Of a DNA stretch of 50,182 nt, positions 1-50,182 are shown in pieces. A model generated the notes under the pieces. That model did not search any database and had not been told where the DNA came from. It worked only from the letters and a program-made list of their open reading frames with translations. Source of the DNA: a virus; IMG/VR virus record IMGVR_UViG_3300028908_000002, positions 1-50,182 of that record. One strand, 5' to 3'. Position 1 is the first letter of the stretch; each line of letters opens with the position of its first letter. The position numbers were made by a program, and so were the translations under genes.

Positions 1-127
1 TGTATCATAATACCGTTTACATTGTTCACATACGCCACTTGGTTAGGTGTGTACAGTGCATCGTTAAACTCTCGCTTGTGTTGTTGTCCTACTGAACCCT
101 CTTGGGCTATTACTTTAAAGCCATTCA
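1..127. repeat. Terminal direct repeat, left copy (circular assembly overlap)
   Basis: These 127 bases are identical to 50056-50182. The length equals a common assembler k-mer, so this is most simply the overlap of a circular contig of 50,055 unique bases rather than a biological terminal repeat. The portal gene reads through the join without a frame break. Confidence 0.95.
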
Positions 128-1118
128 AGATACCTTGTAGTGTTACAATGGCTTGGTTTAAGGCTATCTGATTACCCTTTATCAGCTTAAAATCTCCGTA
201 ATACTGATTAGTTGCCCTTTCCACCTTAAATTTCACGGGTCTATATGTGAATATCTGTGTGGGAAGTATCTCCCTCTTAAGTACATACCTATCATGCCAG
301 AATATACGCTCAATCTTGCCGTTAGGTAAACGATACTGTGTCTCCATAATGAAGAAACGATCCTCATCAGCCCATAAGTCTGTCTGCTTATCGTCTTCAT
401 AGAACTCTGTATCGTCAAAGCCTTCGACGGCAATGTGCCGTGAAGTCAGTTTACTTAACCATGTTGAGCCGAACATTTGTCTAATGTAACGCTGACCCAC
501 CCACTTCCAACGGTGGATATACAGTGCGTCGGAGTAGTCATACTCTACACTGTTTGGGTCAAGCATGACTTGATTGGCAGGAACAGGCTTTATCTTTATA
601 TCATTTATGACCATGCCAAACTCATCCTTCATACTGGTAGGATACACATCGTATTCTACCACCGCTAATCCTGACAGTAGGCTGTCCAATATGACCTCTC
701 CCTGTATAGAGGGGAAGTCGGATATTGACTTCACATAGTCCAGATACGCTTGATGTACCTGCGTCGTCCTATTATCCATGTTAGTGCCTCTTGGTTGTAT
801 TACAGTCCTAACCTGCACCTTTTGGAAATACCCCTGTATAGCTTGAGCTAACTGTGTGAAGACAGACTTGTACTCTACCGGAGAGCCTCTTCTCATAAGG
901 GCTTTACACTGTGCATCAGTGTAATGCTCCCCGTCGTACAACTTCCACAACTCCTCTGCTTCTGCCCTACTGTCAGAATATCGTTCTTTACTTACATTGG
1001 CTACCCTTATCAGCTCATCAATAGAGGCTTTAACCTCTTGCTGTTCAGTGTAGGACTGTGCCGTTACAGTCCCACGCTGTGGTGCGCCAATCAGTTGATT
1101 TGATCTTCTATTACTCAT
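1..1118 (-). CDS. Portal protein, N-terminal part (gene continues at 50055 down to 49266)
   Basis: This is the first 372 codons of a 635-residue portal protein, the dodecameric ring through which DNA is packaged and ejected. The start is ATG at 1118 after a GAGAGG ribosome site, and it overlaps the stop of the upstream gene (ATGA). Joining 1118-1 to 50055-49266 gives 1908 nt, an exact multiple of three. The residues fit podoviral portals in style: an acidic helical N-terminus, LWKLYDGEHYTD, a DSLLSG...EYDVYPTS stretch and VMLDPNSVEYDYSDALY. Assignment rests on length, this pattern and position among virion genes; a profile search was not possible. It lies far from the terminase genes, which is atypical. 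Confidence 0.75.
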   Translation of the reverse strand, partial: MSNRRSNQLIGAPQRGTVTAQSYTEQQEVKASIDELIRVANVSKERYSDSRAEAEELWKLYDGEHYTDAQCKALMRRGSPVEYKSVFTQLAQAIQGYFQKVQVRTVIQPRGTNMDNRTTQVHQAYLDYVKSISDFPSIQGEVILDSLLSGLAVVEYDVYPTSMKDEFGMVINDIKIKPVPANQVMLDPNSVEYDYSDALYIHRWKWVGQRYIRQMFGSTWLSKLTSRHIAVEGFDDTEFYEDDKQTDLWADEDRFFIMETQYRLPNGKIERIFWHDRYVLKREILPTQIFTYRPVKFKVERATNQYYGDFKLIKGNQIALNQAIVTLQGILNGFKVIAQEGSVGQQHKREFNDALYTPNQVAYVNNVNGIMI

Positions 1119-3841
1119 TTTAACCTCTCCAATATAGCCCGTGCTGTTTGCACATCAGAAGGAGCCGTTGGGCGTTGTTTGTGTATCAACATATTATAGA
1201 CTCTTGACACATCATTCAAGCCTACTCCTGTGTCAACGGATACCTGATCTATCACGCTTCTATGTGATGTATAGATAGCCTCGTATTGCGTATCTACCTT
1301 CTGTCTTACGGCTGCTTCTCTCTTCTGCACTGCATGGTAGGATTTTGGCATCAAGCTCATGGACTTGTACATATTCTCTGCAAGTGTAGTGGCAGAGCCT
1401 CTTGCTCCACTATCCCATAACATATCAGCCTGTTGTAGCGTCTCTTGAGATAGAGAGTTTACAGTAGATGACAACTTACTGAATAGTGTCTCTGCTGTCT
1501 GCATACCGTTACCCAATACCATGTCCTTCCACCGGCTGAACTCTTTATCTGTAACAGCAAGTCCCGACATCGCCTTTATAAGCGCTGCTAATGCCGTACC
1601 ACTTTGTACATCGTACACATTGGCTAAGTGTTGCATGAACTCATCGGGAGACTTGAACTGTTGTGCAAAGGCTTTCATGCTTGACGCACCACCAGGAACA
1701 TATTTAAACACTTCCTTCTTAAGGAATTGAATAAAGCCTTTAGAGTCCTTTATCTCTGATATCAAGGCAGGATTGTCTTCTGCCAACTTGCCCATAAAGT
1801 CTATCGCATTGAGTGCTTTGGCAAAGCCTTTTACTGCAACAGGGTAAGTCTTGTACTGTTCCATTACCTTGTTGGCTTGTGATCGTACAGCTGTTCCTAA
1901 CTTGTGTTCATACGCCCACGCTTCAGCCTTCAAGTTTTTATATGTGGGGCTGTTGATAGCCTTCATATCTGACACCTGTGTAAGCTTATCAACACCAAAG
2001 GCTTTGTTCATAACCTGTCTTGTGAGCTTCTGATCCTCTGTCTCCATAGTCTCTGTCGCACTTGCCCTTAGTCCTGTTGAGCCTAAGTTCTTAGCTTCTA
2101 ACAACCACTTATCAACTTGATCTTGTGGCGGCATCGTGCCATGTAATTCTTTATATGCGTCTATCTTTTTGACAGCATAGGCTACATAATCTGCACCATG
2201 CCCTCTTTGAGCCTTAGACATAGCACCGAGTTTGTCAGCTACACCTGTGTATGTACTCTGTTCAAATTGTCTGCCTTTACTGTACTGTGCCAATAGTAGT
2301 GAACCTGCTGTATCTCCGCCTGTGGAAGCTGTGTCGGCTAATGACACTTTTCCGTTCTTAGTGATGTACTCATCAAAAGCCTTCTGTAAAGTGATTGAGT
2401 TTACCTCTTCACTCCTCTTAGCCTTCTCTATGGCGTAGTTCACCGCTCCTGCGTACAACACTTTCATTTTAGCTGGTGGGCGTTTGCCTAATTGTGCCTG
2501 TTCCAACAACACTGCTGATAGTGTCTGTTTACTTTCACCTGTACGGAGACCTTGTAACAGTACATCACCTGTCTTGACACCCTTATATGTCTCTTGTACC
2601 TGTTTCAGTGCGTCAATCTTATCTTGATCCCAACCGTTCACCTTAGCATACTTTATAGCCTTGTGTATGTCAGACCACGACGCTATCGGTATATCTTGAC
2701 CGTTTACCAATATAGACGAGGCTCTCATTGTTGCACCGCCGTAGTTTATAGTGTCGCCCTTAGATGCCTCCATACCTGTTGTAGCCTTGAGTATATTCTT
2801 AGCTGCCCCTCTTACATTCTTGTTAGATGATCCGACTGCGGTAAGAGCGGCTTTAATCTTAGCCTTAGCGGTCGATATAGATGTTTCAGTCTTAATGGTA
2901 TCAAAGCGTCTCTCTGCATCGTATATCTTCTGCTCAATCTCACGCATAGCCTTCTCATCTCCCCTCTTGTATGCGTCATTAAACTCTTTAGCATACATAG
3001 ATGAGATTAGGGCTTTAGGCGTAGCGCCTGATATGGCGGTGTTGTCCTTCTTACCTTTAACAGCGTTTAACATAGACTGCAATTCTTCTACAGCTTTGGT
3101 GTCGTTCTTCAAGTAGGCTTGTACTATACCAGCTTGAATGTGCGATACTACAGAGCCTTTCTTTGACCCGTCTCTGTTGTATGTCAACTGGCTGTTAATG
3201 TAGTCTTGTATTCTACTCTTAGGCGTGTTCTTGTTAATATAACCTGTGGCTACCGCCACTTGATTTATATCCTCTATGGACTCTTGTATCTTACCAGCCT
3301 GATCTACATAGGTGAACTTGGCGTAGTTCTTCATTGTGGCGTCTACTAACTCCTGATCATTTAAATCCTTCCAATCTGGGTGCTGTTTAAGGATTTCGTC
3401 CTTATGACCCTGTATATCCCACTCGGACATCGGTTCTGCCTTCTGTGGGTTATGGAATAGTGCTGCTATGCGCGGGTTTCTTGACATTGTATCCATAAGG
3501 TACTTTGGATCACCTGTGGACTTAAATCGTGCTATGCCTTCATGTAAGTCCGCTTTGTTCTTAGCTATCTCTTCATCGTACTGTTCAAGCTTGACAGTGC
3601 CGTTAGAAGAGCCTTCTCCGTAGCCTGTGCCTTCCTTAGCGGGGGCTTTACCGCCACCACCACCTCTGCCACCTACGCCTTTGACCCTTTGATTTGCCAT
3701 AGCTTGTCGTCTCTGTAACAATGACAGCCTTGCGTTCTCAAGCTGCATTTGCTGCATCTGCTTGTCCATCTGCTGTTTGTTGTACATTTCCTCTGCATTA
3801 CCACCTACTGCGGCGTATGCTGTAAAACTACCTAAGCCCAT
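1115..3841 (-). CDS. Internal virion (DNA ejection) protein, 908 aa
   Basis: Long, mostly alpha-helical, Lys/Ala/Gln-rich protein with no enzyme motif that I recognise. It begins with a Gln/Met-rich coiled-coil segment (MYNKQQMDKQMQQMQLENAR) followed by a Gly-rich linker (RGGGGGKAPA). Size, composition and position between a small internal-virion-like gene and the portal fit the large podoviral proteins that are carried in the capsid and ejected with DNA. I chose the ATG at 3841 because it overlaps the previous stop as TAATG with GGGGAT upstream; an in-frame ATG at 3862 would add seven residues. Its stop overlaps the portal start by four bases. Specific role is inferred. Confidence 0.6.
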   Translation of the reverse strand: MGLGSFTAYAAVGGNAEEMYNKQQMDKQMQQMQLENARLSLLQRRQAMANQRVKGVGGRGGGGGKAPAKEGTGYGEGSSNGTVKLEQYDEEIAKNKADLHEGIARFKSTGDPKYLMDTMSRNPRIAALFHNPQKAEPMSEWDIQGHKDEILKQHPDWKDLNDQELVDATMKNYAKFTYVDQAGKIQESIEDINQVAVATGYINKNTPKSRIQDYINSQLTYNRDGSKKGSVVSHIQAGIVQAYLKNDTKAVEELQSMLNAVKGKKDNTAISGATPKALISSMYAKEFNDAYKRGDEKAMREIEQKIYDAERRFDTIKTETSISTAKAKIKAALTAVGSSNKNVRGAAKNILKATTGMEASKGDTINYGGATMRASSILVNGQDIPIASWSDIHKAIKYAKVNGWDQDKIDALKQVQETYKGVKTGDVLLQGLRTGESKQTLSAVLLEQAQLGKRPPAKMKVLYAGAVNYAIEKAKRSEEVNSITLQKAFDEYITKNGKVSLADTASTGGDTAGSLLLAQYSKGRQFEQSTYTGVADKLGAMSKAQRGHGADYVAYAVKKIDAYKELHGTMPPQDQVDKWLLEAKNLGSTGLRASATETMETEDQKLTRQVMNKAFGVDKLTQVSDMKAINSPTYKNLKAEAWAYEHKLGTAVRSQANKVMEQYKTYPVAVKGFAKALNAIDFMGKLAEDNPALISEIKDSKGFIQFLKKEVFKYVPGGASSMKAFAQQFKSPDEFMQHLANVYDVQSGTALAALIKAMSGLAVTDKEFSRWKDMVLGNGMQTAETLFSKLSSTVNSLSQETLQQADMLWDSGARGSATTLAENMYKSMSLMPKSYHAVQKREAAVRQKVDTQYEAIYTSHRSVIDQVSVDTGVGLNDVSRVYNMLIHKQRPTAPSDVQTARAILERLK

Positions 3842-4614
3842 TACAATATCCCCGATCCACATTGACCATTAGCACAACCACCACCTGTTGGCGCACCGTA
3901 AGACACTCCACCACCGTATCCTACACCGTTAGGAGTAGGTGTCGGCATACTGTTTACAGGATTGGGTGCTCCGAACAGTACGTTACCCACAGTTGGGCTC
4001 ATCATAGGTCGTAGTACAGGTGCAAATGCCCCTGCAAGTTGTCCGCCAAATTGTGCAGCACTGTTAGCCCTCTGTCCATAGAAGTTAGCTAAAGTGTTCA
4101 GACTACTCGTTGCGCCGTTAGCTGCTTGTTGCACATTGCCCAATAGGTTATAAGGATTTGTCTTGTGGTTCCACGCATAGTTACCTATGTTCATCATAGT
4201 TTGAGCGTCCTCGTAGGGTTGCATAGCCTTGAGTTCTGCAAGTTTCATCTGCTTGTTCTGCTGTATCTGCAATGTTAAACCTGCCTCAATACCATTGCCC
4301 ACCTCATAACCACGCTGTGACAGCATCGCTAACGACTGATCTCTCATCTTCTGAAAAGCCTGTTCGTATTGTGCGGTTTTATATTGTGCCATCTGCCCCG
4401 AATTGATTGACTGTGCGAAGTCAGCTATATTCTCATCAATGAAGCCGAATGTTTTATACCACTCAGCCTCTTTAGCCTGTGCATCTTTGTACACATCTTT
4501 CGTAAAATTGAGTTGGTCTTGTTGTACCTGTGCAGCTTTGTCCGCAGCTTTACCCTGCTTCTTAGCCGCACCGTATGACAATAGACCACCCAATATAGCT
4601 CCAAATAGTGCCAT
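3841..4614 (-). CDS. Small internal virion protein, 257 aa
   Basis: N-terminus is a hydrophobic/glycine-rich helix (ALFGAILGGLLSYGAAKK) followed by a Lys/Gln-rich coiled coil, and the C-terminal 60 residues are Gly/Pro-rich low complexity ending in CANGQCGSGIL. This plan (short membrane-active helix, helical body, disordered tail) is seen in the smaller podoviral ejection proteins such as those in the T7 gp14 position. ATG ATG occurs at the start; the second (4614) sits six bases after GGAG and is preferred over 4617. It lies directly upstream of the large internal virion protein and is translationally coupled to it. Confidence 0.55.
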   Translation of the reverse strand: MALFGAILGGLLSYGAAKKQGKAADKAAQVQQDQLNFTKDVYKDAQAKEAEWYKTFGFIDENIADFAQSINSGQMAQYKTAQYEQAFQKMRDQSLAMLSQRGYEVGNGIEAGLTLQIQQNKQMKLAELKAMQPYEDAQTMMNIGNYAWNHKTNPYNLLGNVQQAANGATSSLNTLANFYGQRANSAAQFGGQLAGAFAPVLRPMMSPTVGNVLFGAPNPVNSMPTPTPNGVGYGGGVSYGAPTGGGCANGQCGSGIL

Positions 4615-4624
4615 CATTTGCTCC

Positions 4625-6964
4625 TTAATACTCGTACTGATGTGTTGTATAGAATAACGTCAAACTGTTCAGTATCACATCAGTACCTCTAAATTCAATG
4701 TAAATATTTGAACCCTTATTCCCTCGTGTAGGGAATGGAACTCTCTCTGCTACAACCTTATCGTCCTTGTGTTGGGCTTTGTACTTCTCTGTCGGGTGTT
4801 CTTGTTCTAACACTAAACGCTGATCTATAAAAGCCTTTACTTTCAGCTTACCTTTTTCGTTCAAGAACTCTTGACTAATGGCGTAGGTTAAAAACTCCAA
4901 CCACACATCAGCCCTGTATCCCGTAAATGTACCCGTTCTCAAGTAGAAGGATTTATACGCTTCATCATCAAATAGGGCGTATAAAGCTCCATTCCTTGTT
5001 GTGGCATACAGCTTGTCCTCATAGGCGTATATATGCACATAGCCTTTGTTAGCCTTGTGTAGATGCAATGTCCTCGTCTTGAGATTAAACTCATACAGCG
5101 TATCGGTTGGTACGTGTAGGAGCCAATAGCTATCCTTCCACAAAGCGCTACTCCACGCTGTGGGATCGATGTCGGTCGGAATTGTGTACCTATCCCAAAA
5201 TGCGTGAGTCAGCGACTGTGAACCAAAGCCCATCTGTATCTTTAAGCCTTGATAGTGTAGCCACATAACATTAGCGTATCTCGCTACAACTGTTGTGGGC
5301 GCTCGTAAATAACTATCACTGTCCACACGCTTAACTGTGAATGTGCCGTCAGTGGACACCGTGTAATTATTGTAGCCGTCAAATACTAATAGGGAATTCT
5401 GTATTCGTTCTATATGTACAATGCCCCGCTCAAACGCTAAAAACTGTAAGTTAGATATATAATCAGGCTGTCCTTGTTTGCTATAATATAGCCGTGTATC
5501 GTCAGACCTACGGAAGAAGAACAGAATGCCTTTGACAATATCAAGTCCAACAACATCTATGAAATCCTTATTTAGTTTACCTCGTGTAGATAACTGCGGC
5601 AGCCCTATCATCTCAAAAGGGTCAGTAGTGTCAAGTGTTATTGTGGCTTTAGTTATACGGTTGCCACTTGCATCTCTTGCATCCACCTCACCTATTAGGT
5701 AATAATTAGCCGTATCGGGTGGATTGTAATAAAACCTAACTTTATCTACCTCATTGTTTATCTCCAACAAATCGAATGTCAATTCATCTGATAGTGTGCC
5801 GTAGTACGCTACATCTGTGATTGGTGCAGACTCTACACCTATACAGCTGTTGTACTGTGTCATTGTGAAACTGTGTTGGAATGTGTTACTGTCGATAACC
5901 TTCCTCGCCTCCGCTCTGTACTCCTCTAACTTATCCCCTATATAATCAGTGGCATCGTTTACAGCCTTAGCCTCGTTAGGCAACTCTTGTTTAAGTCTGT
6001 CATATACCTCAGTGAAAAGCTTACGCCAATCGTAAGCTTTTTGCGAGTTAGACATTACTGGGTCAGATTGTATCCTGTTATTCTCAACTGCTATGTGTTC
6101 AGCAAATGTAGATGAACTATCCCACTTCCTTGTTATAAGGTCATTGTTGGTTAAACGCATACCTTCAAAGAAATTGTAGTAGTTCGTGGTGATGACTTTG
6201 TCTTGATTAACACTGCCCACATTTCCACTGTACAATAAGTTATAACAGGCTTTCTCTGTCTCTTTATACTGATTTTCAAACTTAACTACTGTTTCATTCT
6301 TCTCTGTTACACCTGTATCAGATGAAGTGTAGTTCTTATATGCAGATTGTATTGTAAATATACGCTTCTCCGCTTCATTATAAAGCCTTAACTGCTCGTT
6401 TTTATCTGTACTATCCTCTACACTCTTGAGTATATCCTGCGTGTCCTCTATGAAAGTCTTAGCCGTTACATTAGTGTTGTTATATGTAATGGTTAAGTCA
6501 GCGGGTAGCACCGCAAGTATAGAGGACAATCCAGCTCGGAGCATCTCAAATGTGTACTGATTAAGTACCCTGCCTTGTGTTAGACTGTTGTTAGGTGTGC
6601 TTACAGTCATAGACCCTCTGTTCTCAATTATTAAACTGTTAAACGACTTACTGCACTTACAATTTGACACCGCTATTGGAGACCCATTGTATCGTGCTGA
6701 GTATATGTTATGATTGTAAACGGCTGTGGCTAATGGGTATGAGTCTTGTACCGTGCATGACTCACCTCTTATCTTATACTCGTACCTATAAGGCAGACCT
6801 GCGTTACCTATGTAACGATCCTCTCTTGTAGGTACTAAGCTACCCTTGTAGTGTTCTATGTTCCACCCTTCTACTGTGAAAGGTTGATCAACTTTAGTGG
6901 GTGATGTTTGATTGTTCACTGCCCCACTAAAGTTATAGAACACCTTTTGTTGTGTTCCTTGCAT
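4625..6964 (-). CDS. Large tail (nozzle-like, beta-propeller) protein, 779 aa
   Basis: The first third is helical (residues about 110-350). The rest is beta-rich with recurring blades of the form YYSKQGQPDYISN, VFDGYNNYTVSTDGT and LYATTRNGALYALFDDE, which resembles the propeller domains of podoviral nozzle or tail-stabilisation proteins. It opens with FSGAVNNQTSPTKVDQPF, a short N-terminal strand-rich arm common in tail proteins. It is placed between the lysis/fibre cluster and the internal virion genes. I infer the tail nozzle (functional equivalent of T7 gp12 or P22 gp10); no sequence-level match could be tested. Confidence 0.55.
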   Translation of the reverse strand: MQGTQQKVFYNFSGAVNNQTSPTKVDQPFTVEGWNIEHYKGSLVPTREDRYIGNAGLPYRYEYKIRGESCTVQDSYPLATAVYNHNIYSARYNGSPIAVSNCKCSKSFNSLIIENRGSMTVSTPNNSLTQGRVLNQYTFEMLRAGLSSILAVLPADLTITYNNTNVTAKTFIEDTQDILKSVEDSTDKNEQLRLYNEAEKRIFTIQSAYKNYTSSDTGVTEKNETVVKFENQYKETEKACYNLLYSGNVGSVNQDKVITTNYYNFFEGMRLTNNDLITRKWDSSSTFAEHIAVENNRIQSDPVMSNSQKAYDWRKLFTEVYDRLKQELPNEAKAVNDATDYIGDKLEEYRAEARKVIDSNTFQHSFTMTQYNSCIGVESAPITDVAYYGTLSDELTFDLLEINNEVDKVRFYYNPPDTANYYLIGEVDARDASGNRITKATITLDTTDPFEMIGLPQLSTRGKLNKDFIDVVGLDIVKGILFFFRRSDDTRLYYSKQGQPDYISNLQFLAFERGIVHIERIQNSLLVFDGYNNYTVSTDGTFTVKRVDSDSYLRAPTTVVARYANVMWLHYQGLKIQMGFGSQSLTHAFWDRYTIPTDIDPTAWSSALWKDSYWLLHVPTDTLYEFNLKTRTLHLHKANKGYVHIYAYEDKLYATTRNGALYALFDDEAYKSFYLRTGTFTGYRADVWLEFLTYAISQEFLNEKGKLKVKAFIDQRLVLEQEHPTEKYKAQHKDDKVVAERVPFPTRGNKGSNIYIEFRGTDVILNSLTLFYTTHQYEY

Positions 6965-6973
6965 TGTTCTACC

Positions 6974-7612
6974 CTATTTTTGACTGTCAGCTAAATTGGT
7001 GAAGTAGGCTGTGATCGACTCACCGTCAGCGTGTGTCTGTTCGATCCATGCTTTGACTTCACCGTCAGCATAGATACTGATATGTACACCCTCTTTTACG
7101 GGGAACTTCCACACTGTGTTTGGTAACGGTCTAAAGCCTTGTGCTACTGTGCCTAATAACTTGACCTTTTTACCATACTCTAAAGTGTAGTTCTCTACTT
7201 TAAACTGCACACCGCCAAAGCCCATGATTAGCATACCATTAGCTATCTTCCTGATCTTTGCATCTCCCTGTGTAGTGTGATGTGTTACTCCCGCTTCTAA
7301 AGTTAATACTGTTTCAGTGTATGTTACAGGTATTAGTTTTTTGATCCCCGTTGTAGTGTCGGTTCTAACTTGTACCATGTCGCCATCAACTATTGTCGGA
7401 TCAAGTACTATCAGCTGATCCTTCACCTCTTCATATAACGCTACTAACTCCTTAAGTACACCATCAACAGTTGATTTTTGTAACATATCCTCTGATGTAG
7501 GTATGGCTGCGGAGTTTACCTCTTTCTTTGATATGACACATATACCTGTTCCAGCGTTATATGTACCTCTTCCCCATGCTATCTCTTCACTGCCTATCTT
7601 GTATTGAGCCAT
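6974..7612 (-). CDS. Small fibre/virion accessory protein, paralogue of genes at 9523 and 10200, 212 aa
   Basis: The N-terminal 60 residues contain GRGTYNAGTG...VNSAAIPTSED...STVDGVLKELV, a short anchor-like module also seen in the proteins at 10862 and 17371. The C-terminal domain (GFGGVQFKV...EYGK...ISIYADGEVKAWI) is a diverged copy of the C-terminal domain of the two adjacent paralogues. Likely a virion-attached beta-structured protein such as a fibre or decoration; function unknown. The start overlaps the end of the Rz1-like gene by 26 bases, placing it just downstream of lysis. Confidence 0.55.
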   Translation of the reverse strand: MAQYKIGSEEIAWGRGTYNAGTGICVISKKEVNSAAIPTSEDMLQKSTVDGVLKELVALYEEVKDQLIVLDPTIVDGDMVQVRTDTTTGIKKLIPVTYTETVLTLEAGVTHHTTQGDAKIRKIANGMLIMGFGGVQFKVENYTLEYGKKVKLLGTVAQGFRPLPNTVWKFPVKEGVHISIYADGEVKAWIEQTHADGESITAYFTNLADSQK

Positions 7613-7931
7613 TGTTATCCTCGTTTAGTTGGTTCATTTCAACTCTTAAGGCATCTAACATTCTCATCTGTGTATTACAAGTGTTCAATGCTTGTCTTAG
7701 GTTGATAATGTATGTAGCTACTTTCTCACCTGTAAGCGGCTCACTTGGCACTTTAGGTTCTGGTACTACCTTTGTAGCCTCCGGTTTTATCCTATAATAT
7801 ACCGTACCACTTTGTATCTTGTGTATTACTACTCTGTCCTTTATCGTTGTTGGCGAGGGGTTTGTACCGCAACCCTCGAACAGTAGAATAGATAACAGTG
7901 AGATGGCGATTACAATCTTTGATCTTGACAT
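7587..7931 (-). CDS. Rz1-like outer-membrane lipoprotein (o-spanin), 114 aa
   Basis: Starts with a short hydrophobic signal ending in a lipobox-like LLFEGC at about residues 16-21, followed by a Pro-rich stretch (PEPKVPSEPL) and a helical tail. Its start lies inside the Rz-like gene in another frame (140-nt overlap), the classic Rz/Rz1 arrangement. With the inner-membrane partner it would bridge the periplasm and fuse membranes at lysis, implying a Gram-negative host. Longer than coliphage Rz1. Confidence 0.7.
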   Translation of the reverse strand: MSRSKIVIAISLLSILLFEGCGTNPSPTTIKDRVVIHKIQSGTVYYRIKPEATKVVPEPKVPSEPLTGEKVATYIINLRQALNTCNTQMRMLDALRVEMNQLNEDNNGSIQDRQ

Positions 7932-8316
7932 TTGTTCCTCTTTTCTTTAACAGTTTATTGTAGTACGCAATCTTTCGTCTTAGCGTACGATAGTTTACAT
8001 TAGCCTTTCTTATGGCAACTGCTCTTTCTCTCAAGGCTTTGTTTAGCTTAGTGTTTAATAGCTTTATCTTCGCCTTAGCCTCTGCATCAGCTACTTTGTA
8101 GCCTTCAATCTCAGCTTGAAGCGATGCTATTACATCATTAGCCTTGTTTAACTCTTCTACTGTAGCTGTCAGATTGGCATCTAATTGTACTATCGTCTTC
8201 GCCCTTTGCTCGGATAGATTGTAGTACTTCTTGATAAGATACCCTTCTGCAACTACGCTCAGAAGGAGTGTAATACCCAATATAGGTACTACCCCTATAA
8301 ATCCTCTTAACTTCAT
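7792..8316 (-). CDS. Rz-like inner-membrane spanin (i-spanin), 174 aa
   Basis: One N-terminal transmembrane segment (residues 8-25, PILGITLLLSVVAEGYL) followed by a long periplasmic coiled coil (residues 35-130, rich in Lys/Ala/Leu). This is the i-spanin architecture and the gene encloses the start of a lipoprotein in another frame. Ribosome site AAAGGATCAGA precedes ATG 8316. Its first 179 bases also encode the C-terminus of the transglycosylase in a different frame, an unusually long overlap. Confidence 0.75.
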   Translation of the reverse strand: MKLRGFIGVVPILGITLLLSVVAEGYLIKKYYNLSEQRAKTIVQLDANLTATVEELNKANDVIASLQAEIEGYKVADAEAKAKIKLLNTKLNKALRERAVAIRKANVNYRTLRRKIAYYNKLLKKRGTNVKIKDCNRHLTVIYSTVRGLRYKPLANNDKGQSSNTQDTKWYGIL

Positions 8317-8917
8317 TCTGATCCTTTAATCGCTTATAATGTAACCATATGCGTTTCACATAGGTTACTGTCTCCTTGCTCCTTCTACCCGTTACCTTAG
8401 ACAGATACAGTCGTACAATAGCCCACTTCGTGGACTTAGCCATGTAAATAGCCTTTCGTACATTCCCATACCCTGCATTGTAACAGGCTAATGCCAGTTC
8501 AAACAGGTCTTTCTCGGAGTGAACATGAAAGTTCCTCCATAGTAACCTGCATAGATACCTCATATATTTCAACTGTGCATCTACGGCACTACGTGGATTA
8601 TACGGTGTACCTCTGAAGTGCAACTTAGTCTTGCCCCATCTCCATGTGCTTGGCATGAATTGACATAATCCTACTGCTCCAGCCTTACTTACACAAGTTG
8701 GGTCAAACAGGCTTTCCTGATACGCCTGTGCTTTAAATTTCATGGGATCACAGGGTGGTAACTGTTGTTTCGTACTTGCTATCCAATGCTTGTCATACCC
8801 CTTGTATGTCAACGGTTTTCTGTTCGGGTAATGGACATCTAACCAATTACCAAAAACCGATGACGATGATAACAACAATAGCAATAATATTGATAGCATA
8901 CCATTTATACCAAACAT
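8138..8917 (-). CDS. Lytic transglycosylase endolysin (SLT/GEWL fold) with signal peptide, 259 aa
   Basis: Cleaves the peptidoglycan glycan backbone. Start ATG 8917 is set by a near-perfect AAGGAGGTAAG. A signal peptide or SAR segment (residues 5-23, LSILLLLLLSSSSVFG) precedes the catalytic domain. Family motifs are QESLFDP with the likely catalytic Glu68, GAVGLCQFMPSTW, and ALACYNAGYGNV. The last 60 residues, after HYKRLKDQ, are encoded inside the Rz-like gene and are basic and low in recognisable structure. Sec export would let it act from the periplasm with a pinholin or other membrane trigger. It could alternatively be virion-associated, but its place in the lysis cassette favours endolysin. 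Confidence 0.8.
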   Translation of the reverse strand: MFGINGMLSILLLLLLSSSSVFGNWLDVHYPNRKPLTYKGYDKHWIASTKQQLPPCDPMKFKAQAYQESLFDPTCVSKAGAVGLCQFMPSTWRWGKTKLHFRGTPYNPRSAVDAQLKYMRYLCRLLWRNFHVHSEKDLFELALACYNAGYGNVRKAIYMAKSTKWAIVRLYLSKVTGRRSKETVTYVKRIWLHYKRLKDQNEVKRIYRGSTYIGYYTPSERSCRRVSYQEVLQSIRAKGEDDSTIRCQSDSYSRRVKQG

Positions 8918-9146
8918 TCTTACCTCCTTGTTGTACCATAGTGCTAAAATCAAAATCCTTATCCCAATGTATTCTTAACTTGTATGTTATGAAATACACT
9001 GCTAACATTATAACAGTTTTATACAAATGTGTAAACATCTCAGCGTTGATAGCATTGAAGTACTCTATTGCGTGTGTTCCATATCTGTATAAACCCACTG
9101 TTAAACCTATCGCTGTAATGATAAGGAAGTAAGTTAATCCTATCAT
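8847..9146 (-). CDS. Putative holin / small membrane protein, 99 aa
   Basis: Three hydrophobic segments are visible: residues 2-20, about 40-56, and 82-98, with a charged loop (RIHWDKDFDFS) between the second and third. Size, membrane topology and position immediately upstream of the endolysin (71-nt overlap) suggest a holin or pinholin; there is no family motif I can name. Start ATG 9146 follows AAAGGTAAACG. Confidence 0.5.
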   Translation of the reverse strand: MIGLTYFLIITAIGLTVGLYRYGTHAIEYFNAINAEMFTHLYKTVIMLAVYFITYKLRIHWDKDFDFSTMVQQGGKNVWYKWYAINIIAIVVIIVIGFW

Positions 9147-9158
9147 CGTTTACCTTTC

Positions 9159-9512
9159 TTAATGTTTTATAATGTACAAGGCAAGTGCGGACAATGCACT
9201 GCCTACAATGCCCAAAGTCCACAACAACATTCTAACTCTGTGCTGTGCGAGTTTAGTGTCAGTTGCTGACTTCAAGCCTTCGAGCTCGGCTCTTGCTTCT
9301 GATATTAACTTGTTCAGTGTGTCCTGCATAGCCTCTATCTTGTTGTACACATCGTCTCTGTCGTTGAACAGTGTCTTTAAACGCTCGTCGTGGCGGGTTT
9401 GTGTATCCGCCAGACTTGCTAACTTATCAACCGCTTTAGTTAAGCGGTCGATGTTTTGTGTATTCCTTTCCGTAAGCCGTATCAGCTCTCCTATTTTATC
9501 CTCACCTGCCAT
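9159..9512 (-). CDS. XhlA-like coiled-coil/tail-anchored membrane protein, 117 aa
   Basis: Residues 1-90 form a charged coiled coil (LTERNTQNIDRLTKAVDKLA, then NDRDDVYNKIEAMQDTLNKL) and residues 95-115 a single transmembrane helix (MLLWTLGIVGSALSALALYI). This is the layout of haemolysin XhlA-type proteins that cooperate with holins. It is the first gene of the lysis cluster and lies two genes upstream of the endolysin. Lysis function is inferred from architecture and context. Confidence 0.5.
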   Translation of the reverse strand: MAGEDKIGELIRLTERNTQNIDRLTKAVDKLASLADTQTRHDERLKTLFNDRDDVYNKIEAMQDTLNKLISEARAELEGLKSATDTKLAQHRVRMLLWTLGIVGSALSALALYIIKH

Positions 9513-9522
9513 GGGGTGTTTC

Positions 9523-10188
9523 CTATCTTGCTACAACAAAAGTGTCGATGTACATGGTGAATTTCTCCCCTGTAACATCAGACGGTGTAAGTCCACCCTC
9601 GGGTAGCCAAATTTTAACATCTCCATTGTCATACAGTGTAACTGTTACACCACCCAGCATATAAGTAGCGTTTTCCATATAGCCTATCATGCCTTTGTAG
9701 TACTCTCCTGAAGGTGGTACTACTCTCTTCCAGTTAGCGTCAGAGGTATCAACTGATGCTATCACTTTATGCCACTTACCGTAATCGTGAGCTGCACCGT
9801 CAAGTGTAAAGATCATACCGCCTTTACCACCTAACAAGTGATCTGATATGTCTAAGATAGCGGGTGGGATACTTGTATCTTTAACAGTTGTACCGTTCTT
9901 CATCACAAGCGGCACTTCTACAACATCATAGTTTCTTGCTATGTTGTCAATCTCATCTTTGCTATCGTCCATGTACTCTAATACAAGCTTACCTGTTGTA
10001 TCGTCATACTTGAAATCCTTAACTATCTTGTCAGTGATCTCTTTTAACTTAACCTGCTTCTTATCTTTATCTACAATCTCCGCACCGTAGTATTTATCAC
10101 TATCAGGTGCGTCTAATGCCGTAGTCTGTTTTAAACTGTTAGTTACATCTGTCTTATCTGTTGTTGTGTACTTATAATTAATACTCAT
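9523..10188 (-). CDS. Fibre-associated protein, tandem paralogue of the next gene upstream, 221 aa
   Basis: A chimera by inspection. Residues 50-90 (KDFKYDDTTGKLVLEYMDDS...DNI) match one repeat of the 1200-residue fibre. The C-terminal 130 residues (VKDTSIPPAILD..., GGMIFTLDGA, YGKWHKV, YMENATYMLGGVTVTLY, VKIWLPEGGLTPSDV) are strongly similar to the protein at 10200-10862. Likely a beta-structured, virion-bound receptor or fibre accessory. AGGAGATGATAAG precedes ATG 10188. Confidence 0.6.
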   Translation of the reverse strand: MSINYKYTTTDKTDVTNSLKQTTALDAPDSDKYYGAEIVDKDKKQVKLKEITDKIVKDFKYDDTTGKLVLEYMDDSKDEIDNIARNYDVVEVPLVMKNGTTVKDTSIPPAILDISDHLLGGKGGMIFTLDGAAHDYGKWHKVIASVDTSDANWKRVVPPSGEYYKGMIGYMENATYMLGGVTVTLYDNGDVKIWLPEGGLTPSDVTGEKFTMYIDTFVVAR

Positions 10189-10199
10189 CTTATCATCTC

Positions 10200-10862
10200 C
10201 TAATGTGCTACTGTAAATGTGTCGAAATAAACGGTGAACTTCTCACCTGCCACATCAGTTGGCGTTAGTCCACCTTCAGGCAGCCATACTTTAATGTTAC
10301 CGTCAGCGTATATGGTGATAGTTACACCACCAAGTACGAAATTAGCGTTCTCCATATTACCTATATTAGCTTTTAAGTAGCCAGTTTTAGGTATCACAAG
10401 TGAAGCATTCGGGTCGGCTTGATCCACCATAGCTACAACTTTATTCCACTTACCGTACTGTGAAGTAGCACCGTCAAGTGTGAACTGTAACCCACCATAA
10501 CCTGATATGATATTGTTAGATACCCACTTGACGCCTAAGCCTATTGATGTATCCTTAATACTAGAACCGTTTAGTGGTACAACAGGTACATCAACAGCTA
10601 CAAGTTTCTCTAACCGCTTGTTAGTGTCGCTCCACACTATGAGATCACCCTCATTTAAGCCCTCTGTCTTAACAACAGCTTTACCTTTAAGGGCTTCTTG
10701 TACATTCTCCCCGCCACACGCAGCTTGTTCCTCTTTCTTGATAGGAATATGCTCAGCGTGTATTGCGGTACAGGTACCTGTTCCACAGGCTAAACTGTCT
10801 TGCGTTTCGGGCTGATCAGCTTGATAGAGGAATAAATCCTCTTTGCATATTGCTAGTGACAT
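10200..10862 (-). CDS. Fibre-associated protein, tandem paralogue, 220 aa
   Basis: The N-terminus has the anchor-like pattern ACGTGT...IHAEHIPIK...NVQEALKG shared with the proteins at 7612 and 17371. The middle reads GDLIVWSDTNKRLEKL, and the C-terminal half matches the downstream neighbour almost motif for motif (GGLQFTLDGATSQYGKWNKV, WLPEGGLTPTDVAGEKF). The two genes look like a tandem duplication of the C-terminal domain with exchanged N-termini. AGGAGGCTACAA precedes ATG 10862. Confidence 0.6.
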   Translation of the reverse strand: MSLAICKEDLFLYQADQPETQDSLACGTGTCTAIHAEHIPIKKEEQAACGGENVQEALKGKAVVKTEGLNEGDLIVWSDTNKRLEKLVAVDVPVVPLNGSSIKDTSIGLGVKWVSNNIISGYGGLQFTLDGATSQYGKWNKVVAMVDQADPNASLVIPKTGYLKANIGNMENANFVLGGVTITIYADGNIKVWLPEGGLTPTDVAGEKFTVYFDTFTVAH

Positions 10863-10872
10863 TTGTAGCCTC

Positions 10873-11892
10873 CTAAATTTTATGCGAACTTGCTATGTCG
10901 CCTATCGTAGATTGTGACAGTATTGTACTATACAAGCGACAGTCTTTAACTCCGCCTTCCATAGTGCCGTAACTATAATCTGATATATTGGAACAAGTCC
11001 AACCCTCGATTGTGAGCGAACCCTCTGCTGATGACACTAAAGCTGTTAAATCTGTTGTAGCTTGTAATGTACCGTTACTGTCAAACAGATAACCGTGAAC
11101 ATTACCGCCGCCTGTCGGTACAAAGCCTACTGTGTACCACTGATTGGCTGATAAGAAATAGCCACTGTCTTGTTTATCGTCGGCTCTTGTTACGAAATAG
11201 CCTTTACTGTTGGCTGTATCAACCGCAAAGCCTAACTCTATTGTGTCTGCATGTTTCATACCCAAACCTACACCTTGCATAGGTTCAGCCGAATCACCTG
11301 TCCATACAAAGCTAAACACGATAGTCCAATTATTTTCATCGGCGATAGTAGGTTCATTATTCCAAGTTTGCATTTTATAGTCGTCGCCTGTCCATTCCAT
11401 AGCACATTCGCCACTTATATCAGATTTGAAAGTCCAACTGTTAGCGTGATCTGCACCGCCTACTAAGTCTTTACCGTCTTTCTCCATAGGCACTACCGCT
11501 ACTTCATTACCTATTGTAAGCGTTGTGCCTAATTTCTCAATCGTACATTGACTTGATGTGGTTGTTCCACCGCCTGAAGTGCTACCTCCGCAACACACAT
11601 CTTCCCACACATTGTTGTCAGTGGTAGCGTCAGTGCAGACGTACCATGCCTTATTAGCTGTATCTATATACACCGTGTTAATTCCCGCCTTAGGATTAGT
11701 GGTGGCTGTTGGTGCGTCAGTACCTAACATGACAACTGCCACATCAGGTATTAACTCCGCCTTCTTATTGTTCTTGTCCGTTATCTTTATACCAACTATA
11801 TCGCCGTCAGAGAGATCACTCCAATTTGTAACCTCTACTGTATTGGCTAACTTGTTAGCATCGCTGCTTAAGAACTTCCTATTGATCGACAT
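10873..11892 (-). CDS. Fibre protein with LamG/concanavalin-like C-terminal domain, 339 aa
   Basis: Starts MSINRKF, like the neighbour at 10188 (MSINYKY). A segment NTVYIDTANKAWYVCTD and a Gly/Ser/Thr linker with CCGGS precede a beta-sandwich-like domain (residues about 160-335: WTIVFSFVW, GLGMKHADTIELGFAVD, WYTVGFVP, GYLFDSNG, VKDCRLYSTIL) typical of LamG/laminin-type glycan-binding folds. Probably a receptor-binding or fibre-tip protein. ATG 11892 follows AGGAGGTGATACAG; an upstream in-frame GTG at 11901 lies inside that ribosome site and is rejected. Confidence 0.6.
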   Translation of the reverse strand: MSINRKFLSSDANKLANTVEVTNWSDLSDGDIVGIKITDKNNKKAELIPDVAVVMLGTDAPTATTNPKAGINTVYIDTANKAWYVCTDATTDNNVWEDVCCGGSTSGGGTTTSSQCTIEKLGTTLTIGNEVAVVPMEKDGKDLVGGADHANSWTFKSDISGECAMEWTGDDYKMQTWNNEPTIADENNWTIVFSFVWTGDSAEPMQGVGLGMKHADTIELGFAVDTANSKGYFVTRADDKQDSGYFLSANQWYTVGFVPTGGGNVHGYLFDSNGTLQATTDLTALVSSAEGSLTIEGWTCSNISDYSYGTMEGGVKDCRLYSTILSQSTIGDIASSHKI

Positions 11893-12346
11893 CTGTATCA
11901 CCTCCTAACAAAACAATCAGCTTATCAAGCATAGTTGAAAGCCTCTCTAACGGGGCTTCAAGTGTTGGATACTTGTGTGAGCCCTGTATAGCAGACATAA
12001 TAGCTGCTGCTATGCTTATATCTGATGATAATGCGTCTATGTTGTCGTAACCTATGTTGCTAAGTATAGATGCTATATCCATAGCTTGACCCTCTATACC
12101 GTTCAAAATGTCCTGCACAAGATTTGTACGCTCAATGAACTGTGCGTAGTCTTGCAAAGCTTTCACTTTCAGACCATCATCTGTATCTATCAACAATCCA
12201 TATGTGTCTTTTAATGCGGTGAACTCATCAGGCACACCTAAACTTGTAGCATTGAACATTGTGGGGCGTAGTGTATCACTACTGTCCTTTAACTGTTCTA
12301 ATAGCTGTGCTACACTACTTATATCTGCTTTATTTGTAATAAACAT
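11879..12346 (-). CDS. Unrecognised virion-cluster protein, paralogue of the gene at 12356, 155 aa
   Basis: All-helical, acidic protein. It shares a pattern with its upstream neighbour: a YGLL/YNLL segment, an acidic helix with IEGQAMD/IEDGADV, then IGYDNIDALSSD versus LGYDNVTNLDSD. The two look like an old duplication. Lies between two fibre genes, so it may be a fibre chaperone or assembly protein; nothing in the sequence proves that. Confidence 0.5.
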   Translation of the reverse strand: MFITNKADISSVAQLLEQLKDSSDTLRPTMFNATSLGVPDEFTALKDTYGLLIDTDDGLKVKALQDYAQFIERTNLVQDILNGIEGQAMDIASILSNIGYDNIDALSSDISIAAAIMSAIQGSHKYPTLEAPLERLSTMLDKLIVLLGGDTDVDQ

Positions 12347-12355
12347 TGCTTATCC

Positions 12356-12829
12356 TTATTCTGCTTCTACTCTTTCTTTAAGTCCTTGCAATAAAGCCCC
12401 TACTCTCGCAAATCCTCCTACAATAGCGTTATACTGACCCGCTTTGTTAATGGACGCTACAAGTTGAGACAGTAAAGCACCGTCGCTATCCAAGTTAGTA
12501 ACATTATCGTAACCCAAAGTATGCAATAGCTGTGTGTAAGAGAAACCCTCCTCGACATCTGCGCCGTCTTCAATATCTGTTAAAAGGTTTTGAAGTTGGA
12601 TTTCATAGACTATATCCTTACTTAGGTTTAGAGTATAGATGTCCTCTACTTCATCGTACGCTAAAAGATTGTACTTATTAAGGAGGGCATCGAAGATTTC
12701 TTGACCCTCGCCTTCTTTAATTCCTTCTAACAGTTCAACTGTTATGTTGTTTGCTTTCTCTCCGTTTTGGATGTCGCTTTTTAGTTGCGCCAATGCCTCA
12801 ATTACTTGATTATCAGTTATCGCTTTCAT
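12356..12829 (-). CDS. Unrecognised virion-cluster protein, paralogue of the gene at 11879, 157 aa
   Basis: Helical and acidic with two predicted domains: residues 1-50 (helices around ALAQLKSDIQNG) and the shared segment from residue 50 (YNLLAYDE through LGYDNVTNLDSD). Directly downstream of the long fibre gene, the usual place for a fibre assembly factor. No catalytic or export signal is visible. AGGAGATAACAC precedes ATG 12829. Confidence 0.5.
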   Translation of the reverse strand: MKAITDNQVIEALAQLKSDIQNGEKANNITVELLEGIKEGEGQEIFDALLNKYNLLAYDEVEDIYTLNLSKDIVYEIQLQNLLTDIEDGADVEEGFSYTQLLHTLGYDNVTNLDSDGALLSQLVASINKAGQYNAIVGGFARVGALLQGLKERVEAE

Positions 12830-12849
12830 GTGTTATCTCCTTAATTAAA

Positions 12850-15800
12850 TTATCCCAACTGTGGGGTTAAGCCGTATGCTCTTGTGCCGTACTTAAAGTT
12901 AATATAACCAGCCTCGTACAACCTCTTAGCCCAAGCTCCTCTTTGTGCACCATCATCCATTCCGTTTGCATTGTTACCACTTACCGGAACATATACTCTA
13001 ATCTCGCTAAGCGTTGCATTTGAATACATAGTTCCGTTAACAGAGCCGCCTACTATGGTTAAATAACCGTTGTACTGTGCATCGTAGGAACTTATGTTAC
13101 CTTTGTACACGCCGTCCACATAGACTCTTGTCTTCAAGTCTGATGTGTCATGTAACAGACAAATGTGGTGTGGTGCACTTGTGAACTTAGATTGGTCGAG
13201 GCTTACATACCCTCCGTTGTTGTGTCCGTTTTCAAAGGACACCCAAAACTTATCCGTAGTCCTCCAACCTACAACCAAACAATCGTTGTTCGAGTCTGAA
13301 GTCGAAAAGCTACCTAAGAAGTAGTTTTGGTCTAAGTTCTCCGGCTGTACCCAGAAAGATATGATCCAGTCTCGTTTACCTAACCATACACCGTTTGAGT
13401 TGTTGTATGCTTTAAGGTAATTCTTCCAAGCTCTTCTTGCAAACCAACCTGTTTGATTCCATGACGCACCCTTCCTCCAAACGAATGTTCCAGCTGACAT
13501 CTTCTGCTGCATCCACTCTTTGTTTTTCGTTACCTCTTTCACAATACCGTCTAACGGCAAGTATAATGTTTCAGTCCAAGAAGAGTGCCTCAACACATTA
13601 TACACACTCGGAACCATACCTGTCGTAGTATTTATGTAGTTCTTACCTACGATAGCAACCTCGTCTCTCGCCATCCACATAAAAGTATAGCCGTCCATGT
13701 ATCCTGACAATCTGATGTCTCCACCTGCTTGTAGGCAGTTGCAGCCGTCAATAAAACTAACTACCGTGTTAAATGTCAAACCGTCATTGAATACCATAAA
13801 AGTATGACCAATCAAATGGTCTTGACTTCCATCACTTGGTAGTGGTCTCATGTTGGCTTTCTTCACTCCGTTGTTAGTGAAATAAAACACTGGAGCTGTA
13901 TTCACTTGTCCATTTGTACCACTGATAGTGTTCTCGCCAGTAATCGCTACCTTCTTAAAGCCTTGTGTGGCATTGTGATACACAGGGTAAAATGTCCTCG
14001 CTTGTGGCAAATCACCTTTCCACTCTAAAACATTAGAGTTGTTCATCACAAGTTTAGCGCTTTGAGTGTCGTCATCATACTCTACAATGTTCTTGTCATA
14101 CACATACAGCCAAGCGGTTTGACCGTTTGTTCTCATATAAAAGCCTCTATGTTTACCACCTTTAGCTTTATCTACCCATGCGTACTCCACCTCTGCTTTA
14201 CATTCATCTGTTGGAAGATCATCGGGGAACTCATACACATTTTTAAATCTGTAACGAGCCTTGTAATCTCCTATTGCTGCTGCTAACTCTGTCGGTACTT
14301 TGTCATTCTCTGCGTTGTCTATGCCCCTAATATTCTCGACTACAAGCTCAAGATCAATTGTGAGTTCCGTATCATCGTTAAGAACTATGATAAGGTCTCC
14401 GCTTGTATCATCACGCTTAAACTCTTTAATGTCCTTATCTGACAGTGCCTTAACTTGATCCGCTACCGCTTTCTCACTGACAAATTCAGTGTTTGAAGCG
14501 TTATCGGTATCTCTAACATCACCTCTCATTGGAGGATAGCCTACTTTTAGCTCTGTGTCATTAGCGAGTGTAATGATGTATTGCATAGCTACATCGTCCT
14601 TGCTGTATGACTTGACTGTTCTCTCGGCTGCGTTGTCAATAGCTGTTCTAACCGCTTTTTCAGTCGGGAACACGCCGTCTTCAGCTGCATCAGACGCTCT
14701 GACGCTTTCAATGTGCGCTATAATGTCTATCCAAGCTATTTCAGTCTTGGATGTTCCATCAGCCGATGTGAATGTAAGCTTCTTGTTAGTTGCATCATTT
14801 TCAACTGTTTTAATGTTGTTGATATCAACTGAAACAAGCTCATTCCCATCCTCGTCCTTAAGCTTCAAAGTGCCGTTGTTGTATGTTCCGTCTTTTACAT
14901 ATATGTCTACCGCTACATCGTCAAGGTCTATGGTTTTCTTAGTGTCATCTGCAAAGGTAATAGTTAAAGTATGCTCGTCAGTGTCAGCTGTAAAATCCTT
15001 CACTAATTTAGCACCTGTAACTTTATCTACCTTAGTGTCCAATGCTGTCTTAACTGCTTTGCTTGTCGCAAGTTCGTCATCACTGTCATTGATAGCTGTC
15101 TTGATGACAGTTGTATCGACTTTCTTGTCAAGTTCTGTTCTGACTGCTAACTCTGACGGCACATCGTCATTTGTAGCGGTGGAACTGTCTCTTACTGATG
15201 TAACAGGATCAATATCATTGAACGCTACCTCAAGCTTTGTTCCGTCATTAAGTTCAATGACATACTTACTGTTCACATCGTCCTTCGTATAGGACTTGAC
15301 AAGCTTATCTTTGTTAGCCTTAACAACAGTAGATACGGCTGCTTCTGTCGCTGCTTGTGTAGTACTTGCAGCTGTTGGGTCTGAGTTAACACTTGTAACC
15401 AAATCAATTAAATCTGCGTACGCTATTTCAGTTTTAGTTGTACCGTCCGCCTTTGTAAACACAAGCTTCTTGTTGGTGGTATCATTCTCGATTGTATCAA
15501 CATTGTTAATGCTTATAGATACAAGCTCGTTGCTGTTTTCATCTTTTAACTTCAATGTACCACTGTCGTATGTAGCACTATCTGCATGAATATCTACTAC
15601 TATATCGTCAAGGTCAATAGTAGTCTCGGTGTTATCCTCGTACTTGATAGTTATACTGTGCTCTGTTGCATCAGCAGTGAAATCCTTGACAAGCTTTGCA
15701 CCTGTTACAGCGGTATGCTTCTTGTCAAGTTCGGTACGGACAGCCTTCTCTGACGGGATTACAGTGTCTTCCGCAGACGCACTGTCTCTCACTGATGTAA

Positions 15801-16452
15801 CAATAACTCCGCCTTTGTAATCAGCTTCGTACTTAGTGCCGTCCTCCAACTCTATGACATATTTTTTATTTACATCATCAGTTGTGAACGACTTAATCGC
15901 AAGTTTAGACAGATTATCTATTACAGTCCTAAGCCCGTACTCTGATACTACCTCTTTATCAGACGCAGAAGTTTTATCCCTGATGTCTTGTCTCACAGTA
16001 ACACCACCACTTACATCTGTCTTAGTAAGTGTTATAGTCAATCTTACAGTTGGAGACGGGTTATAGTTCTCTCTAACAGCTTTAACTACAACCTGTGTGG
16101 AACTATCCACACCATAAAGCCCATATTTAACCTTCAACACACCACCGCTGAACGATACCAACTCAAGTACGCCTGTATCTATGATATAGTCGTTTTCGGG
16201 GTCATAGTTGTCTATATTGATAGTCAACTCTTCTCCCGTATCCAAATCCGTATTTGATGGTGTGGGTGTAAGTATTGGCTGCGCTAACGTGTCTCTTGTT
16301 ATATCTATCCTGAAAAATTCAGGCATACCGTCGTCCTGCGACTTAAATCCCCATACTCGTTTTACATCATCTGGCACAGAGGTTGCGTCGAATACTAACT
16401 TACCCGCATCCTCTTTCATTGTTCCAGCTGATACAAACCATTTCCAAGCCAT
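12850..16452 (-). CDS. Long tail fibre with repeated segments and LamG-like tip, 1200 aa
   Basis: Residues 1-150 contain the likely base and an Ig/cadherin-like stretch (LTPTPSNTDLDTGEELTI). Residues 150-760 carry about eight degenerate repeats of the form VRDSxxAxDxxxPSExAVRTELDxK alternating with KSYTKDDVNxKYVIELxDGT and GTLKLKDExxNELVSIxINN segments, expected to form a trimeric shaft. Residues 760-1010 are unique. Residues 1010-1180 are LamG-like (WIISFWVQPEN, HHICLLHDTSDLKTRVYVDG, YLTIVGGSVNGTMYSNATLS). It probably binds a host surface glycan. Only two AAAGCCT-type heptamers occur in its 3.6 kb, fewer than in most of the genome, which may indicate separate origin. Confidence 0.75.
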   Translation of the reverse strand: MAWKWFVSAGTMKEDAGKLVFDATSVPDDVKRVWGFKSQDDGMPEFFRIDITRDTLAQPILTPTPSNTDLDTGEELTINIDNYDPENDYIIDTGVLELVSFSGGVLKVKYGLYGVDSSTQVVVKAVRENYNPSPTVRLTITLTKTDVSGGVTVRQDIRDKTSASDKEVVSEYGLRTVIDNLSKLAIKSFTTDDVNKKYVIELEDGTKYEADYKGGVIVTSVRDSASAEDTVIPSEKAVRTELDKKHTAVTGAKLVKDFTADATEHSITIKYEDNTETTIDLDDIVVDIHADSATYDSGTLKLKDENSNELVSISINNVDTIENDTTNKKLVFTKADGTTKTEIAYADLIDLVTSVNSDPTAASTTQAATEAAVSTVVKANKDKLVKSYTKDDVNSKYVIELNDGTKLEVAFNDIDPVTSVRDSSTATNDDVPSELAVRTELDKKVDTTVIKTAINDSDDELATSKAVKTALDTKVDKVTGAKLVKDFTADTDEHTLTITFADDTKKTIDLDDVAVDIYVKDGTYNNGTLKLKDEDGNELVSVDINNIKTVENDATNKKLTFTSADGTSKTEIAWIDIIAHIESVRASDAAEDGVFPTEKAVRTAIDNAAERTVKSYSKDDVAMQYIITLANDTELKVGYPPMRGDVRDTDNASNTEFVSEKAVADQVKALSDKDIKEFKRDDTSGDLIIVLNDDTELTIDLELVVENIRGIDNAENDKVPTELAAAIGDYKARYRFKNVYEFPDDLPTDECKAEVEYAWVDKAKGGKHRGFYMRTNGQTAWLYVYDKNIVEYDDDTQSAKLVMNNSNVLEWKGDLPQARTFYPVYHNATQGFKKVAITGENTISGTNGQVNTAPVFYFTNNGVKKANMRPLPSDGSQDHLIGHTFMVFNDGLTFNTVVSFIDGCNCLQAGGDIRLSGYMDGYTFMWMARDEVAIVGKNYINTTTGMVPSVYNVLRHSSWTETLYLPLDGIVKEVTKNKEWMQQKMSAGTFVWRKGASWNQTGWFARRAWKNYLKAYNNSNGVWLGKRDWIISFWVQPENLDQNYFLGSFSTSDSNNDCLVVGWRTTDKFWVSFENGHNNGGYVSLDQSKFTSAPHHICLLHDTSDLKTRVYVDGVYKGNISSYDAQYNGYLTIVGGSVNGTMYSNATLSEIRVYVPVSGNNANGMDDGAQRGAWAKRLYEAGYINFKYGTRAYGLTPQLG

Positions 16453-16453
16453 A

Positions 16454-17371
16454 TTAGCCCCCTATAATAATTTGTTCATTTTGTGTGTCGTTAGCTGTAT
16501 ATACTAACGGCTGTGTTTGTGTACCTACAAGATATTGACCCCATTGTTGAAAGTCCGTGTCTTGTGTAGGCATATTGTCACATACAGGCGGTATATAGAA
16601 TGTCATCTCTTGACTATCAGGTCTCGTTTCAACGTATCCTACATATTCACCTTGTGCGTTCTTCTGTTCACTCCATTTGGATTTAAGCACCCAACGGTTA
16701 ACCTTTACAGGTATGTACAAGATTATCTTCTTATTTACACGATCTATGTATGTGGACTTGTTAGTGTCATTAGTCCACACCACTTCTATTGGGTAGCACA
16801 TGATGTCCACTAACTCTTGTGCCTTCCTTGCAGCGTCCTCTGTACAAGATAGAAAGTTGCGAAACTCCTCGTACATCTTCTTAGCTGTACATAAGGAGCT
16901 TGACATCTGATCTAAAAGCCCTTGTGCCCTCTCAACCTTACACTCTGCGAGTTTTAATTCTTCATCCGCCTTGTTGTACTTGCATAGTGTAGTTTCTGTG
17001 AGACTCTTTAGATTAGCCACATCGTGTAAGAAGCACCCTATCTGATCTACAATAGTAGCTACTCGTTGCACTGCTACAACACTGTCGCTTACCTTCTCTA
17101 TATCCTCTCTATAATTCGTTATAGGAAGTATATCGTCGGACAAGTCGAGTAACTTCTTCAACTCTTGAACATTATCTGCTAAAGTTTTAATGTTGGGATT
17201 GTTCATCAGCTCGTCATACACATCGTGAACCGTATGTGTCTCATCATACGGTAAGTCTTTAGCTGATATTCTCCGTATTGTGCGTGTTGATCCATCTGGG
17301 AGCGTAACTGTCTCAGTACCTGTGCCGAGTGCTAACTCGTCAAGTCCTACTTTACTGCTATATACTTGCAT
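16454..17371 (-). CDS. Structural protein with anchor-like N-terminus and coiled coil, 305 aa
   Basis: Residues 1-50 (LALGTGTETV...IRRISAKDLPYDE...TVHDVYDELM) share the anchor pattern found in two accessory fibre proteins. Residues 55-190 are helical with a Cys-containing coiled coil (KYNKADEELKLAECKVERAQ). The C-terminal 100 residues are beta-rich (KIILYIPVKVNRWVLKSKW). Its place immediately before the long fibre suggests a fibre-to-tail connector; this is inference. Confidence 0.5.
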   Translation of the reverse strand: MQVYSSKVGLDELALGTGTETVTLPDGSTRTIRRISAKDLPYDETHTVHDVYDELMNNPNIKTLADNVQELKKLLDLSDDILPITNYREDIEKVSDSVVAVQRVATIVDQIGCFLHDVANLKSLTETTLCKYNKADEELKLAECKVERAQGLLDQMSSSLCTAKKMYEEFRNFLSCTEDAARKAQELVDIMCYPIEVVWTNDTNKSTYIDRVNKKIILYIPVKVNRWVLKSKWSEQKNAQGEYVGYVETRPDSQEMTFYIPPVCDNMPTQDTDFQQWGQYLVGTQTQPLVYTANDTQNEQIIIGG

Positions 17372-17379
17372 ACAGCCCC

Positions 17380-18120
17380 CTATTTAGTGAGTTTCTGTAC
17401 CGCTGTTTGATAGCGTTGGTTGAAGTAAACAGCCTTGTTCACATTCTCCATATTCGCATTATACAGTAGCATATTCGCTGCTGCATAGTATCTAACTGCG
17501 TACATTATTGTAGCTTTGTCCTCATAATACTGTGGAATAGTACTTTTAAGAACTAATTTTGGAGGTTTAAGTTTCAACCTCGCCTTGAATTGCACGACTT
17601 TAGGAAGGTACACTATCCCTGTTGTAGGATAGGCTTGTCCTGCTATGATTACATACGATGGTGCGGTACTGTCCGTATCGCACTGCTGTATGACATATTT
17701 AGGTTCAGGGTCAGTCAATATTGGATAGGGGCGGTAAACACCGTCGTCCTCATACACTGCCTCCAATGAAGAGCCCTTAGCTGATCTCAACGACGCCCTT
17801 CTCACCTCAATATCGCACACATCATCTGTATATGGGCGTATGCCCGTGTACTCATCAATCTTACGCAATGGTACATTGTCAATAAATGACAGAATACCTA
17901 TTGCATTATCAGGAAGTGTGAAGTTGTCAGCACCCTCTTCAAGTGTAACAACTCCATCACCTCGAAATATAGTTTCGTCCATCATCTGCAGGGCGTAGAG
18001 AGCCTCGTTACACTCTCTTACTATTTGATCGTCAGTGTAACGCTCTCTTCCCTCCGACTGTCGTGCGTCGCCGATTAAATCTCTGATCGATATGATCAGT
18101 TCATCGACAGACTCGTACAT
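17380..18120 (-). CDS. Head-tail adaptor/connector protein, 246 aa
   Basis: The N-terminal helix-turn pattern (YESVDELIISIRDLIGDARQ, RYTDDQIVRECNEALYALQ), a central beta segment beginning VTLEEGADNFTLPDNA, and a helical C-terminus (YYEDKATIMYAVRYYAAANM) fit the phage adaptor family that sits below the portal in podoviruses (gp24/DUF6682-like). Position two genes after the capsid supports this. The second half is insertion-rich. Identification is by pattern memory only. Confidence 0.6.
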   Translation of the reverse strand: MYESVDELIISIRDLIGDARQSEGRERYTDDQIVRECNEALYALQMMDETIFRGDGVVTLEEGADNFTLPDNAIGILSFIDNVPLRKIDEYTGIRPYTDDVCDIEVRRASLRSAKGSSLEAVYEDDGVYRPYPILTDPEPKYVIQQCDTDSTAPSYVIIAGQAYPTTGIVYLPKVVQFKARLKLKPPKLVLKSTIPQYYEDKATIMYAVRYYAAANMLLYNANMENVNKAVYFNQRYQTAVQKLTK

Positions 18121-18128
18121 GATAAATC

Positions 18129-18620
18129 CTATATATGATAGTAGGTTTTAACCCCACTTTGTACCACTTGGGCTAATAGGATAACTTGCCCTTCTGTGGC
18201 TTGTCCTGCCATAGCTGTAATCTCTACTCTAATCTCCAACGGCTCGTCGATGTAAGCCTTAACATCTTTACATACGACTTTGCACTTTGTATCAGAAGCG
18301 TTTAATGACGCAAAGTACGCTGCATTATCAGTGTCATTACCTATCTTCATCGTTGTATTCTTATCGTACGGCACGATGATTACCGCACATATTTGCTGGA
18401 TATAGTGTCCAGCTGGTATCGTACCCACATAGATTACATCGTCCTTCTTCAACAGTGTAGCGTCATCGATAGGTTCTGCCACTCCTGTCTCCGGATTGAC
18501 TGTTAAGCCTTGCTGCCATGCTCTCGTCCCCGGCTGTACAACGGAAATCTCAAACTCTGTACTCAATACAGGGGCAAGGTTGGCGTTTCTGTTTTGATGT
18601 TGTGTCTTAATTGTTGCCAT
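18129..18620 (-). CDS. Putative head decoration/stabilisation protein, 163 aa
   Basis: Predominantly beta-strand protein with no signal peptide (VLSTEFEISVVQPGTRAWQQ, IQQICAVIIVPYDKNTTMKI, PLEIRVEITAM...EGQVILLAQVV). It is the first gene after the major capsid protein, where decoration or minor head proteins are usual. A family match could not be recognised. GGGGGTAATAGTA precedes ATG 18620. Confidence 0.45.
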   Translation of the reverse strand: MATIKTQHQNRNANLAPVLSTEFEISVVQPGTRAWQQGLTVNPETGVAEPIDDATLLKKDDVIYVGTIPAGHYIQQICAVIIVPYDKNTTMKIGNDTDNAAYFASLNASDTKCKVVCKDVKAYIDEPLEIRVEITAMAGQATEGQVILLAQVVQSGVKTYYHI

Positions 18621-18625
18621 TACTA

Positions 18626-19822
18626 TTACCCCCTCTTACCTATGAAGTACTCAAAATGGATAAGTCCAAAGTTGTACCCTGTAATTTTAGTACTGTAATC
18701 TGTGTTATGCTCTCTGTACACTGCAGGTGCTACGTTAAAAAAGCCCCTTAGGAAGCTCTCGCTGAATTCTCCTGCATCGTATGTCTCGTATCTGTACTCT
18801 GGAGTCGGCCCAGATGCCATACGAAGCGCTGACTGTCCAACAATTACGCCTCTACCTACGAGGTCATTCGATACGCTAAAGCCTTGCTCACCACTCATTT
18901 TACCATCTTTATTAAATAATCGCCATCCAGGGAGCATTACACCTGTACCTCCGAGATGTCTGTTCAATGTTGTACCATGAAATGTTGGAACTGCTACGAA
19001 GTCTAAGTTACCAAATGTGCCAAGATAACCTCTGATAGCCATATTTCTCTCACCTCTCACATCATACTGTGCGAGGTCTCTGAAATCGGTTGACTCTCTC
19101 AACAATCTAAAGAATGTGCTATCTACAAATACAGTGTATCTACCTGAACTGTTAGACGGCACAAGTGGCAATCTATTACCGCCATTAGTAAAGCCCCATC
19201 CCTCTGATGCTGCTTCTTCCAACTTTCTCACAAACTTGAGTGTAGGTGTATCAGTTGATGTAAGAGCAGCCATAGTGGTCTTACCGTTAGGTCTAATGAT
19301 GTGTGACGGTGCACAGTGTGTCATTGTGCCCTGTAATGCGTCAGCCATTGACTGATGTACCCATCTTGCATTTAAGTTAGCCAACTGCCCCATAGCGTAG
19401 CTGTGCTTTGTGTTGTTCACTTTGTCATATGCAGAGCCTTCAACAGCCCAACCGTTATCTCTGACAAATCTGTAAAAGTGCATTGTCAACTCATCGCTGA
19501 AGTACTTTTGTACCTCGCCCTTTCCCTCAGCTCTTGACTTACCCATGATAGGTGGGTTAACCAAGAAACCATCATAATCAAATGTTATAGCTTGTTTAGC
19601 GTTCTGCGCTGTTCTCGTACTTCTGTATATTACAGATGAAGCACTGTTGCCTATATATGCGTTGAACAAGTTTGTTCTCTGCATTGCGACAATTAGCTTC
19701 TGTTTAATCCACTGCTTACGCGTCAACGGATCGTTCAAGTCAAGTTGTGCTGTGGTGTTCTGCGACGCATTTGGTGGAACAAAGCCTTGACTCGCAGACG
19801 CTGGTGTTACTACTGTTGCCAT
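18626..19822 (-). CDS. Major capsid protein, N4-gp56-like family, 398 aa
   Basis: The layout follows the N4 gp56/DUF4043 capsid family: an early WIKQKLIVAMQRTNLF helix, AITFDYDGFLVNPPIMGKSR, the E-loop/spine equivalent YFSDELTMHFYRFVRDNGWA, then a long helix MGQLANLNARWVHQSMADAL. The mid-domain contains GRYTVFVDSTFFRLL and GYLGTFGNLDFVAVPTFHG. Length is typical. Preceded by a scaffold-like gene, as expected. It would form the icosahedral shell. Confidence 0.75.
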   Translation of the reverse strand: MATVVTPASASQGFVPPNASQNTTAQLDLNDPLTRKQWIKQKLIVAMQRTNLFNAYIGNSASSVIYRSTRTAQNAKQAITFDYDGFLVNPPIMGKSRAEGKGEVQKYFSDELTMHFYRFVRDNGWAVEGSAYDKVNNTKHSYAMGQLANLNARWVHQSMADALQGTMTHCAPSHIIRPNGKTTMAALTSTDTPTLKFVRKLEEAASEGWGFTNGGNRLPLVPSNSSGRYTVFVDSTFFRLLRESTDFRDLAQYDVRGERNMAIRGYLGTFGNLDFVAVPTFHGTTLNRHLGGTGVMLPGWRLFNKDGKMSGEQGFSVSNDLVGRGVIVGQSALRMASGPTPEYRYETYDAGEFSESFLRGFFNVAPAVYREHNTDYSTKITGYNFGLIHFEYFIGKRG

Positions 19823-19885
19823 GTATATCCTCTCCCTAAATTATTGTGGTGTACGATAGCTCATCACCGTCGTACCCTCTTCATA

Positions 19886-20329
19886 CTAAATGTATGAGAA
19901 TGTATCTACGCTATCCGGTGATACACCCGCTTCACGGGCAATATCTTTAATAGCCTCATCAGTTAGCGGTATGTCCTCTGTCGGCACACCATTCCAATCT
20001 ATGTCAGATGGCACGCCTACTTGTGGAGTTGTCTCATCAACCTTCTCCTTAGACACCTCTTGTTCTTTACCTTGATCTGCATCTTCACCTGCATTGGTAG
20101 GCGTGGCTGGTGTACCAGTCTCTTCCTGCTTTGGTGTGATGGCTGTCCTGTATGCTTGTACTCTCTCTTCAACAGCTTGATCGAGTAGCTCGGTGTATTT
20201 GACAGCGAATTGCGCTGGATCATTTTCCTTGAGCTGTTCAAGTGTCTCATTGAGTGGTACAACCAGTGTACTCTTAATCTCTTCCCTATACGCCTCAACG
20301 GCTGTATCGATTATATTCGTATCCGCCAT
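19886..20329 (-). CDS. Putative capsid scaffolding protein, 147 aa
   Basis: Small, very acidic, helical N-terminal half (AYREEIKSTLVVPLNETLEQ) with a disordered Pro/Thr/Glu-rich linker (residues 65-105) and a short C-terminal helical segment (TDEAIKDIAREAGVSPD). This composition and placement directly upstream of the capsid gene match phage scaffolds. It is the first gene of the late minus-strand operon, 150 bases from the divergent promoter. ATAAAGGATTACT precedes ATG 20329. Confidence 0.6.
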   Translation of the reverse strand: MADTNIIDTAVEAYREEIKSTLVVPLNETLEQLKENDPAQFAVKYTELLDQAVEERVQAYRTAITPKQEETGTPATPTNAGEDADQGKEQEVSKEKVDETTPQVGVPSDIDWNGVPTEDIPLTDEAIKDIAREAGVSPDSVDTFSYI

Positions 20330-20480
20330 AGTAATCCTTTATTTATGTTATCGTTATGCTTACACTCACATATAGCATAAGGCTAACATACGAGGAGGCG
20401 ACACTGCCCTGCCAAACAGTGCCACCTGCGGAGTGTACTATAACTACCTACTTAGGTGGAAAAATCTTTGTAGGCGGGTG

Positions 20481-20509
20481 ATTTTATCTAAATCGGTTTG
20501 ATTTGTCAA
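20481..20509 (-). promoter_or_regulatory. Late (virion) operon promoter, TTGACA-N17-TAAAAT
   Basis: On the minus strand, TTGACA (20509-20504) and TAAAAT (20486-20481) are exactly 17 bp apart. This near-consensus host sigma70 promoter would drive scaffold, capsid and the downstream virion genes, which suggests reliance on host RNA polymerase. Confidence 0.65.
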
Positions 20510-20549
20510 GTACTTTTGATTTCCCCTTTAAGGTAAAATGATAAAACGC

Positions 20550-20579
20550 TTGACAATCGAGTTTTTAAAGCCTTATATA
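20550..20579 (+). promoter_or_regulatory. Rightward promoter, TTGACA-N18-TATATA
   Basis: TTGACA at 20550-20555 and TATATA at 20574-20579, divergent from the late promoter with the -35 boxes 40 bp apart. Would transcribe the terminase genes. Confidence 0.5.
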
Positions 20580-20688
20580 TAAATAGGTATAGAATGAGCG
20601 TATTTTAACTTGATTTTTAGGTGGTAATTTGGGTTAAATGAGTGCAAAATCGGCTTCAAAATCGATTGATTTAGGGCTGAAATCTCGA

Positions 20689-20694
20689 TATAAT
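20689..20694 (+). promoter_or_regulatory. TATAAT box close to the small terminase gene
   Basis: A perfect TATAAT lies 30 bases before the start at 20724 without a -35 match but behind T-rich tracts, the style of Campylobacterota sigma70 promoters. Confidence 0.4.
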
Positions 20695-20723
20695 GAGCTA
20701 AAATTTTGATGAAAGGAATGAAA

Positions 20724-21122
20724 ATGTCATTTAAACCAGTAAAAGTTGAGCGATACGCACTCAAGGGATGGGCTAAACATCCTCGCACAGAGGAGATAGT
20801 ACAATTAGAGCGTACAGTGGCAGCACTAACCCCACCTGCCACACTTAAGAAGATGAATGCTGTAAATGCGCATAGCGCAAAGCCTATCAAACCACCTGCT
20901 GATCGTGCAGCAAACTTAGAGGCGCAGATTGACGCATATCTGCATACTGCAATAGACAAAATAGGTGTGCGTGTAGGAGAAGAAATCCCTCCTGCTGAAC
21001 TACAAAGACTCGTATCAGCACTCACACAGGTACAGGGTGCGCTGTTGAAGAAGGGTGGTACTGATGTGGACTTGTCAGCTACACGCTTAGACCACTTCAG
21101 GAGCTTACTTCGGAAATGTTAA
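20724..21122 (+). CDS. Putative terminase small subunit, 132 aa
   Basis: Basic N-terminus (VKVERYALKGWAKHPRTEEI) and helical C-terminus (ELQRLVSALTQVQGALLKKG). Position immediately upstream of the large terminase gene, size and charge fit a DNA-binding small terminase subunit, but no motif proves it. ATG 20724 is chosen because AAAGGA is seven bases upstream; in-frame ATGs at 20709 and 20718 are on the ribosome site. Confidence 0.5.
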   Translation: MSFKPVKVERYALKGWAKHPRTEEIVQLERTVAALTPPATLKKMNAVNAHSAKPIKPPADRAANLEAQIDAYLHTAIDKIGVRVGEEIPPAELQRLVSALTQVQGALLKKGGTDVDLSATRLDHFRSLLRKC

Positions 21123-21138
21123 ACCGCCGTATGTAAGT

Positions 21139-22845
21139 GTGGACAGGGCTACGCTTAAAGCGTTGTTTCCATTAGCTGACTTGGACATATTCTACAGAGA
21201 GCCTTCATCTGATGTAGAATTAGCTGAACGCTACTTGCCTAACAAACTGTGGCGTATGAATGTGTTGTATAAGATTAAGAATAAGTCGGGACGAGTTGTG
21301 CGCTTTGTTCTTAACGATGCACAGTTAAAGGTGTATAAGGAGTTGTTATCGCACCCTCGTTTGATTATATTGAAGAGTAGGCAGCGTGGTATATCCACAT
21401 TCATGCTGATATGCTACTTTGACGATGCACTAATTGAGGGTGTCATTGAAGCGGGTATGATGGCACAAGGTGAGAAGGAAATGGAGAACTTGTTTGACAA
21501 GGTTAAGCTGTTATGGCGTGAGCTTGATGACAGTGTGCTCCGCTTCTTATCCTTGCACACTGTCAAGGACACTACAAAAGCCTTTGAGTGGAATAACTTG
21601 AGTAAAATGTACTTACAGTTGTCCTTTAGATCGGGTACACTACAACGCTTCCATGTATCGGAGTATGCAAAGATAAGTAAAAGGTACCCCGAAAGGGCTA
21701 AGGAGACACGATCTGGTAGCTTACAAGCCATTCTACCTACAAAGGACAACTTAGTTGTAATTGAAAGTACGGCAGAGGGTGATAATGACTTCAAGCGTAT
21801 GTGGGATGGAGCGTGTGAGCTTGATGATAAAGAGAGGTCATATAATGACTTTAAACCAGTGTTTCTGTCGTGGTTGGACGATCCTGACTGTGTACTTAGT
21901 GTACCACAGCGTGATACACCTATCAGTGAAGCCTACTTCAAGCGTATGGCTGAACGATTAAAAGCCTTATTCAATTTGGGTGATAGGTTCGCTAAACAGT
22001 TGTGCGATGCGTCGGGTAATGTCAAGGTGCTTGATGTTCAACGCTGGTGGTGGATTGCCAAGTTGCGTGAGATGGACAATGACATGGAGTTAATGTTGAG
22101 GGAGTATCCTGCATATCCAGAGGAAGCCTTCTATTTGAGTATAGAGGGTGTGTGGTATAAGGACTTGTACGAGTATCTGTACAGTAACAATAGGTTCTCG
22201 CTTGACTTTGAGCTTATGTACGATGATACTATGCCCGTTGCTGTGGCATTTGACTTAGGCGTAGACGATAACACAGTGTTGTTGTATAGTCAATATACGG
22301 ACTTTCGTATTAACATGTTAGACATATCAATAGACTCAGGGCGTGATATAGTTAGCTATTGCAAGGAGATAAAAGGTAAAGCCTTAATAGAGGGGTGGAC
22401 GATTGGGTTACTTATACTTCCACACGATGCACGGAACAGGCACATCTCTTCAAATAAGACTGTGTATGACATAGTAGTTGAACACTTCCCTGACGCTATT
22501 GTCCATGTAGTTGAGAGGGCTGGTGTTTTAGCTGATCAAATTAAAGAGGTGCGTCGAGTTGGTAAATCCTTCTATTTGAGTGAGCGGTGTGATGTTGTTA
22601 AAGGCATGTTTCAAAACTACCGTATGAAGGTTGACGCTAACGGTATGCCTACGGGCAAAGATGTACACGATGAATGGTCTCATATAGCTGATGCAGTTAG
22701 ATACCTATCTCAAGTGGTTGATAGTGGCTATTATGCTTCCGTAGCCACAACTCTACATAGTTTGAGGGTGGCGGCTATGATGTCTCATTACAGTATAGAC
22801 GAGGAGCGTGAGTACGACACTATATATGATGGCTTATCTCTTTAA
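21139..22845 (+). CDS. terL: Terminase large subunit, 568 aa
   Basis: The ATPase-nuclease motor that packages DNA. Visible motifs: adenine-binding/Walker A region LKSRQRGISTF (about 79-89), Walker B with catalytic Glu in LVVIESTAEGD (about 205-215), nuclease motif I AFDLGVDDNT (about 370), and the C-terminal acidic motif HDEWSHIADAVRYL (about 511-524). The GTG at 21139 is the only reasonable start: the frame is open only from 21091 and has no ATG upstream. No good ribosome site is present, so translation is probably coupled to the upstream gene 16 bases away. The gene includes an exact AGTGTACCACAG (21898-21909), a 12-mer otherwise seen in the adjacent non-coding region. Confidence 0.85.
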   Translation: MDRATLKALFPLADLDIFYREPSSDVELAERYLPNKLWRMNVLYKIKNKSGRVVRFVLNDAQLKVYKELLSHPRLIILKSRQRGISTFMLICYFDDALIEGVIEAGMMAQGEKEMENLFDKVKLLWRELDDSVLRFLSLHTVKDTTKAFEWNNLSKMYLQLSFRSGTLQRFHVSEYAKISKRYPERAKETRSGSLQAILPTKDNLVVIESTAEGDNDFKRMWDGACELDDKERSYNDFKPVFLSWLDDPDCVLSVPQRDTPISEAYFKRMAERLKALFNLGDRFAKQLCDASGNVKVLDVQRWWWIAKLREMDNDMELMLREYPAYPEEAFYLSIEGVWYKDLYEYLYSNNRFSLDFELMYDDTMPVAVAFDLGVDDNTVLLYSQYTDFRINMLDISIDSGRDIVSYCKEIKGKALIEGWTIGLLILPHDARNRHISSNKTVYDIVVEHFPDAIVHVVERAGVLADQIKEVRRVGKSFYLSERCDVVKGMFQNYRMKVDANGMPTGKDVHDEWSHIADAVRYLSQVVDSGYYASVATTLHSLRVAAMMSHYSIDEEREYDTIYDGLSL

Positions 22846-22915
22846 GCTTCTATTGTAGTGTGGTACGCTCACATGAAACACTGAACATGCTCCTGCTACG
22901 CAGTCGCTGATTATG

Positions 22916-22954
22916 TTGTGTAGAAGCAGTTACTCCGTAACTACTCCTACACAA
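22916..22954. repeat. Module hairpin 1, copy A
   Basis: Outer arms TTGTGTAG and CTACACAA enclose an inner stem AGTTAC/GTAACT with a TCC loop. Confidence 0.8.
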
Positions 22955-23068
22955 TGAAAACTTAAGCTTTGCTTAACTACAAACGCTACACTACTAAAAA
23001 TTTAAGCTTCAGTTAAGAATTAATCTAACCTTAACAAAAACGCTCCTGCTACGCAGTCGCTAATTAAG

Positions 23069-23109
23069 TTGTGTAGAACACTCCTGCTACGCAGAAGTGT
23101 ACTACACAA
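23069..23109. repeat. Module hairpin 1, copy B (inner stem replaced)
   Basis: The outer arms TTGTGTAG/CTACACAA are kept, but the inner stem is ACACT/AGTGT with CCTGCTACGCAG, itself a copy of the module's leading mini-hairpin, in the loop. Confidence 0.75.
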
Positions 23110-23201
23110 TAAAAACTTAAATCTGCCTTACATAAAGGCTTTCTCTTTCTAAAATTTAAGCTTAATTTAAGTTTTAATCAAATCTTAAACCAATCTTAAA
23201 T

Positions 23202-23243
23202 CGTATTTTACCTCTTAACCTAATCGTTAAGAGGTAAAATACG
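23202..23243. repeat. Perfect palindrome P1, 18-bp arms, 6-base loop
   Basis: Arm CGTATTTTACCTCTTAAC (23202-23219), loop CTAATC, perfect complementary arm 23226-23243. No T-run follows on either strand, so it is not a typical intrinsic terminator. Immediately followed by GAGTGTACCACAG. Confidence 0.9.
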
Positions 23244-23396
23244 GAGTGTACCACAGAACTTATACATTCAACATTACATCGTATGCTATGTAAACTTATT
23301 TCAAACTTAATTATTTTAACAATGAAAAGCCTCTTCGTGGGCGCAAAGCGTTACACACTCACAGTAAACGCTCCTGCTACGCAGTCGCTGATTATG

Positions 23397-23435
23397 TTGT
23401 GTATAAGCAGTTACTTCGTAACTACTCATACACAA
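23397..23435. repeat. Module hairpin 1, copy C
   Basis: Arms TTGTGTAT and ATACACAA: the G-C closing pair of copies A and B has become T-A on both sides. Inner stem AGTTAC/GTAACT with a TTC loop. Confidence 0.8.
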
Positions 23436-23523
23436 TGAAAACTTAATCTAACCTTAACCCATTCTACACCTAAAAATTTAAGCTTCAGTTAAGAATTAAT
23501 CTAACCTTAAACCGATCTTAAAC

Positions 23524-23565
23524 CGTATTTTACCCCTTAACTTAAGGGTTAAGGGGTAAAATACG
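23524..23565. repeat. Perfect palindrome P2, 18-bp arms
   Basis: Arm CGTATTTTACCCCTTAAC, loop TTAAGG, perfect complement 23548-23565. Compared with P1, one T-A pair in the stem is changed to C-G on both arms. Confidence 0.9.
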
Positions 23566-23645
23566 GAGTGTACCACAGCACTTACACACTAAATATTGCA
23601 TTGTATGCTATGTTAAACGCTCCTGCTTCGCAGTCGCTGATTAAG

Positions 23646-23684
23646 TTGTGTATGAGTAGTTACTTCGTAACTACTCGTACACAA
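23646..23684. repeat. Module hairpin 1, copy D (longest stem)
   Basis: An almost continuous 18-bp stem. TTGTGTA pairs with TACACAA, a T/G wobble follows, then GAGTAGTTAC pairs with GTAACTACTC around a TTC loop. Confidence 0.8.
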
Positions 23685-23772
23685 GGAAAACTAAAATTAA
23701 CCTTAACCCATTCTGCTCCCAAAAATTTAAGCTTAATTTAAGCTTTAATCAAACCTTAAACCAATCTTAAAT

Positions 23773-23814
23773 CGTATTTTACCCCTTAACCTAATCGTTA
23801 AGGGGTAAAATACG
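23773..23814. repeat. Perfect palindrome P3, 18-bp arms
   Basis: Arms as in P2 (CCCC/GGGG version) but with the CTAATC loop of P1. Followed by GAGTGTACCACAG. Confidence 0.9.
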
Positions 23815-24467
23815 GAGTGTACCACAGCACTTACACACTAAATATTGCATTGTACAACATGTAAACTAAAATTAACCTTAAGCGTTTTAGAGCTAAAAGC
23901 CTTCAGTGGGTGGTGTTAGGGCGCGAACCCCTACCCTCCTTTGCCCCACCCCCTCCCCCTCACTCCTCACGCTCCACTCTTCGCACACAATACATTAGTC
24001 CGTTGCACACACGCCATTTTCAGCCGTTGCACATCGTCGCACATGACAGGAACACGGAGTAAAGAGACGCTTTAACCATCGCACATACAGCTAAAACGAG
24101 CATATTACATCATGTTATGTTAACACGGTGTGCGGGATTTTAAGCGATTTTATAGCCTTACCCTTAAAATGACCCATTTTTTACCAGTTTTTCGCTCTCC
24201 GTTCGATTTAGAGCCATTTTTGAGCGAAATTTTTAGATTTTTGGAGTGAAAAAGTGAAATAGGTGGCAATCAAAACCAAATAAAATTAAAAATATTTAAT
24301 AATTAAAGATATTTAACTTTTACAGTGCGCATTGTAAAATAAAGCCTCGTTTATGTTTAGTGATGTGGTGTCAGGGTGTCAAAATTCGAGTGTGCCACAG
24401 ACGGAAATTGCAGGGAGTGGAGTTTTAACGGAACTCCAAAAGTGAAAAAAATCCCAATTTTGGTACG

Positions 24468-24877
24468 GTAACTTTTACGGGTAATTTTTTATCGGGGAAA
24501 TTGTTACTCGTTTAAAAGCCTAAATTTAGGTATTATCTTATATAGTAACAATTTAACTTTAATATTTAGCATATATATATAAAAGGAAAAATATTGGTTT
24601 AAGGAAATTTTAAGTTTAAGGAAAATTTAAGTTTTAAAATTTAAGCTTTTTCCGTTTAAGTTTTATTATTATTATTATTATTATTGAAAAAAAAAGTTTG
24701 AAAAATTACTTGCTAAAAAGTTACCCGACCAAAAATTTTAAGCCCTAAATCCAGGGTTTCGGAGCGTAACAGGTAACTTTTAACCAAAAATAAAAAGTTA
24801 CGGCACCAAACCTTAAACAGTTACCGCCCCTCAAAAGCCCCAAATTTCGGGCGGTAACAAATTAAGCGTTTTGTTAC
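24468..24877. repeat. Cluster of GTTAC/GTAAC sites
   Basis: Ten copies of the pentamer in either orientation at 24468, 24503, 24545, 24720, 24766, 24773, 24797, 24820, 24854 and 24873. Two of them form a perfect 10-bp inverted repeat, GTTACCGCCC (24820-24829) with GGGCGGTAAC (24849-24858). Confidence 0.65.
24663..24683. repeat. (TTA)7 microsatellite
   Basis: Seven TTA units followed by an A9 run nearby, inside the most A+T-rich part of the gene-free region; could ease strand opening. Confidence 0.8.
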
Positions 24878-25011
24878 CCACCCCGAAACTTAAACGGCTT
24901 CACTGCTAAAGCAAACTCGATGCTCCGAGTGTACCACACAAATATTTTACACCCGTAAGCCCAATCGACTCAAGCGTATATAAGATGACAGACCACAAAG
25001 AAAGGCTTTTA

Positions 25012-25176
25012 ACACGGTGTACAAAGTGATTTTTCGTTTAAGGTTTCTCCGTGTCATGCCGTTTTGAAGGGGGGTAAAATCGATACACAAAGCCAAAACA
25101 GATGTATTGTACATAAAGCGCAGGAATACACAAAGCCCTTTACCCTACTGTATCGAAGGATTTACACGGTGTACAA
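25012..25176. repeat. Direct repeat of ACACGGTGTACAA, two copies
   Basis: Exact copies at 25012-25024 and 25164-25176. A third, partial copy (ACACGGTGTGC) is at about 24123. Each contains the small palindrome ACAC-G-GTGT. Confidence 0.6.
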
Positions 25177-25183
25177 TGCTTGT

Positions 25184-25287
25184 TTACCCTTATATACCAC
25201 AATTCTAAGCATATAATGCCGTGTTCACCCTTACATACTACAATTTTTACACTGTACGATGTCCGTTTACCCTTACATACTACAATC
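25184..25287. repeat. Three iteron-like repeats at 41-42 bp spacing (candidate origin)
   Basis: Core pattern TT(A/C)ACCCTTA(T/C)ATAC(C/T)ACAAT; the nine-base TYACCCTTA starts at 25184, 25225 and 25267. Spacing close to four helical turns puts all three on one DNA face. Replication-initiator binding is an inference. Confidence 0.6.
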
Positions 25288-25614
25288 AAAAGAGCATACC
25301 ACAGTTAAAATTTTGTACCACACAAATAAACCACCCAAAAACGCCAAATTTTTAACGCCAAAATTTAAAATGCACTCCAAGCACATGACATCCCACACTC
25401 ATAAGTAAACTTAATTTTACCTTGTCAAGCCAAATTGCGACATTGATTTGTATTCCTACAACGCTACATTTTAAACTAAAATTTAAGCCCATTTTATATA
25501 TTATATGTTTATACAATGCACCTTAAACACATGACATCACACAAAAATTGACAGAAAACGCAAACTTTTTAGAAAGAAGGCTTTTATTTAAGCGTGTATT
25601 AAGGTTAATTGTAC

Positions 25615-25620
25615 TACAAT
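25615..25620 (+). promoter_or_regulatory. Candidate early promoter -10 (TACAAT)
   Basis: TACAAT preceded by ATTT, GTATT and TTAATT tracts about 11 bp apart; lies about 50 bases before the first early start. Another TACAAT is at 25512. Confidence 0.35.
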
Positions 25621-25670
25621 ACACTTATCGGTTAAGCAGACAACCGAAACCAAATAGAAAAGGATGCAGA

Positions 25671-26219
25671 ATGCAAGAGTTGAGAGAAATCGTTAAACTA
25701 TGCAAAGGGGTGGGAGTTGAACTACCCAAAGTTAGACAAGGTAAATTAAGCGGCGGCTTTGTCATCGAAAATGTTTTCGTGCAAGATGTCATAGGCGTTC
25801 AAGATGTGATGATCGCCATTTTGGCCGAGAGGTTAAAACACAAATATAATATCAGTTGGACTTTGAAGCCGTCAAACGAAATCACTGATCCAAATTTTCT
25901 TGAAGAAGGCTTATTGTCATTCACGCTACCAAGCGGCGATCACAAGACACTTGAATATGCCGTTGTCGAATGGTCAGACACACAAGATGTGTTGTCAAGC
26001 TATTGGTCAAAGGGCGGAGTTAACTCCGCTGACCCCGATTTTGTCGGGGATCAATGGGATACGCTAATTGAAGTGATATGGCAGTGTTTCAATAGCTGCC
26101 GCCCATATTTGTACGATTTAATACTTGATGAGCTTCATAGGGCGCGTAACTATGAGGTATGTAAGAAGTATAGCGCTTTGAATAATCTTGACAACGATAC
26201 AGTAGAAGAGGAGATTTAA
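25671..26219 (+). CDS. Unrecognised early protein, 182 aa
   Basis: No family recognised. Mixed alpha/beta soluble protein with no signal peptide; notable stretches are SGGFVIENVFVQDVIGVQDV and WDTLIEVIWQCFNSCRPYLY. ATG 25671 follows AAAAGGATGCAGA; the frame opens at a TTG at 25548 but that extension lacks a ribosome site and overlaps likely promoter DNA. First gene after the gene-free region, so probably early and involved in host takeover or replication start. Confidence 0.6.
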   Translation: MQELREIVKLCKGVGVELPKVRQGKLSGGFVIENVFVQDVIGVQDVMIAILAERLKHKYNISWTLKPSNEITDPNFLEEGLLSFTLPSGDHKTLEYAVVEWSDTQDVLSSYWSKGGVNSADPDFVGDQWDTLIEVIWQCFNSCRPYLYDLILDELHRARNYEVCKKYSALNNLDNDTVEEEI

Positions 26220-26220
26220 G

Positions 26221-27156
26221 ATGTTACAGGTAAAACATGTAATAAAAGTCTTAAGGGGTTTGGATTTAGAGGTTAAAGTTACTGTTACAAAAGAAGGCTT
26301 TTACAAACTAAGGTTAAATAGCTCAGAATACATAATGAACGATACAGCTGATGTAAGAGATACGATCACCCGCGAGGGCGCGTATCTGATTAGGCTTACC
26401 CTCGATAAGACATCTTTAACCGATGATCAAATCAAGCTATTGGCAGTAGAAGGCGTTGAAGCCGCTTTTGAGGGCTACAAAGTCAAGAAGGTCAAACCCG
26501 TACAATACATTAAAAACGCCGCATTGTGGCTTGATCCCCATAAACATGAATGGGATCATGACATTGAAGTTGCAGTAGCGGCGTTTGACACCCAATTATT
26601 GTGTACATGTTCGCCGTCTGATGATAGCAATTGGACTTACATTAATGAGCGGGTTGAGGATTTTTTAGAAGACCTCTTTTACTGTTCGGCGATACCGGAT
26701 CAATATGCAATATTATCCTATAATGGTAAAGTGCTATTTTTAGCTGATAAAGAGGCTAAAACAGTTACATATAACAATGTGGATTATGTCATTCAAAAGC
26801 CGTTGTCAGAAGATGTTGCTAAGTGGGTGAACGAGAGGATTTTACACCATTTGGTCAAGATTGAGAAATATCTTAAAGTTAAAGAGGTCATTGCGATGAC
26901 CCCGCTATATCCTCTATGGGAAAAGCGATCGACCCTTCTAATCAATACACTTTTACCGTCTAACTATCTTGAAAAGGTAGTAATAGAAGACGGTGATAGG
27001 AATGAAGCTTGTAAGTATCTCATGCAAGAGTACCGCTTAATCGGTGAGAGGTTGAAGAATAGTAAGAGAGAGCTGTATGAGAAGGCTATGCTTACCATAG
27101 CACAAAAGTTCAACGATGATGTTAAATCGTTGAATGCTTATATTGACGGGCTATGA
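26221..27156 (+). CDS. Unrecognised early protein, 311 aa
   Basis: Starts one base after the previous stop with GAGGAG upstream, so the two are co-translated. Mixed alpha/beta fold, Lys/Glu-rich, no transmembrane segment. The C-terminal third is helical (NEACKYLMQEYRLIGERLKN). Phage-specific by appearance; no motif suggests an enzyme. Confidence 0.6.
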   Translation: MLQVKHVIKVLRGLDLEVKVTVTKEGFYKLRLNSSEYIMNDTADVRDTITREGAYLIRLTLDKTSLTDDQIKLLAVEGVEAAFEGYKVKKVKPVQYIKNAALWLDPHKHEWDHDIEVAVAAFDTQLLCTCSPSDDSNWTYINERVEDFLEDLFYCSAIPDQYAILSYNGKVLFLADKEAKTVTYNNVDYVIQKPLSEDVAKWVNERILHHLVKIEKYLKVKEVIAMTPLYPLWEKRSTLLINTLLPSNYLEKVVIEDGDRNEACKYLMQEYRLIGERLKNSKRELYEKAMLTIAQKFNDDVKSLNAYIDGL

Positions 27157-27177
27157 GAGGCTTTTTAGGGTACTATT

Positions 27178-27233
27178 ATATAGGAAGGGTTACAGAGTAA
27201 CCGTTTCTATATGGCTATACTACTTTGTAGTAT
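27178..27233 (+). other. Two consecutive hairpins between early genes
   Basis: A 16-base-arm hairpin (27178-27193 with 27197-27212, two mismatches, core GGTTAC-AGA-GTAACC) is followed by ATACTAC-TTT-GTAGTAT (27217-27233). Likely transcript-processing or attenuation structures. Confidence 0.55.
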
Positions 27234-27291
27234 GGCTACTTTGTAGTATTCTTTAAAGGTCTTAGACCTAATTTTAAACAAAGGATCGACT

Positions 27292-27523
27292 ATGAATGAG
27301 AAAAGTAAAGAGCGATATAAAAAGCTTGAAATTCTAATGCAATGTCGATCTATTCCAGAGCTGTGATAGAGAGGCTTTATATATACAAAAAAGCTTTACT
27401 AAAGCTTTTGCAGTAGAGGGGCAACCCATTACTATAAGAAAGAGTCTTAAAGAGGCGGAGATCGAAAAGGTTAAAAGCCTGATAAATAAAGAGAGAAGGG
27501 ATTTAGCATGTACATTCCAATAG
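27292..27523 (+). pseudogene. Small early gene apparently split by a frameshift
   Basis: ATG 27292 after ACAAAGGATCGACT gives a 24-residue peptide (MNEKSKERYKKLEILMQCRS...) that stops at 27366. The +1 frame is open from 27338 to 27523, with protein-like helical content (KSLKEAEIEKVKSLINKERR). A +1 shift near 27338 would fuse them into a protein of about 75 residues whose end overlaps the next start by 16 bases. Options are decay, a base-call error or programmed shifting; there is no obvious slippery run at the junction. Confidence 0.4.
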
Positions 27524-27741
27524 GTATACTAATTTTGTTGTTACTTTTTATACCCGGATTTTTTGAGTTGGCATTGCTATTGGCAGGTTTAGCCGTAGTA
27601 GGCGCTATTGTAGTAGCGATCGGTGGAACTGTTTTAGGTTTCATCGTTAGCTATGGGATAGTTAAAGTAGTGGCGGTCATCGCCGTTGTAGGTACATTTA
27701 TATATGTATCTGTAACAGACTTAAAATCCCCGCCTACTTAA
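27508..27741 (+). CDS. Small hydrophobic membrane protein, 77 aa
   Basis: Nearly all hydrophobic, with about three transmembrane segments (residues 3-20, 21-48, 50-68) and a short polar tail. An early-expressed inner-membrane protein of unknown role; superinfection exclusion or host-envelope modification are possibilities only. Its stop codon lies in the loop of a hairpin (27719-27754). Confidence 0.55.
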   Translation: MYIPIGILILLLLFIPGFFELALLLAGLAVVGAIVVAIGGTVLGFIVSYGIVKVVAVIAVVGTFIYVSVTDLKSPPT

Positions 27742-27754
27742 GGGGATTTTAAGT
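27719..27754. terminator. Hairpin at the end of the membrane protein gene
   Basis: Arms ACTTAAAATCCCC and GGGGATTTTAAGT (13 bp, perfect), loop of ten including the stop codon. The T-rich ends would work as a terminator in either direction. Confidence 0.55.
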
Positions 27755-27756
27755 TA

Positions 27757-27762
27757 TATAAT
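27757..27762 (+). promoter_or_regulatory. TATAAT box upstream of the 250-aa protein
   Basis: TATAAT directly after the preceding terminator hairpin, 95 bases before the next gene; transcription would start in front of the leader hairpin at 27784. Confidence 0.5.
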
Positions 27763-27783
27763 GGTACAATACACACATTGAAG

Positions 27784-27828
27784 CCTTTAAAGAGTGTCAT
27801 AGTCTGTAACACTCTTTAAAGGTTTTAT
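27784..27828 (+). terminator. Leader hairpin with T-run (terminator/attenuator)
   Basis: CCTTTAAAGAGTGT and ACACTCTTTAAAGG form a perfect 14-bp stem with an 11-base loop, followed by TTTTAT. It sits between a TATAAT box and the gene, so it may attenuate that transcript. Confidence 0.6.
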
Positions 27829-27857
27829 ACCTAAAATTTTACAAAAAGGATTTTATT

Positions 27858-28610
27858 ATGAACGGATTTCAAGGTTTTAACGGATTTGGAGCGCCACAAC
27901 CAACAATGGCGACAGAGACTCAACCTATGCCAATGCCAATGGATCAACCAATGGCGACAGAAACTCAACCAGCGCCGATGACAACAACTACAACAGGAAC
28001 AGAGAGTAAAAGAGCTAAAAGGTTGTCAAAAACTGCAATATGGAAGTTAATCAGTGAAACACAAAGTTATCAGAATGGATCAATTCCGGCTGATGTTCTG
28101 GCTGTCCTAAAAGCTCATATCGAACCGAAGTCAGGAGGATTTGAGAAGACGGAGATCGATCCTAATCACTTTGTGTGGGATTTGAACGGTGCGGAGATCG
28201 CAAGAGTCGATCACATTTTGGGAGTCTTTTTCCTAAGTTCTGATTTTAGTAAGGGCATGACCCGCACTAAGACCACTCATAATTACATCTCTCAATTTGT
28301 AAAAGAGAGGGATACAGAGCTTAGGAATAAGCAAATGGAGTTAGTAGCCGCTACATCGGAGGCTCTAAACCGCCAAGATATTCAAACGGCTATGAACTTA
28401 CAAAATGAGATCCAGAGTCTCATAGAGGAATTAAACGCACCGTCTAAAGTGAAAAGAGAGAGAGCGACAGAGGTTTTAACCGAAAAAGCAAAAAGCGGAG
28501 TACTTGCAACAGAAGCCCCGCAACTATATACCAATAGTTTAGGGGTAAATAAGCAAGAAGTTATCACAAGACTCCAAGAGGCGGGTTACACTCCCGATCC
28601 CTCTAAGTAG
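27858..28610 (+). CDS. Unrecognised early protein with Met/Pro/Thr-rich N-terminus, 250 aa
   Basis: Residues 1-55 are low complexity with two copies of PMATETQP. Residues 60-170 look folded (AIWKLISETQSYQNGSIPAD, FEKTEIDPNHFVWDLNG), and the rest is helical. ACAAAAAGGATTTTATT precedes the start. The N-terminal composition resembles that of the protein at 32359, hinting at a related role in replication or nucleoprotein assembly; not proven. Confidence 0.6.
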   Translation: MNGFQGFNGFGAPQPTMATETQPMPMPMDQPMATETQPAPMTTTTTGTESKRAKRLSKTAIWKLISETQSYQNGSIPADVLAVLKAHIEPKSGGFEKTEIDPNHFVWDLNGAEIARVDHILGVFFLSSDFSKGMTRTKTTHNYISQFVKERDTELRNKQMELVAATSEALNRQDIQTAMNLQNEIQSLIEELNAPSKVKRERATEVLTEKAKSGVLATEAPQLYTNSLGVNKQEVITRLQEAGYTPDPSK

Positions 28611-28638
28611 TCTCTCAAAGGGTTAAGGCTTTACTGCC

Positions 28639-28751
28639 TTGATCCTTTTGTTATAGTGTAGCAAATTAAGCGTAATTTTACGGCACTATTGTAAGTTTTC
28701 GCCTCCTTTACTTACAATGGTGCATAGACTACACTATAACAAAAGGATCAA
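28639..28751. repeat. Long inverted repeat, 23-bp perfect arms, with inner stem
   Basis: 28639-28661 is the exact reverse complement of 28729-28751. Inside, CACTATTGTAAGT (28684-28696) pairs with ACTTACAATGGTG (28710-28722) with one mismatch. The right arm contains AAAAGGATCAA, the phage's recurrent ribosome-site sequence, and the left arm begins inside a terminator-like GGC/GCC hairpin. Confidence 0.8.
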
Positions 28752-28766
28752 TAAAAAGGGGTAAAT

Positions 28767-29051
28767 ATGACGCTTGAATTTATGAGAGTATTCAAGGAGT
28801 ACCAAGATCAGATCGATCGTGATCTGATTTTGTGTACTCCTAAGGCTATAAAAGAGGTAAATAAGGAGCTTACGGAGTATTATATAAAAGCCGTAAGCTC
28901 CAAGAGTGTAGCGGTTTTGTATAAAAGTTTGGTAGCGGAATACAAAAAGTATTACGCTAACAACAAATACTGTACAGAAGTACCCTTCGAGGTATTGCAG
29001 CATGAGACATTAGCGCATAAAGTGCTATTGTCCTTACATAGTGGGATTTGA
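28767..29051 (+). CDS. Unrecognised small early protein, 94 aa
   Basis: Soluble helical protein (RVFKEYQDQIDRDLILCTPK, AEYKKYYANNKYCTE), Lys/Tyr-rich. AAAAGGGG seven bases upstream sets the start, just outside the long inverted repeat, which may control it. Last gene of the early block before a convergent gene. Confidence 0.55.
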   Translation: MTLEFMRVFKEYQDQIDRDLILCTPKAIKEVNKELTEYYIKAVSSKSVAVLYKSLVAEYKKYYANNKYCTEVPFEVLQHETLAHKVLLSLHSGI

Positions 29052-29058
29052 TCCCACT
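29040..29058. terminator. Hairpin over the stop of the 94-aa gene
   Basis: AGTGGGAT-TTG-ATCCCACT, perfect 8 bp, overlapping the stop codon at 29049-29051. No strong T-run follows. Confidence 0.4.
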
Positions 29059-29061
29059 CTC

Positions 29062-29118
29062 CAATTCTACAATCACATATCAATTCTAATCTCACATATC
29101 AGTCCTAATCTCACACAT
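29062..29118. repeat. Three tandem 19-bp repeats
   Basis: Units CAATTCTACAATCACATAT, CAATTCTAATCTCACATAT and CAGTCCTAATCTCACACAT lie end to end, followed by CAAT. They lie in the 345-bp convergent intergenic region (29052-29396), which otherwise holds A+T-rich DNA and no gene. Confidence 0.85.
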
Positions 29119-29383
29119 CAATCAATTTACACTGTTTTAATTCTATAATGATAACGATTATTACAATCAACCCAAAGCCCTATTTTAACCTATTTAACTC
29201 TTACAGTTTGAAAAGAAGGCTTTTAAGAGGGGCAAAGCTTAACTAAAAATAGATCATCTCTTAAAATGGCTCTCACGCAATATAAAAATTAAAATAGTTT
29301 AATTTTAGTTGTAAAAGCTTTGAGAATGGATTTTAAGAGATTTTAATTGTATTGTAGTATGGTAATATAAAAGAGAGTATAGC

Positions 29384-29418
29384 GTACGATAGCGGCTTAT
29401 TTAACCGCTTTATCGTAC
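29384..29418. terminator. Terminator-like hairpin at the end of the primase-helicase gene
   Basis: GTACGATAGCGG (29384-29395) pairs with CCGCTTTATCGTAC (29405-29418) with a two-base bulge. On the minus strand it is followed, after about ten bases, by CTCTCTTTTATATT, so it probably ends minus-strand transcription. Confidence 0.6.
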
Positions 29419-32096
29419 ATTTCAAGGCATTGTGTGAGACATCCGATCAAAGTCTTGTGCATATTTAGCTTTGTAGCCCGATCTATTGCATCGACTAAAT
29501 GTTTCCTATCTCTTATGATCAGCGTGGACGGTATCCGTCGGACTACTCCGTCCACTTTGTACAGTGTAACAGGCACGGGGATAAGCCCGTATTTAACAGC
29601 CCTCGTCTTGCTTGATAGCGTGTCGATCACATCTCCGACCGCTATATTCTCATCTAAAGCCTCTTTAAATAAGGCTTTTAACTTTCTCCTACTACACAAA
29701 TTCACACCGGCGGCATCTAATATGGTACGCAACTCCGTCCACTCTCTCCATTTCCAAGTGTGAGTAGTCTGATCCATGTTCAATTTCTTCATGATCCAGT
29801 CTGCCACATGATCCACATCGTCTGCAAGGTCTGCCCTCTCAATCTCTTCAAGCTCTGCCACTTGCTGTGGCGTAACCACTTTGGAGGCGTACTTCTGCAT
29901 GTTATTGTCTGCCCACTTAGAAGCCTCGACGGGGTTTAATTTAGCCCACTTAAGAATGTTAACGATGTAAGTTCCGATAGCGTGTGTAACAACCTTCATA
30001 ACGGTAGCCGTGTCATACTTCTCTATCAAGCCCGTCTCATTGAAGGGATTTATACCACTGCTATCAAATAGCATTATTCTACTCTGCATCTGCGGTTCAA
30101 GGCTATCATACAGAGACGTAGCGTTAGCACCGAACAATATAAATGCACCGGTACGCAATGATACAGTGCCTTTATGCTTAGGGCTTATGTCTGTATGTGT
30201 ACCTTGAAAGGCTGCCTTTAAAGCGTTCAAGGCTTGACCTTGACCCTTGAAGCTATGGGACGAAATCTCATCGAACATGAGACAAAGCCTTGACACTACA
30301 TCCCTATAATCTACTGCCGACCTTGTGTCTTTAACGAGTTCCGTTAAGTCTATGCCCTTCTTATTGGTAAGGTTAAGCGTACGAAACACATTTATCAATG
30401 CTGACTTACCCGCACCCGATGGCGCTTCTACTAACAAGGCTTTAGGTCTGTTGAATGGTGTGAGCCACATCGTTAAACTAAACTCTGCAATCAACAATGG
30501 TAAGTCTTTCCAGTGTTTCATATAGGTCTGTACAATGTCATCGTACGCCTCTTTTGTTACACCGGTCAAATCCTTAATCATACGCAAATCAAAGGCTTGA
30601 CGCACATTAACCACCGTCTTACCCTGCTCGGATACACTGAACATAGTTGTATCACGGGGAGCTAAGAGGGCTAACTCTATTTCCTCGTCTGCAATGACGG
30701 CAACACTATTGGATGCTATCACTTTTAATATAGTGTCTGTCAGCGTGATCTGATCCAACAACTGAGGCTTTTCACCCTCTTCCGTTGATCGTAGGACTTT
30801 CTTATTGTAGTCCTTGATCATCTTTGCCATGTCAGGCTTGAAGAGGAAGCGGCGCCAATACTTGTACATATAAAGCTCAAGTGTACCGTCTTGCACACGA
30901 ACCCTATTTGCACCCGTAAGTGTGCCATCGTATCTCAGACCTCTTAAGTATATGTTACCCCTACTATCCACTTGTGTAGCGAGGATTAACCACAGTAGCG
31001 TATTGTAGTCTATGTATTGCATAAACGACACGGGGTGAGGGTACAGCTTATCCACCCTTAAACAGATCAGATGTACCACTTCAGCGAGGAGTTTCTCCCC
31101 GTGTTCACGATACATGTCTTGCAAAGCCTCTAACGGTGGTGGTAAGGCTATACGATGACCTGCATCTCCAAACTGTGTTACGCAAGTATTACCACCACAA
31201 TAGTAGCGCAACAAGCCATCGCCTTGTTTGACTACCCAAGCGTAGCGGGGATTGTTAGGATCGCTGTGCTTATCTGCATTGTGCAAACATCGCACATTGA
31301 CTTTCGAGGTAGGCTCTACACCGTTTATAGCTGGTGTGAGCCACCTATCTAAATCCCCTATTAGCATAGTCTTGCCTACTAAGTGGTTGAGGGATTGATC
31401 ATCTACCGCTGTTATTGTTACTTCTGTATCACACCTTACTTCCGGTGTATCAGCGTGTGATACTAAAGCCTCCTTAAACTCCTTCTGCTCCGTTTTATTG
31501 TAGTGTTCTGCTACGAGTGTAGCCCCGTATTGCACATAATACACCTGATCCTTCATGCCTAAGAAAGAGGCTTTCTCTTTATTGTACGCTTCAAGATCAC
31601 CTGTTACCAATGTAGGGGCAAACAAGCGTGTTACATCTTTGCATGACTCATCAGCTGTCAATCCGAATTCAGCGTTTATGCTTGACCATACAGTCTTGTA
31701 ATTATGTACTGTTAAGCCTACTATAGGTAACACAAGTCTGACTCTTATGTCAGATGTTCTGCCGTAATTCTGTGTGGGGATTAAGACATAGCTGTATCCT
31801 TGTAACGCTTCAGCTATGTTATTCAAGCGATCGATAGTGGCAGTGTCGATATCAAAGGCGATCATATTGCCTACACCTATGAGGTGCTTCTTGTGCCTAT
31901 GACCTCTATCGTATATGCCCATTGATGAAGCGTACCACAACATATGCTGTGCCACCTCTTCTAATGTCGGTAAGGATAGTTGTGTGAAGCCGAAGGTTGT
32001 AGCTTTACCGTAGTCGAGCTTTTGATCCTCCGTTAGTAGTGTGTCGGGTTTAGCGTGTTTAAGTTGCATACTACAACTTATAGTATAATTGTTCAT
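29397..32096 (-). CDS. Primase-helicase (AEP-type primase plus SF3-like helicase), 899 aa
   Basis: Probable replicative initiator. N-terminal archaeo-eukaryotic primase signals: MIAFDID (about 76-82), RVRLVLPI, and DESCKDVTRLFAPTLV. A zinc-binding element (CLHNADKHSD ... YYCGGNTC) spans residues 267-304. The C-terminal ATPase has Walker A EAPSGAGKSAL (about 556), Walker B LCLMFDEIS (about 604) and sensor AFILFGANATS (about 650). It is alone on the minus strand within a plus-strand block, with its own promoter. TTTATAGAAT and AAGGTGGAA precede ATG 32096. Domain roles are from motif recognition. Confidence 0.75.
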   Translation of the reverse strand: MNNYTISCSMQLKHAKPDTLLTEDQKLDYGKATTFGFTQLSLPTLEEVAQHMLWYASSMGIYDRGHRHKKHLIGVGNMIAFDIDTATIDRLNNIAEALQGYSYVLIPTQNYGRTSDIRVRLVLPIVGLTVHNYKTVWSSINAEFGLTADESCKDVTRLFAPTLVTGDLEAYNKEKASFLGMKDQVYYVQYGATLVAEHYNKTEQKEFKEALVSHADTPEVRCDTEVTITAVDDQSLNHLVGKTMLIGDLDRWLTPAINGVEPTSKVNVRCLHNADKHSDPNNPRYAWVVKQGDGLLRYYCGGNTCVTQFGDAGHRIALPPPLEALQDMYREHGEKLLAEVVHLICLRVDKLYPHPVSFMQYIDYNTLLWLILATQVDSRGNIYLRGLRYDGTLTGANRVRVQDGTLELYMYKYWRRFLFKPDMAKMIKDYNKKVLRSTEEGEKPQLLDQITLTDTILKVIASNSVAVIADEEIELALLAPRDTTMFSVSEQGKTVVNVRQAFDLRMIKDLTGVTKEAYDDIVQTYMKHWKDLPLLIAEFSLTMWLTPFNRPKALLVEAPSGAGKSALINVFRTLNLTNKKGIDLTELVKDTRSAVDYRDVVSRLCLMFDEISSHSFKGQGQALNALKAAFQGTHTDISPKHKGTVSLRTGAFILFGANATSLYDSLEPQMQSRIMLFDSSGINPFNETGLIEKYDTATVMKVVTHAIGTYIVNILKWAKLNPVEASKWADNNMQKYASKVVTPQQVAELEEIERADLADDVDHVADWIMKKLNMDQTTHTWKWREWTELRTILDAAGVNLCSRRKLKALFKEALDENIAVGDVIDTLSSKTRAVKYGLIPVPVTLYKVDGVVRRIPSTLIIRDRKHLVDAIDRATKLNMHKTLIGCLTQCLEMYDKAVK

Positions 32097-32125
32097 TTTC
32101 CACCTTTATAGAATTTGCTTTTGAT

Positions 32126-32154
32126 AGTTTAGCAAAATTTAAAATTTTTGTCAA
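32126..32154 (-). promoter_or_regulatory. Promoter for the primase-helicase, TTGACA-N17-TAAACT
   Basis: On the minus strand TTGACA (32154-32149) and TAAACT (32131-32126) are 17 bp apart, about 30 bases before the start of 899-aa gene. Confidence 0.6.
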
Positions 32155-32304
32155 GGGGCTTTGGGTTAAAAGTCCTATTTTAATGGTAAAAGTAAGGGTT
32201 AAATCTCTTTTATGTAAAAACATTTATATATAAGGGGCTGTTTTGGTGCTGATATTTATTTTTGTATCGGGGATATTTTAAGCGTTTTATAAGAATTGTT
32301 TGGC

Positions 32305-32310
32305 TATAAT
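32305..32310 (+). promoter_or_regulatory. TATAAT box for the replication block
   Basis: GGCTATAAT with T-tracts at about 11-bp steps upstream (TATTTATTTTTG, GGATATTTT, GTTTTAT). Divergent from the primase-helicase promoter. Confidence 0.55.
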
Positions 32311-32358
32311 TTCTTTAACAGTTTGTTTAAAACTGAAATTAAAACAAAAGGATCGAAT

Positions 32359-33201
32359 ATGACACAGACTATGCCACAGGGCGGTATGCCACAAGGTATG
32401 CCACAAGGCAATATCCCACAGGCAGCATGGCAACCACCTGCCGCAGCATGGGGTAAGCCTATACAGGATACATCAGCTGGTACACTGTTCCCTAAACTAC
32501 CGGACGGTACAGATTTGAAGAGTTGGGGTAATGCCCCTATTGGGTTTATACAAGGCTTTGTACCGATTAAGGTTATACAGATGCACGGTACAAACGGTGC
32601 ATTTACAAGAATAGCCGGTTTCGGTTTCAATTACTATTGTGCGTCAGAGGCTGATATAGTCAATAGCATTGAATGGGGGTCAGTCGATACGCCTACCACT
32701 GTAGCCAGTGCGTGGGACGAGGGTAATATAAATCCCCTTGATGTAGTTGGCATCGTTAAGATCGCCTCTAAAGGTGATCCGAAACCCGACGGTGGCAGAT
32801 ACTCCTATCACCATGTAAGCGTAGGCATGGGTGATTGGGGTGAGCATACTGCACAGGTAAAGGAGATAGTGTTGAGAGAGGTAAACGCTAAGATGAAGGC
32901 TTTAGGTATGACAGTACCGCCTAAAGTTTATGCAGGTGATAGAACAGGTATGCCGATGACACAGATAGGTGGTACACAAGCACCTGCACATACTAATACA
33001 CAGGCTATGCCAACAGGTAATGCACAACCTGCACAAGCACCTACGGGTAACGCACAAGCACCTATGGGCAATGCACAAGCACCTATGGGCAATGCACCTG
33101 CACAAGCACCTGCACAAGCACCTACGGGCAATGCACCTGCAGGTAATACCCCTGCACCAACAGGCGGATTTCCCACATTCGGTGGCGGTTTCCCACAATA
33201 A
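32359..33201 (+). CDS. Proline/alanine-rich protein, possible ssDNA-binding protein, 280 aa
   Basis: ATG 32359 follows ACAAAAGGATCGAAT. N-terminal repeats of MPQG (residues 5-25), a folded core of about 150 residues (WGNAPIGFIQGFVPIKVIQM, GGRYSYHHVSVGMGDWGEHT), then a 90-residue Ala/Pro/Gly/Asn tail with GNAQAP repeats ending FPTFGGGFPQ. Position directly before the DNA polymerase and the disordered tail suggest a DNA-binding protein. The usual acidic SSB tip is missing, so this is tentative. Confidence 0.4.
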   Translation: MTQTMPQGGMPQGMPQGNIPQAAWQPPAAAWGKPIQDTSAGTLFPKLPDGTDLKSWGNAPIGFIQGFVPIKVIQMHGTNGAFTRIAGFGFNYYCASEADIVNSIEWGSVDTPTTVASAWDEGNINPLDVVGIVKIASKGDPKPDGGRYSYHHVSVGMGDWGEHTAQVKEIVLREVNAKMKALGMTVPPKVYAGDRTGMPMTQIGGTQAPAHTNTQAMPTGNAQPAQAPTGNAQAPMGNAQAPMGNAPAQAPAQAPTGNAPAGNTPAPTGGFPTFGGGFPQ

Positions 33202-33208
33202 TTTAACA

Positions 33209-33228
33209 GCCTCTACTGCGGTAGGGGC
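33209..33228 (+). other. Intergenic hairpin before the polymerase gene
   Basis: GCCTCTAC-TGCG-GTAGGGGC forms an 8-bp stem with one wobble pair, without a T-run. It is in the 55-base gap between the two genes and may set the ratio of their expression. Confidence 0.45.
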
Positions 33229-33256
33229 GATTAAGTTATACATAAAGGACGGTAGT

Positions 33257-35194
33257 ATGGTGAAATACAAAGAAGTTGAAGACTTCAACTTCATACAAAA
33301 AGGCTCATGGATAAGCCTTGACACTGAAACGAGGAAAAATCCCTTAGTACACAGAGGATTTTATGGCGACATAAGAGTCGTACAGGTTACATTGTTGAAT
33401 GAACCCGACATGACATACCTAAAGGTCTTCAATGGGCATGATGCTGTACCACATATGCAACACTTAGCAGAATGTAAGTGGATAGGGCAGAACATAAATT
33501 ACGATGTATATTCTGCCGAGAGGATGGGAGTGGATGTGTCTCGGTTAGAGATACATGACACGCTCATAATGGCACACAATGCCGTGCCACACCTAAAATC
33601 CTTTAGTTTGGATGCACTATATGAGGCTTTATTCGGTGTAGATGTATATAAGGAGTATGGATTGGAGAAGAAGGCTTTACAAGCTTCACAGTGGGATGAG
33701 CCAGAGTTAACCAAAGAACAACTTACATACGCAGCACTTGATACACAGGCGGCGTTGAAGGTGTACTTCAAGTTAGCTGAAATGTTAAGCACCATGCCAC
33801 AAGCCCGTATATCGTACGAGGTAGGTAGGTTAGCTCAAACAGCCCTATTCAGAGCAATAGGCTTTGCATTTGACGCACAAGAGGCACAGAAACAAGGCTA
33901 TTTCACGCCTAAGTATGAGTTACCAAAAGGCATGAAGTTGAGATCATCCAAACAAAAATGTGAATGGCTAAACCTGCCACCTATGCTAAACAGCAAGGGC
34001 GATAGAGTGTCATACAGAGCTGATAAGTATGTCCTACAACAGATAAAGGTCGGCAAGTTCCCCTATGGCGCATACGGGGATAATCCTAAATGGAACGCAT
34101 TAGCACTTGCGGAGATTGGAAGACCGGAGTTCTTCCACTGTATGGGCTATGAGCCGTATCCAAAGGATTGGAAGTCAAGAAAAGAGGCTTATGAGTTGCA
34201 TGACCAATATGAGAGGTACATAGAGGAACAGGAGCATTGTGATACGCCAGAGTGTAGAGAGCAAAGGCGTAAAGCCACAGTGCTACTTGATGCCATGAAC
34301 TTTGATGTGCGCTTGTCATTTCTTGATGTATTCCGTAGGTTAGCCCTAAGAGGAAGAAGGGTTAACTCCGTGTACCGTGTAACTACCACATCAGGTAGGA
34401 CGGCAGCACAAGGACACGATTACAGGGTGAACATACAACAAGCGCCACGCTCTGTAAAGCCTTTCTTTAAAGCGAGTGCGGCTAAAGTCCTCGTTACATT
34501 CGACTACTCACAACTCGAATTGAGGATGATGGCGTGTTTAGCTGAGGACAAAGTTATGTACGAGGCTTACAAGAACCGAGAGGATCTACACAATAAGACA
34601 AAGATCATGCTCGGATTGGCTGATAGGAGTCTCGCTAAGCGTATCAATTTTGGTGTCATGTATCTCATGGCTGAGAATACCTTTCACGGTACTATGTTGA
34701 AAGACGGCGGTATCGATTGGGAAGGTTCATCAGGAGTATTATTGCCATTGTGGTACATAAAAGAAGTAATAGAGAAGTTTAGAGCCACATATACAGGTGT
34801 GGCACAGCTTCAAGACTATGTTAAAGAGCTTACCAAAAAAGGCGGTGGATATTTAACAACAGTGTTAGGCAGACAGCTACACCATTGCACAGCGCCACAG
34901 TTGATCGGGCGTTATATTCAAGGTAGTGCCGCAGAGGTAGCTAAAGTGTGCCTTGCATATCAAGAGAAGGGTGTAGAAGCCCCATTGTGTGCTATGGTGC
35001 ATGACAGCTTCACATGGGAGACCACAGTAAGTGAAGCAGACAAGGTGGCAAGACAAGCCGCAGAGGTAGGCTTTGAAGCGTGGCGATATGCCATAAAAGA
35101 CACGGCGTTTCCAGATATGCCGATGCCGATTGAGGTAGGCATGGGCGTAACATGGAAAGAGGCTGATAGCAATGTAATATATGTAAAGGATTAA
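33257..35194 (+). CDS. DNA polymerase, family A, with 3'-5' exonuclease, 645 aa
   Basis: Phage replicative polymerase. Exonuclease motifs are SLDTET (about 19-25), GQNINYD (about 78-84) and YAALDTQ (about 158). Polymerase motif A is FDYSQLELR (about 414), motif B RSLAKRINFGVMY (about 457) and motif C MVHDSF (about 581). All catalytic acids are present. ATG 33257 follows AAAGGACGGTAG; the frame is open far upstream, but that part overlaps the preceding gene. Motif C is HDS rather than the usual HDE. Confidence 0.9.
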   Translation: MVKYKEVEDFNFIQKGSWISLDTETRKNPLVHRGFYGDIRVVQVTLLNEPDMTYLKVFNGHDAVPHMQHLAECKWIGQNINYDVYSAERMGVDVSRLEIHDTLIMAHNAVPHLKSFSLDALYEALFGVDVYKEYGLEKKALQASQWDEPELTKEQLTYAALDTQAALKVYFKLAEMLSTMPQARISYEVGRLAQTALFRAIGFAFDAQEAQKQGYFTPKYELPKGMKLRSSKQKCEWLNLPPMLNSKGDRVSYRADKYVLQQIKVGKFPYGAYGDNPKWNALALAEIGRPEFFHCMGYEPYPKDWKSRKEAYELHDQYERYIEEQEHCDTPECREQRRKATVLLDAMNFDVRLSFLDVFRRLALRGRRVNSVYRVTTTSGRTAAQGHDYRVNIQQAPRSVKPFFKASAAKVLVTFDYSQLELRMMACLAEDKVMYEAYKNREDLHNKTKIMLGLADRSLAKRINFGVMYLMAENTFHGTMLKDGGIDWEGSSGVLLPLWYIKEVIEKFRATYTGVAQLQDYVKELTKKGGGYLTTVLGRQLHHCTAPQLIGRYIQGSAAEVAKVCLAYQEKGVEAPLCAMVHDSFTWETTVSEADKVARQAAEVGFEAWRYAIKDTAFPDMPMPIEVGMGVTWKEADSNVIYVKD

Positions 35195-35196
35195 CG

Positions 35197-35439
35197 ATGT
35201 ACTACGAAGCAACTAAAGGCGACATGGTAGCGTTAGTGTTGATAGAGAACGGCAGACGACACGCCGTTGAATGGTGCAGTTTAGAACATGATGTTGTACA
35301 GTCATTCAATAAGAACTTTGTTGATATGTACGCATATAACGATTTAGCAGAAAAGCCTCTTTTAGGGGGCTTTAAATACACAGGTAGGGTGTTTCACACA
35401 CCGGACGAATATTTAACTACAATAGAGGAAGAGAGATGA
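35197..35439 (+). CDS. Unrecognised small protein, 80 aa
   Basis: Starts two bases after the polymerase stop with AAAGGATTAACG, and its stop overlaps the next ATG, so it is tightly co-expressed with replication genes. Sequence is mixed, with LVLIENGRRHAVEWCSLEHD; no motif recognised. Confidence 0.6.
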   Translation: MYYEATKGDMVALVLIENGRRHAVEWCSLEHDVVQSFNKNFVDMYAYNDLAEKPLLGGFKYTGRVFHTPDEYLTTIEEER

Positions 35440-36416
35440 AAGCGACAATAGAATATGCAGACCTAAGTAAGATAACATCACCGAACGATATAAAAGCCCT
35501 TGTATTAGAGGGCGACAACAGTAGAACTAAAACGATGGGCGATAAGATAGTGCTACGCCCATCTATGGTGGATATGCATTGCCCGTACGAATGGGCTTTG
35601 AAAGTGTACGGCTTAGTCCGTTCTACACCAAAGGCAGCAAACTCAATAGGCACAGCGTATCATGCTGCAGCAGAGGCGTTTGACACCTATCGCATACTAT
35701 CAAACGGCGACATGCCGCCGCCAGATTGGCTATGGGATATAGCACAGGAGCGCATAGCCAAGAGCGAGGCACAGTATAAAAGACTCACAGGCGGTGATAT
35801 GTGGGAGAACGCCGAAGGCTCATACAGCAAGTACGACAGTAAAGAGAGGCTTTTCACTGATCTCCAAGACAGTGTATATGATATGCACTTAAATTTGGGG
35901 TCTCTACCTACACCCGCTACGGTAGAGTGTAGATTGACGCAGCCAATAGACCACCCTAAGTTTGCAGCGGTAAGTGGTAGCGTTGATCGTCTCACACGAA
36001 CTCCGGAGGGGTATTACATAGTGGACGATCACAAGTTCACTAAGACATTCAACGCGAGTAAGCTTGACACTTACGCCGTACAACAGAGCCTATATCTCGA
36101 TATGGCACACAATGCGGGGTTACAAGTAGTAGGTGGAAGACTTTTAGGTATAGATAGAGGGGCAACACGGGCTAAAGCGTCGGCGAGATTTAAAGTTTTA
36201 ACGGTAAATTACAATAGAAATCGGGCTTACAATAAAGTCTCTTACGCTTTGAATTTAGTCAAGCTAATAGAGCAATTTAGGGCTGAAATGCCACTAATTG
36301 ACGCTATAACGATGTTAGCGCCGACAACAAATCAAGGGGATTTCTTATGCTCTAAAAAGTGGTGCGAGGCGTGGGATAATTGCCCTTTACAAAACGGTAA
36401 AATCAAGTATTTATGA
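35436..36416 (+). CDS. Cas4/RecB-like PD-(D/E)XK nuclease with Fe-S cysteines, 326 aa
   Basis: The nuclease core shows GTAYHAAAEAF (motif I helix), SGSVDRL (catalytic Asp) and YIVDDHKFTK (D-x-K motif), followed by the QQSLYLDMA helix with Gln. One cysteine lies early (HCPYEWAL, about residue 50) and three near the end (LCSKKWCEAWDNC), the arrangement of a 4Fe-4S cluster in Cas4/AddB-type exonucleases. Likely 5'-3' exonuclease in replication/recombination or host DNA degradation. There are no CRISPR genes nearby, so an adaptation role is not indicated. Confidence 0.8.
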   Translation: MKATIEYADLSKITSPNDIKALVLEGDNSRTKTMGDKIVLRPSMVDMHCPYEWALKVYGLVRSTPKAANSIGTAYHAAAEAFDTYRILSNGDMPPPDWLWDIAQERIAKSEAQYKRLTGGDMWENAEGSYSKYDSKERLFTDLQDSVYDMHLNLGSLPTPATVECRLTQPIDHPKFAAVSGSVDRLTRTPEGYYIVDDHKFTKTFNASKLDTYAVQQSLYLDMAHNAGLQVVGGRLLGIDRGATRAKASARFKVLTVNYNRNRAYNKVSYALNLVKLIEQFRAEMPLIDAITMLAPTTNQGDFLCSKKWCEAWDNCPLQNGKIKYL

Positions 36417-36420
36417 GATT

Positions 36421-36475
36421 TTAAGCTTAGGTTAAGCGTAGATTAAGCACTTTCAAAGCTTAATCACGCTATAAT
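36421..36475 (+). promoter_or_regulatory. Phased-tract promoter before the ligase gene
   Basis: TTAAGC occurs at 36421, 36432 and 36443 (11-bp steps), then TATAAT at 36470-36475, with no TTGACA at -35. This matches the periodic A/T pattern known for Campylobacter-type sigma70 promoters. Confidence 0.6.
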
Positions 36476-36502
36476 TTTACTATTAAAAGTAAAGGATCGA
36501 AG

Positions 36503-37807
36503 ATGAGTTATAATTTGCAAGACATGCTGTATGATTGCTATAACACAGACAGCATAACAGACAAACTGTCATACATTAAGCAATGTACACTGTCAAACAC
36601 TGAAATAACATGGCTAAACATGGTAGTTACAAAGACAATAAAGTTCTACGTAACTAAAACAATGTTAGCCTATCCAACAAAAGCCTCTTTATCGGACATC
36701 TATGAAGATGGGCTAACCATTGCACCCACTAAAGAGACAATAGAACTGTTGACAAAATTGGCTGATAGGTCTCTGAGTGGCAATGCCGCCGTTCAAGCCG
36801 TTATGGAGTACTACATCAGAACACAAGACCACAGTGTGTTCTTTGCAGTACACAAGGATTTGAGATGTGGCTTGAGTAGCAAAACACTGTTAAGAGCGGG
36901 TGTACCATTGGACAAATGGGAAGTACAAAAGGGTGTTCCATATGTAGAGGGTACAGCCATAAATTTCCCGCTCGTAGTACAACCAAAGTACAACGGAAAT
37001 AGGCTTCTTGCATGGCGTGAAGGTAAAGTAGTACACTTGAGATCGTACAACGGATCGTCGTACAAGTATCAGTACCTTCAACTTGTGTTGTCAACCTTGC
37101 CAGAAGGCTTTGTCCTTGACGGTGAGTTAATTAACGGTAAAGGTCAGACGGAAGAAGAGTTTAAATCTGTCAATAGGCGTATAAACTCCGCTATAAGTGG
37201 CGGTGGTAACATGGCATACCACCCAAACGACACTTATTTAGTGTGGGATGTTATACCACTGTCTGACTTCATGGCGCAGCGTACACCTGCCACTGATTAC
37301 TCCGTGCGTATGCAGAACGCACAGAGTTACGCCGCTACACATGATATGCTAAAGGCGTGTGAAACATCTATTGTCAATGACCGTGAACAGCTAAATCAGG
37401 CTGTAGCATGGGCGTTAGACAATGGCTATGAAGGCATAGTAGGTAAAGACCTACGGGGTACGCTTACCTATAAGAAAGATAGAACATGGTTGAAGTTCAA
37501 GCGGAGTGAACCCGCTGACCTTAGATGTATAAGTGCTAAAGAGCATACAACAAAAGCAGGACAAATAGGGGCTTTACTCATGGCGGGAACTGTTAAGGGT
37601 AAGCCCGTTCAAGTGTGGGTAGGATCGGGCTTAAACGATGCGGATCGTTGTGTGGACTATAGAAAATACATAGGTAAAATATTTGAGGTTACATATTTCA
37701 TGTTAACCCATGATAGTGTAACAGGGGCATACAGCCTTAACAGCCCACGATTTAAGAAGGACAATCCTGCTACACAATTGTTGGACTTAGAAAGGCACGA
37801 TAAATGA
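36503..37807 (+). CDS. ATP-dependent DNA ligase, 434 aa
   Basis: Nucleotidyltransferase motifs: KYNG with the adenylated Lys near residue 162 (KYDG in most ligases), FVLDGELING (about 203-212), YEGIVGKDL (about 310) and WLKFKR (about 329). An OB-fold-like C-terminus follows. GTAAAGGATCGAAG precedes the ATG. It seals nicks during phage replication and recombination. An N-terminal 130-residue helical domain, as in many viral ligases, is present. Confidence 0.85.
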   Translation: MSYNLQDMLYDCYNTDSITDKLSYIKQCTLSNTEITWLNMVVTKTIKFYVTKTMLAYPTKASLSDIYEDGLTIAPTKETIELLTKLADRSLSGNAAVQAVMEYYIRTQDHSVFFAVHKDLRCGLSSKTLLRAGVPLDKWEVQKGVPYVEGTAINFPLVVQPKYNGNRLLAWREGKVVHLRSYNGSSYKYQYLQLVLSTLPEGFVLDGELINGKGQTEEEFKSVNRRINSAISGGGNMAYHPNDTYLVWDVIPLSDFMAQRTPATDYSVRMQNAQSYAATHDMLKACETSIVNDREQLNQAVAWALDNGYEGIVGKDLRGTLTYKKDRTWLKFKRSEPADLRCISAKEHTTKAGQIGALLMAGTVKGKPVQVWVGSGLNDADRCVDYRKYIGKIFEVTYFMLTHDSVTGAYSLNSPRFKKDNPATQLLDLERHDK

Positions 37808-39234
37808 GTGCAACAGTTAAACCTGCCGCATTGAAACCGCACCAGATAGAGATGGCTACCCAAGCGTGGGAAGTCTTCTCTAAGCGTGGCATAGTGTACC
37901 TCGCAGGACAAGAGCGTACAGGTAAAAGTGCCGTCGGTTTAGTGTTAGCCAATGCAGCATATCCCAATGGTAGGTGTCTTGTTATCACCGGTAAAAAGCC
38001 TATCGGTGATGATTACAGATACAATATCAATGACGAGGGTAAGATAGTCCGTGCTCCGAAGAACGGTAAGTATCACATGCTAACCGGTTGGCGTAAAACA
38101 TTGAGGATTTTCGAGGGTCAATACACTATTAAAGTTGACATTATCAACTATGAAAGCCTACATACGCTAAAGGATTACATGAAATATGATGTAATCATTT
38201 ATGACGAGGCTCATAAGAATATAACGAGATACCCGCAGCCGTCGCAGACATGGCTGCAATGTCGGACAATGTTCTATATGAAACCTGCGATCTTTATGAG
38301 TGCCACGCCGCACCCATATAGTCATGCGCAGTTGTTTCACCAATTAGGTGTCTGCATGTATAGCCCATGGGCAAGATATGCCGACTTCTTGTCATGGTTT
38401 GAGGATTACGGCATACTGACATATAAGATGATAGGCGGTGGGCAGCAAATCCCATGTTATGACGAGACGAGAGACGATATACTGATGCCAGAGTTTAACG
38501 CTATAAGGGTAGTACGAAGCCGCGAGGGCTTAGGCTTTATAGAGCCTGTCGATGAGCTACACTATTTCAAGCTACCACAGCATCTGCATAAGATGTGTAA
38601 GCAGTTGAACGAGTTGGGCTATGTGGAGATAGACGGTGTACTTGTAGGGGCAGCAAATGCCGCTGATGTGCGTAATAAGTTATTGCAAATCGAAGGTGGC
38701 ACATTGACGTATACAGCATATGCTGAAGTGATCAGCAAGACCACCGACCGCCCTGTTAAGTTACACAATGCACGGGAAGCTGTACAGCACGGCTACACTG
38801 TTCAAGAGTTTGAGGAGAAGTGGCTACCACAGACATACGATCTCAATCTTGAGTACTATGACAAAGCCAAATGGATTTACGACACATTTGGTGATACGGA
38901 AGATGTAGCAATTATGTACAACTTTCAGAATGAAGGTAAGTTGCTACGCATGATATTTAAGAACGCTAAAATCCTGCAAATAAAAGCGAACGCATTTGGC
39001 GTGGATTTGTGGGATACAGAGCACTTAGTTATATACTCCATGTCGTGGCAAAGCGATGTGGCGGTACAAGCGAGAGCAAGGCAGTGTAGTTTTGAGCGTG
39101 AGACACCGATCAAAGTACACTATCTACTAACGGAGAGTGGCGTGGGTGCAGATATGTATGACACCTTATTAAAGCGTGGTGAGGATTACACTAACGCTGT
39201 ATATCAGAAACACAGGAGAAATTTGTATGGGTAA
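37804..39234 (+). CDS. SF2 helicase (DEAH-type), 476 aa
   Basis: Motif I GQERTGKSAVG (about 35-45), motif II VIIYDEAHKN (DEAH about 134), motif III FMSATPH (about 165), and a C-terminal motif VI-like segment (SWQSDVAVQARARQCSFERE). It overlaps the ligase stop by four bases. Probably aids recombination-dependent replication or remodels the origin; a restriction-type translocase is unlikely because no partner is present. Confidence 0.8.
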   Translation: MSATVKPAALKPHQIEMATQAWEVFSKRGIVYLAGQERTGKSAVGLVLANAAYPNGRCLVITGKKPIGDDYRYNINDEGKIVRAPKNGKYHMLTGWRKTLRIFEGQYTIKVDIINYESLHTLKDYMKYDVIIYDEAHKNITRYPQPSQTWLQCRTMFYMKPAIFMSATPHPYSHAQLFHQLGVCMYSPWARYADFLSWFEDYGILTYKMIGGGQQIPCYDETRDDILMPEFNAIRVVRSREGLGFIEPVDELHYFKLPQHLHKMCKQLNELGYVEIDGVLVGAANAADVRNKLLQIEGGTLTYTAYAEVISKTTDRPVKLHNAREAVQHGYTVQEFEEKWLPQTYDLNLEYYDKAKWIYDTFGDTEDVAIMYNFQNEGKLLRMIFKNAKILQIKANAFGVDLWDTEHLVIYSMSWQSDVAVQARARQCSFERETPIKVHYLLTESGVGADMYDTLLKRGEDYTNAVYQKHRRNLYG

Positions 39235-39400
39235 GTTGGAAGTGTTATTAATGACATTAGAGGATATAGAGAATAGCGACGCATTGTCGCTATCGGAGTT
39301 GCAGGACGCAGTGAAGCTGTTGGCTACACATCTGAGAGAGGCTATGGAGTATGTCAGAGTGGAACTGACACCCACGCCTGATCATGACATTGAACAGTAG
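39227..39400 (+). CDS. Unrecognised small acidic protein, 57 aa
   Basis: ATG 39227 follows AGGAGAAATTTGT and overlaps the helicase stop by eight bases. Helical, Leu/Glu-rich (LEDIENSDALSLSELQDAVK). No motif. A hairpin with TATAG (39404-39426) closes the unit. Confidence 0.5.
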   Translation: MGKLEVLLMTLEDIENSDALSLSELQDAVKLLATHLREAMEYVRVELTPTPDHDIEQ

Positions 39401-39403
39401 TAC

Positions 39404-39426
39404 GAGGGGCTTTCATAAAGCCTCTT
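39404..39426 (+). terminator. Hairpin closing the replication block
   Basis: GGCTTT-CAT-AAAGCC with three further partly paired positions, built from one copy each of the genome-wide heptamer. No long T-run, so a weak terminator or processing site. Confidence 0.4.
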
Positions 39427-39464
39427 ATAGTGCTGTTGCACAATACAAATTTTAGGAGAATGAC

Positions 39465-40094
39465 ATGAAGAGAGTGTTTCTAATCGTAGCCCTATGGGCT
39501 TTAGTTGCTACCGCAGGTAGCTGTATTCCGAGTTGTGAGTCGTTGAGCATGAAGTACAATGTTACAGTGGAGCAGTGTAACAGTGTCAAGACGATGTATA
39601 ATAGCCTACTCAATAGACCGGCGTATCAAGGTGGGGATACTGGATTGGAGTTTTGGTTGGATCAGTTGGGTAGTGGTGAGTTGACCATGCCACAAATAGT
39701 GGGTAACTTTGTATCAAGTCGTGAGTTCGTGGCAAAACTGAAAGAGGCACAAATTGACACACCGGCGTTCCCGATCAAAACATTGGAGAACAGTATATTC
39801 GCACTGTTCAACATATATGATGGTGCGACACTGGCTACTTGGGGTAACAACTTAGGAGATAACAGAGAGACCTATGTTACCTATCACAGGGCATGGGTCG
39901 ATGACTCTATCTATTTCAGTTCAAGACCCTCTATTCCTTACCTTGCAGGTGCGGAAGCACAGGAAGATATGAAGGCTATCTATGAGCATTTATATCACTA
40001 TGGGTACGAGGTAGCACTCATGAAGGACATAGTTGCAGGATACTATGTTCAAGAGGGCGATGACCCTATTAGGACACACACGGGAGACAGATAA
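39465..40094 (+). CDS. Exported protein with DUF4214-like domain, 209 aa
   Basis: Residues 1-19 are a signal peptide (KRVFLIVALWALVATAGS) possibly ending at a weak lipobox (AGSC). Residues about 45-90 (MYNSLLNRPAYQG...FWLDQLGSGELT...IVGNFVSSREF) match the DUF4214 pattern seen in bacterial surface and exopolysaccharide-linked proteins. The rest is helical. A periplasmic or surface product from a non-lysis, non-virion gene suggests envelope alteration or superinfection exclusion. TAGGAGAATGAC precedes the ATG. Confidence 0.65.
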   Translation: MKRVFLIVALWALVATAGSCIPSCESLSMKYNVTVEQCNSVKTMYNSLLNRPAYQGGDTGLEFWLDQLGSGELTMPQIVGNFVSSREFVAKLKEAQIDTPAFPIKTLENSIFALFNIYDGATLATWGNNLGDNRETYVTYHRAWVDDSIYFSSRPSIPYLAGAEAQEDMKAIYEHLYHYGYEVALMKDIVAGYYVQEGDDPIRTHTGDR

Positions 40095-40288
40095 TGCCTT
40101 CCGGAATGCTTGAGGATTTCTCGGACGCAGTACAGGCGATAAAGCCTTACTGTTCTGATGAAGCACAGGCGAGGGCAGAGTTGCAGAAGCTATTGAGCGA
40201 CAGTGGTTTTGACCGCTTGTTGTTCAATGCCGCTGTTGAAGAGTATGTAGAAGAATTGGAAGAGAAGGAGCGACATGGTTTACTGTGA
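40094..40288 (+). CDS. Unrecognised small acidic protein, 64 aa
   Basis: Starts on the previous stop (TAATG). Helical with repeated Glu (FNAAVEEYVEELEEKERHG). First of a chain of five overlapping small genes that are likely a single translational unit. Confidence 0.5.
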   Translation: MPSGMLEDFSDAVQAIKPYCSDEAQARAELQKLLSDSGFDRLLFNAAVEEYVEELEEKERHGLL

Positions 40289-40490
40289 GAGTTGTGAGGA
40301 TTTACTCGACGCAATAGATGAGCATTATCCGATATACGGTGAAGAGGTTGGTAGATGGTGTGATACAACACCTTATTACCCTGAAGATGAGGATATAAAC
40401 CCTCCTGAATGGATTGAGCCTGTCATGTGTTGTGATGATGAGCCACTTGATCCAATGGAGGATTTGATAGAGTACTTAGAGGACAAGTGA
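40275..40490 (+). CDS. Very acidic small protein with CxxC and CC, 71 aa
   Basis: About a third Asp/Glu. CESCEDLL at the start, CDTTPYYPEDEDINPPEW in the middle and MCCDDEP later could bind a metal. Strong negative charge suggests a DNA-mimic inhibitor or host-factor binder, but this is speculation. GAAGGAG precedes ATG 40275. Confidence 0.5.
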   Translation: MVYCESCEDLLDAIDEHYPIYGEEVGRWCDTTPYYPEDEDINPPEWIEPVMCCDDEPLDPMEDLIEYLEDK

Positions 40491-40609
40491 TGAGCAGTAG
40501 AAGTAAGATAGACACTTTGCAGGAGAATACAGGAACATACACTGGTGCGGACGCAAAGGCTATCAAAGAGTATAACAGAAAGAAGTGGGAAGAGAGGAAG
40601 AAGAAATGA
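40490..40609 (+). CDS. Tiny basic protein, 39 aa
   Basis: ATG overlaps the preceding stop (TGATG) and its stop overlaps the next ATG (ATGA). Basic tail YNRKKWEERKKK. Supported by the coupled arrangement rather than by homology. Confidence 0.45.
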   Translation: MSSRSKIDTLQENTGTYTGADAKAIKEYNRKKWEERKKK

Positions 40610-40794
40610 CATGGAGTGCATTAAAAAGACTGACTGATTTGGCTGTATCGGAATACACAAATGACGATGAAGAGGTGGAAGTGTATGTAATACACAAGGG
40701 TAGCAGTACCAAAGTGCGTGTTACAGATATAGTCATGAGCCATGAGGGCGGAAAGCCTGTTGTGTTAATTGAAGTAAGTGAGGAGAAGAAATGA
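40606..40794 (+). CDS. Unrecognised small protein, 62 aa
   Basis: MTWSALKRLTDLAVSEY, then beta-rich (EVEVYVIHKGSSTKVRVTDI, KPVVLIEV). AGGAAGAAGAA precedes the ATG at 40606. Resembles its downstream neighbour in layout (helix followed by acidic strands). Confidence 0.5.
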   Translation: MTWSALKRLTDLAVSEYTNDDEEVEVYVIHKGSSTKVRVTDIVMSHEGGKPVVLIEVSEEKK

Positions 40795-40976
40795 CAATAC
40801 CGTACGAAGACATGATTGAAGAACTGGAGCATGAAGCTGTATCCAACAGTGTTCATGTTAACACCGTTAAGGTGTACGCTGAGGATGAGGATGGTGAGTT
40901 GTATCGCATAGACAATATACGATACGATGACGAATTGGACGCAATAGTGTTAGACATAGCTGAAATAACACAGTAG
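40791..40976 (+). CDS. Unrecognised small acidic protein, 61 aa
   Basis: Four-base overlap with the previous gene. Pattern VHVNTVKVYAEDEDGELYRI followed by YDDELDAIVLDIAEI is like the strand region of the neighbour, suggesting a small duplicated fold. A hairpin follows (40986-41004). Confidence 0.5.
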   Translation: MTIPYEDMIEELEHEAVSNSVHVNTVKVYAEDEDGELYRIDNIRYDDELDAIVLDIAEITQ

Positions 40977-40985
40977 CGTTTAACA

Positions 40986-41004
40986 GGGGGCTTTTAAAGC
41001 CTCC
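40986..41004 (+). terminator. Hairpin after the small-gene chain
   Basis: GGGGGCTTT-T-AAAGCCTCC with one mismatch, again carrying AAAGCCT and GGCTTT. Lies in the 66-base gap before the next gene. Confidence 0.45.
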
Positions 41005-41042
41005 GATTAAGCGTTAAGCTAAATACAACACAAGGAGCTGAC

Positions 41043-41762
41043 ATGACAGTAGAGGATAAGAAGTTGATATTGAAATATTCAAATAGAGCCTTTAGGTGGT
41101 ACGCAAAAGAGGGAGCTAAGAAACTCTTGTGTGCCACATTGGGCTTGGTTGCTGTACCTATTGGTTTACTGTTCAAGCGCACATACAGCCATAGGCGGTA
41201 TGTTGGCGACAACAAAGAGTACTTGGAATGGCTGAGAGCGCAGTATGGTTACAGCAATGTAACATTAAACCCTAAGTCAGAAGTAGCATCGTACAATACA
41301 AAAGACATACCGTTCAAGTGGTATAGGAACTCTAAGGACGCATTAGGGGATTTGTACTGGGTCAGAGATCACCGTAAAAGCCTTAATTCGTATGTACATA
41401 ACCTACAATGGGCTATGCTACGAAACCCGTGCGGCGGATTAGTCCTTGCTAATGCGGGAGATTATGTCGTTATAGACTTGATGATAGGTAATAGGATAAA
41501 AGCCTTTAAAAACGATCCTAAGAACTCTATTGACGGGTGGAGTTATATTGAAGCTCGTATCAATGGAAAGAAAAAAGTAAAGGGATTTTATTACCGTGAT
41601 ACTAGAGGCTTAGGGAGAGGCAATAAGGGGCTTGAAATCAAGATCGGTGCTAAACTTGAAAATGTCCTTTGGCAGAATAATATCCTTTATAGTCGTAAGG
41701 GTTATTTGCAGGAAGATATAAAAGGCACTCTCCAAATAGGAAAGAAGTTCATTTACAATTAG
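41043..41762 (+). CDS. Unrecognised phage protein with hydrophobic segment, 239 aa
   Basis: A basic N-terminus is followed by one hydrophobic stretch (residues 27-44, LLCATLGLVAVPIGLLF), then a soluble region with WYRNSKDALGDLYWVRDHRK, SYVHNLQWAMLRNPCGGLVL and repeated short basic strands. Phage genomes often carry proteins of this look among small accessory genes; I cannot name the family with confidence. AAGGAGCTGAC precedes the ATG. Confidence 0.55.
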   Translation: MTVEDKKLILKYSNRAFRWYAKEGAKKLLCATLGLVAVPIGLLFKRTYSHRRYVGDNKEYLEWLRAQYGYSNVTLNPKSEVASYNTKDIPFKWYRNSKDALGDLYWVRDHRKSLNSYVHNLQWAMLRNPCGGLVLANAGDYVVIDLMIGNRIKAFKNDPKNSIDGWSYIEARINGKKKVKGFYYRDTRGLGRGNKGLEIKIGAKLENVLWQNNILYSRKGYLQEDIKGTLQIGKKFIYN

Positions 41763-41770
41763 GGGATCAG

Positions 41771-41905
41771 ATGAAGGCAGAAGAAATATTTGTGTGTGCC
41801 GTATGTGGCACAGAAATAAAAACGCGGTGTGGCATGAGAGGCTATTGCTCGAAGTGTCAGCAGGAAAGACCGATAGAAAGGAGTATGACATGGCGGATAG
41901 ATTGA
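41771..41905 (+). CDS. Tiny zinc-ribbon protein, 44 aa
   Basis: MKAEEIFVCAVCGTEIKTRC followed by GYCSKCQQ: two CxxC knuckles about 18 residues apart, typical of a zinc ribbon. AGGGGATCAG precedes the ATG. Confidence 0.55.
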   Translation: MKAEEIFVCAVCGTEIKTRCGMRGYCSKCQQERPIERSMTWRID

Positions 41906-41961
41906 CACCACCGGAGATTGAGGAAGAAAACCCGATCTTAGAGAATACCACAGATGGCTAA
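41890..41961 (+). CDS. Possible tiny acidic peptide, 23 aa
   Basis: ATG 41890, with AAAGGAG eight bases upstream, gives MADRLTPPEIEEENPILENT and overlaps genes on both sides. The ribosome site is its main support. Confidence 0.3.
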   Translation: MADRLTPPEIEEENPILENTTDG

Positions 41962-42328
41962 AGCACACAAGGATTTACAAAACCACATCATCACACTGAT
42001 AAATGACAGTGGTGGCACAGCGATCAATGTGGAAGGTATTAAGGGTGTGTCGGATATTGTAGCCTGTTACAAGGGCATATTCTTAGCCGTAGAGGTTAAG
42101 ATACCACCTGATAGGTTAAAGCCTAAACAGGCGCAATATCTACATGACATTAACAAAGCGGGTGGCATAGGTGTAGTAGTCAAGCCTAAAACATTGGTGC
42201 GGTTCTCTAATATGCTGATGACACTATCAGCTGAACATATAGAGGCTATACGCATTATATACAAGGCTATGATACACACTGAAGCCCCGAAAGTGGAGGT
42301 ATTCAGTGCAAAAAGATTTCAACGCTAA
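41954..42328 (+). CDS. VRR-type nuclease (Holliday-junction-resolvase-like), 124 aa
   Basis: Compact PD-(D/E)XK core: GVSDIVACYKG (catalytic Asp), IFLAVEVK (E-x-K), then PKQAQYLHDINKAGG with Gln and a VVVKP strand. This is the VRR-NUC pattern common in phages, likely branch resolution or DNA trimming before packaging. The C-terminal 40 residues are an extra helix. The start overlaps the preceding peptide. Confidence 0.7.
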   Translation: MAKAHKDLQNHIITLINDSGGTAINVEGIKGVSDIVACYKGIFLAVEVKIPPDRLKPKQAQYLHDINKAGGIGVVVKPKTLVRFSNMLMTLSAEHIEAIRIIYKAMIHTEAPKVEVFSAKRFQR

Positions 42329-42710
42329 AGTGGCACAGCAACTCGGACTTAGCAAGTCTGCATGGGAAGTTGTATCGAGGGCAAAGCCTTCTGTTGTACA
42401 CAGGCTTTACGACAGTAAGGGTAAGATCAAAATTGAGGCGTACAAGGATATAGCACTTGAAGACGATGTACTTCAAGAGCTGTATGACAAGTACTACAAT
42501 AAGTATAACTATTTTGCTATACCAATTAAAAGGGCGGTAGTTAACAGCGTGGCGGTACGAATGGGTGTAGATGCGGAAGATGCCGCACTTGTAACCCTGT
42601 TACGCAAACTATTGAACGCCCGAAGAAACGGCGCGGGACTGTTGTCTGACATACAGACTAGGCTAATGCGTACCTTCATTGGCGTAGTAATGTACAAGGA
42701 GACGGGTTGA
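42306..42710 (+). CDS. Unrecognised protein, 134 aa
   Basis: GTG start at 42306, preceded by GGAGG, overlapping the nuclease gene by 23 bases. Helical and basic (VAQQLGLSKSAWEVVSRAKP reads like a helix-turn-helix; RAVVNSVAVRMGVDAEDAAL). A DNA-binding role is possible but unproven. Confidence 0.5.
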   Translation: MQKDFNAKVAQQLGLSKSAWEVVSRAKPSVVHRLYDSKGKIKIEAYKDIALEDDVLQELYDKYYNKYNYFAIPIKRAVVNSVAVRMGVDAEDAALVTLLRKLLNARRNGAGLLSDIQTRLMRTFIGVVMYKETG

Positions 42711-43162
42711 GAGTAAGGATTAAGAACGCACAGTGGAAGCGCTGCGTAGCTAAAAAACTACATGAGCGCTTTCCACGCTTAGGCATAAATGTAAAGACAT
42801 TGGACAACTGGCAGAGCCATGAGCATCTGTCAGTGTTGAAACACTACACCTTCTCGTATAGAAAGCGGGAGTACATATCATACAGTAGGCTTTCAAGACA
42901 GATCGTAGCGGACAGAAAGCTACACGATCAATTCAAATCCTATTACGGACTGTATCGGGTTCGTGTATGGGGTAAAGCCTATGAGTATGTGTATGAACAC
43001 TGCAAATTAGGCAAACCACAGTCGCCCAGAACAATGCGGGGTATGCTGTGGAAGGTGTACGACAGAGGTTGGGTAAGGAATACAAATATAGTTGGGATTT
43101 TATCCCCTAAACTTCGTGAGCGCATGGCGCTATATGTTGAGAGAGGAGAACAACTTGAATAA
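42707..43162 (+). CDS. Unrecognised basic protein, 151 aa
   Basis: TTG start overlapping the previous stop (TTGA). Highly basic, with LHERFPRLGINVKTLDNWQS and FSYRKREYISYSRLSRQIVA. Charge suggests nucleic-acid binding. No family recognised. Confidence 0.5.
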   Translation: MRVRIKNAQWKRCVAKKLHERFPRLGINVKTLDNWQSHEHLSVLKHYTFSYRKREYISYSRLSRQIVADRKLHDQFKSYYGLYRVRVWGKAYEYVYEHCKLGKPQSPRTMRGMLWKVYDRGWVRNTNIVGILSPKLRERMALYVERGEQLE

Positions 43163-43451
43163 AGATATACATGAGACCCTTAAAGAGAGGGGCAAGACAC
43201 ACGGGGATTTTGAAGAACAGGCACACATTGCACAGATGTTAAAGGACATTATACGTCCTTACATAAGCGGATACACAGACGATAAAAAAGAGGCTTTGGA
43301 TATGACTATGCACAAGATCGCCCGTATATGTGCGGGTGATCCAAACGAAAGAGACCACTGGCACGATATAGCGGGATATTCTACGCTTGTGTGTAAAGTT
43401 ATCGACAGTGATACAATAGTGGGAGACAGTGATGACAGGAAACGGCGATGA
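43155..43451 (+). CDS. DUF6378-like protein, 98 aa
   Basis: TTG 43155 lies seven bases after GAGAGGAG. The pattern ERGKTHGDFEEQAHIAQMLK ... TMHKIARICAGDP ... HWHDIAGY is characteristic of a widespread phage family (DUF6378) of unknown function. Overlaps both neighbours. Confidence 0.6.
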   Translation: MNKDIHETLKERGKTHGDFEEQAHIAQMLKDIIRPYISGYTDDKKEALDMTMHKIARICAGDPNERDHWHDIAGYSTLVCKVIDSDTIVGDSDDRKRR

Positions 43452-43951
43452 TACCTAAAGCCTTAATCACATCGGACAAGGGTGCTACGGGAGATGAGCG
43501 GTACACACCTGCGTATGCCGTGCGCCCATTGTTACCTTACCTGCCACAAGGTTGGCGGTACTATGAGCCTACGGCTGGTAAAAGCCAGAGTATCGTGGAG
43601 GCTTTACAGTCGGTTGGGCTAAAGGTTAAGGCGGGGAATACAGACTTCCTAAGAGCGGGGTTACACCCGTCTATGTATGACTGTATTGTAACAAATCCAC
43701 CTTATAGCATAAAGGATCAGTTCATAGGACACTGTTTCAGAATAGGAAAGCCCTTCGCTTTACTGTTACCTATACCCGCATTGCAGGGTAATGTAAGGGG
43801 TGAAATGTTCAGTGCTGCGGGTGTGGATTTGAGTATCATAGTATTGAACCAGAGGGTGGCGTTTTCAGGCAGCTCCCCACACTTTGGAGTAATGTGGTTG
43901 TGCTACAAGATACCTATGCCACAACTACAATTTGTAAATATCGTTAAGTAA
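43448..43951 (+). CDS. N6-adenine DNA methyltransferase, compact, 167 aa
   Basis: SAM-binding region EPTAGKSQSIVEAL (variant of EPxxGxG), catalytic NPPY at about residues 83-86, and PFALLLPIPALQG after it. An N-terminal DERYTPAYAVRPLLPYL is typical of phage adenine methyltransferases. At 167 residues it lacks a clear target-recognition domain. Without a restriction partner it probably protects phage DNA from host restriction. Confidence 0.7.
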   Translation: MIPKALITSDKGATGDERYTPAYAVRPLLPYLPQGWRYYEPTAGKSQSIVEALQSVGLKVKAGNTDFLRAGLHPSMYDCIVTNPPYSIKDQFIGHCFRIGKPFALLLPIPALQGNVRGEMFSAAGVDLSIIVLNQRVAFSGSSPHFGVMWLCYKIPMPQLQFVNIVK

Positions 43952-43960
43952 GGAATGAAG

Positions 43961-44077
43961 ATGTACAACGATGAGTACCACTGGGTAAGATGTCAGGCGT
44001 GTGGCAAATGGGTACACGCACCTAAAGTGGTGGACGATATAGTCTGCATAGAGTGTAAGAAAAGCTATGTGGATTAA
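43961..44077 (+). CDS. Tiny zinc-ribbon protein, 38 aa
   Basis: CQACGKWVHAPKVVDDIVCIEC: two CxxC pairs 16 residues apart. AGGAATGAAG upstream. Stop overlaps the next tiny gene. Confidence 0.5.
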   Translation: MYNDEYHWVRCQACGKWVHAPKVVDDIVCIECKKSYVD

Positions 44078-44162
44078 GTGTGAGGTGTGCGGACACTCAA
44101 ACAGTGTACCGTGCTGGAGAACAGTGGCACATTGTGAACAGTGTGGCACAAGGATATTGTAG
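44067..44162 (+). CDS. Tiny zinc-ribbon protein, 31 aa
   Basis: MWIKCEVCGHSNSVPC then HCEQCGTRIL, two CxxC knuckles. Overlaps the previous tiny zinc gene by 11 bases in another frame. Weak ribosome site, probably coupled. Confidence 0.45.
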   Translation: MWIKCEVCGHSNSVPCWRTVAHCEQCGTRIL

Positions 44163-44171
44163 GAGTATAGT

Positions 44172-44321
44172 ATGGCGTTAGTAAGAATATTCGAAGCTAT
44201 ACTTAACGGGAGAGCCTCTGCGGCAGATAAAGAAATGGATAGGAAGGCTAAGGCGGGTGCTGAGAGGGATCAGCAAAGAATAGATGCTATGGTTAAAGAA
44301 GCAAATAGGAGAAGAAAGTGA
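44172..44321 (+). CDS. Small basic helical protein, 49 aa
   Basis: TAGGAGTATAGT precedes ATG 44172. Helical with many Lys/Arg/Asp (ASAADKEMDRKAKAGAERDQ). Its stop overlaps the next GTG start. Confidence 0.45.
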   Translation: MALVRIFEAILNGRASAADKEMDRKAKAGAERDQQRIDAMVKEANRRRK

Positions 44322-44788
44322 ATATAGAGCTTATAATCGGATTAGTATTGTTGTCAATAGTGATATTGTTGGGTGTAGCCCAAATGATGAGTGTGGGATC
44401 AAAAGGCGATCCTATGATGTCTAAGGACGAGGGTTATACTGTAGAGCTAAATGGTGCAGTGTACAACTTCAGCAAGGTATATGCGGATAGAGGGTCTTTA
44501 TACGGTGTTACACAAGACGGTACGACTATATGTGTAAACGGATGTGAAGAAGTGGTAGATGCACAAGGAAGAGTCATAACTAAAACAGAAATCCCTGTGG
44601 TGCCACATAAGAGGTACACGGCTACATCTTTACGCACAGGTAAGAGATTTGACGGTGATGTCATGATACACAAAGATGGGCTTTATTATCTCGACAATGA
44701 AGAGATAGATACAGAAGAGCCTATTTGGGATAACGCTTTAAATACATCAGTGTCAGCCGCTGACTGTATCGTGGAAGATGTCAAGTAA
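44318..44788 (+). CDS. Membrane-anchored protein, 156 aa
   Basis: GTG start. Residues 5-26 form one transmembrane helix (IIGLVLLSIVILLGVAQMM). The remainder is a beta-rich soluble part (EGYTVELNGAVYNFSKVYAD, GTTICVNGCEEVVD, YLDNEEIDTEEP). Topology suggests a periplasm-facing domain, so possibly envelope-related. Unknown family. Confidence 0.5.
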   Translation: MNIELIIGLVLLSIVILLGVAQMMSVGSKGDPMMSKDEGYTVELNGAVYNFSKVYADRGSLYGVTQDGTTICVNGCEEVVDAQGRVITKTEIPVVPHKRYTATSLRTGKRFDGDVMIHKDGLYYLDNEEIDTEEPIWDNALNTSVSAADCIVEDVK

Positions 44789-44999
44789 GAAACATCGCTC
44801 AACATGGGAGTTGTACGACATTGACCCCAAAGTGTTGAGCGATATGACTTACGAAGAGGCTTTACAGTATAAGTTGAAGTCTGGCAAGGAGCATCATTAT
44901 CAGTTAGTACATTCTAACTGCGATGATGAAAGCCTTTTGTCGGACATCAGAAAAGGTATTGAGTTAACAAGATATTTATTAAAGGAACTACAATGTTAA
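44778..44999 (+). CDS. Unrecognised small protein, 73 aa
   Basis: Overlaps the preceding gene by 11 bases. Mostly helical (YEEALQYKLKSGKEHHYQL, IELTRYLLKELQC). No motif. Confidence 0.45.
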   Translation: MSSKKHRSTWELYDIDPKVLSDMTYEEALQYKLKSGKEHHYQLVHSNCDDESLLSDIRKGIELTRYLLKELQC

Positions 45000-45208
45000 G
45001 ACGATTGGGTGAAATGGCAGCGAAAAAGTTGCATAAGAGTCAAGTGTTGGAAAGGCTGTGGATATACTATGGTGTTAACAAGGACGCTATGGCGGAGCGT
45101 TACGATAAGTATTATGATGAGTGTCCGTCTCATGCACCGGAACACAAGAGGGTGTGTGCTGAAACGGGATTGGAGAAATGGGTACAGAAAGTTACAGGGG
45201 GTAATTAA
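44993..45208 (+). CDS. Unrecognised small basic protein, 71 aa
   Basis: AAAGGAACTACA precedes the ATG, which overlaps the previous stop. Two cysteines (DECPSHAPEHKRVC) could bind zinc. Stop overlaps the next start (TAATG). Confidence 0.45.
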   Translation: MLRRLGEMAAKKLHKSQVLERLWIYYGVNKDAMAERYDKYYDECPSHAPEHKRVCAETGLEKWVQKVTGGN

Positions 45209-45417
45209 TGAAAGATGTAGCATGGGCAGAGATACCAGATAAGAATTTATACGACTGTATGAAACAGCGTAATCGTGAATACAGGGAGCACTATAGCGCA
45301 TTGAGAGCAAAAGGTATCCATAGAAATCAAGCTCACAAAAGAGCGCTGAAATATGCAGGGTTAGCGGAAGAGGATTTAGATAGTAGAAGCGTATTCATAA
45401 CATCAAGGAGTAGATAA
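45208..45417 (+). CDS. Unrecognised small basic protein, 69 aa
   Basis: Last plus-strand gene before the convergent boundary. GGGGGTAATT upstream. Helical and basic (RNREYREHYSALRAKGIHRN); the ALRAKGIHRNQAHKRALKYA stretch resembles a helix-turn-helix but is not diagnostic. Confidence 0.45.
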   Translation: MKDVAWAEIPDKNLYDCMKQRNREYREHYSALRAKGIHRNQAHKRALKYAGLAEEDLDSRSVFITSRSR

Positions 45418-45448
45418 ACTACGAATAAAATTAAACTATTTTAATTTT

Positions 45449-45520
45449 AGCGTCCATTTTAAAGCCTTTTAAGGGTATAAGACCCTTACTGAAAAGCTAA
45501 AGTCGCTTAAAATGGACGCT
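45449..45520. terminator. Nested inverted repeat ending the plus-strand block
   Basis: Outer perfect 14-bp arms (45449-45462 and 45507-45520, AGCGTCCATTTTAA), a middle pairing AGC..TTTT with GAAAAGCT, and an inner AAGGGT-ATAAG-ACCCTT. Probably a transcription barrier in the convergent region. Confidence 0.65.
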
Positions 45521-45523
45521 GAA

Positions 45524-45598
45524 AATCGATTTTAAGAGCCTTTATTATTCAACTCGATAAAAACTACATTGTTAGAATAAAGGCTCTTAAAATTGATT
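45524..45598. terminator. 23-bp inverted repeat, bidirectional terminator
   Basis: 45524-45546 pairs with 45576-45598 with one mismatch (G/T) around a 29-base loop. T-rich sequence lies at both outer ends of the stem. Placed between the convergent small-gene block and the HNH gene. Confidence 0.7.
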
Positions 45599-45605
45599 AA
45601 TGTAA

Positions 45606-45629
45606 AGTGTAGGCGGTAAAACCTACACT
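45606..45629 (-). terminator. Hairpin at the end of the HNH gene
   Basis: AGTGTAGG and CCTACACT (8 bp) flank the HNH stop codon at 45623-45625. Confidence 0.45.
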
Positions 45630-45961
45630 ATAATCTCACGGGCTTCAAAGCTCAACGCTATACTTTGCGGTACATATAAACTACCGTACTTCACTACAAA
45701 CATGAAACGATTAAAATCCTCTATTGTAGCTTTCTTTTGATAACCACCCTTAAAACCCTCGTGATAAGCCTCTCTATGGCAGTCTCGGCATAGCGTTATA
45801 AGGTTACTCTCTTCATATCTCAATAAAGGGAAGTACTTACCACTATTCAAATGATGTACTTCTAAATCCATACTATTACCACACACGGCACAGAAAGGCT
45901 CTCTCCTTATGTGAGCCTCTCTTGTTCTATGCCACTCTTTACTGTTGTGCCATGAACTCAT
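45623..45961 (-). CDS. HNH endonuclease, 112 aa
   Basis: Zinc-finger HNH core: CAVCG, EVHHLNSGKYFPLL, SNLITLCRDCHREAYH (His-His, Asn, His with four Cys). Free-standing phage HNH proteins often support terminase cleavage during packaging, although others are homing enzymes. ATG 45961 overlaps the stop of the large internal virion gene (ATGA). It is the last gene of the late operon, in frame with an upstream opening that lacks a ribosome site. Confidence 0.8.
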   Translation of the reverse strand: MSSWHNSKEWHRTREAHIRREPFCAVCGNSMDLEVHHLNSGKYFPLLRYEESNLITLCRDCHREAYHEGFKGGYQKKATIEDFNRFMFVVKYGSLYVPQSIALSFEAREIIV

Positions 45962-48900
45962 AATGTATCGCCTTGTACATTTGGGATATAATCCCATATT
46001 GTGTTAAGGTCTGGATACCCGTCTTCCTGTATAATCCTTCTCATGTCATAGGGTGTAATGGTAACTTTGCCATCGCTCTGCTTTTGCACCTGTTTAGCTA
46101 AAGAGTCAAGTATGCTAAACTCCTTCTGCCCGTGTACATAGCGCCACATGTAGTTATAGCCACTATCCGTATTGAGTACCGCACTCAAATTGTCTAACAC
46201 CTTAGATGCAGATGTAGCGGCATCAGCTTCACGCATACCGGAGTCCTTCAACAGTTTAGTCAGTATAGCGTGTTGTTCTCCCGTGTTACCCTTCACAACT
46301 GCATCAATACACGCAGGGGCTTGTTTTGATCTAAAGAACTCATGTAGCACCGCCTGTCCTGTTGAAGACACACCCGTTTCACTGTTTAATATGTGCGTGT
46401 GCCATATTGGGCTGTACGATCTAACTACTCCCTCTTCAGCGTCTATCGCATGGCGTATGCCCTCTATGATCCGCTTCTTTACCTGTGTGGTCTTAGCGGC
46501 ACCCTTTGCCGCAGCGATAGCTTCATCGTGCAAGTCTATCGTTATAATGCCGTCTTTAAAACTCGTACTACCACCGCTTGGCGTAGATGTAAACTCTACC
46601 TTCAAATCTTTGAGATTTGGATATACATCTGTTAATTCCCTATTTAAGCCTACTATATCACTAAGCGAAATAGGGGCTTTATTGACTTGTGTCTCAAGTG
46701 CCGCACCTGTCTGCTTCAATGTAAACTGCGCGTCAGGTATCACTACACGAGGCACACCACCTGCAACCATTGTACGAGTAGCGGAAGGCTTTATGTTGTA
46801 TGACAATTTAACAAACTCATTCTGCACTGGTGGTTGAGCAGAGTAGTTAATCGCCTTCTCCATCCACTCTGACAATTTACCACTAAGGTGTTGCATCGTC
46901 TTTCCGTAATTGTCAGCGTGTACAGCGAACACTGCGGGTGGTAAGTCAGCGGGATCACCGCCGTCTAACACTTTCTCAATTTGCTCACTTGTCTTAGGTG
47001 TTATAAGGGTCTCACTTAGTAGTTGTGCGTGTGTTTGCAAAGCCTTTATCTCATCGGTGAACTTTGCATAACCCTTCACCGTGCCGTAGTGTGGCATAGC
47101 TATATCACTGAATACAGACTTAACCTCTTCTGGGTGATTGGTCAAGACCTTAATAGTGTCAGACAGAGTTCTCAACTCTCTACCCCTGTGAGTGTAAGGT
47201 ACTATGTGTTTGTAGAAAGCGTTAGTTACACCTCTCCATATCTCTGTTGTAACGGCTGATGCGTCGCCCTTTAACTTAGCCTTGCCCCTATTAATCCCCG
47301 TGCCGAATAGGTCAGATAGGCTTTTCACATAGTCGCCCATTACTTTACCGACTTCAGTCTTAGGTAGCGCAGAACTGCCGTAAATCCTCTCTAACATCTC
47401 AAAATTGGGTAACAGTACACTATCAAGTCCGTCGGGTGTCATAGAGGCTTTCTGGAACATACCTCGTAGCACCGCCCTGTCAAACAGCTCCCTTGTTTGT
47501 GGCGCAAGGAGTTGGGTTATAGCGTCAGTTTGTGCATAGTCTGTTTTACTATACACCTGCGCCAATAGGTTGTATATATCCTTGTCAGACATCTTACTGT
47601 TTAAAGCCTTGACTAAATCGGCTTCAGAGGTGATAGTGTGTCTTCTGTACATATCGTTCAACTGTTTGTAGCCCACTAAGTCTTCCTCGTCTAAGAAGGC
47701 TTCCATGTACTTGTCTATTCTACTCTTAGCCTGTTTAATCACCGGACTTGTTACCTCGTCTGATAGACCGTTCAACTCTTTCCTTAGAGACATTAAGTCG
47801 CCCAACTTTAGCGTGATGACATTAGAGTCATCGGGAGACATTCTATTAAGGATTTTACTTATATTCATCAGTGTTGCACTCTCTACTGCATCCGCTTTGG
47901 ATGCCATGCCCACCGTTTTTAAGCTATCCTCTATCGCTGATCCTAAGTCGCCTAACAGTTCATCTTTACCTGTTACTAACTGTTGATCACTGTACTTGAA
48001 CTTTAAGCCCTTCTCGAACATACCCCATGTATCCCGTGCCACTTGTACCAATCCCGATGTAGGTGTCTTGTTTACCGCTTTAGGATCAGTCAAGCCCTTT
48101 AACTCTTTCATAATATAACGGGCTAAGTCGTCATGATTGAAGGCTGTCTGTAAAGCCTCTGTGTCAAGTCCGTCAGTTTTAGATAGACGGTCAAACATCT
48201 GTTGCATTAGCTTGTCCGTCATATTGTCTAACACTGACGCTGACGATAGACTGTCAAGTCTATACACTTCACCCAACATCGAACGCCCTGTTGGCGTACC
48301 GAACATTGCGGCTAACATTCTCTCCTGTGGCGTGTTGGGTGTTCTACCTGTAACTTCTTTCCACGACTTAGATAGGTTAGCCCACTCGGGAGACTTTAAC
48401 CACGCATCCGTACTCTTGTAATCCTTAAACTCAGGATTTAGTGTACGCATCATGTTGTTAAATGTGATGTTGTACTTCCTATCAGCTAAGGCTTTACCTA
48501 TCGCAGGTAGTGTGGTAGTTAAACCATAGTGCAAAAGCCTTCCTCCAATGGCTGAAATAAGTGCGTCCTCTGCCGCTGTGCCTGAACTTACATTCTCACC
48601 CTTTCGTATTACATACTCCGTAGCACCCATTTTAGCCATGAGCTTAGCTGAACCTGTTGATAGCATGGGCAGCTTACCCGCTATGTTAGTCGGCATAGCT
48701 GCCATTACTATTGCGTCGCCTAATGTCTCCCTGCTCCAGAAGCCAGATTTCTCACCTACCTTTGTACCTGTAAGGTTTTGCTGTATGATCTGCCTGTCCT
48801 TCTCAATCTGCACCCTCTCTTGATCGGATAGGAGGCTTAAGCCCACTGTGTCAAGTACATCATCAGCTATATTGACGAGTCCTATGCCCAACTTCAATAG

Positions 48901-49266
48901 CCCATTAGCACCCGTTTTAGCTAATACACCTACATCACCCATCAGTGTACCATTTAGCATAGGACTGTCGCCCTTCACTGCATCAGACATGGCGATAAAG
49001 TTCTTCAACAGGTGATCATTACTGTCCACCATGTCCGTGTGGCGCTTATTGGTATGTGGCACTGCGGAAGAACCATTAGGCTTTCCCGCAGCTTTAGCTA
49101 TGTTGTTTAAATTAGCGTTGGTCTGATACAGTTTAGTATCTTCCTCTGCCACTACTTCCGATGCCCATTGTGTGTCTATCTCATCAGGATAGACTGTTGC
49201 TGTTGATGTGGACTGTGTACCACTGTTAAGTGCCTCATCAGCCCAGTTCAAGTCTATATCTGGCAT
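45958..49266 (-). CDS. Large internal virion protein, 1102 aa
   Basis: Acidic N-terminus (WADEALNSGTQSTSTATVYP) with two copies of a WA(D/S)E(A/V) element, then mainly helical, with one weakly hydrophobic region (LLKLGIGLVNIADDVLDTVG) and a second Gly/Ala-rich stretch. No lysozyme or protease motif is evident. Size and late-operon position next to the portal fit a podoviral ejection protein that forms part of the DNA channel. Starts on the portal's stop codon region (shared base 49266). Confidence 0.6.
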   Translation of the reverse strand: MPDIDLNWADEALNSGTQSTSTATVYPDEIDTQWASEVVAEEDTKLYQTNANLNNIAKAAGKPNGSSAVPHTNKRHTDMVDSNDHLLKNFIAMSDAVKGDSPMLNGTLMGDVGVLAKTGANGLLKLGIGLVNIADDVLDTVGLSLLSDQERVQIEKDRQIIQQNLTGTKVGEKSGFWSRETLGDAIVMAAMPTNIAGKLPMLSTGSAKLMAKMGATEYVIRKGENVSSGTAAEDALISAIGGRLLHYGLTTTLPAIGKALADRKYNITFNNMMRTLNPEFKDYKSTDAWLKSPEWANLSKSWKEVTGRTPNTPQERMLAAMFGTPTGRSMLGEVYRLDSLSSASVLDNMTDKLMQQMFDRLSKTDGLDTEALQTAFNHDDLARYIMKELKGLTDPKAVNKTPTSGLVQVARDTWGMFEKGLKFKYSDQQLVTGKDELLGDLGSAIEDSLKTVGMASKADAVESATLMNISKILNRMSPDDSNVITLKLGDLMSLRKELNGLSDEVTSPVIKQAKSRIDKYMEAFLDEEDLVGYKQLNDMYRRHTITSEADLVKALNSKMSDKDIYNLLAQVYSKTDYAQTDAITQLLAPQTRELFDRAVLRGMFQKASMTPDGLDSVLLPNFEMLERIYGSSALPKTEVGKVMGDYVKSLSDLFGTGINRGKAKLKGDASAVTTEIWRGVTNAFYKHIVPYTHRGRELRTLSDTIKVLTNHPEEVKSVFSDIAMPHYGTVKGYAKFTDEIKALQTHAQLLSETLITPKTSEQIEKVLDGGDPADLPPAVFAVHADNYGKTMQHLSGKLSEWMEKAINYSAQPPVQNEFVKLSYNIKPSATRTMVAGGVPRVVIPDAQFTLKQTGAALETQVNKAPISLSDIVGLNRELTDVYPNLKDLKVEFTSTPSGGSTSFKDGIITIDLHDEAIAAAKGAAKTTQVKKRIIEGIRHAIDAEEGVVRSYSPIWHTHILNSETGVSSTGQAVLHEFFRSKQAPACIDAVVKGNTGEQHAILTKLLKDSGMREADAATSASKVLDNLSAVLNTDSGYNYMWRYVHGQKEFSILDSLAKQVQKQSDGKVTITPYDMRRIIQEDGYPDLNTIWDYIPNVQGDTL

Positions 49267-50182
49267 TATCTATCTCCTTGATTGTAGCCCTGCGGTGCTA
49301 AGTCAGATGTAGCACCCAAAGCCTCTGCTAATTGTCCTGCCGCACCGTTTACATTACCCAACACGCCTGTTTGATTTGTCATTGCAGCTCGTGGGTCTAA
49401 GGTCGGCATATAGCCCATTTGCATAGCTAAGTTGCCGTATATCTGTGCAATCTCTTCACTATGCTTAGTTTTCAAGTTCTTCAACTTCAATGACATGGCG
49501 TAGAAGTATGCGGCAGGATTTGCGTTCATGAGTGCCTGTCCTGCCATGCCGTTCAATAATTGATCTAACATAACGGCATCTACGCTTTCAGACCCATTCA
49601 TGTCGGATGTGAATATCTCAACATCCGCCTGTAATTCGTCAAGCCCCGTGCCGCCGTATGTTTTATATCTAACTATACCGTCTTTACCTTTTATCGTGTG
49701 TGGTACATATTGCACTGTATCACCGACATTCATGCGCAGCACTTCTGGCTGATTGACTTCAATCTGGGCTTGTTGATTGAACTCATCAGTTAAAGTTATG
49801 TACTCGTGTGCGTTCTTGTACACTGATGCTAAGTGCATAATGTCTAACACTACATACTTATTCCACCTCTTCAAATGTGTGTCGAGGCGTGTTAAGCTGT
49901 TGATTGCTGCGTTCTGTTGTAAGCCTACTTTTCTACCGCTTGATGACGCATCGCCAAATCCAAGAAAAGCGGGATTTAGCCCTAACACTTCAAACATAGC
50001 TTGATTGGAGAATACGATCTTCTCCTTCTGTGTTTGAGCTTGTGGCTGTAAATTGTGTATCATAATACCGTTTACATTGTTCACATACGCCACTTGGTTA
50101 GGTGTGTACAGTGCATCGTTAAACTCTCGCTTGTGTTGTTGTCCTACTGAACCCTCTTGGGCTATTACTTTAAAGCCATTCA
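49266..50182 (-). CDS. Portal protein, C-terminal part plus duplicated overlap
   Basis: Continuation of the portal gene that begins at 1118. Reading enters the unique sequence at 50055 and ends at 49266; bases 50056-50182 repeat 1-127. An internal Met at 50093 is not a real start. Residues such as FSNQAMFEVLGLNPAFLGFG, SGRKVGLQQNAAINSLTRLD and HLKRWNKYVVLDI fit the wing/stem and clip regions of a portal. The C-terminal 60 residues are Ala/Gly/Gln-rich. Confidence 0.75.
   Translation of the reverse strand, partial: NGFKVIAQEGSVGQQHKREFNDALYTPNQVAYVNNVNGIMIHNLQPQAQTQKEKIVFSNQAMFEVLGLNPAFLGFGDASSSGRKVGLQQNAAINSLTRLDTHLKRWNKYVVLDIMHLASVYKNAHEYITLTDEFNQQAQIEVNQPEVLRMNVGDTVQYVPHTIKGKDGIVRYKTYGGTGLDELQADVEIFTSDMNGSESVDAVMLDQLLNGMAGQALMNANPAAYFYAMSLKLKNLKTKHSEEIAQIYGNLAMQMGYMPTLDPRAAMTNQTGVLGNVNGAAGQLAEALGATSDLAPQGYNQGDR
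50056..50182. repeat. Terminal direct repeat, right copy
   Basis: Exact copy of 1-127; see the left copy. Confidence 0.95.

Follow-up and report, generated by a model that had tools for sequence, protein, structure and literature searches.

A tandem array of non-coding modules carrying long hairpins was identified between the TerL gene and the early genes in the window, i.e., the whole 50,182-nucleotide stretch of viral DNA analysed here. Many related phages have unrelated tandem repeats at this position, and some have perfect hairpins there; the locus therefore resembles a rapidly evolving region of DNA-level control more than a new RNA. We tentatively interpret the array as part of a cis-acting DNA control region, which may act as a replication origin and/or a packaging (concatemer-processing) junction. 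A DNA-level region was preferred over the rival explanations because folding is strong on both strands, the wobble pairs are split between strands, and convincing covariance copies are lacking. Replication or packaging proteins would bind the hairpins and repeated boxes (such as GAGTGTACCACA), or extrude them, at the DNA level, and the array would expand, contract and convert through recombination. The arms would stay perfect partly via template-switch repair, and perhaps partly via selection on the fold. A specific interval where repeats and perfect hairpins concentrate is thus flagged in a phage group with cultured members, and mapping the origin and the DNA ends in any one of these cultured phages would account for the region throughout the group.

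Table 1. Features in and around the gap downstream of TerL, with positions in the window.
Feature	Positions	Strand	Remarks
Major capsid protein (MCP)	18626-19822	leftward	among structural genes
Likely TerS	20706-21122	+	by position only
TerL	21139-22845	+	upstream border of gap
Non-coding gap, TerL to first early gene	22846-25671		no ORF of at least 60 aa up to 25547
Module M0	22879-23034	+	5' block, hairpin B0, TTAAG segment; no palindrome
Hairpin B0	22916-22954		triloop, in M0
Module M1	23035-23364	+	hairpin B1 and palindrome P1
Hairpin B1	23069-23109		inner arms replaced, still largely paired, in M1
Palindrome P1	23202-23243		18-bp perfect arms; T-A at arm position 12 (23213/23232)
CGGAGTGTACCACAG box by P1	23242-23256	+	also by P2 (23564-23578) and P3 (23813-23827)
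Module M2	23365-23613	+	hairpin B2 and palindrome P2
Hairpin B2	23397-23435		in M2
Palindrome P2	23523-23566		19-bp perfect arms (18-bp core 23524-23565); loop TTAAGG
Module M3	23614-23880	+	hairpin B3 and palindrome P3
Hairpin B3	23646-23684		in M3
Palindrome P3	23773-23814		18-bp perfect arms; C-G at arm position 12

Genes in the window are ordered as structural genes (minus strand), TerS-TerL (plus strand), the gap and early genes (plus strand). The phage encodes its own replication proteins: a PolA-type polymerase, a helicase, a ligase and a primase-like/DUF5906 protein. The last 127 bases of the record are identical to its first 127, indicating a circular assembly of about 50,055 bp; this overlap looks like an assembly k-mer and is located away from the gap. 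The first early gene likely starts with the ATG at 25672, and its protein start, MQELRE, matches MRELRE, the N-terminal start of the homologous protein in the related locus L007. GC skew follows gene orientation, with negative skew at the minus-strand gene at 29.4-32.1 kb, and its minimum near 20-25 kb was therefore rejected as independent evidence of an origin.

The array was originally predicted to consist of tandem non-coding modules with three perfect-arm palindromes at 23202, 23524 and 23773. Both points hold: M1-M3 carry the palindromes (M0 is a partial module), no ORF of at least 60 amino acids occurs between 22846 and 25547, and the arms of P2 are one base longer than predicted. All three palindromes have a 6-nt loop, CTAATC in P1 and P3 and TTAAGG in P2. 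The one compensated pair that had been described was found at arm position 12 (T/A in P1, C/G in P2 and P3), and a 19th pair further out is C-G in P2, where P1 and P3 have T.G. P1-P3 are the only perfect hairpins in the window with arms of at least 15 bp (loop 3-24), the next-longest one having 14 bp (27784-27822), with the caveat that the three copies come from duplication and hence are not independent. Three near-identical 26-codon minus-strand ORFs span the palindromes; we dismissed them as genes, since the copies hardly differ in DNA sequence and the differences that exist alter the encoded residues.

Segment by segment, the modules are best described as recombinant mosaics. M0 is identical to M2 over 41/41 positions of the TTAAG segment, where M1 is nearest to M3 (0.90), and in the linker and post segments M2 is nearest to M3. 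M0 probably lost its palindrome by deletion between TTAA(A)C repeats. M1 and M3 differ at 2/36 positions in the palindrome arms, 16/37 in the linker and 2/51 in the TTAAG segment. Between modules, the palindrome arms and the adjoining 14-nt GGAGTGTACCACAG box vary less than the linker and post segments.

A second hairpin family, missing from the original prediction, is present in all four modules. This hairpin B is a triloop stem of 18-19 pairs. Its four copies show both-sided changes at 6 pairs, and 91.8% of cells pair versus 82.1% in shuffled controls; these changes lie mostly in one copy, as a block, and therefore may represent a single event. The inner arm of hairpin B in M1 resembles the neighbouring CTCCTGCTACGCAG element. 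Read on the minus strand, the A.C mismatches of B0, B1 and B2 would become G.U pairs.

The compensated pair in the palindromes had been taken to imply selection for the fold. This is not established, since only one such pair exists and 162 of 500 shuffles contain one as well. Because the modules are mosaic, P2 and P3 may share their C-G pair by conversion. Template switching during replication introduces paired substitutions in one event, and is reported both to create and to maintain perfect stems (PMC8794818). As conversion and template switching yield the same pattern, one compensated pair among tandem copies should not be taken as evidence of a functional fold. Uncompensated arm changes in relatives had been named as an observation that would speak against selection; such changes are common (e.g., in L043 and L067), but the hairpins concerned are not homologous to those in the window. 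A role for the hairpins themselves retains some support from the covariation of hairpin B at 6 pairs and from the concentration of perfect hairpins at this locus in relatives, although selection is not established.

These observations also bear on the possibility, which we regard as real but rather unlikely, that the array is a mutational by-product. The locus would then be a recombination and template-switch hot spot in unconstrained non-coding DNA, with arm copied from arm and a functionless fold. The mosaic modules, the single compensated pair, the template-switch mechanism, the uncompensated hairpin copies in relatives and the turnover of repeat copy number in Kafunavirus are all consistent with this. 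So is the P2 loop: together with its next base it reads TTAAGGG, which reverse-complements exactly to the CCCTTAA of the P2 left arm, a match that a templated copy would produce; TTAAGGG also repeats the right arm directly, and slippage is a possible alternative. Against a by-product stand the lower variation of the arms and the 14-nt box relative to the linker and post segments (although M1 and M3 agree closely in the TTAAG segment as well), and the occurrence of such arrays at one genomic location across many phages, which suggests more than random drift.

The relatives provide the evidence for this shared location. By TerL protein, the relatives of the window include L007 (47% identical), PH1, VPMS1, Amaethon and Kafunavirus KF-1/IW-1/ETP-1/ZHX, and a profile search with TerL retrieved 80 IMG/VR loci. 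Among the relatives whose annotation covers the TerL region, the gene layout of the window is shared by PH1, VPMS1, ZHX/ETP-1 and MW202744. Tandem repeats follow TerL in 12 of 13 individually examined loci, which represent about ten independent lineages as some are near-duplicates. The exception is ZHX, whose record stops before the array position, and in L022 the repeats after TerL are not enriched compared with the rest of the locus. Tandem repeats cover 12.2% of the post-TerL gaps versus 0.74% of the upstream sequence (51.6 and 377 kb, respectively), and the density of perfect hairpins (at least 12 bp) is 0.42 per kb in the gaps versus 0.026 upstream, this upstream control being mostly coding DNA. 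In shuffled gaps the hairpin density is 0.009 per kb, which excludes a chance origin of the palindromes in the window. Thirteen loci have such hairpins in the gap, and some tandem repeat is present in 35 of 55 gaps of at least 300 bp (counted from rows) and absent from the other 20.

Repeat units and hairpin sequences are lineage-specific. Kafunavirus KF-1/IW-1, PH1, Amaethon and VPMS1 have their own tandem arrays in the same interval, and no DNA similarity to that of the window was found; the KF-1/IW-1 array sits between early ORFs, and the perfect hairpins in this interval are shorter in these annotated relatives than in the window. The near-identical Kafunavirus genomes KF-1, IW-1 and ETP-1 differ in the copy number of a 71-83 bp unit. 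It is conceivable, but we consider it doubtful, that these arrays form a class of cis-elements in this phage group, in which position and architecture (tandem repeats and long perfect hairpins) are conserved and sequence is not. Such elements would initiate replication or process concatemers, and templated copying within each lineage would keep their arms perfect. Eight of 26 near-full contigs (those behind L036, L040, L044, L065, L068, L076, L100 and L101) end within 2 kb after TerL. This clustering was rejected as proof of a terminus; several of the ends coincide with exact k-mer overlaps or fall within repeats, and assembly may explain it.

The hairpins might alternatively act as structured RNA, either within the 3' portion of the terminase transcript or as a separate non-coding RNA, with a role in stability, processing or attenuation; we judge this improbable. 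M3 folds far better than its shuffles on both strands (z -8.87 and -8.48), hairpin B covaries, and the outer pair of P1 and P3 would be U.G on the plus strand. However, the wobble evidence is split, since the palindromes favour the plus strand and the A.C mismatches of B0, B1 and B2 favour the minus strand, and the modules have neither a strong promoter consensus nor a T-tract. Nothing in Rfam 15 reached the gathering threshold, which bears out the earlier remark that no named element resembles the palindromes. The covariance-model search proposed as a check did not extend the family: models of both hairpins gave no convincing copy in 29 related records, and the sole R1 match outside the window, in the phage of L007, lies inside a coding ORF and was attributed to chance.

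Searches for the DNA sequence itself gave similar results. The exact palindrome pattern has no match in viral contigs or genome contigs, the box pattern has none in viral contigs, and a distant blastn search with the gap as query detected no DNA similarity in phages or plasmids. The MCP query in viral contigs and the TerL query in genome contigs retrieved no relatives. The module 5' block has one match in viral contigs (L013), which lies in coding sequence of a GC-rich contig and was discarded as unrelated.

We give little credence to a further explanation, in which the palindrome and the GAGTGTACCACA box form a putative duplex operator or dimer-binding site for a phage regulator. The CGGAGTGTAC/GAGTGTACCACA word does recur at 20429, 23242, 23564, 23813, 24387 and 24925, always on the plus strand and in non-coding DNA; the site at 20429 is CGGAGTGTAC in the MCP/TerS intergenic region, and those at 20429, 24387 and 24925 are variants of the CGGAGTGTACCACAG box. 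Allowing at most one mismatch, CGGAGTGTACNNNA has 6 matches versus 0.73 expected, of which one (8515) is in an ORF and three are the module copies, the 24387 variant coming from the BLAST list. The usual repressor operators, however, are shorter than 18-19 bp arms around a 6-nt loop, the palindrome arm sequence is confined to the modules, and the likely early promoter is about 1.7 kb away. A dispersed repetitive palindrome of the REP/MITE type was rejected, as the palindrome occurs only in the array of the window and matches no viral or genome contig. An intrinsic transcription terminator (GC-rich stem plus T-run) was also rejected, in agreement with the original prediction, because no T-run follows P1-P3 and no terminator prediction falls on them.

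The preferred reading as a replication origin and/or packaging junction draws support from the gene layout common to the annotated relatives, the enrichment of tandem repeats and perfect hairpins in this interval, the copy-number differences in Kafunavirus, the parallel with T7 and the replication genes of the phage itself. The mostly coding nature of the upstream control and the 20 gaps devoid of tandem repeats count against it. This reading can be compared with known systems. In T7, the terminus lies between TerL and the early genes, and TerL and the early genes follow the structural genes on the same strand. The T7 layout resembles that of the window, with TerL followed by a 1,571-bp gap with short tandem repeats and then by early promoters and early genes; the array of the window likewise lies between TerL and the probable early promoter and early genes. 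Tandem repeats are present in the window as well. Unlike in T7, the structural genes of the window run on the other strand from TerL and the early genes. The T7 gap contains CCTAAAG arrays with a 13-bp period around the 160-bp terminal repeat, whereas the modules of the window are approximately 250-330 bp long. Moreover, the T7 gap has no perfect hairpin of at least 8 bp, showing that a junction of this kind can do without hairpins, whereas the window has two large hairpins per palindrome-bearing module. Iteron-type replication origins of phages and plasmids, e.g., P4 ori/crr, offer another comparison. The window resembles them in having AT-rich repeats and repeated boxes, and in that the phage carries replication genes of its own, but its repeat unit greatly exceeds an iteron in length.

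A stretch at about 25580-25676 is similar to L007 11422-11515, with conserved TATTTAAGCGT...CGGTTAAGCA...AAAAGGAT before the first early gene. It is probably the early promoter and leader, and it lies approximately 1.7 kb past the modules. This leader is conserved between the window and L007 but the modules are not, indicating that the array cannot simply be equated with the early promoter. Several early genes share a similar leader in the window (27157-27295 and 27720-27860) and in L007 (12680-12760 and 13200-13290), consisting of a variable hairpin, then AAAGGTCTTATGACCTAA and AAAGGAT, then ATG.

An AT-rich TTAATAAATTTATTAA-like motif is present in 46 of 76 gaps of the related loci (e.g., L014, L016, L017, L042, L063 and L095). 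It clusters in the first ~50 bp past the TerL stop, with a density of 7.1 per kb at 0-50 bp that drops to 0 at 2-3 kb. The motif was not found in L007 or in the window, where two 16-bp forms were searched with at most 3 mismatches, and its lack from the window counts against the preferred reading. The primase-like/DUF5906 protein (29397-32096, minus strand) sits amid plus-strand genes and has a match only in the phage of L007 among the 29 related records (32% identity). A link between this primase-like protein (P0003) and the missing AT motif was dropped, as many motif-less relatives also lack P0003.

Other repeats were also observed in the window. GGTAAC/GTTACC words recur in both orientations at 24400-24900, in the same gap as the modules, and the gap of L007 repeats TTTAGTCCC/GGGACTAAA in their place. 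A 41-bp tandem repeat of 2.5 copies (TTACCCTTACATACTACAATT...) is located at 25184-25286, near the early genes, and another tandem repeat, with units containing CACAAGCACC, is located at 33027-33141 in the 5' part of the PolA-type polymerase ORF.

Follow-up and report, generated by a model that had tools for sequence, protein, structure and literature searches.

Does the long perfect inverted repeat that fills a gap between two genes of an uncultured phage act as RNA, as DNA, or hardly at all? The window in which it lies, i.e. the whole 50,182-base stretch of DNA analysed here, is an IMG/VR virus record (uncultured virus of bacteria), and its nearest though distant kin are Kafunavirus-type podoviruses, with 22-39% protein identity for capsid protein, DNA polymerase and terminase. 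Edwardsiella KF-1, Vibrio VPMS1 and Pseudoalteromonas PH1 were compared as representatives of this type. The closest relative found is a record of 54.7 kb, L014, which shares 47% terminase identity and syntenic ORFs of 181 and 311 aa, and alignment of the 181-aa ORF yielded no relative beyond it. The primase/helicase-like gene of the window (29397-32096, minus strand) lies on the strand opposite to the polymerase, as it does in L014, an arrangement unlike that of KF-1, VPMS1 and PH1. A tRNA scan of the window returned none, Rfam gave no match above the gathering score over the whole window, and a search of the record with PF00940 (single-subunit RNA polymerase) was without a match, as were its controls.

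The hairpin occupies the gap between a 250-aa ORF (27858-28610, plus strand), which belongs to no recognised family, and a 94-aa ORF (28767-29051, plus strand), and is preceded on the same strand by ORFs of 181, 311 and 77 aa. No homologue of the 94- or 250-aa ORF was found in viral contigs, phage records or the related records tried, genome contigs likewise held none for the 94-aa ORF, and PHROGs and Pfam gave no convincing family for either. A single-sequence model of the 94-aa protein is chiefly helical at low confidence (pLDDT 52). Assignment of the 250-aa ORF to the single-stranded DNA-binding protein of the relatives was rejected, the alignment being unconvincing.

An earlier, sequence-only reading of the locus had claimed a perfect 23-bp inverted repeat enclosing a second stem of 13 bp, and sequence comparison and simulation show the repeat to be real. 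Its left arm (TTGATCCTTTTGTTATAGTGTAG, 28639-28661, plus strand) and right arm (CTACACTATAACAAAAGGATCAA, 28729-28751, plus strand) are complementary at 23 of 23 positions across a spacer of 67 nt, all pairs being Watson-Crick without G-U or mismatch. It constitutes the longest perfect inverted repeat in the window and lies far above the maxima of 10-13 bp obtained from 60 first-order Markov sequences simulated with the dinucleotide frequencies of the window. The inner hairpin is present as well, with a stem of 14 rather than 13 bp that includes one G-U pair in RNA (28683-28696 with 28710-28723, plus strand) and a loop of 13 nt containing CUCCUUU. Together with a small 4-bp hairpin (CGUA-AUUU-UACG, 28670-28682, plus strand), both stems form a three-way junction in the predicted fold, and the RNA from 28611 to 28790 folds with -69.2 kcal/mol compared to -34.7 +/- 3.7 kcal/mol for 200 shuffles (z = -9.5). 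The left arm had also been said to overlap a terminator-like hairpin of the preceding gene; an overlap of 2 nt does exist, but with just a weak 5-bp AAGGC/GCCTT stem at the left edge (AAGGC-UUUACU-GCCUU, 28625-28640, plus strand), which is seen in the sequence and in the folds and is absent from the list of the terminator scan. Moreover, CUCCUUU of the inner loop (28697-28709) is complementary to the ribosome site AAAGGGG at 28755-28761 over seven pairs, one of them G-U, with a predicted duplex energy of -8.5 to -9.2 kcal/mol. A pseudoknot between loop and ribosome site is conceivable on the basis of these calculations, an idea weakened by the 1.4 occurrences of CCTCCTTT that are expected by chance in the window.

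The gap does not stand alone in its operon. In a record-wide structure scan, in which folding energy was regressed on G+C, the top three structured stretches of the whole record (27151-27270, 28621-28740 and 27721-27840) all coincide with gaps of this operon. The first corresponds to a leader at 27157-27295 (plus strand), which extends from the 311-aa ORF to a possible 24-aa ORF (ATG 27292) and comprises a long stem with two inner hairpins, while the third corresponds to a leader at 27777-27860 (plus strand) with a 19-bp stem before the 250-aa ORF.

The reading preferred here, and credited with roughly even chances, is that the leader is an intercistronic RNA hairpin of a polycistronic phage mRNA, serving processing or stability in the manner of an RNase III site. 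Several points favour a role as an RNA structure: the element lies between cistrons, two further gaps of this operon as well as the operon of L014 contain long hairpins, which in L014 covary, and the arm is not repeated elsewhere, as that of a repeated operator would be. Judged by gene order, transcription probably continues over the gap, so that a polymerase reading rightward across the 181-, 311-, 77- and 250-aa ORFs would copy both arms. The RNA would then fold into the 23-bp stem bearing the 14-bp inner hairpin and ending 4 nt ahead of the site at which ribosomes would load for the 94-aa ORF. RNase III cuts duplexes of this sort, perfectly paired over about two helical turns. A cut here would part the upstream (250-aa) from the downstream (94-aa) message, shielding the 3' end of the first and leaving the ribosome site of the second open; both the cleavage and its possible influence on expression are proposals. 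The feature expected of such a site, a long double-stranded intercistronic stem on the mRNA strand, is found here in the form of 23 bp between co-directional ORFs within a strongly structured stretch. On the other hand, L014 is devoid of the repeat, and of the two covariance models of the leader family described below, one does not hit the 23-bp leader and the other does so only at E 5. Compensatory changes in the 23-bp stem are not visible because neither a second copy of the leader nor homologues of the 94- and 250-aa ORFs were found.

The main functional rival, to which about one chance in five may be given, is translational control resembling that of T4 gene e, in which folding of long transcripts from upstream would obstruct ribosome access to the 94-aa ORF, whereas RNAs that begin within the leader would lack the left arm and be translated freely. 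Sequestered ribosome sites have precedents in T4 e, soc, 49 and I-TevI (PMC3014915). The claim that the repeat hides a ribosome site (AAAAGGATCAA) is correct in so far as AACAAAAGGATC, the strand that this phage commonly uses as ribosome site, forms part of the right arm. The sequence AAAAGGATC/AAAGGATC serves other ORFs as ribosome site, the starts at 27292, 32359 and 36503 standing 4 nt after GGATC and the start at 27858 being preceded by a variant of it. In the right arm, however, AAAAGGATC lies 17 nt from the ATG of the 94-aa ORF instead of the usual 4 nt, and no start codon is found at the usual spacing. The well-placed site is AAGGGG (28756-28761, plus strand), 5 nt before the ATG at 28767 and 4 nt past the stem. 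Hence, both this site and the start codon lie 3' of the stem end at 28751 and not inside the stem, as they would in the gene e type.

Control of this kind does find points in its favour. In the read-through transcript AAGGGG is predicted to be about half paired, since UUUACUGCC to the left of the arm, which forms the loop and 3' side of the weak hairpin at 28625-28640, can pair with GGGGUAAA. In addition, a promoter-like TTTACT-16-TATAGT with extended -10 is present at 28630-28657, and a second candidate recognised by eye, TTACAA-17-TATAAC, ends inside the right arm. Promoter-like matches are, however, not in excess, 28 being found where 26.5 are expected from shuffled sequence. Moreover, the mean predicted accessibility of site and start is 0.49 with the left arm intact and equally 0.49 with the left arm scrambled, and folding therefore gives no support to a switch operated through these arms. 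Shuffling of the left flank raises the average to 0.66, although 9 of 150 shuffles are as low as 0.49, and a mild effect of the flank on the ribosome site is possible according to these predictions. The proposed switch between termination and translation is likewise unsupported: the predicted accessibility of AAGGGG is the same with the left arm intact or scrambled, and the terminator scan lists nothing in the gap for either strand. From the suggestion of a leader RNA switch or an operator, the part that survives is thus a role as RNA structure.

A further, rather improbable reading regards the operon leaders as a new class of phage RNA switch and the 23-bp repeat as its derived form, in which the ribosome-site strand would have been captured by an inverted copy. 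In the syntenic operon of L014, three consecutive gene boundaries bear hairpin leaders that are nearly identical (13699-13780, 14228-14310 and 15220-15300), each consisting of AAGGCTTTTTAGGGTGCTA-loop-TAGCATCCTGTAAAGGTCTTATGACCTAA followed by an A-rich linker, AAAGGAT and ATG. A covariance model built from these three and the related window leader before the 250-aa ORF matches the window once more at 27215-27295 (E 0.0015), where it detects the 3' portion of a copy belonging to the leader that follows the 311-aa ORF, and also matches L024 at 12959-13033 (E 7e-6), L074 at 6044-6122 (minus strand, E 9e-4) and, weakly, the window at 40970-41045 before a 239-aa ORF (E 0.036). In the alignment of seven copies, three of which were found by the model itself, 7 of 12 pairs are changed on both sides. 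None of 500 shuffles equals this value and slid controls are far lower, the shuffles leaving shared ancestry in place. An alternative fold is available to the 3' stem strand of the conserved leaders, namely a small hairpin directly ahead of the ribosome site (AGGUC-UUAU-GACCU in L014, ACGUC-UUAU-GACGU in L024); since this hairpin uses the 3' strand of the long stem, the two folds may exclude each other. Overlapping stems occur in L009 (8388-8454) before a thymidylate synthase gene, where CCAGCTGTATAA/TTATACAGCTGG and AACCTGTTATACAG/CTGTATAACAGGTT have one strand in common and look mutually exclusive from their sequence.

Membership of the 23-bp leader in this family was rejected, given that model R1 scores it with 15.1 bits and an E value of 5.1 (28680-28757) and model R2 does not list it up to E 5. 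It resembles the family in belonging to the same operon, in spanning the whole interval between a stop codon and the start that follows, in beginning on the left with AAGGCTTT and in possessing the ribosome-site strand AAAAGGAT, but differs in the sequence of its stem, in having the ribosome-site strand locked within that stem, and in a displaced start codon. Because the left-edge AAGGCTTT and the ribosome-site strand of the right arm are common to both, the 23-bp leader may at most be a derived cousin of the family.

The same right arm is open to a different explanation, which merits similarly little credence, namely a recent inverted duplication of the leader's ribosome-site strand by template switching that left a perfect stem with little or no function. 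The right arm alone resembles the other leaders of the phage (AACAAAAGGATC) and the left arm is its exact reverse complement, the repeat is absent from L014, and 23 pairs of exclusively Watson-Crick type would also fit so recent an origin. Mutation by template switching is known to occur at imperfect inverted repeats (PMC7202029). A duplication, however, would leave to coincidence both the inner 14-bp stem and the strong hairpins in the gaps nearby, and long perfect repeats recur in the gaps of related phages.

Binding of a protein to two inverted 23-bp copies as DNA, i.e. an operator, is distinctly less probable. The arms are perfectly identical and placed upstream of an ORF, but at 0-2 mismatches of CACTATAACAAAAGGA only the two arms themselves are found in the window, the best other 31-mer match reaching 20/31, and viral contigs contain no exact copy. 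Furthermore, neither arm is itself a palindrome, and one position of the inner stem can pair in RNA alone, as G-U; the operator proposed earlier gained no positive evidence. Least probable by a small step is a transcription terminator, an invertible segment or a small transposon-like element, for although the hairpin follows a gene and the repeats flank a short segment, no terminator is listed in 28611-28766 on either strand, the stem is followed by UAAAAAGGGG and not by a U-tract, the flanks (GCC and TAA) show no target-site duplication, the repeat is single-copy in the record, and no recombinase was recognised among those ORFs, a part of the total, that were searched against family libraries.

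Other parts of the window are structured or repetitive as well. A long non-coding, A+T-rich region after the terminase gene (22900-25600) is filled with repeats, including 249-bp tandem copies and three near-identical hairpins of 18-19 bp (23202, 23523 and 23773), and between two of these hairpins a C-G pair is replaced by T-A with both sides changed. Upstream of the 181-aa ORF, a 41-bp unit (TTACCCTTACATACTACAAT...) is present in 2.5 tandem copies (25184-25286), a possible promoter or binding array. Adjacent long hairpins of 18 and 14 bp lie beside minus-strand genes at 45449-45598, in a stretch with a z of -8.8. Many relatives have inverted repeats made up of AAATCC-type units in the non-coding DNA close to their terminase gene (L012:42196-42299, L017:8153-8273, L019:8522-8685, L030:9741-9943, L050:6492-6608, L067:12761-12915 and L090:5688-5793), possibly as an origin or protein-binding array.

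In general, intercistronic hairpins in phage operons are of a known kind, so that the 23-bp repeat, taken by itself, holds modest interest for as long as no switch is demonstrated; the by-product of greater interest is the repeated, covarying leader family of the operon, which is both searchable and testable. Among known systems, the leaders of T4 gene e share with the present one a stem-loop in a leader read from upstream and a possible internal start, but differ in that a well-placed ribosome site lies outside the stem here and its predicted accessibility is independent of the arm. The promoter early stem-loops (PeSLs) of T4-like phages (cited in PMC4503421) are comparable as repeated intergenic stem-loop cassettes between early genes; PeSLs join promoter and terminator, whereas in the present gap no terminator is listed and promoter matches are at chance level. 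For the processing hairpin favoured here, the model is T7, whose early mRNA has five RNase III sites (PMC4858673). These, too, are extended stem-loops that separate genes of one direction within an operon and lie outside the coding regions, the likeness being one of position; the perfect 23-bp stem with its three-way junction is a difference, and cleavage of it is a proposal. Long perfect repeats of 25 bp in L082 and 20 bp in L090 also occupy gaps of related phages, alike in position and not in sequence. In VPMS1, a perfect 22-bp hairpin (L012, 31551-31572 with 31615-31636) separates two genes of the same direction and precedes the following start codon by about 30 nt, although its sequence and flanking genes differ, a DUF2815 DNA-binding protein being encoded upstream. 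Uncultured kin of the Kafunavirus-type podoviruses appear to part early genes by long RNA hairpins.
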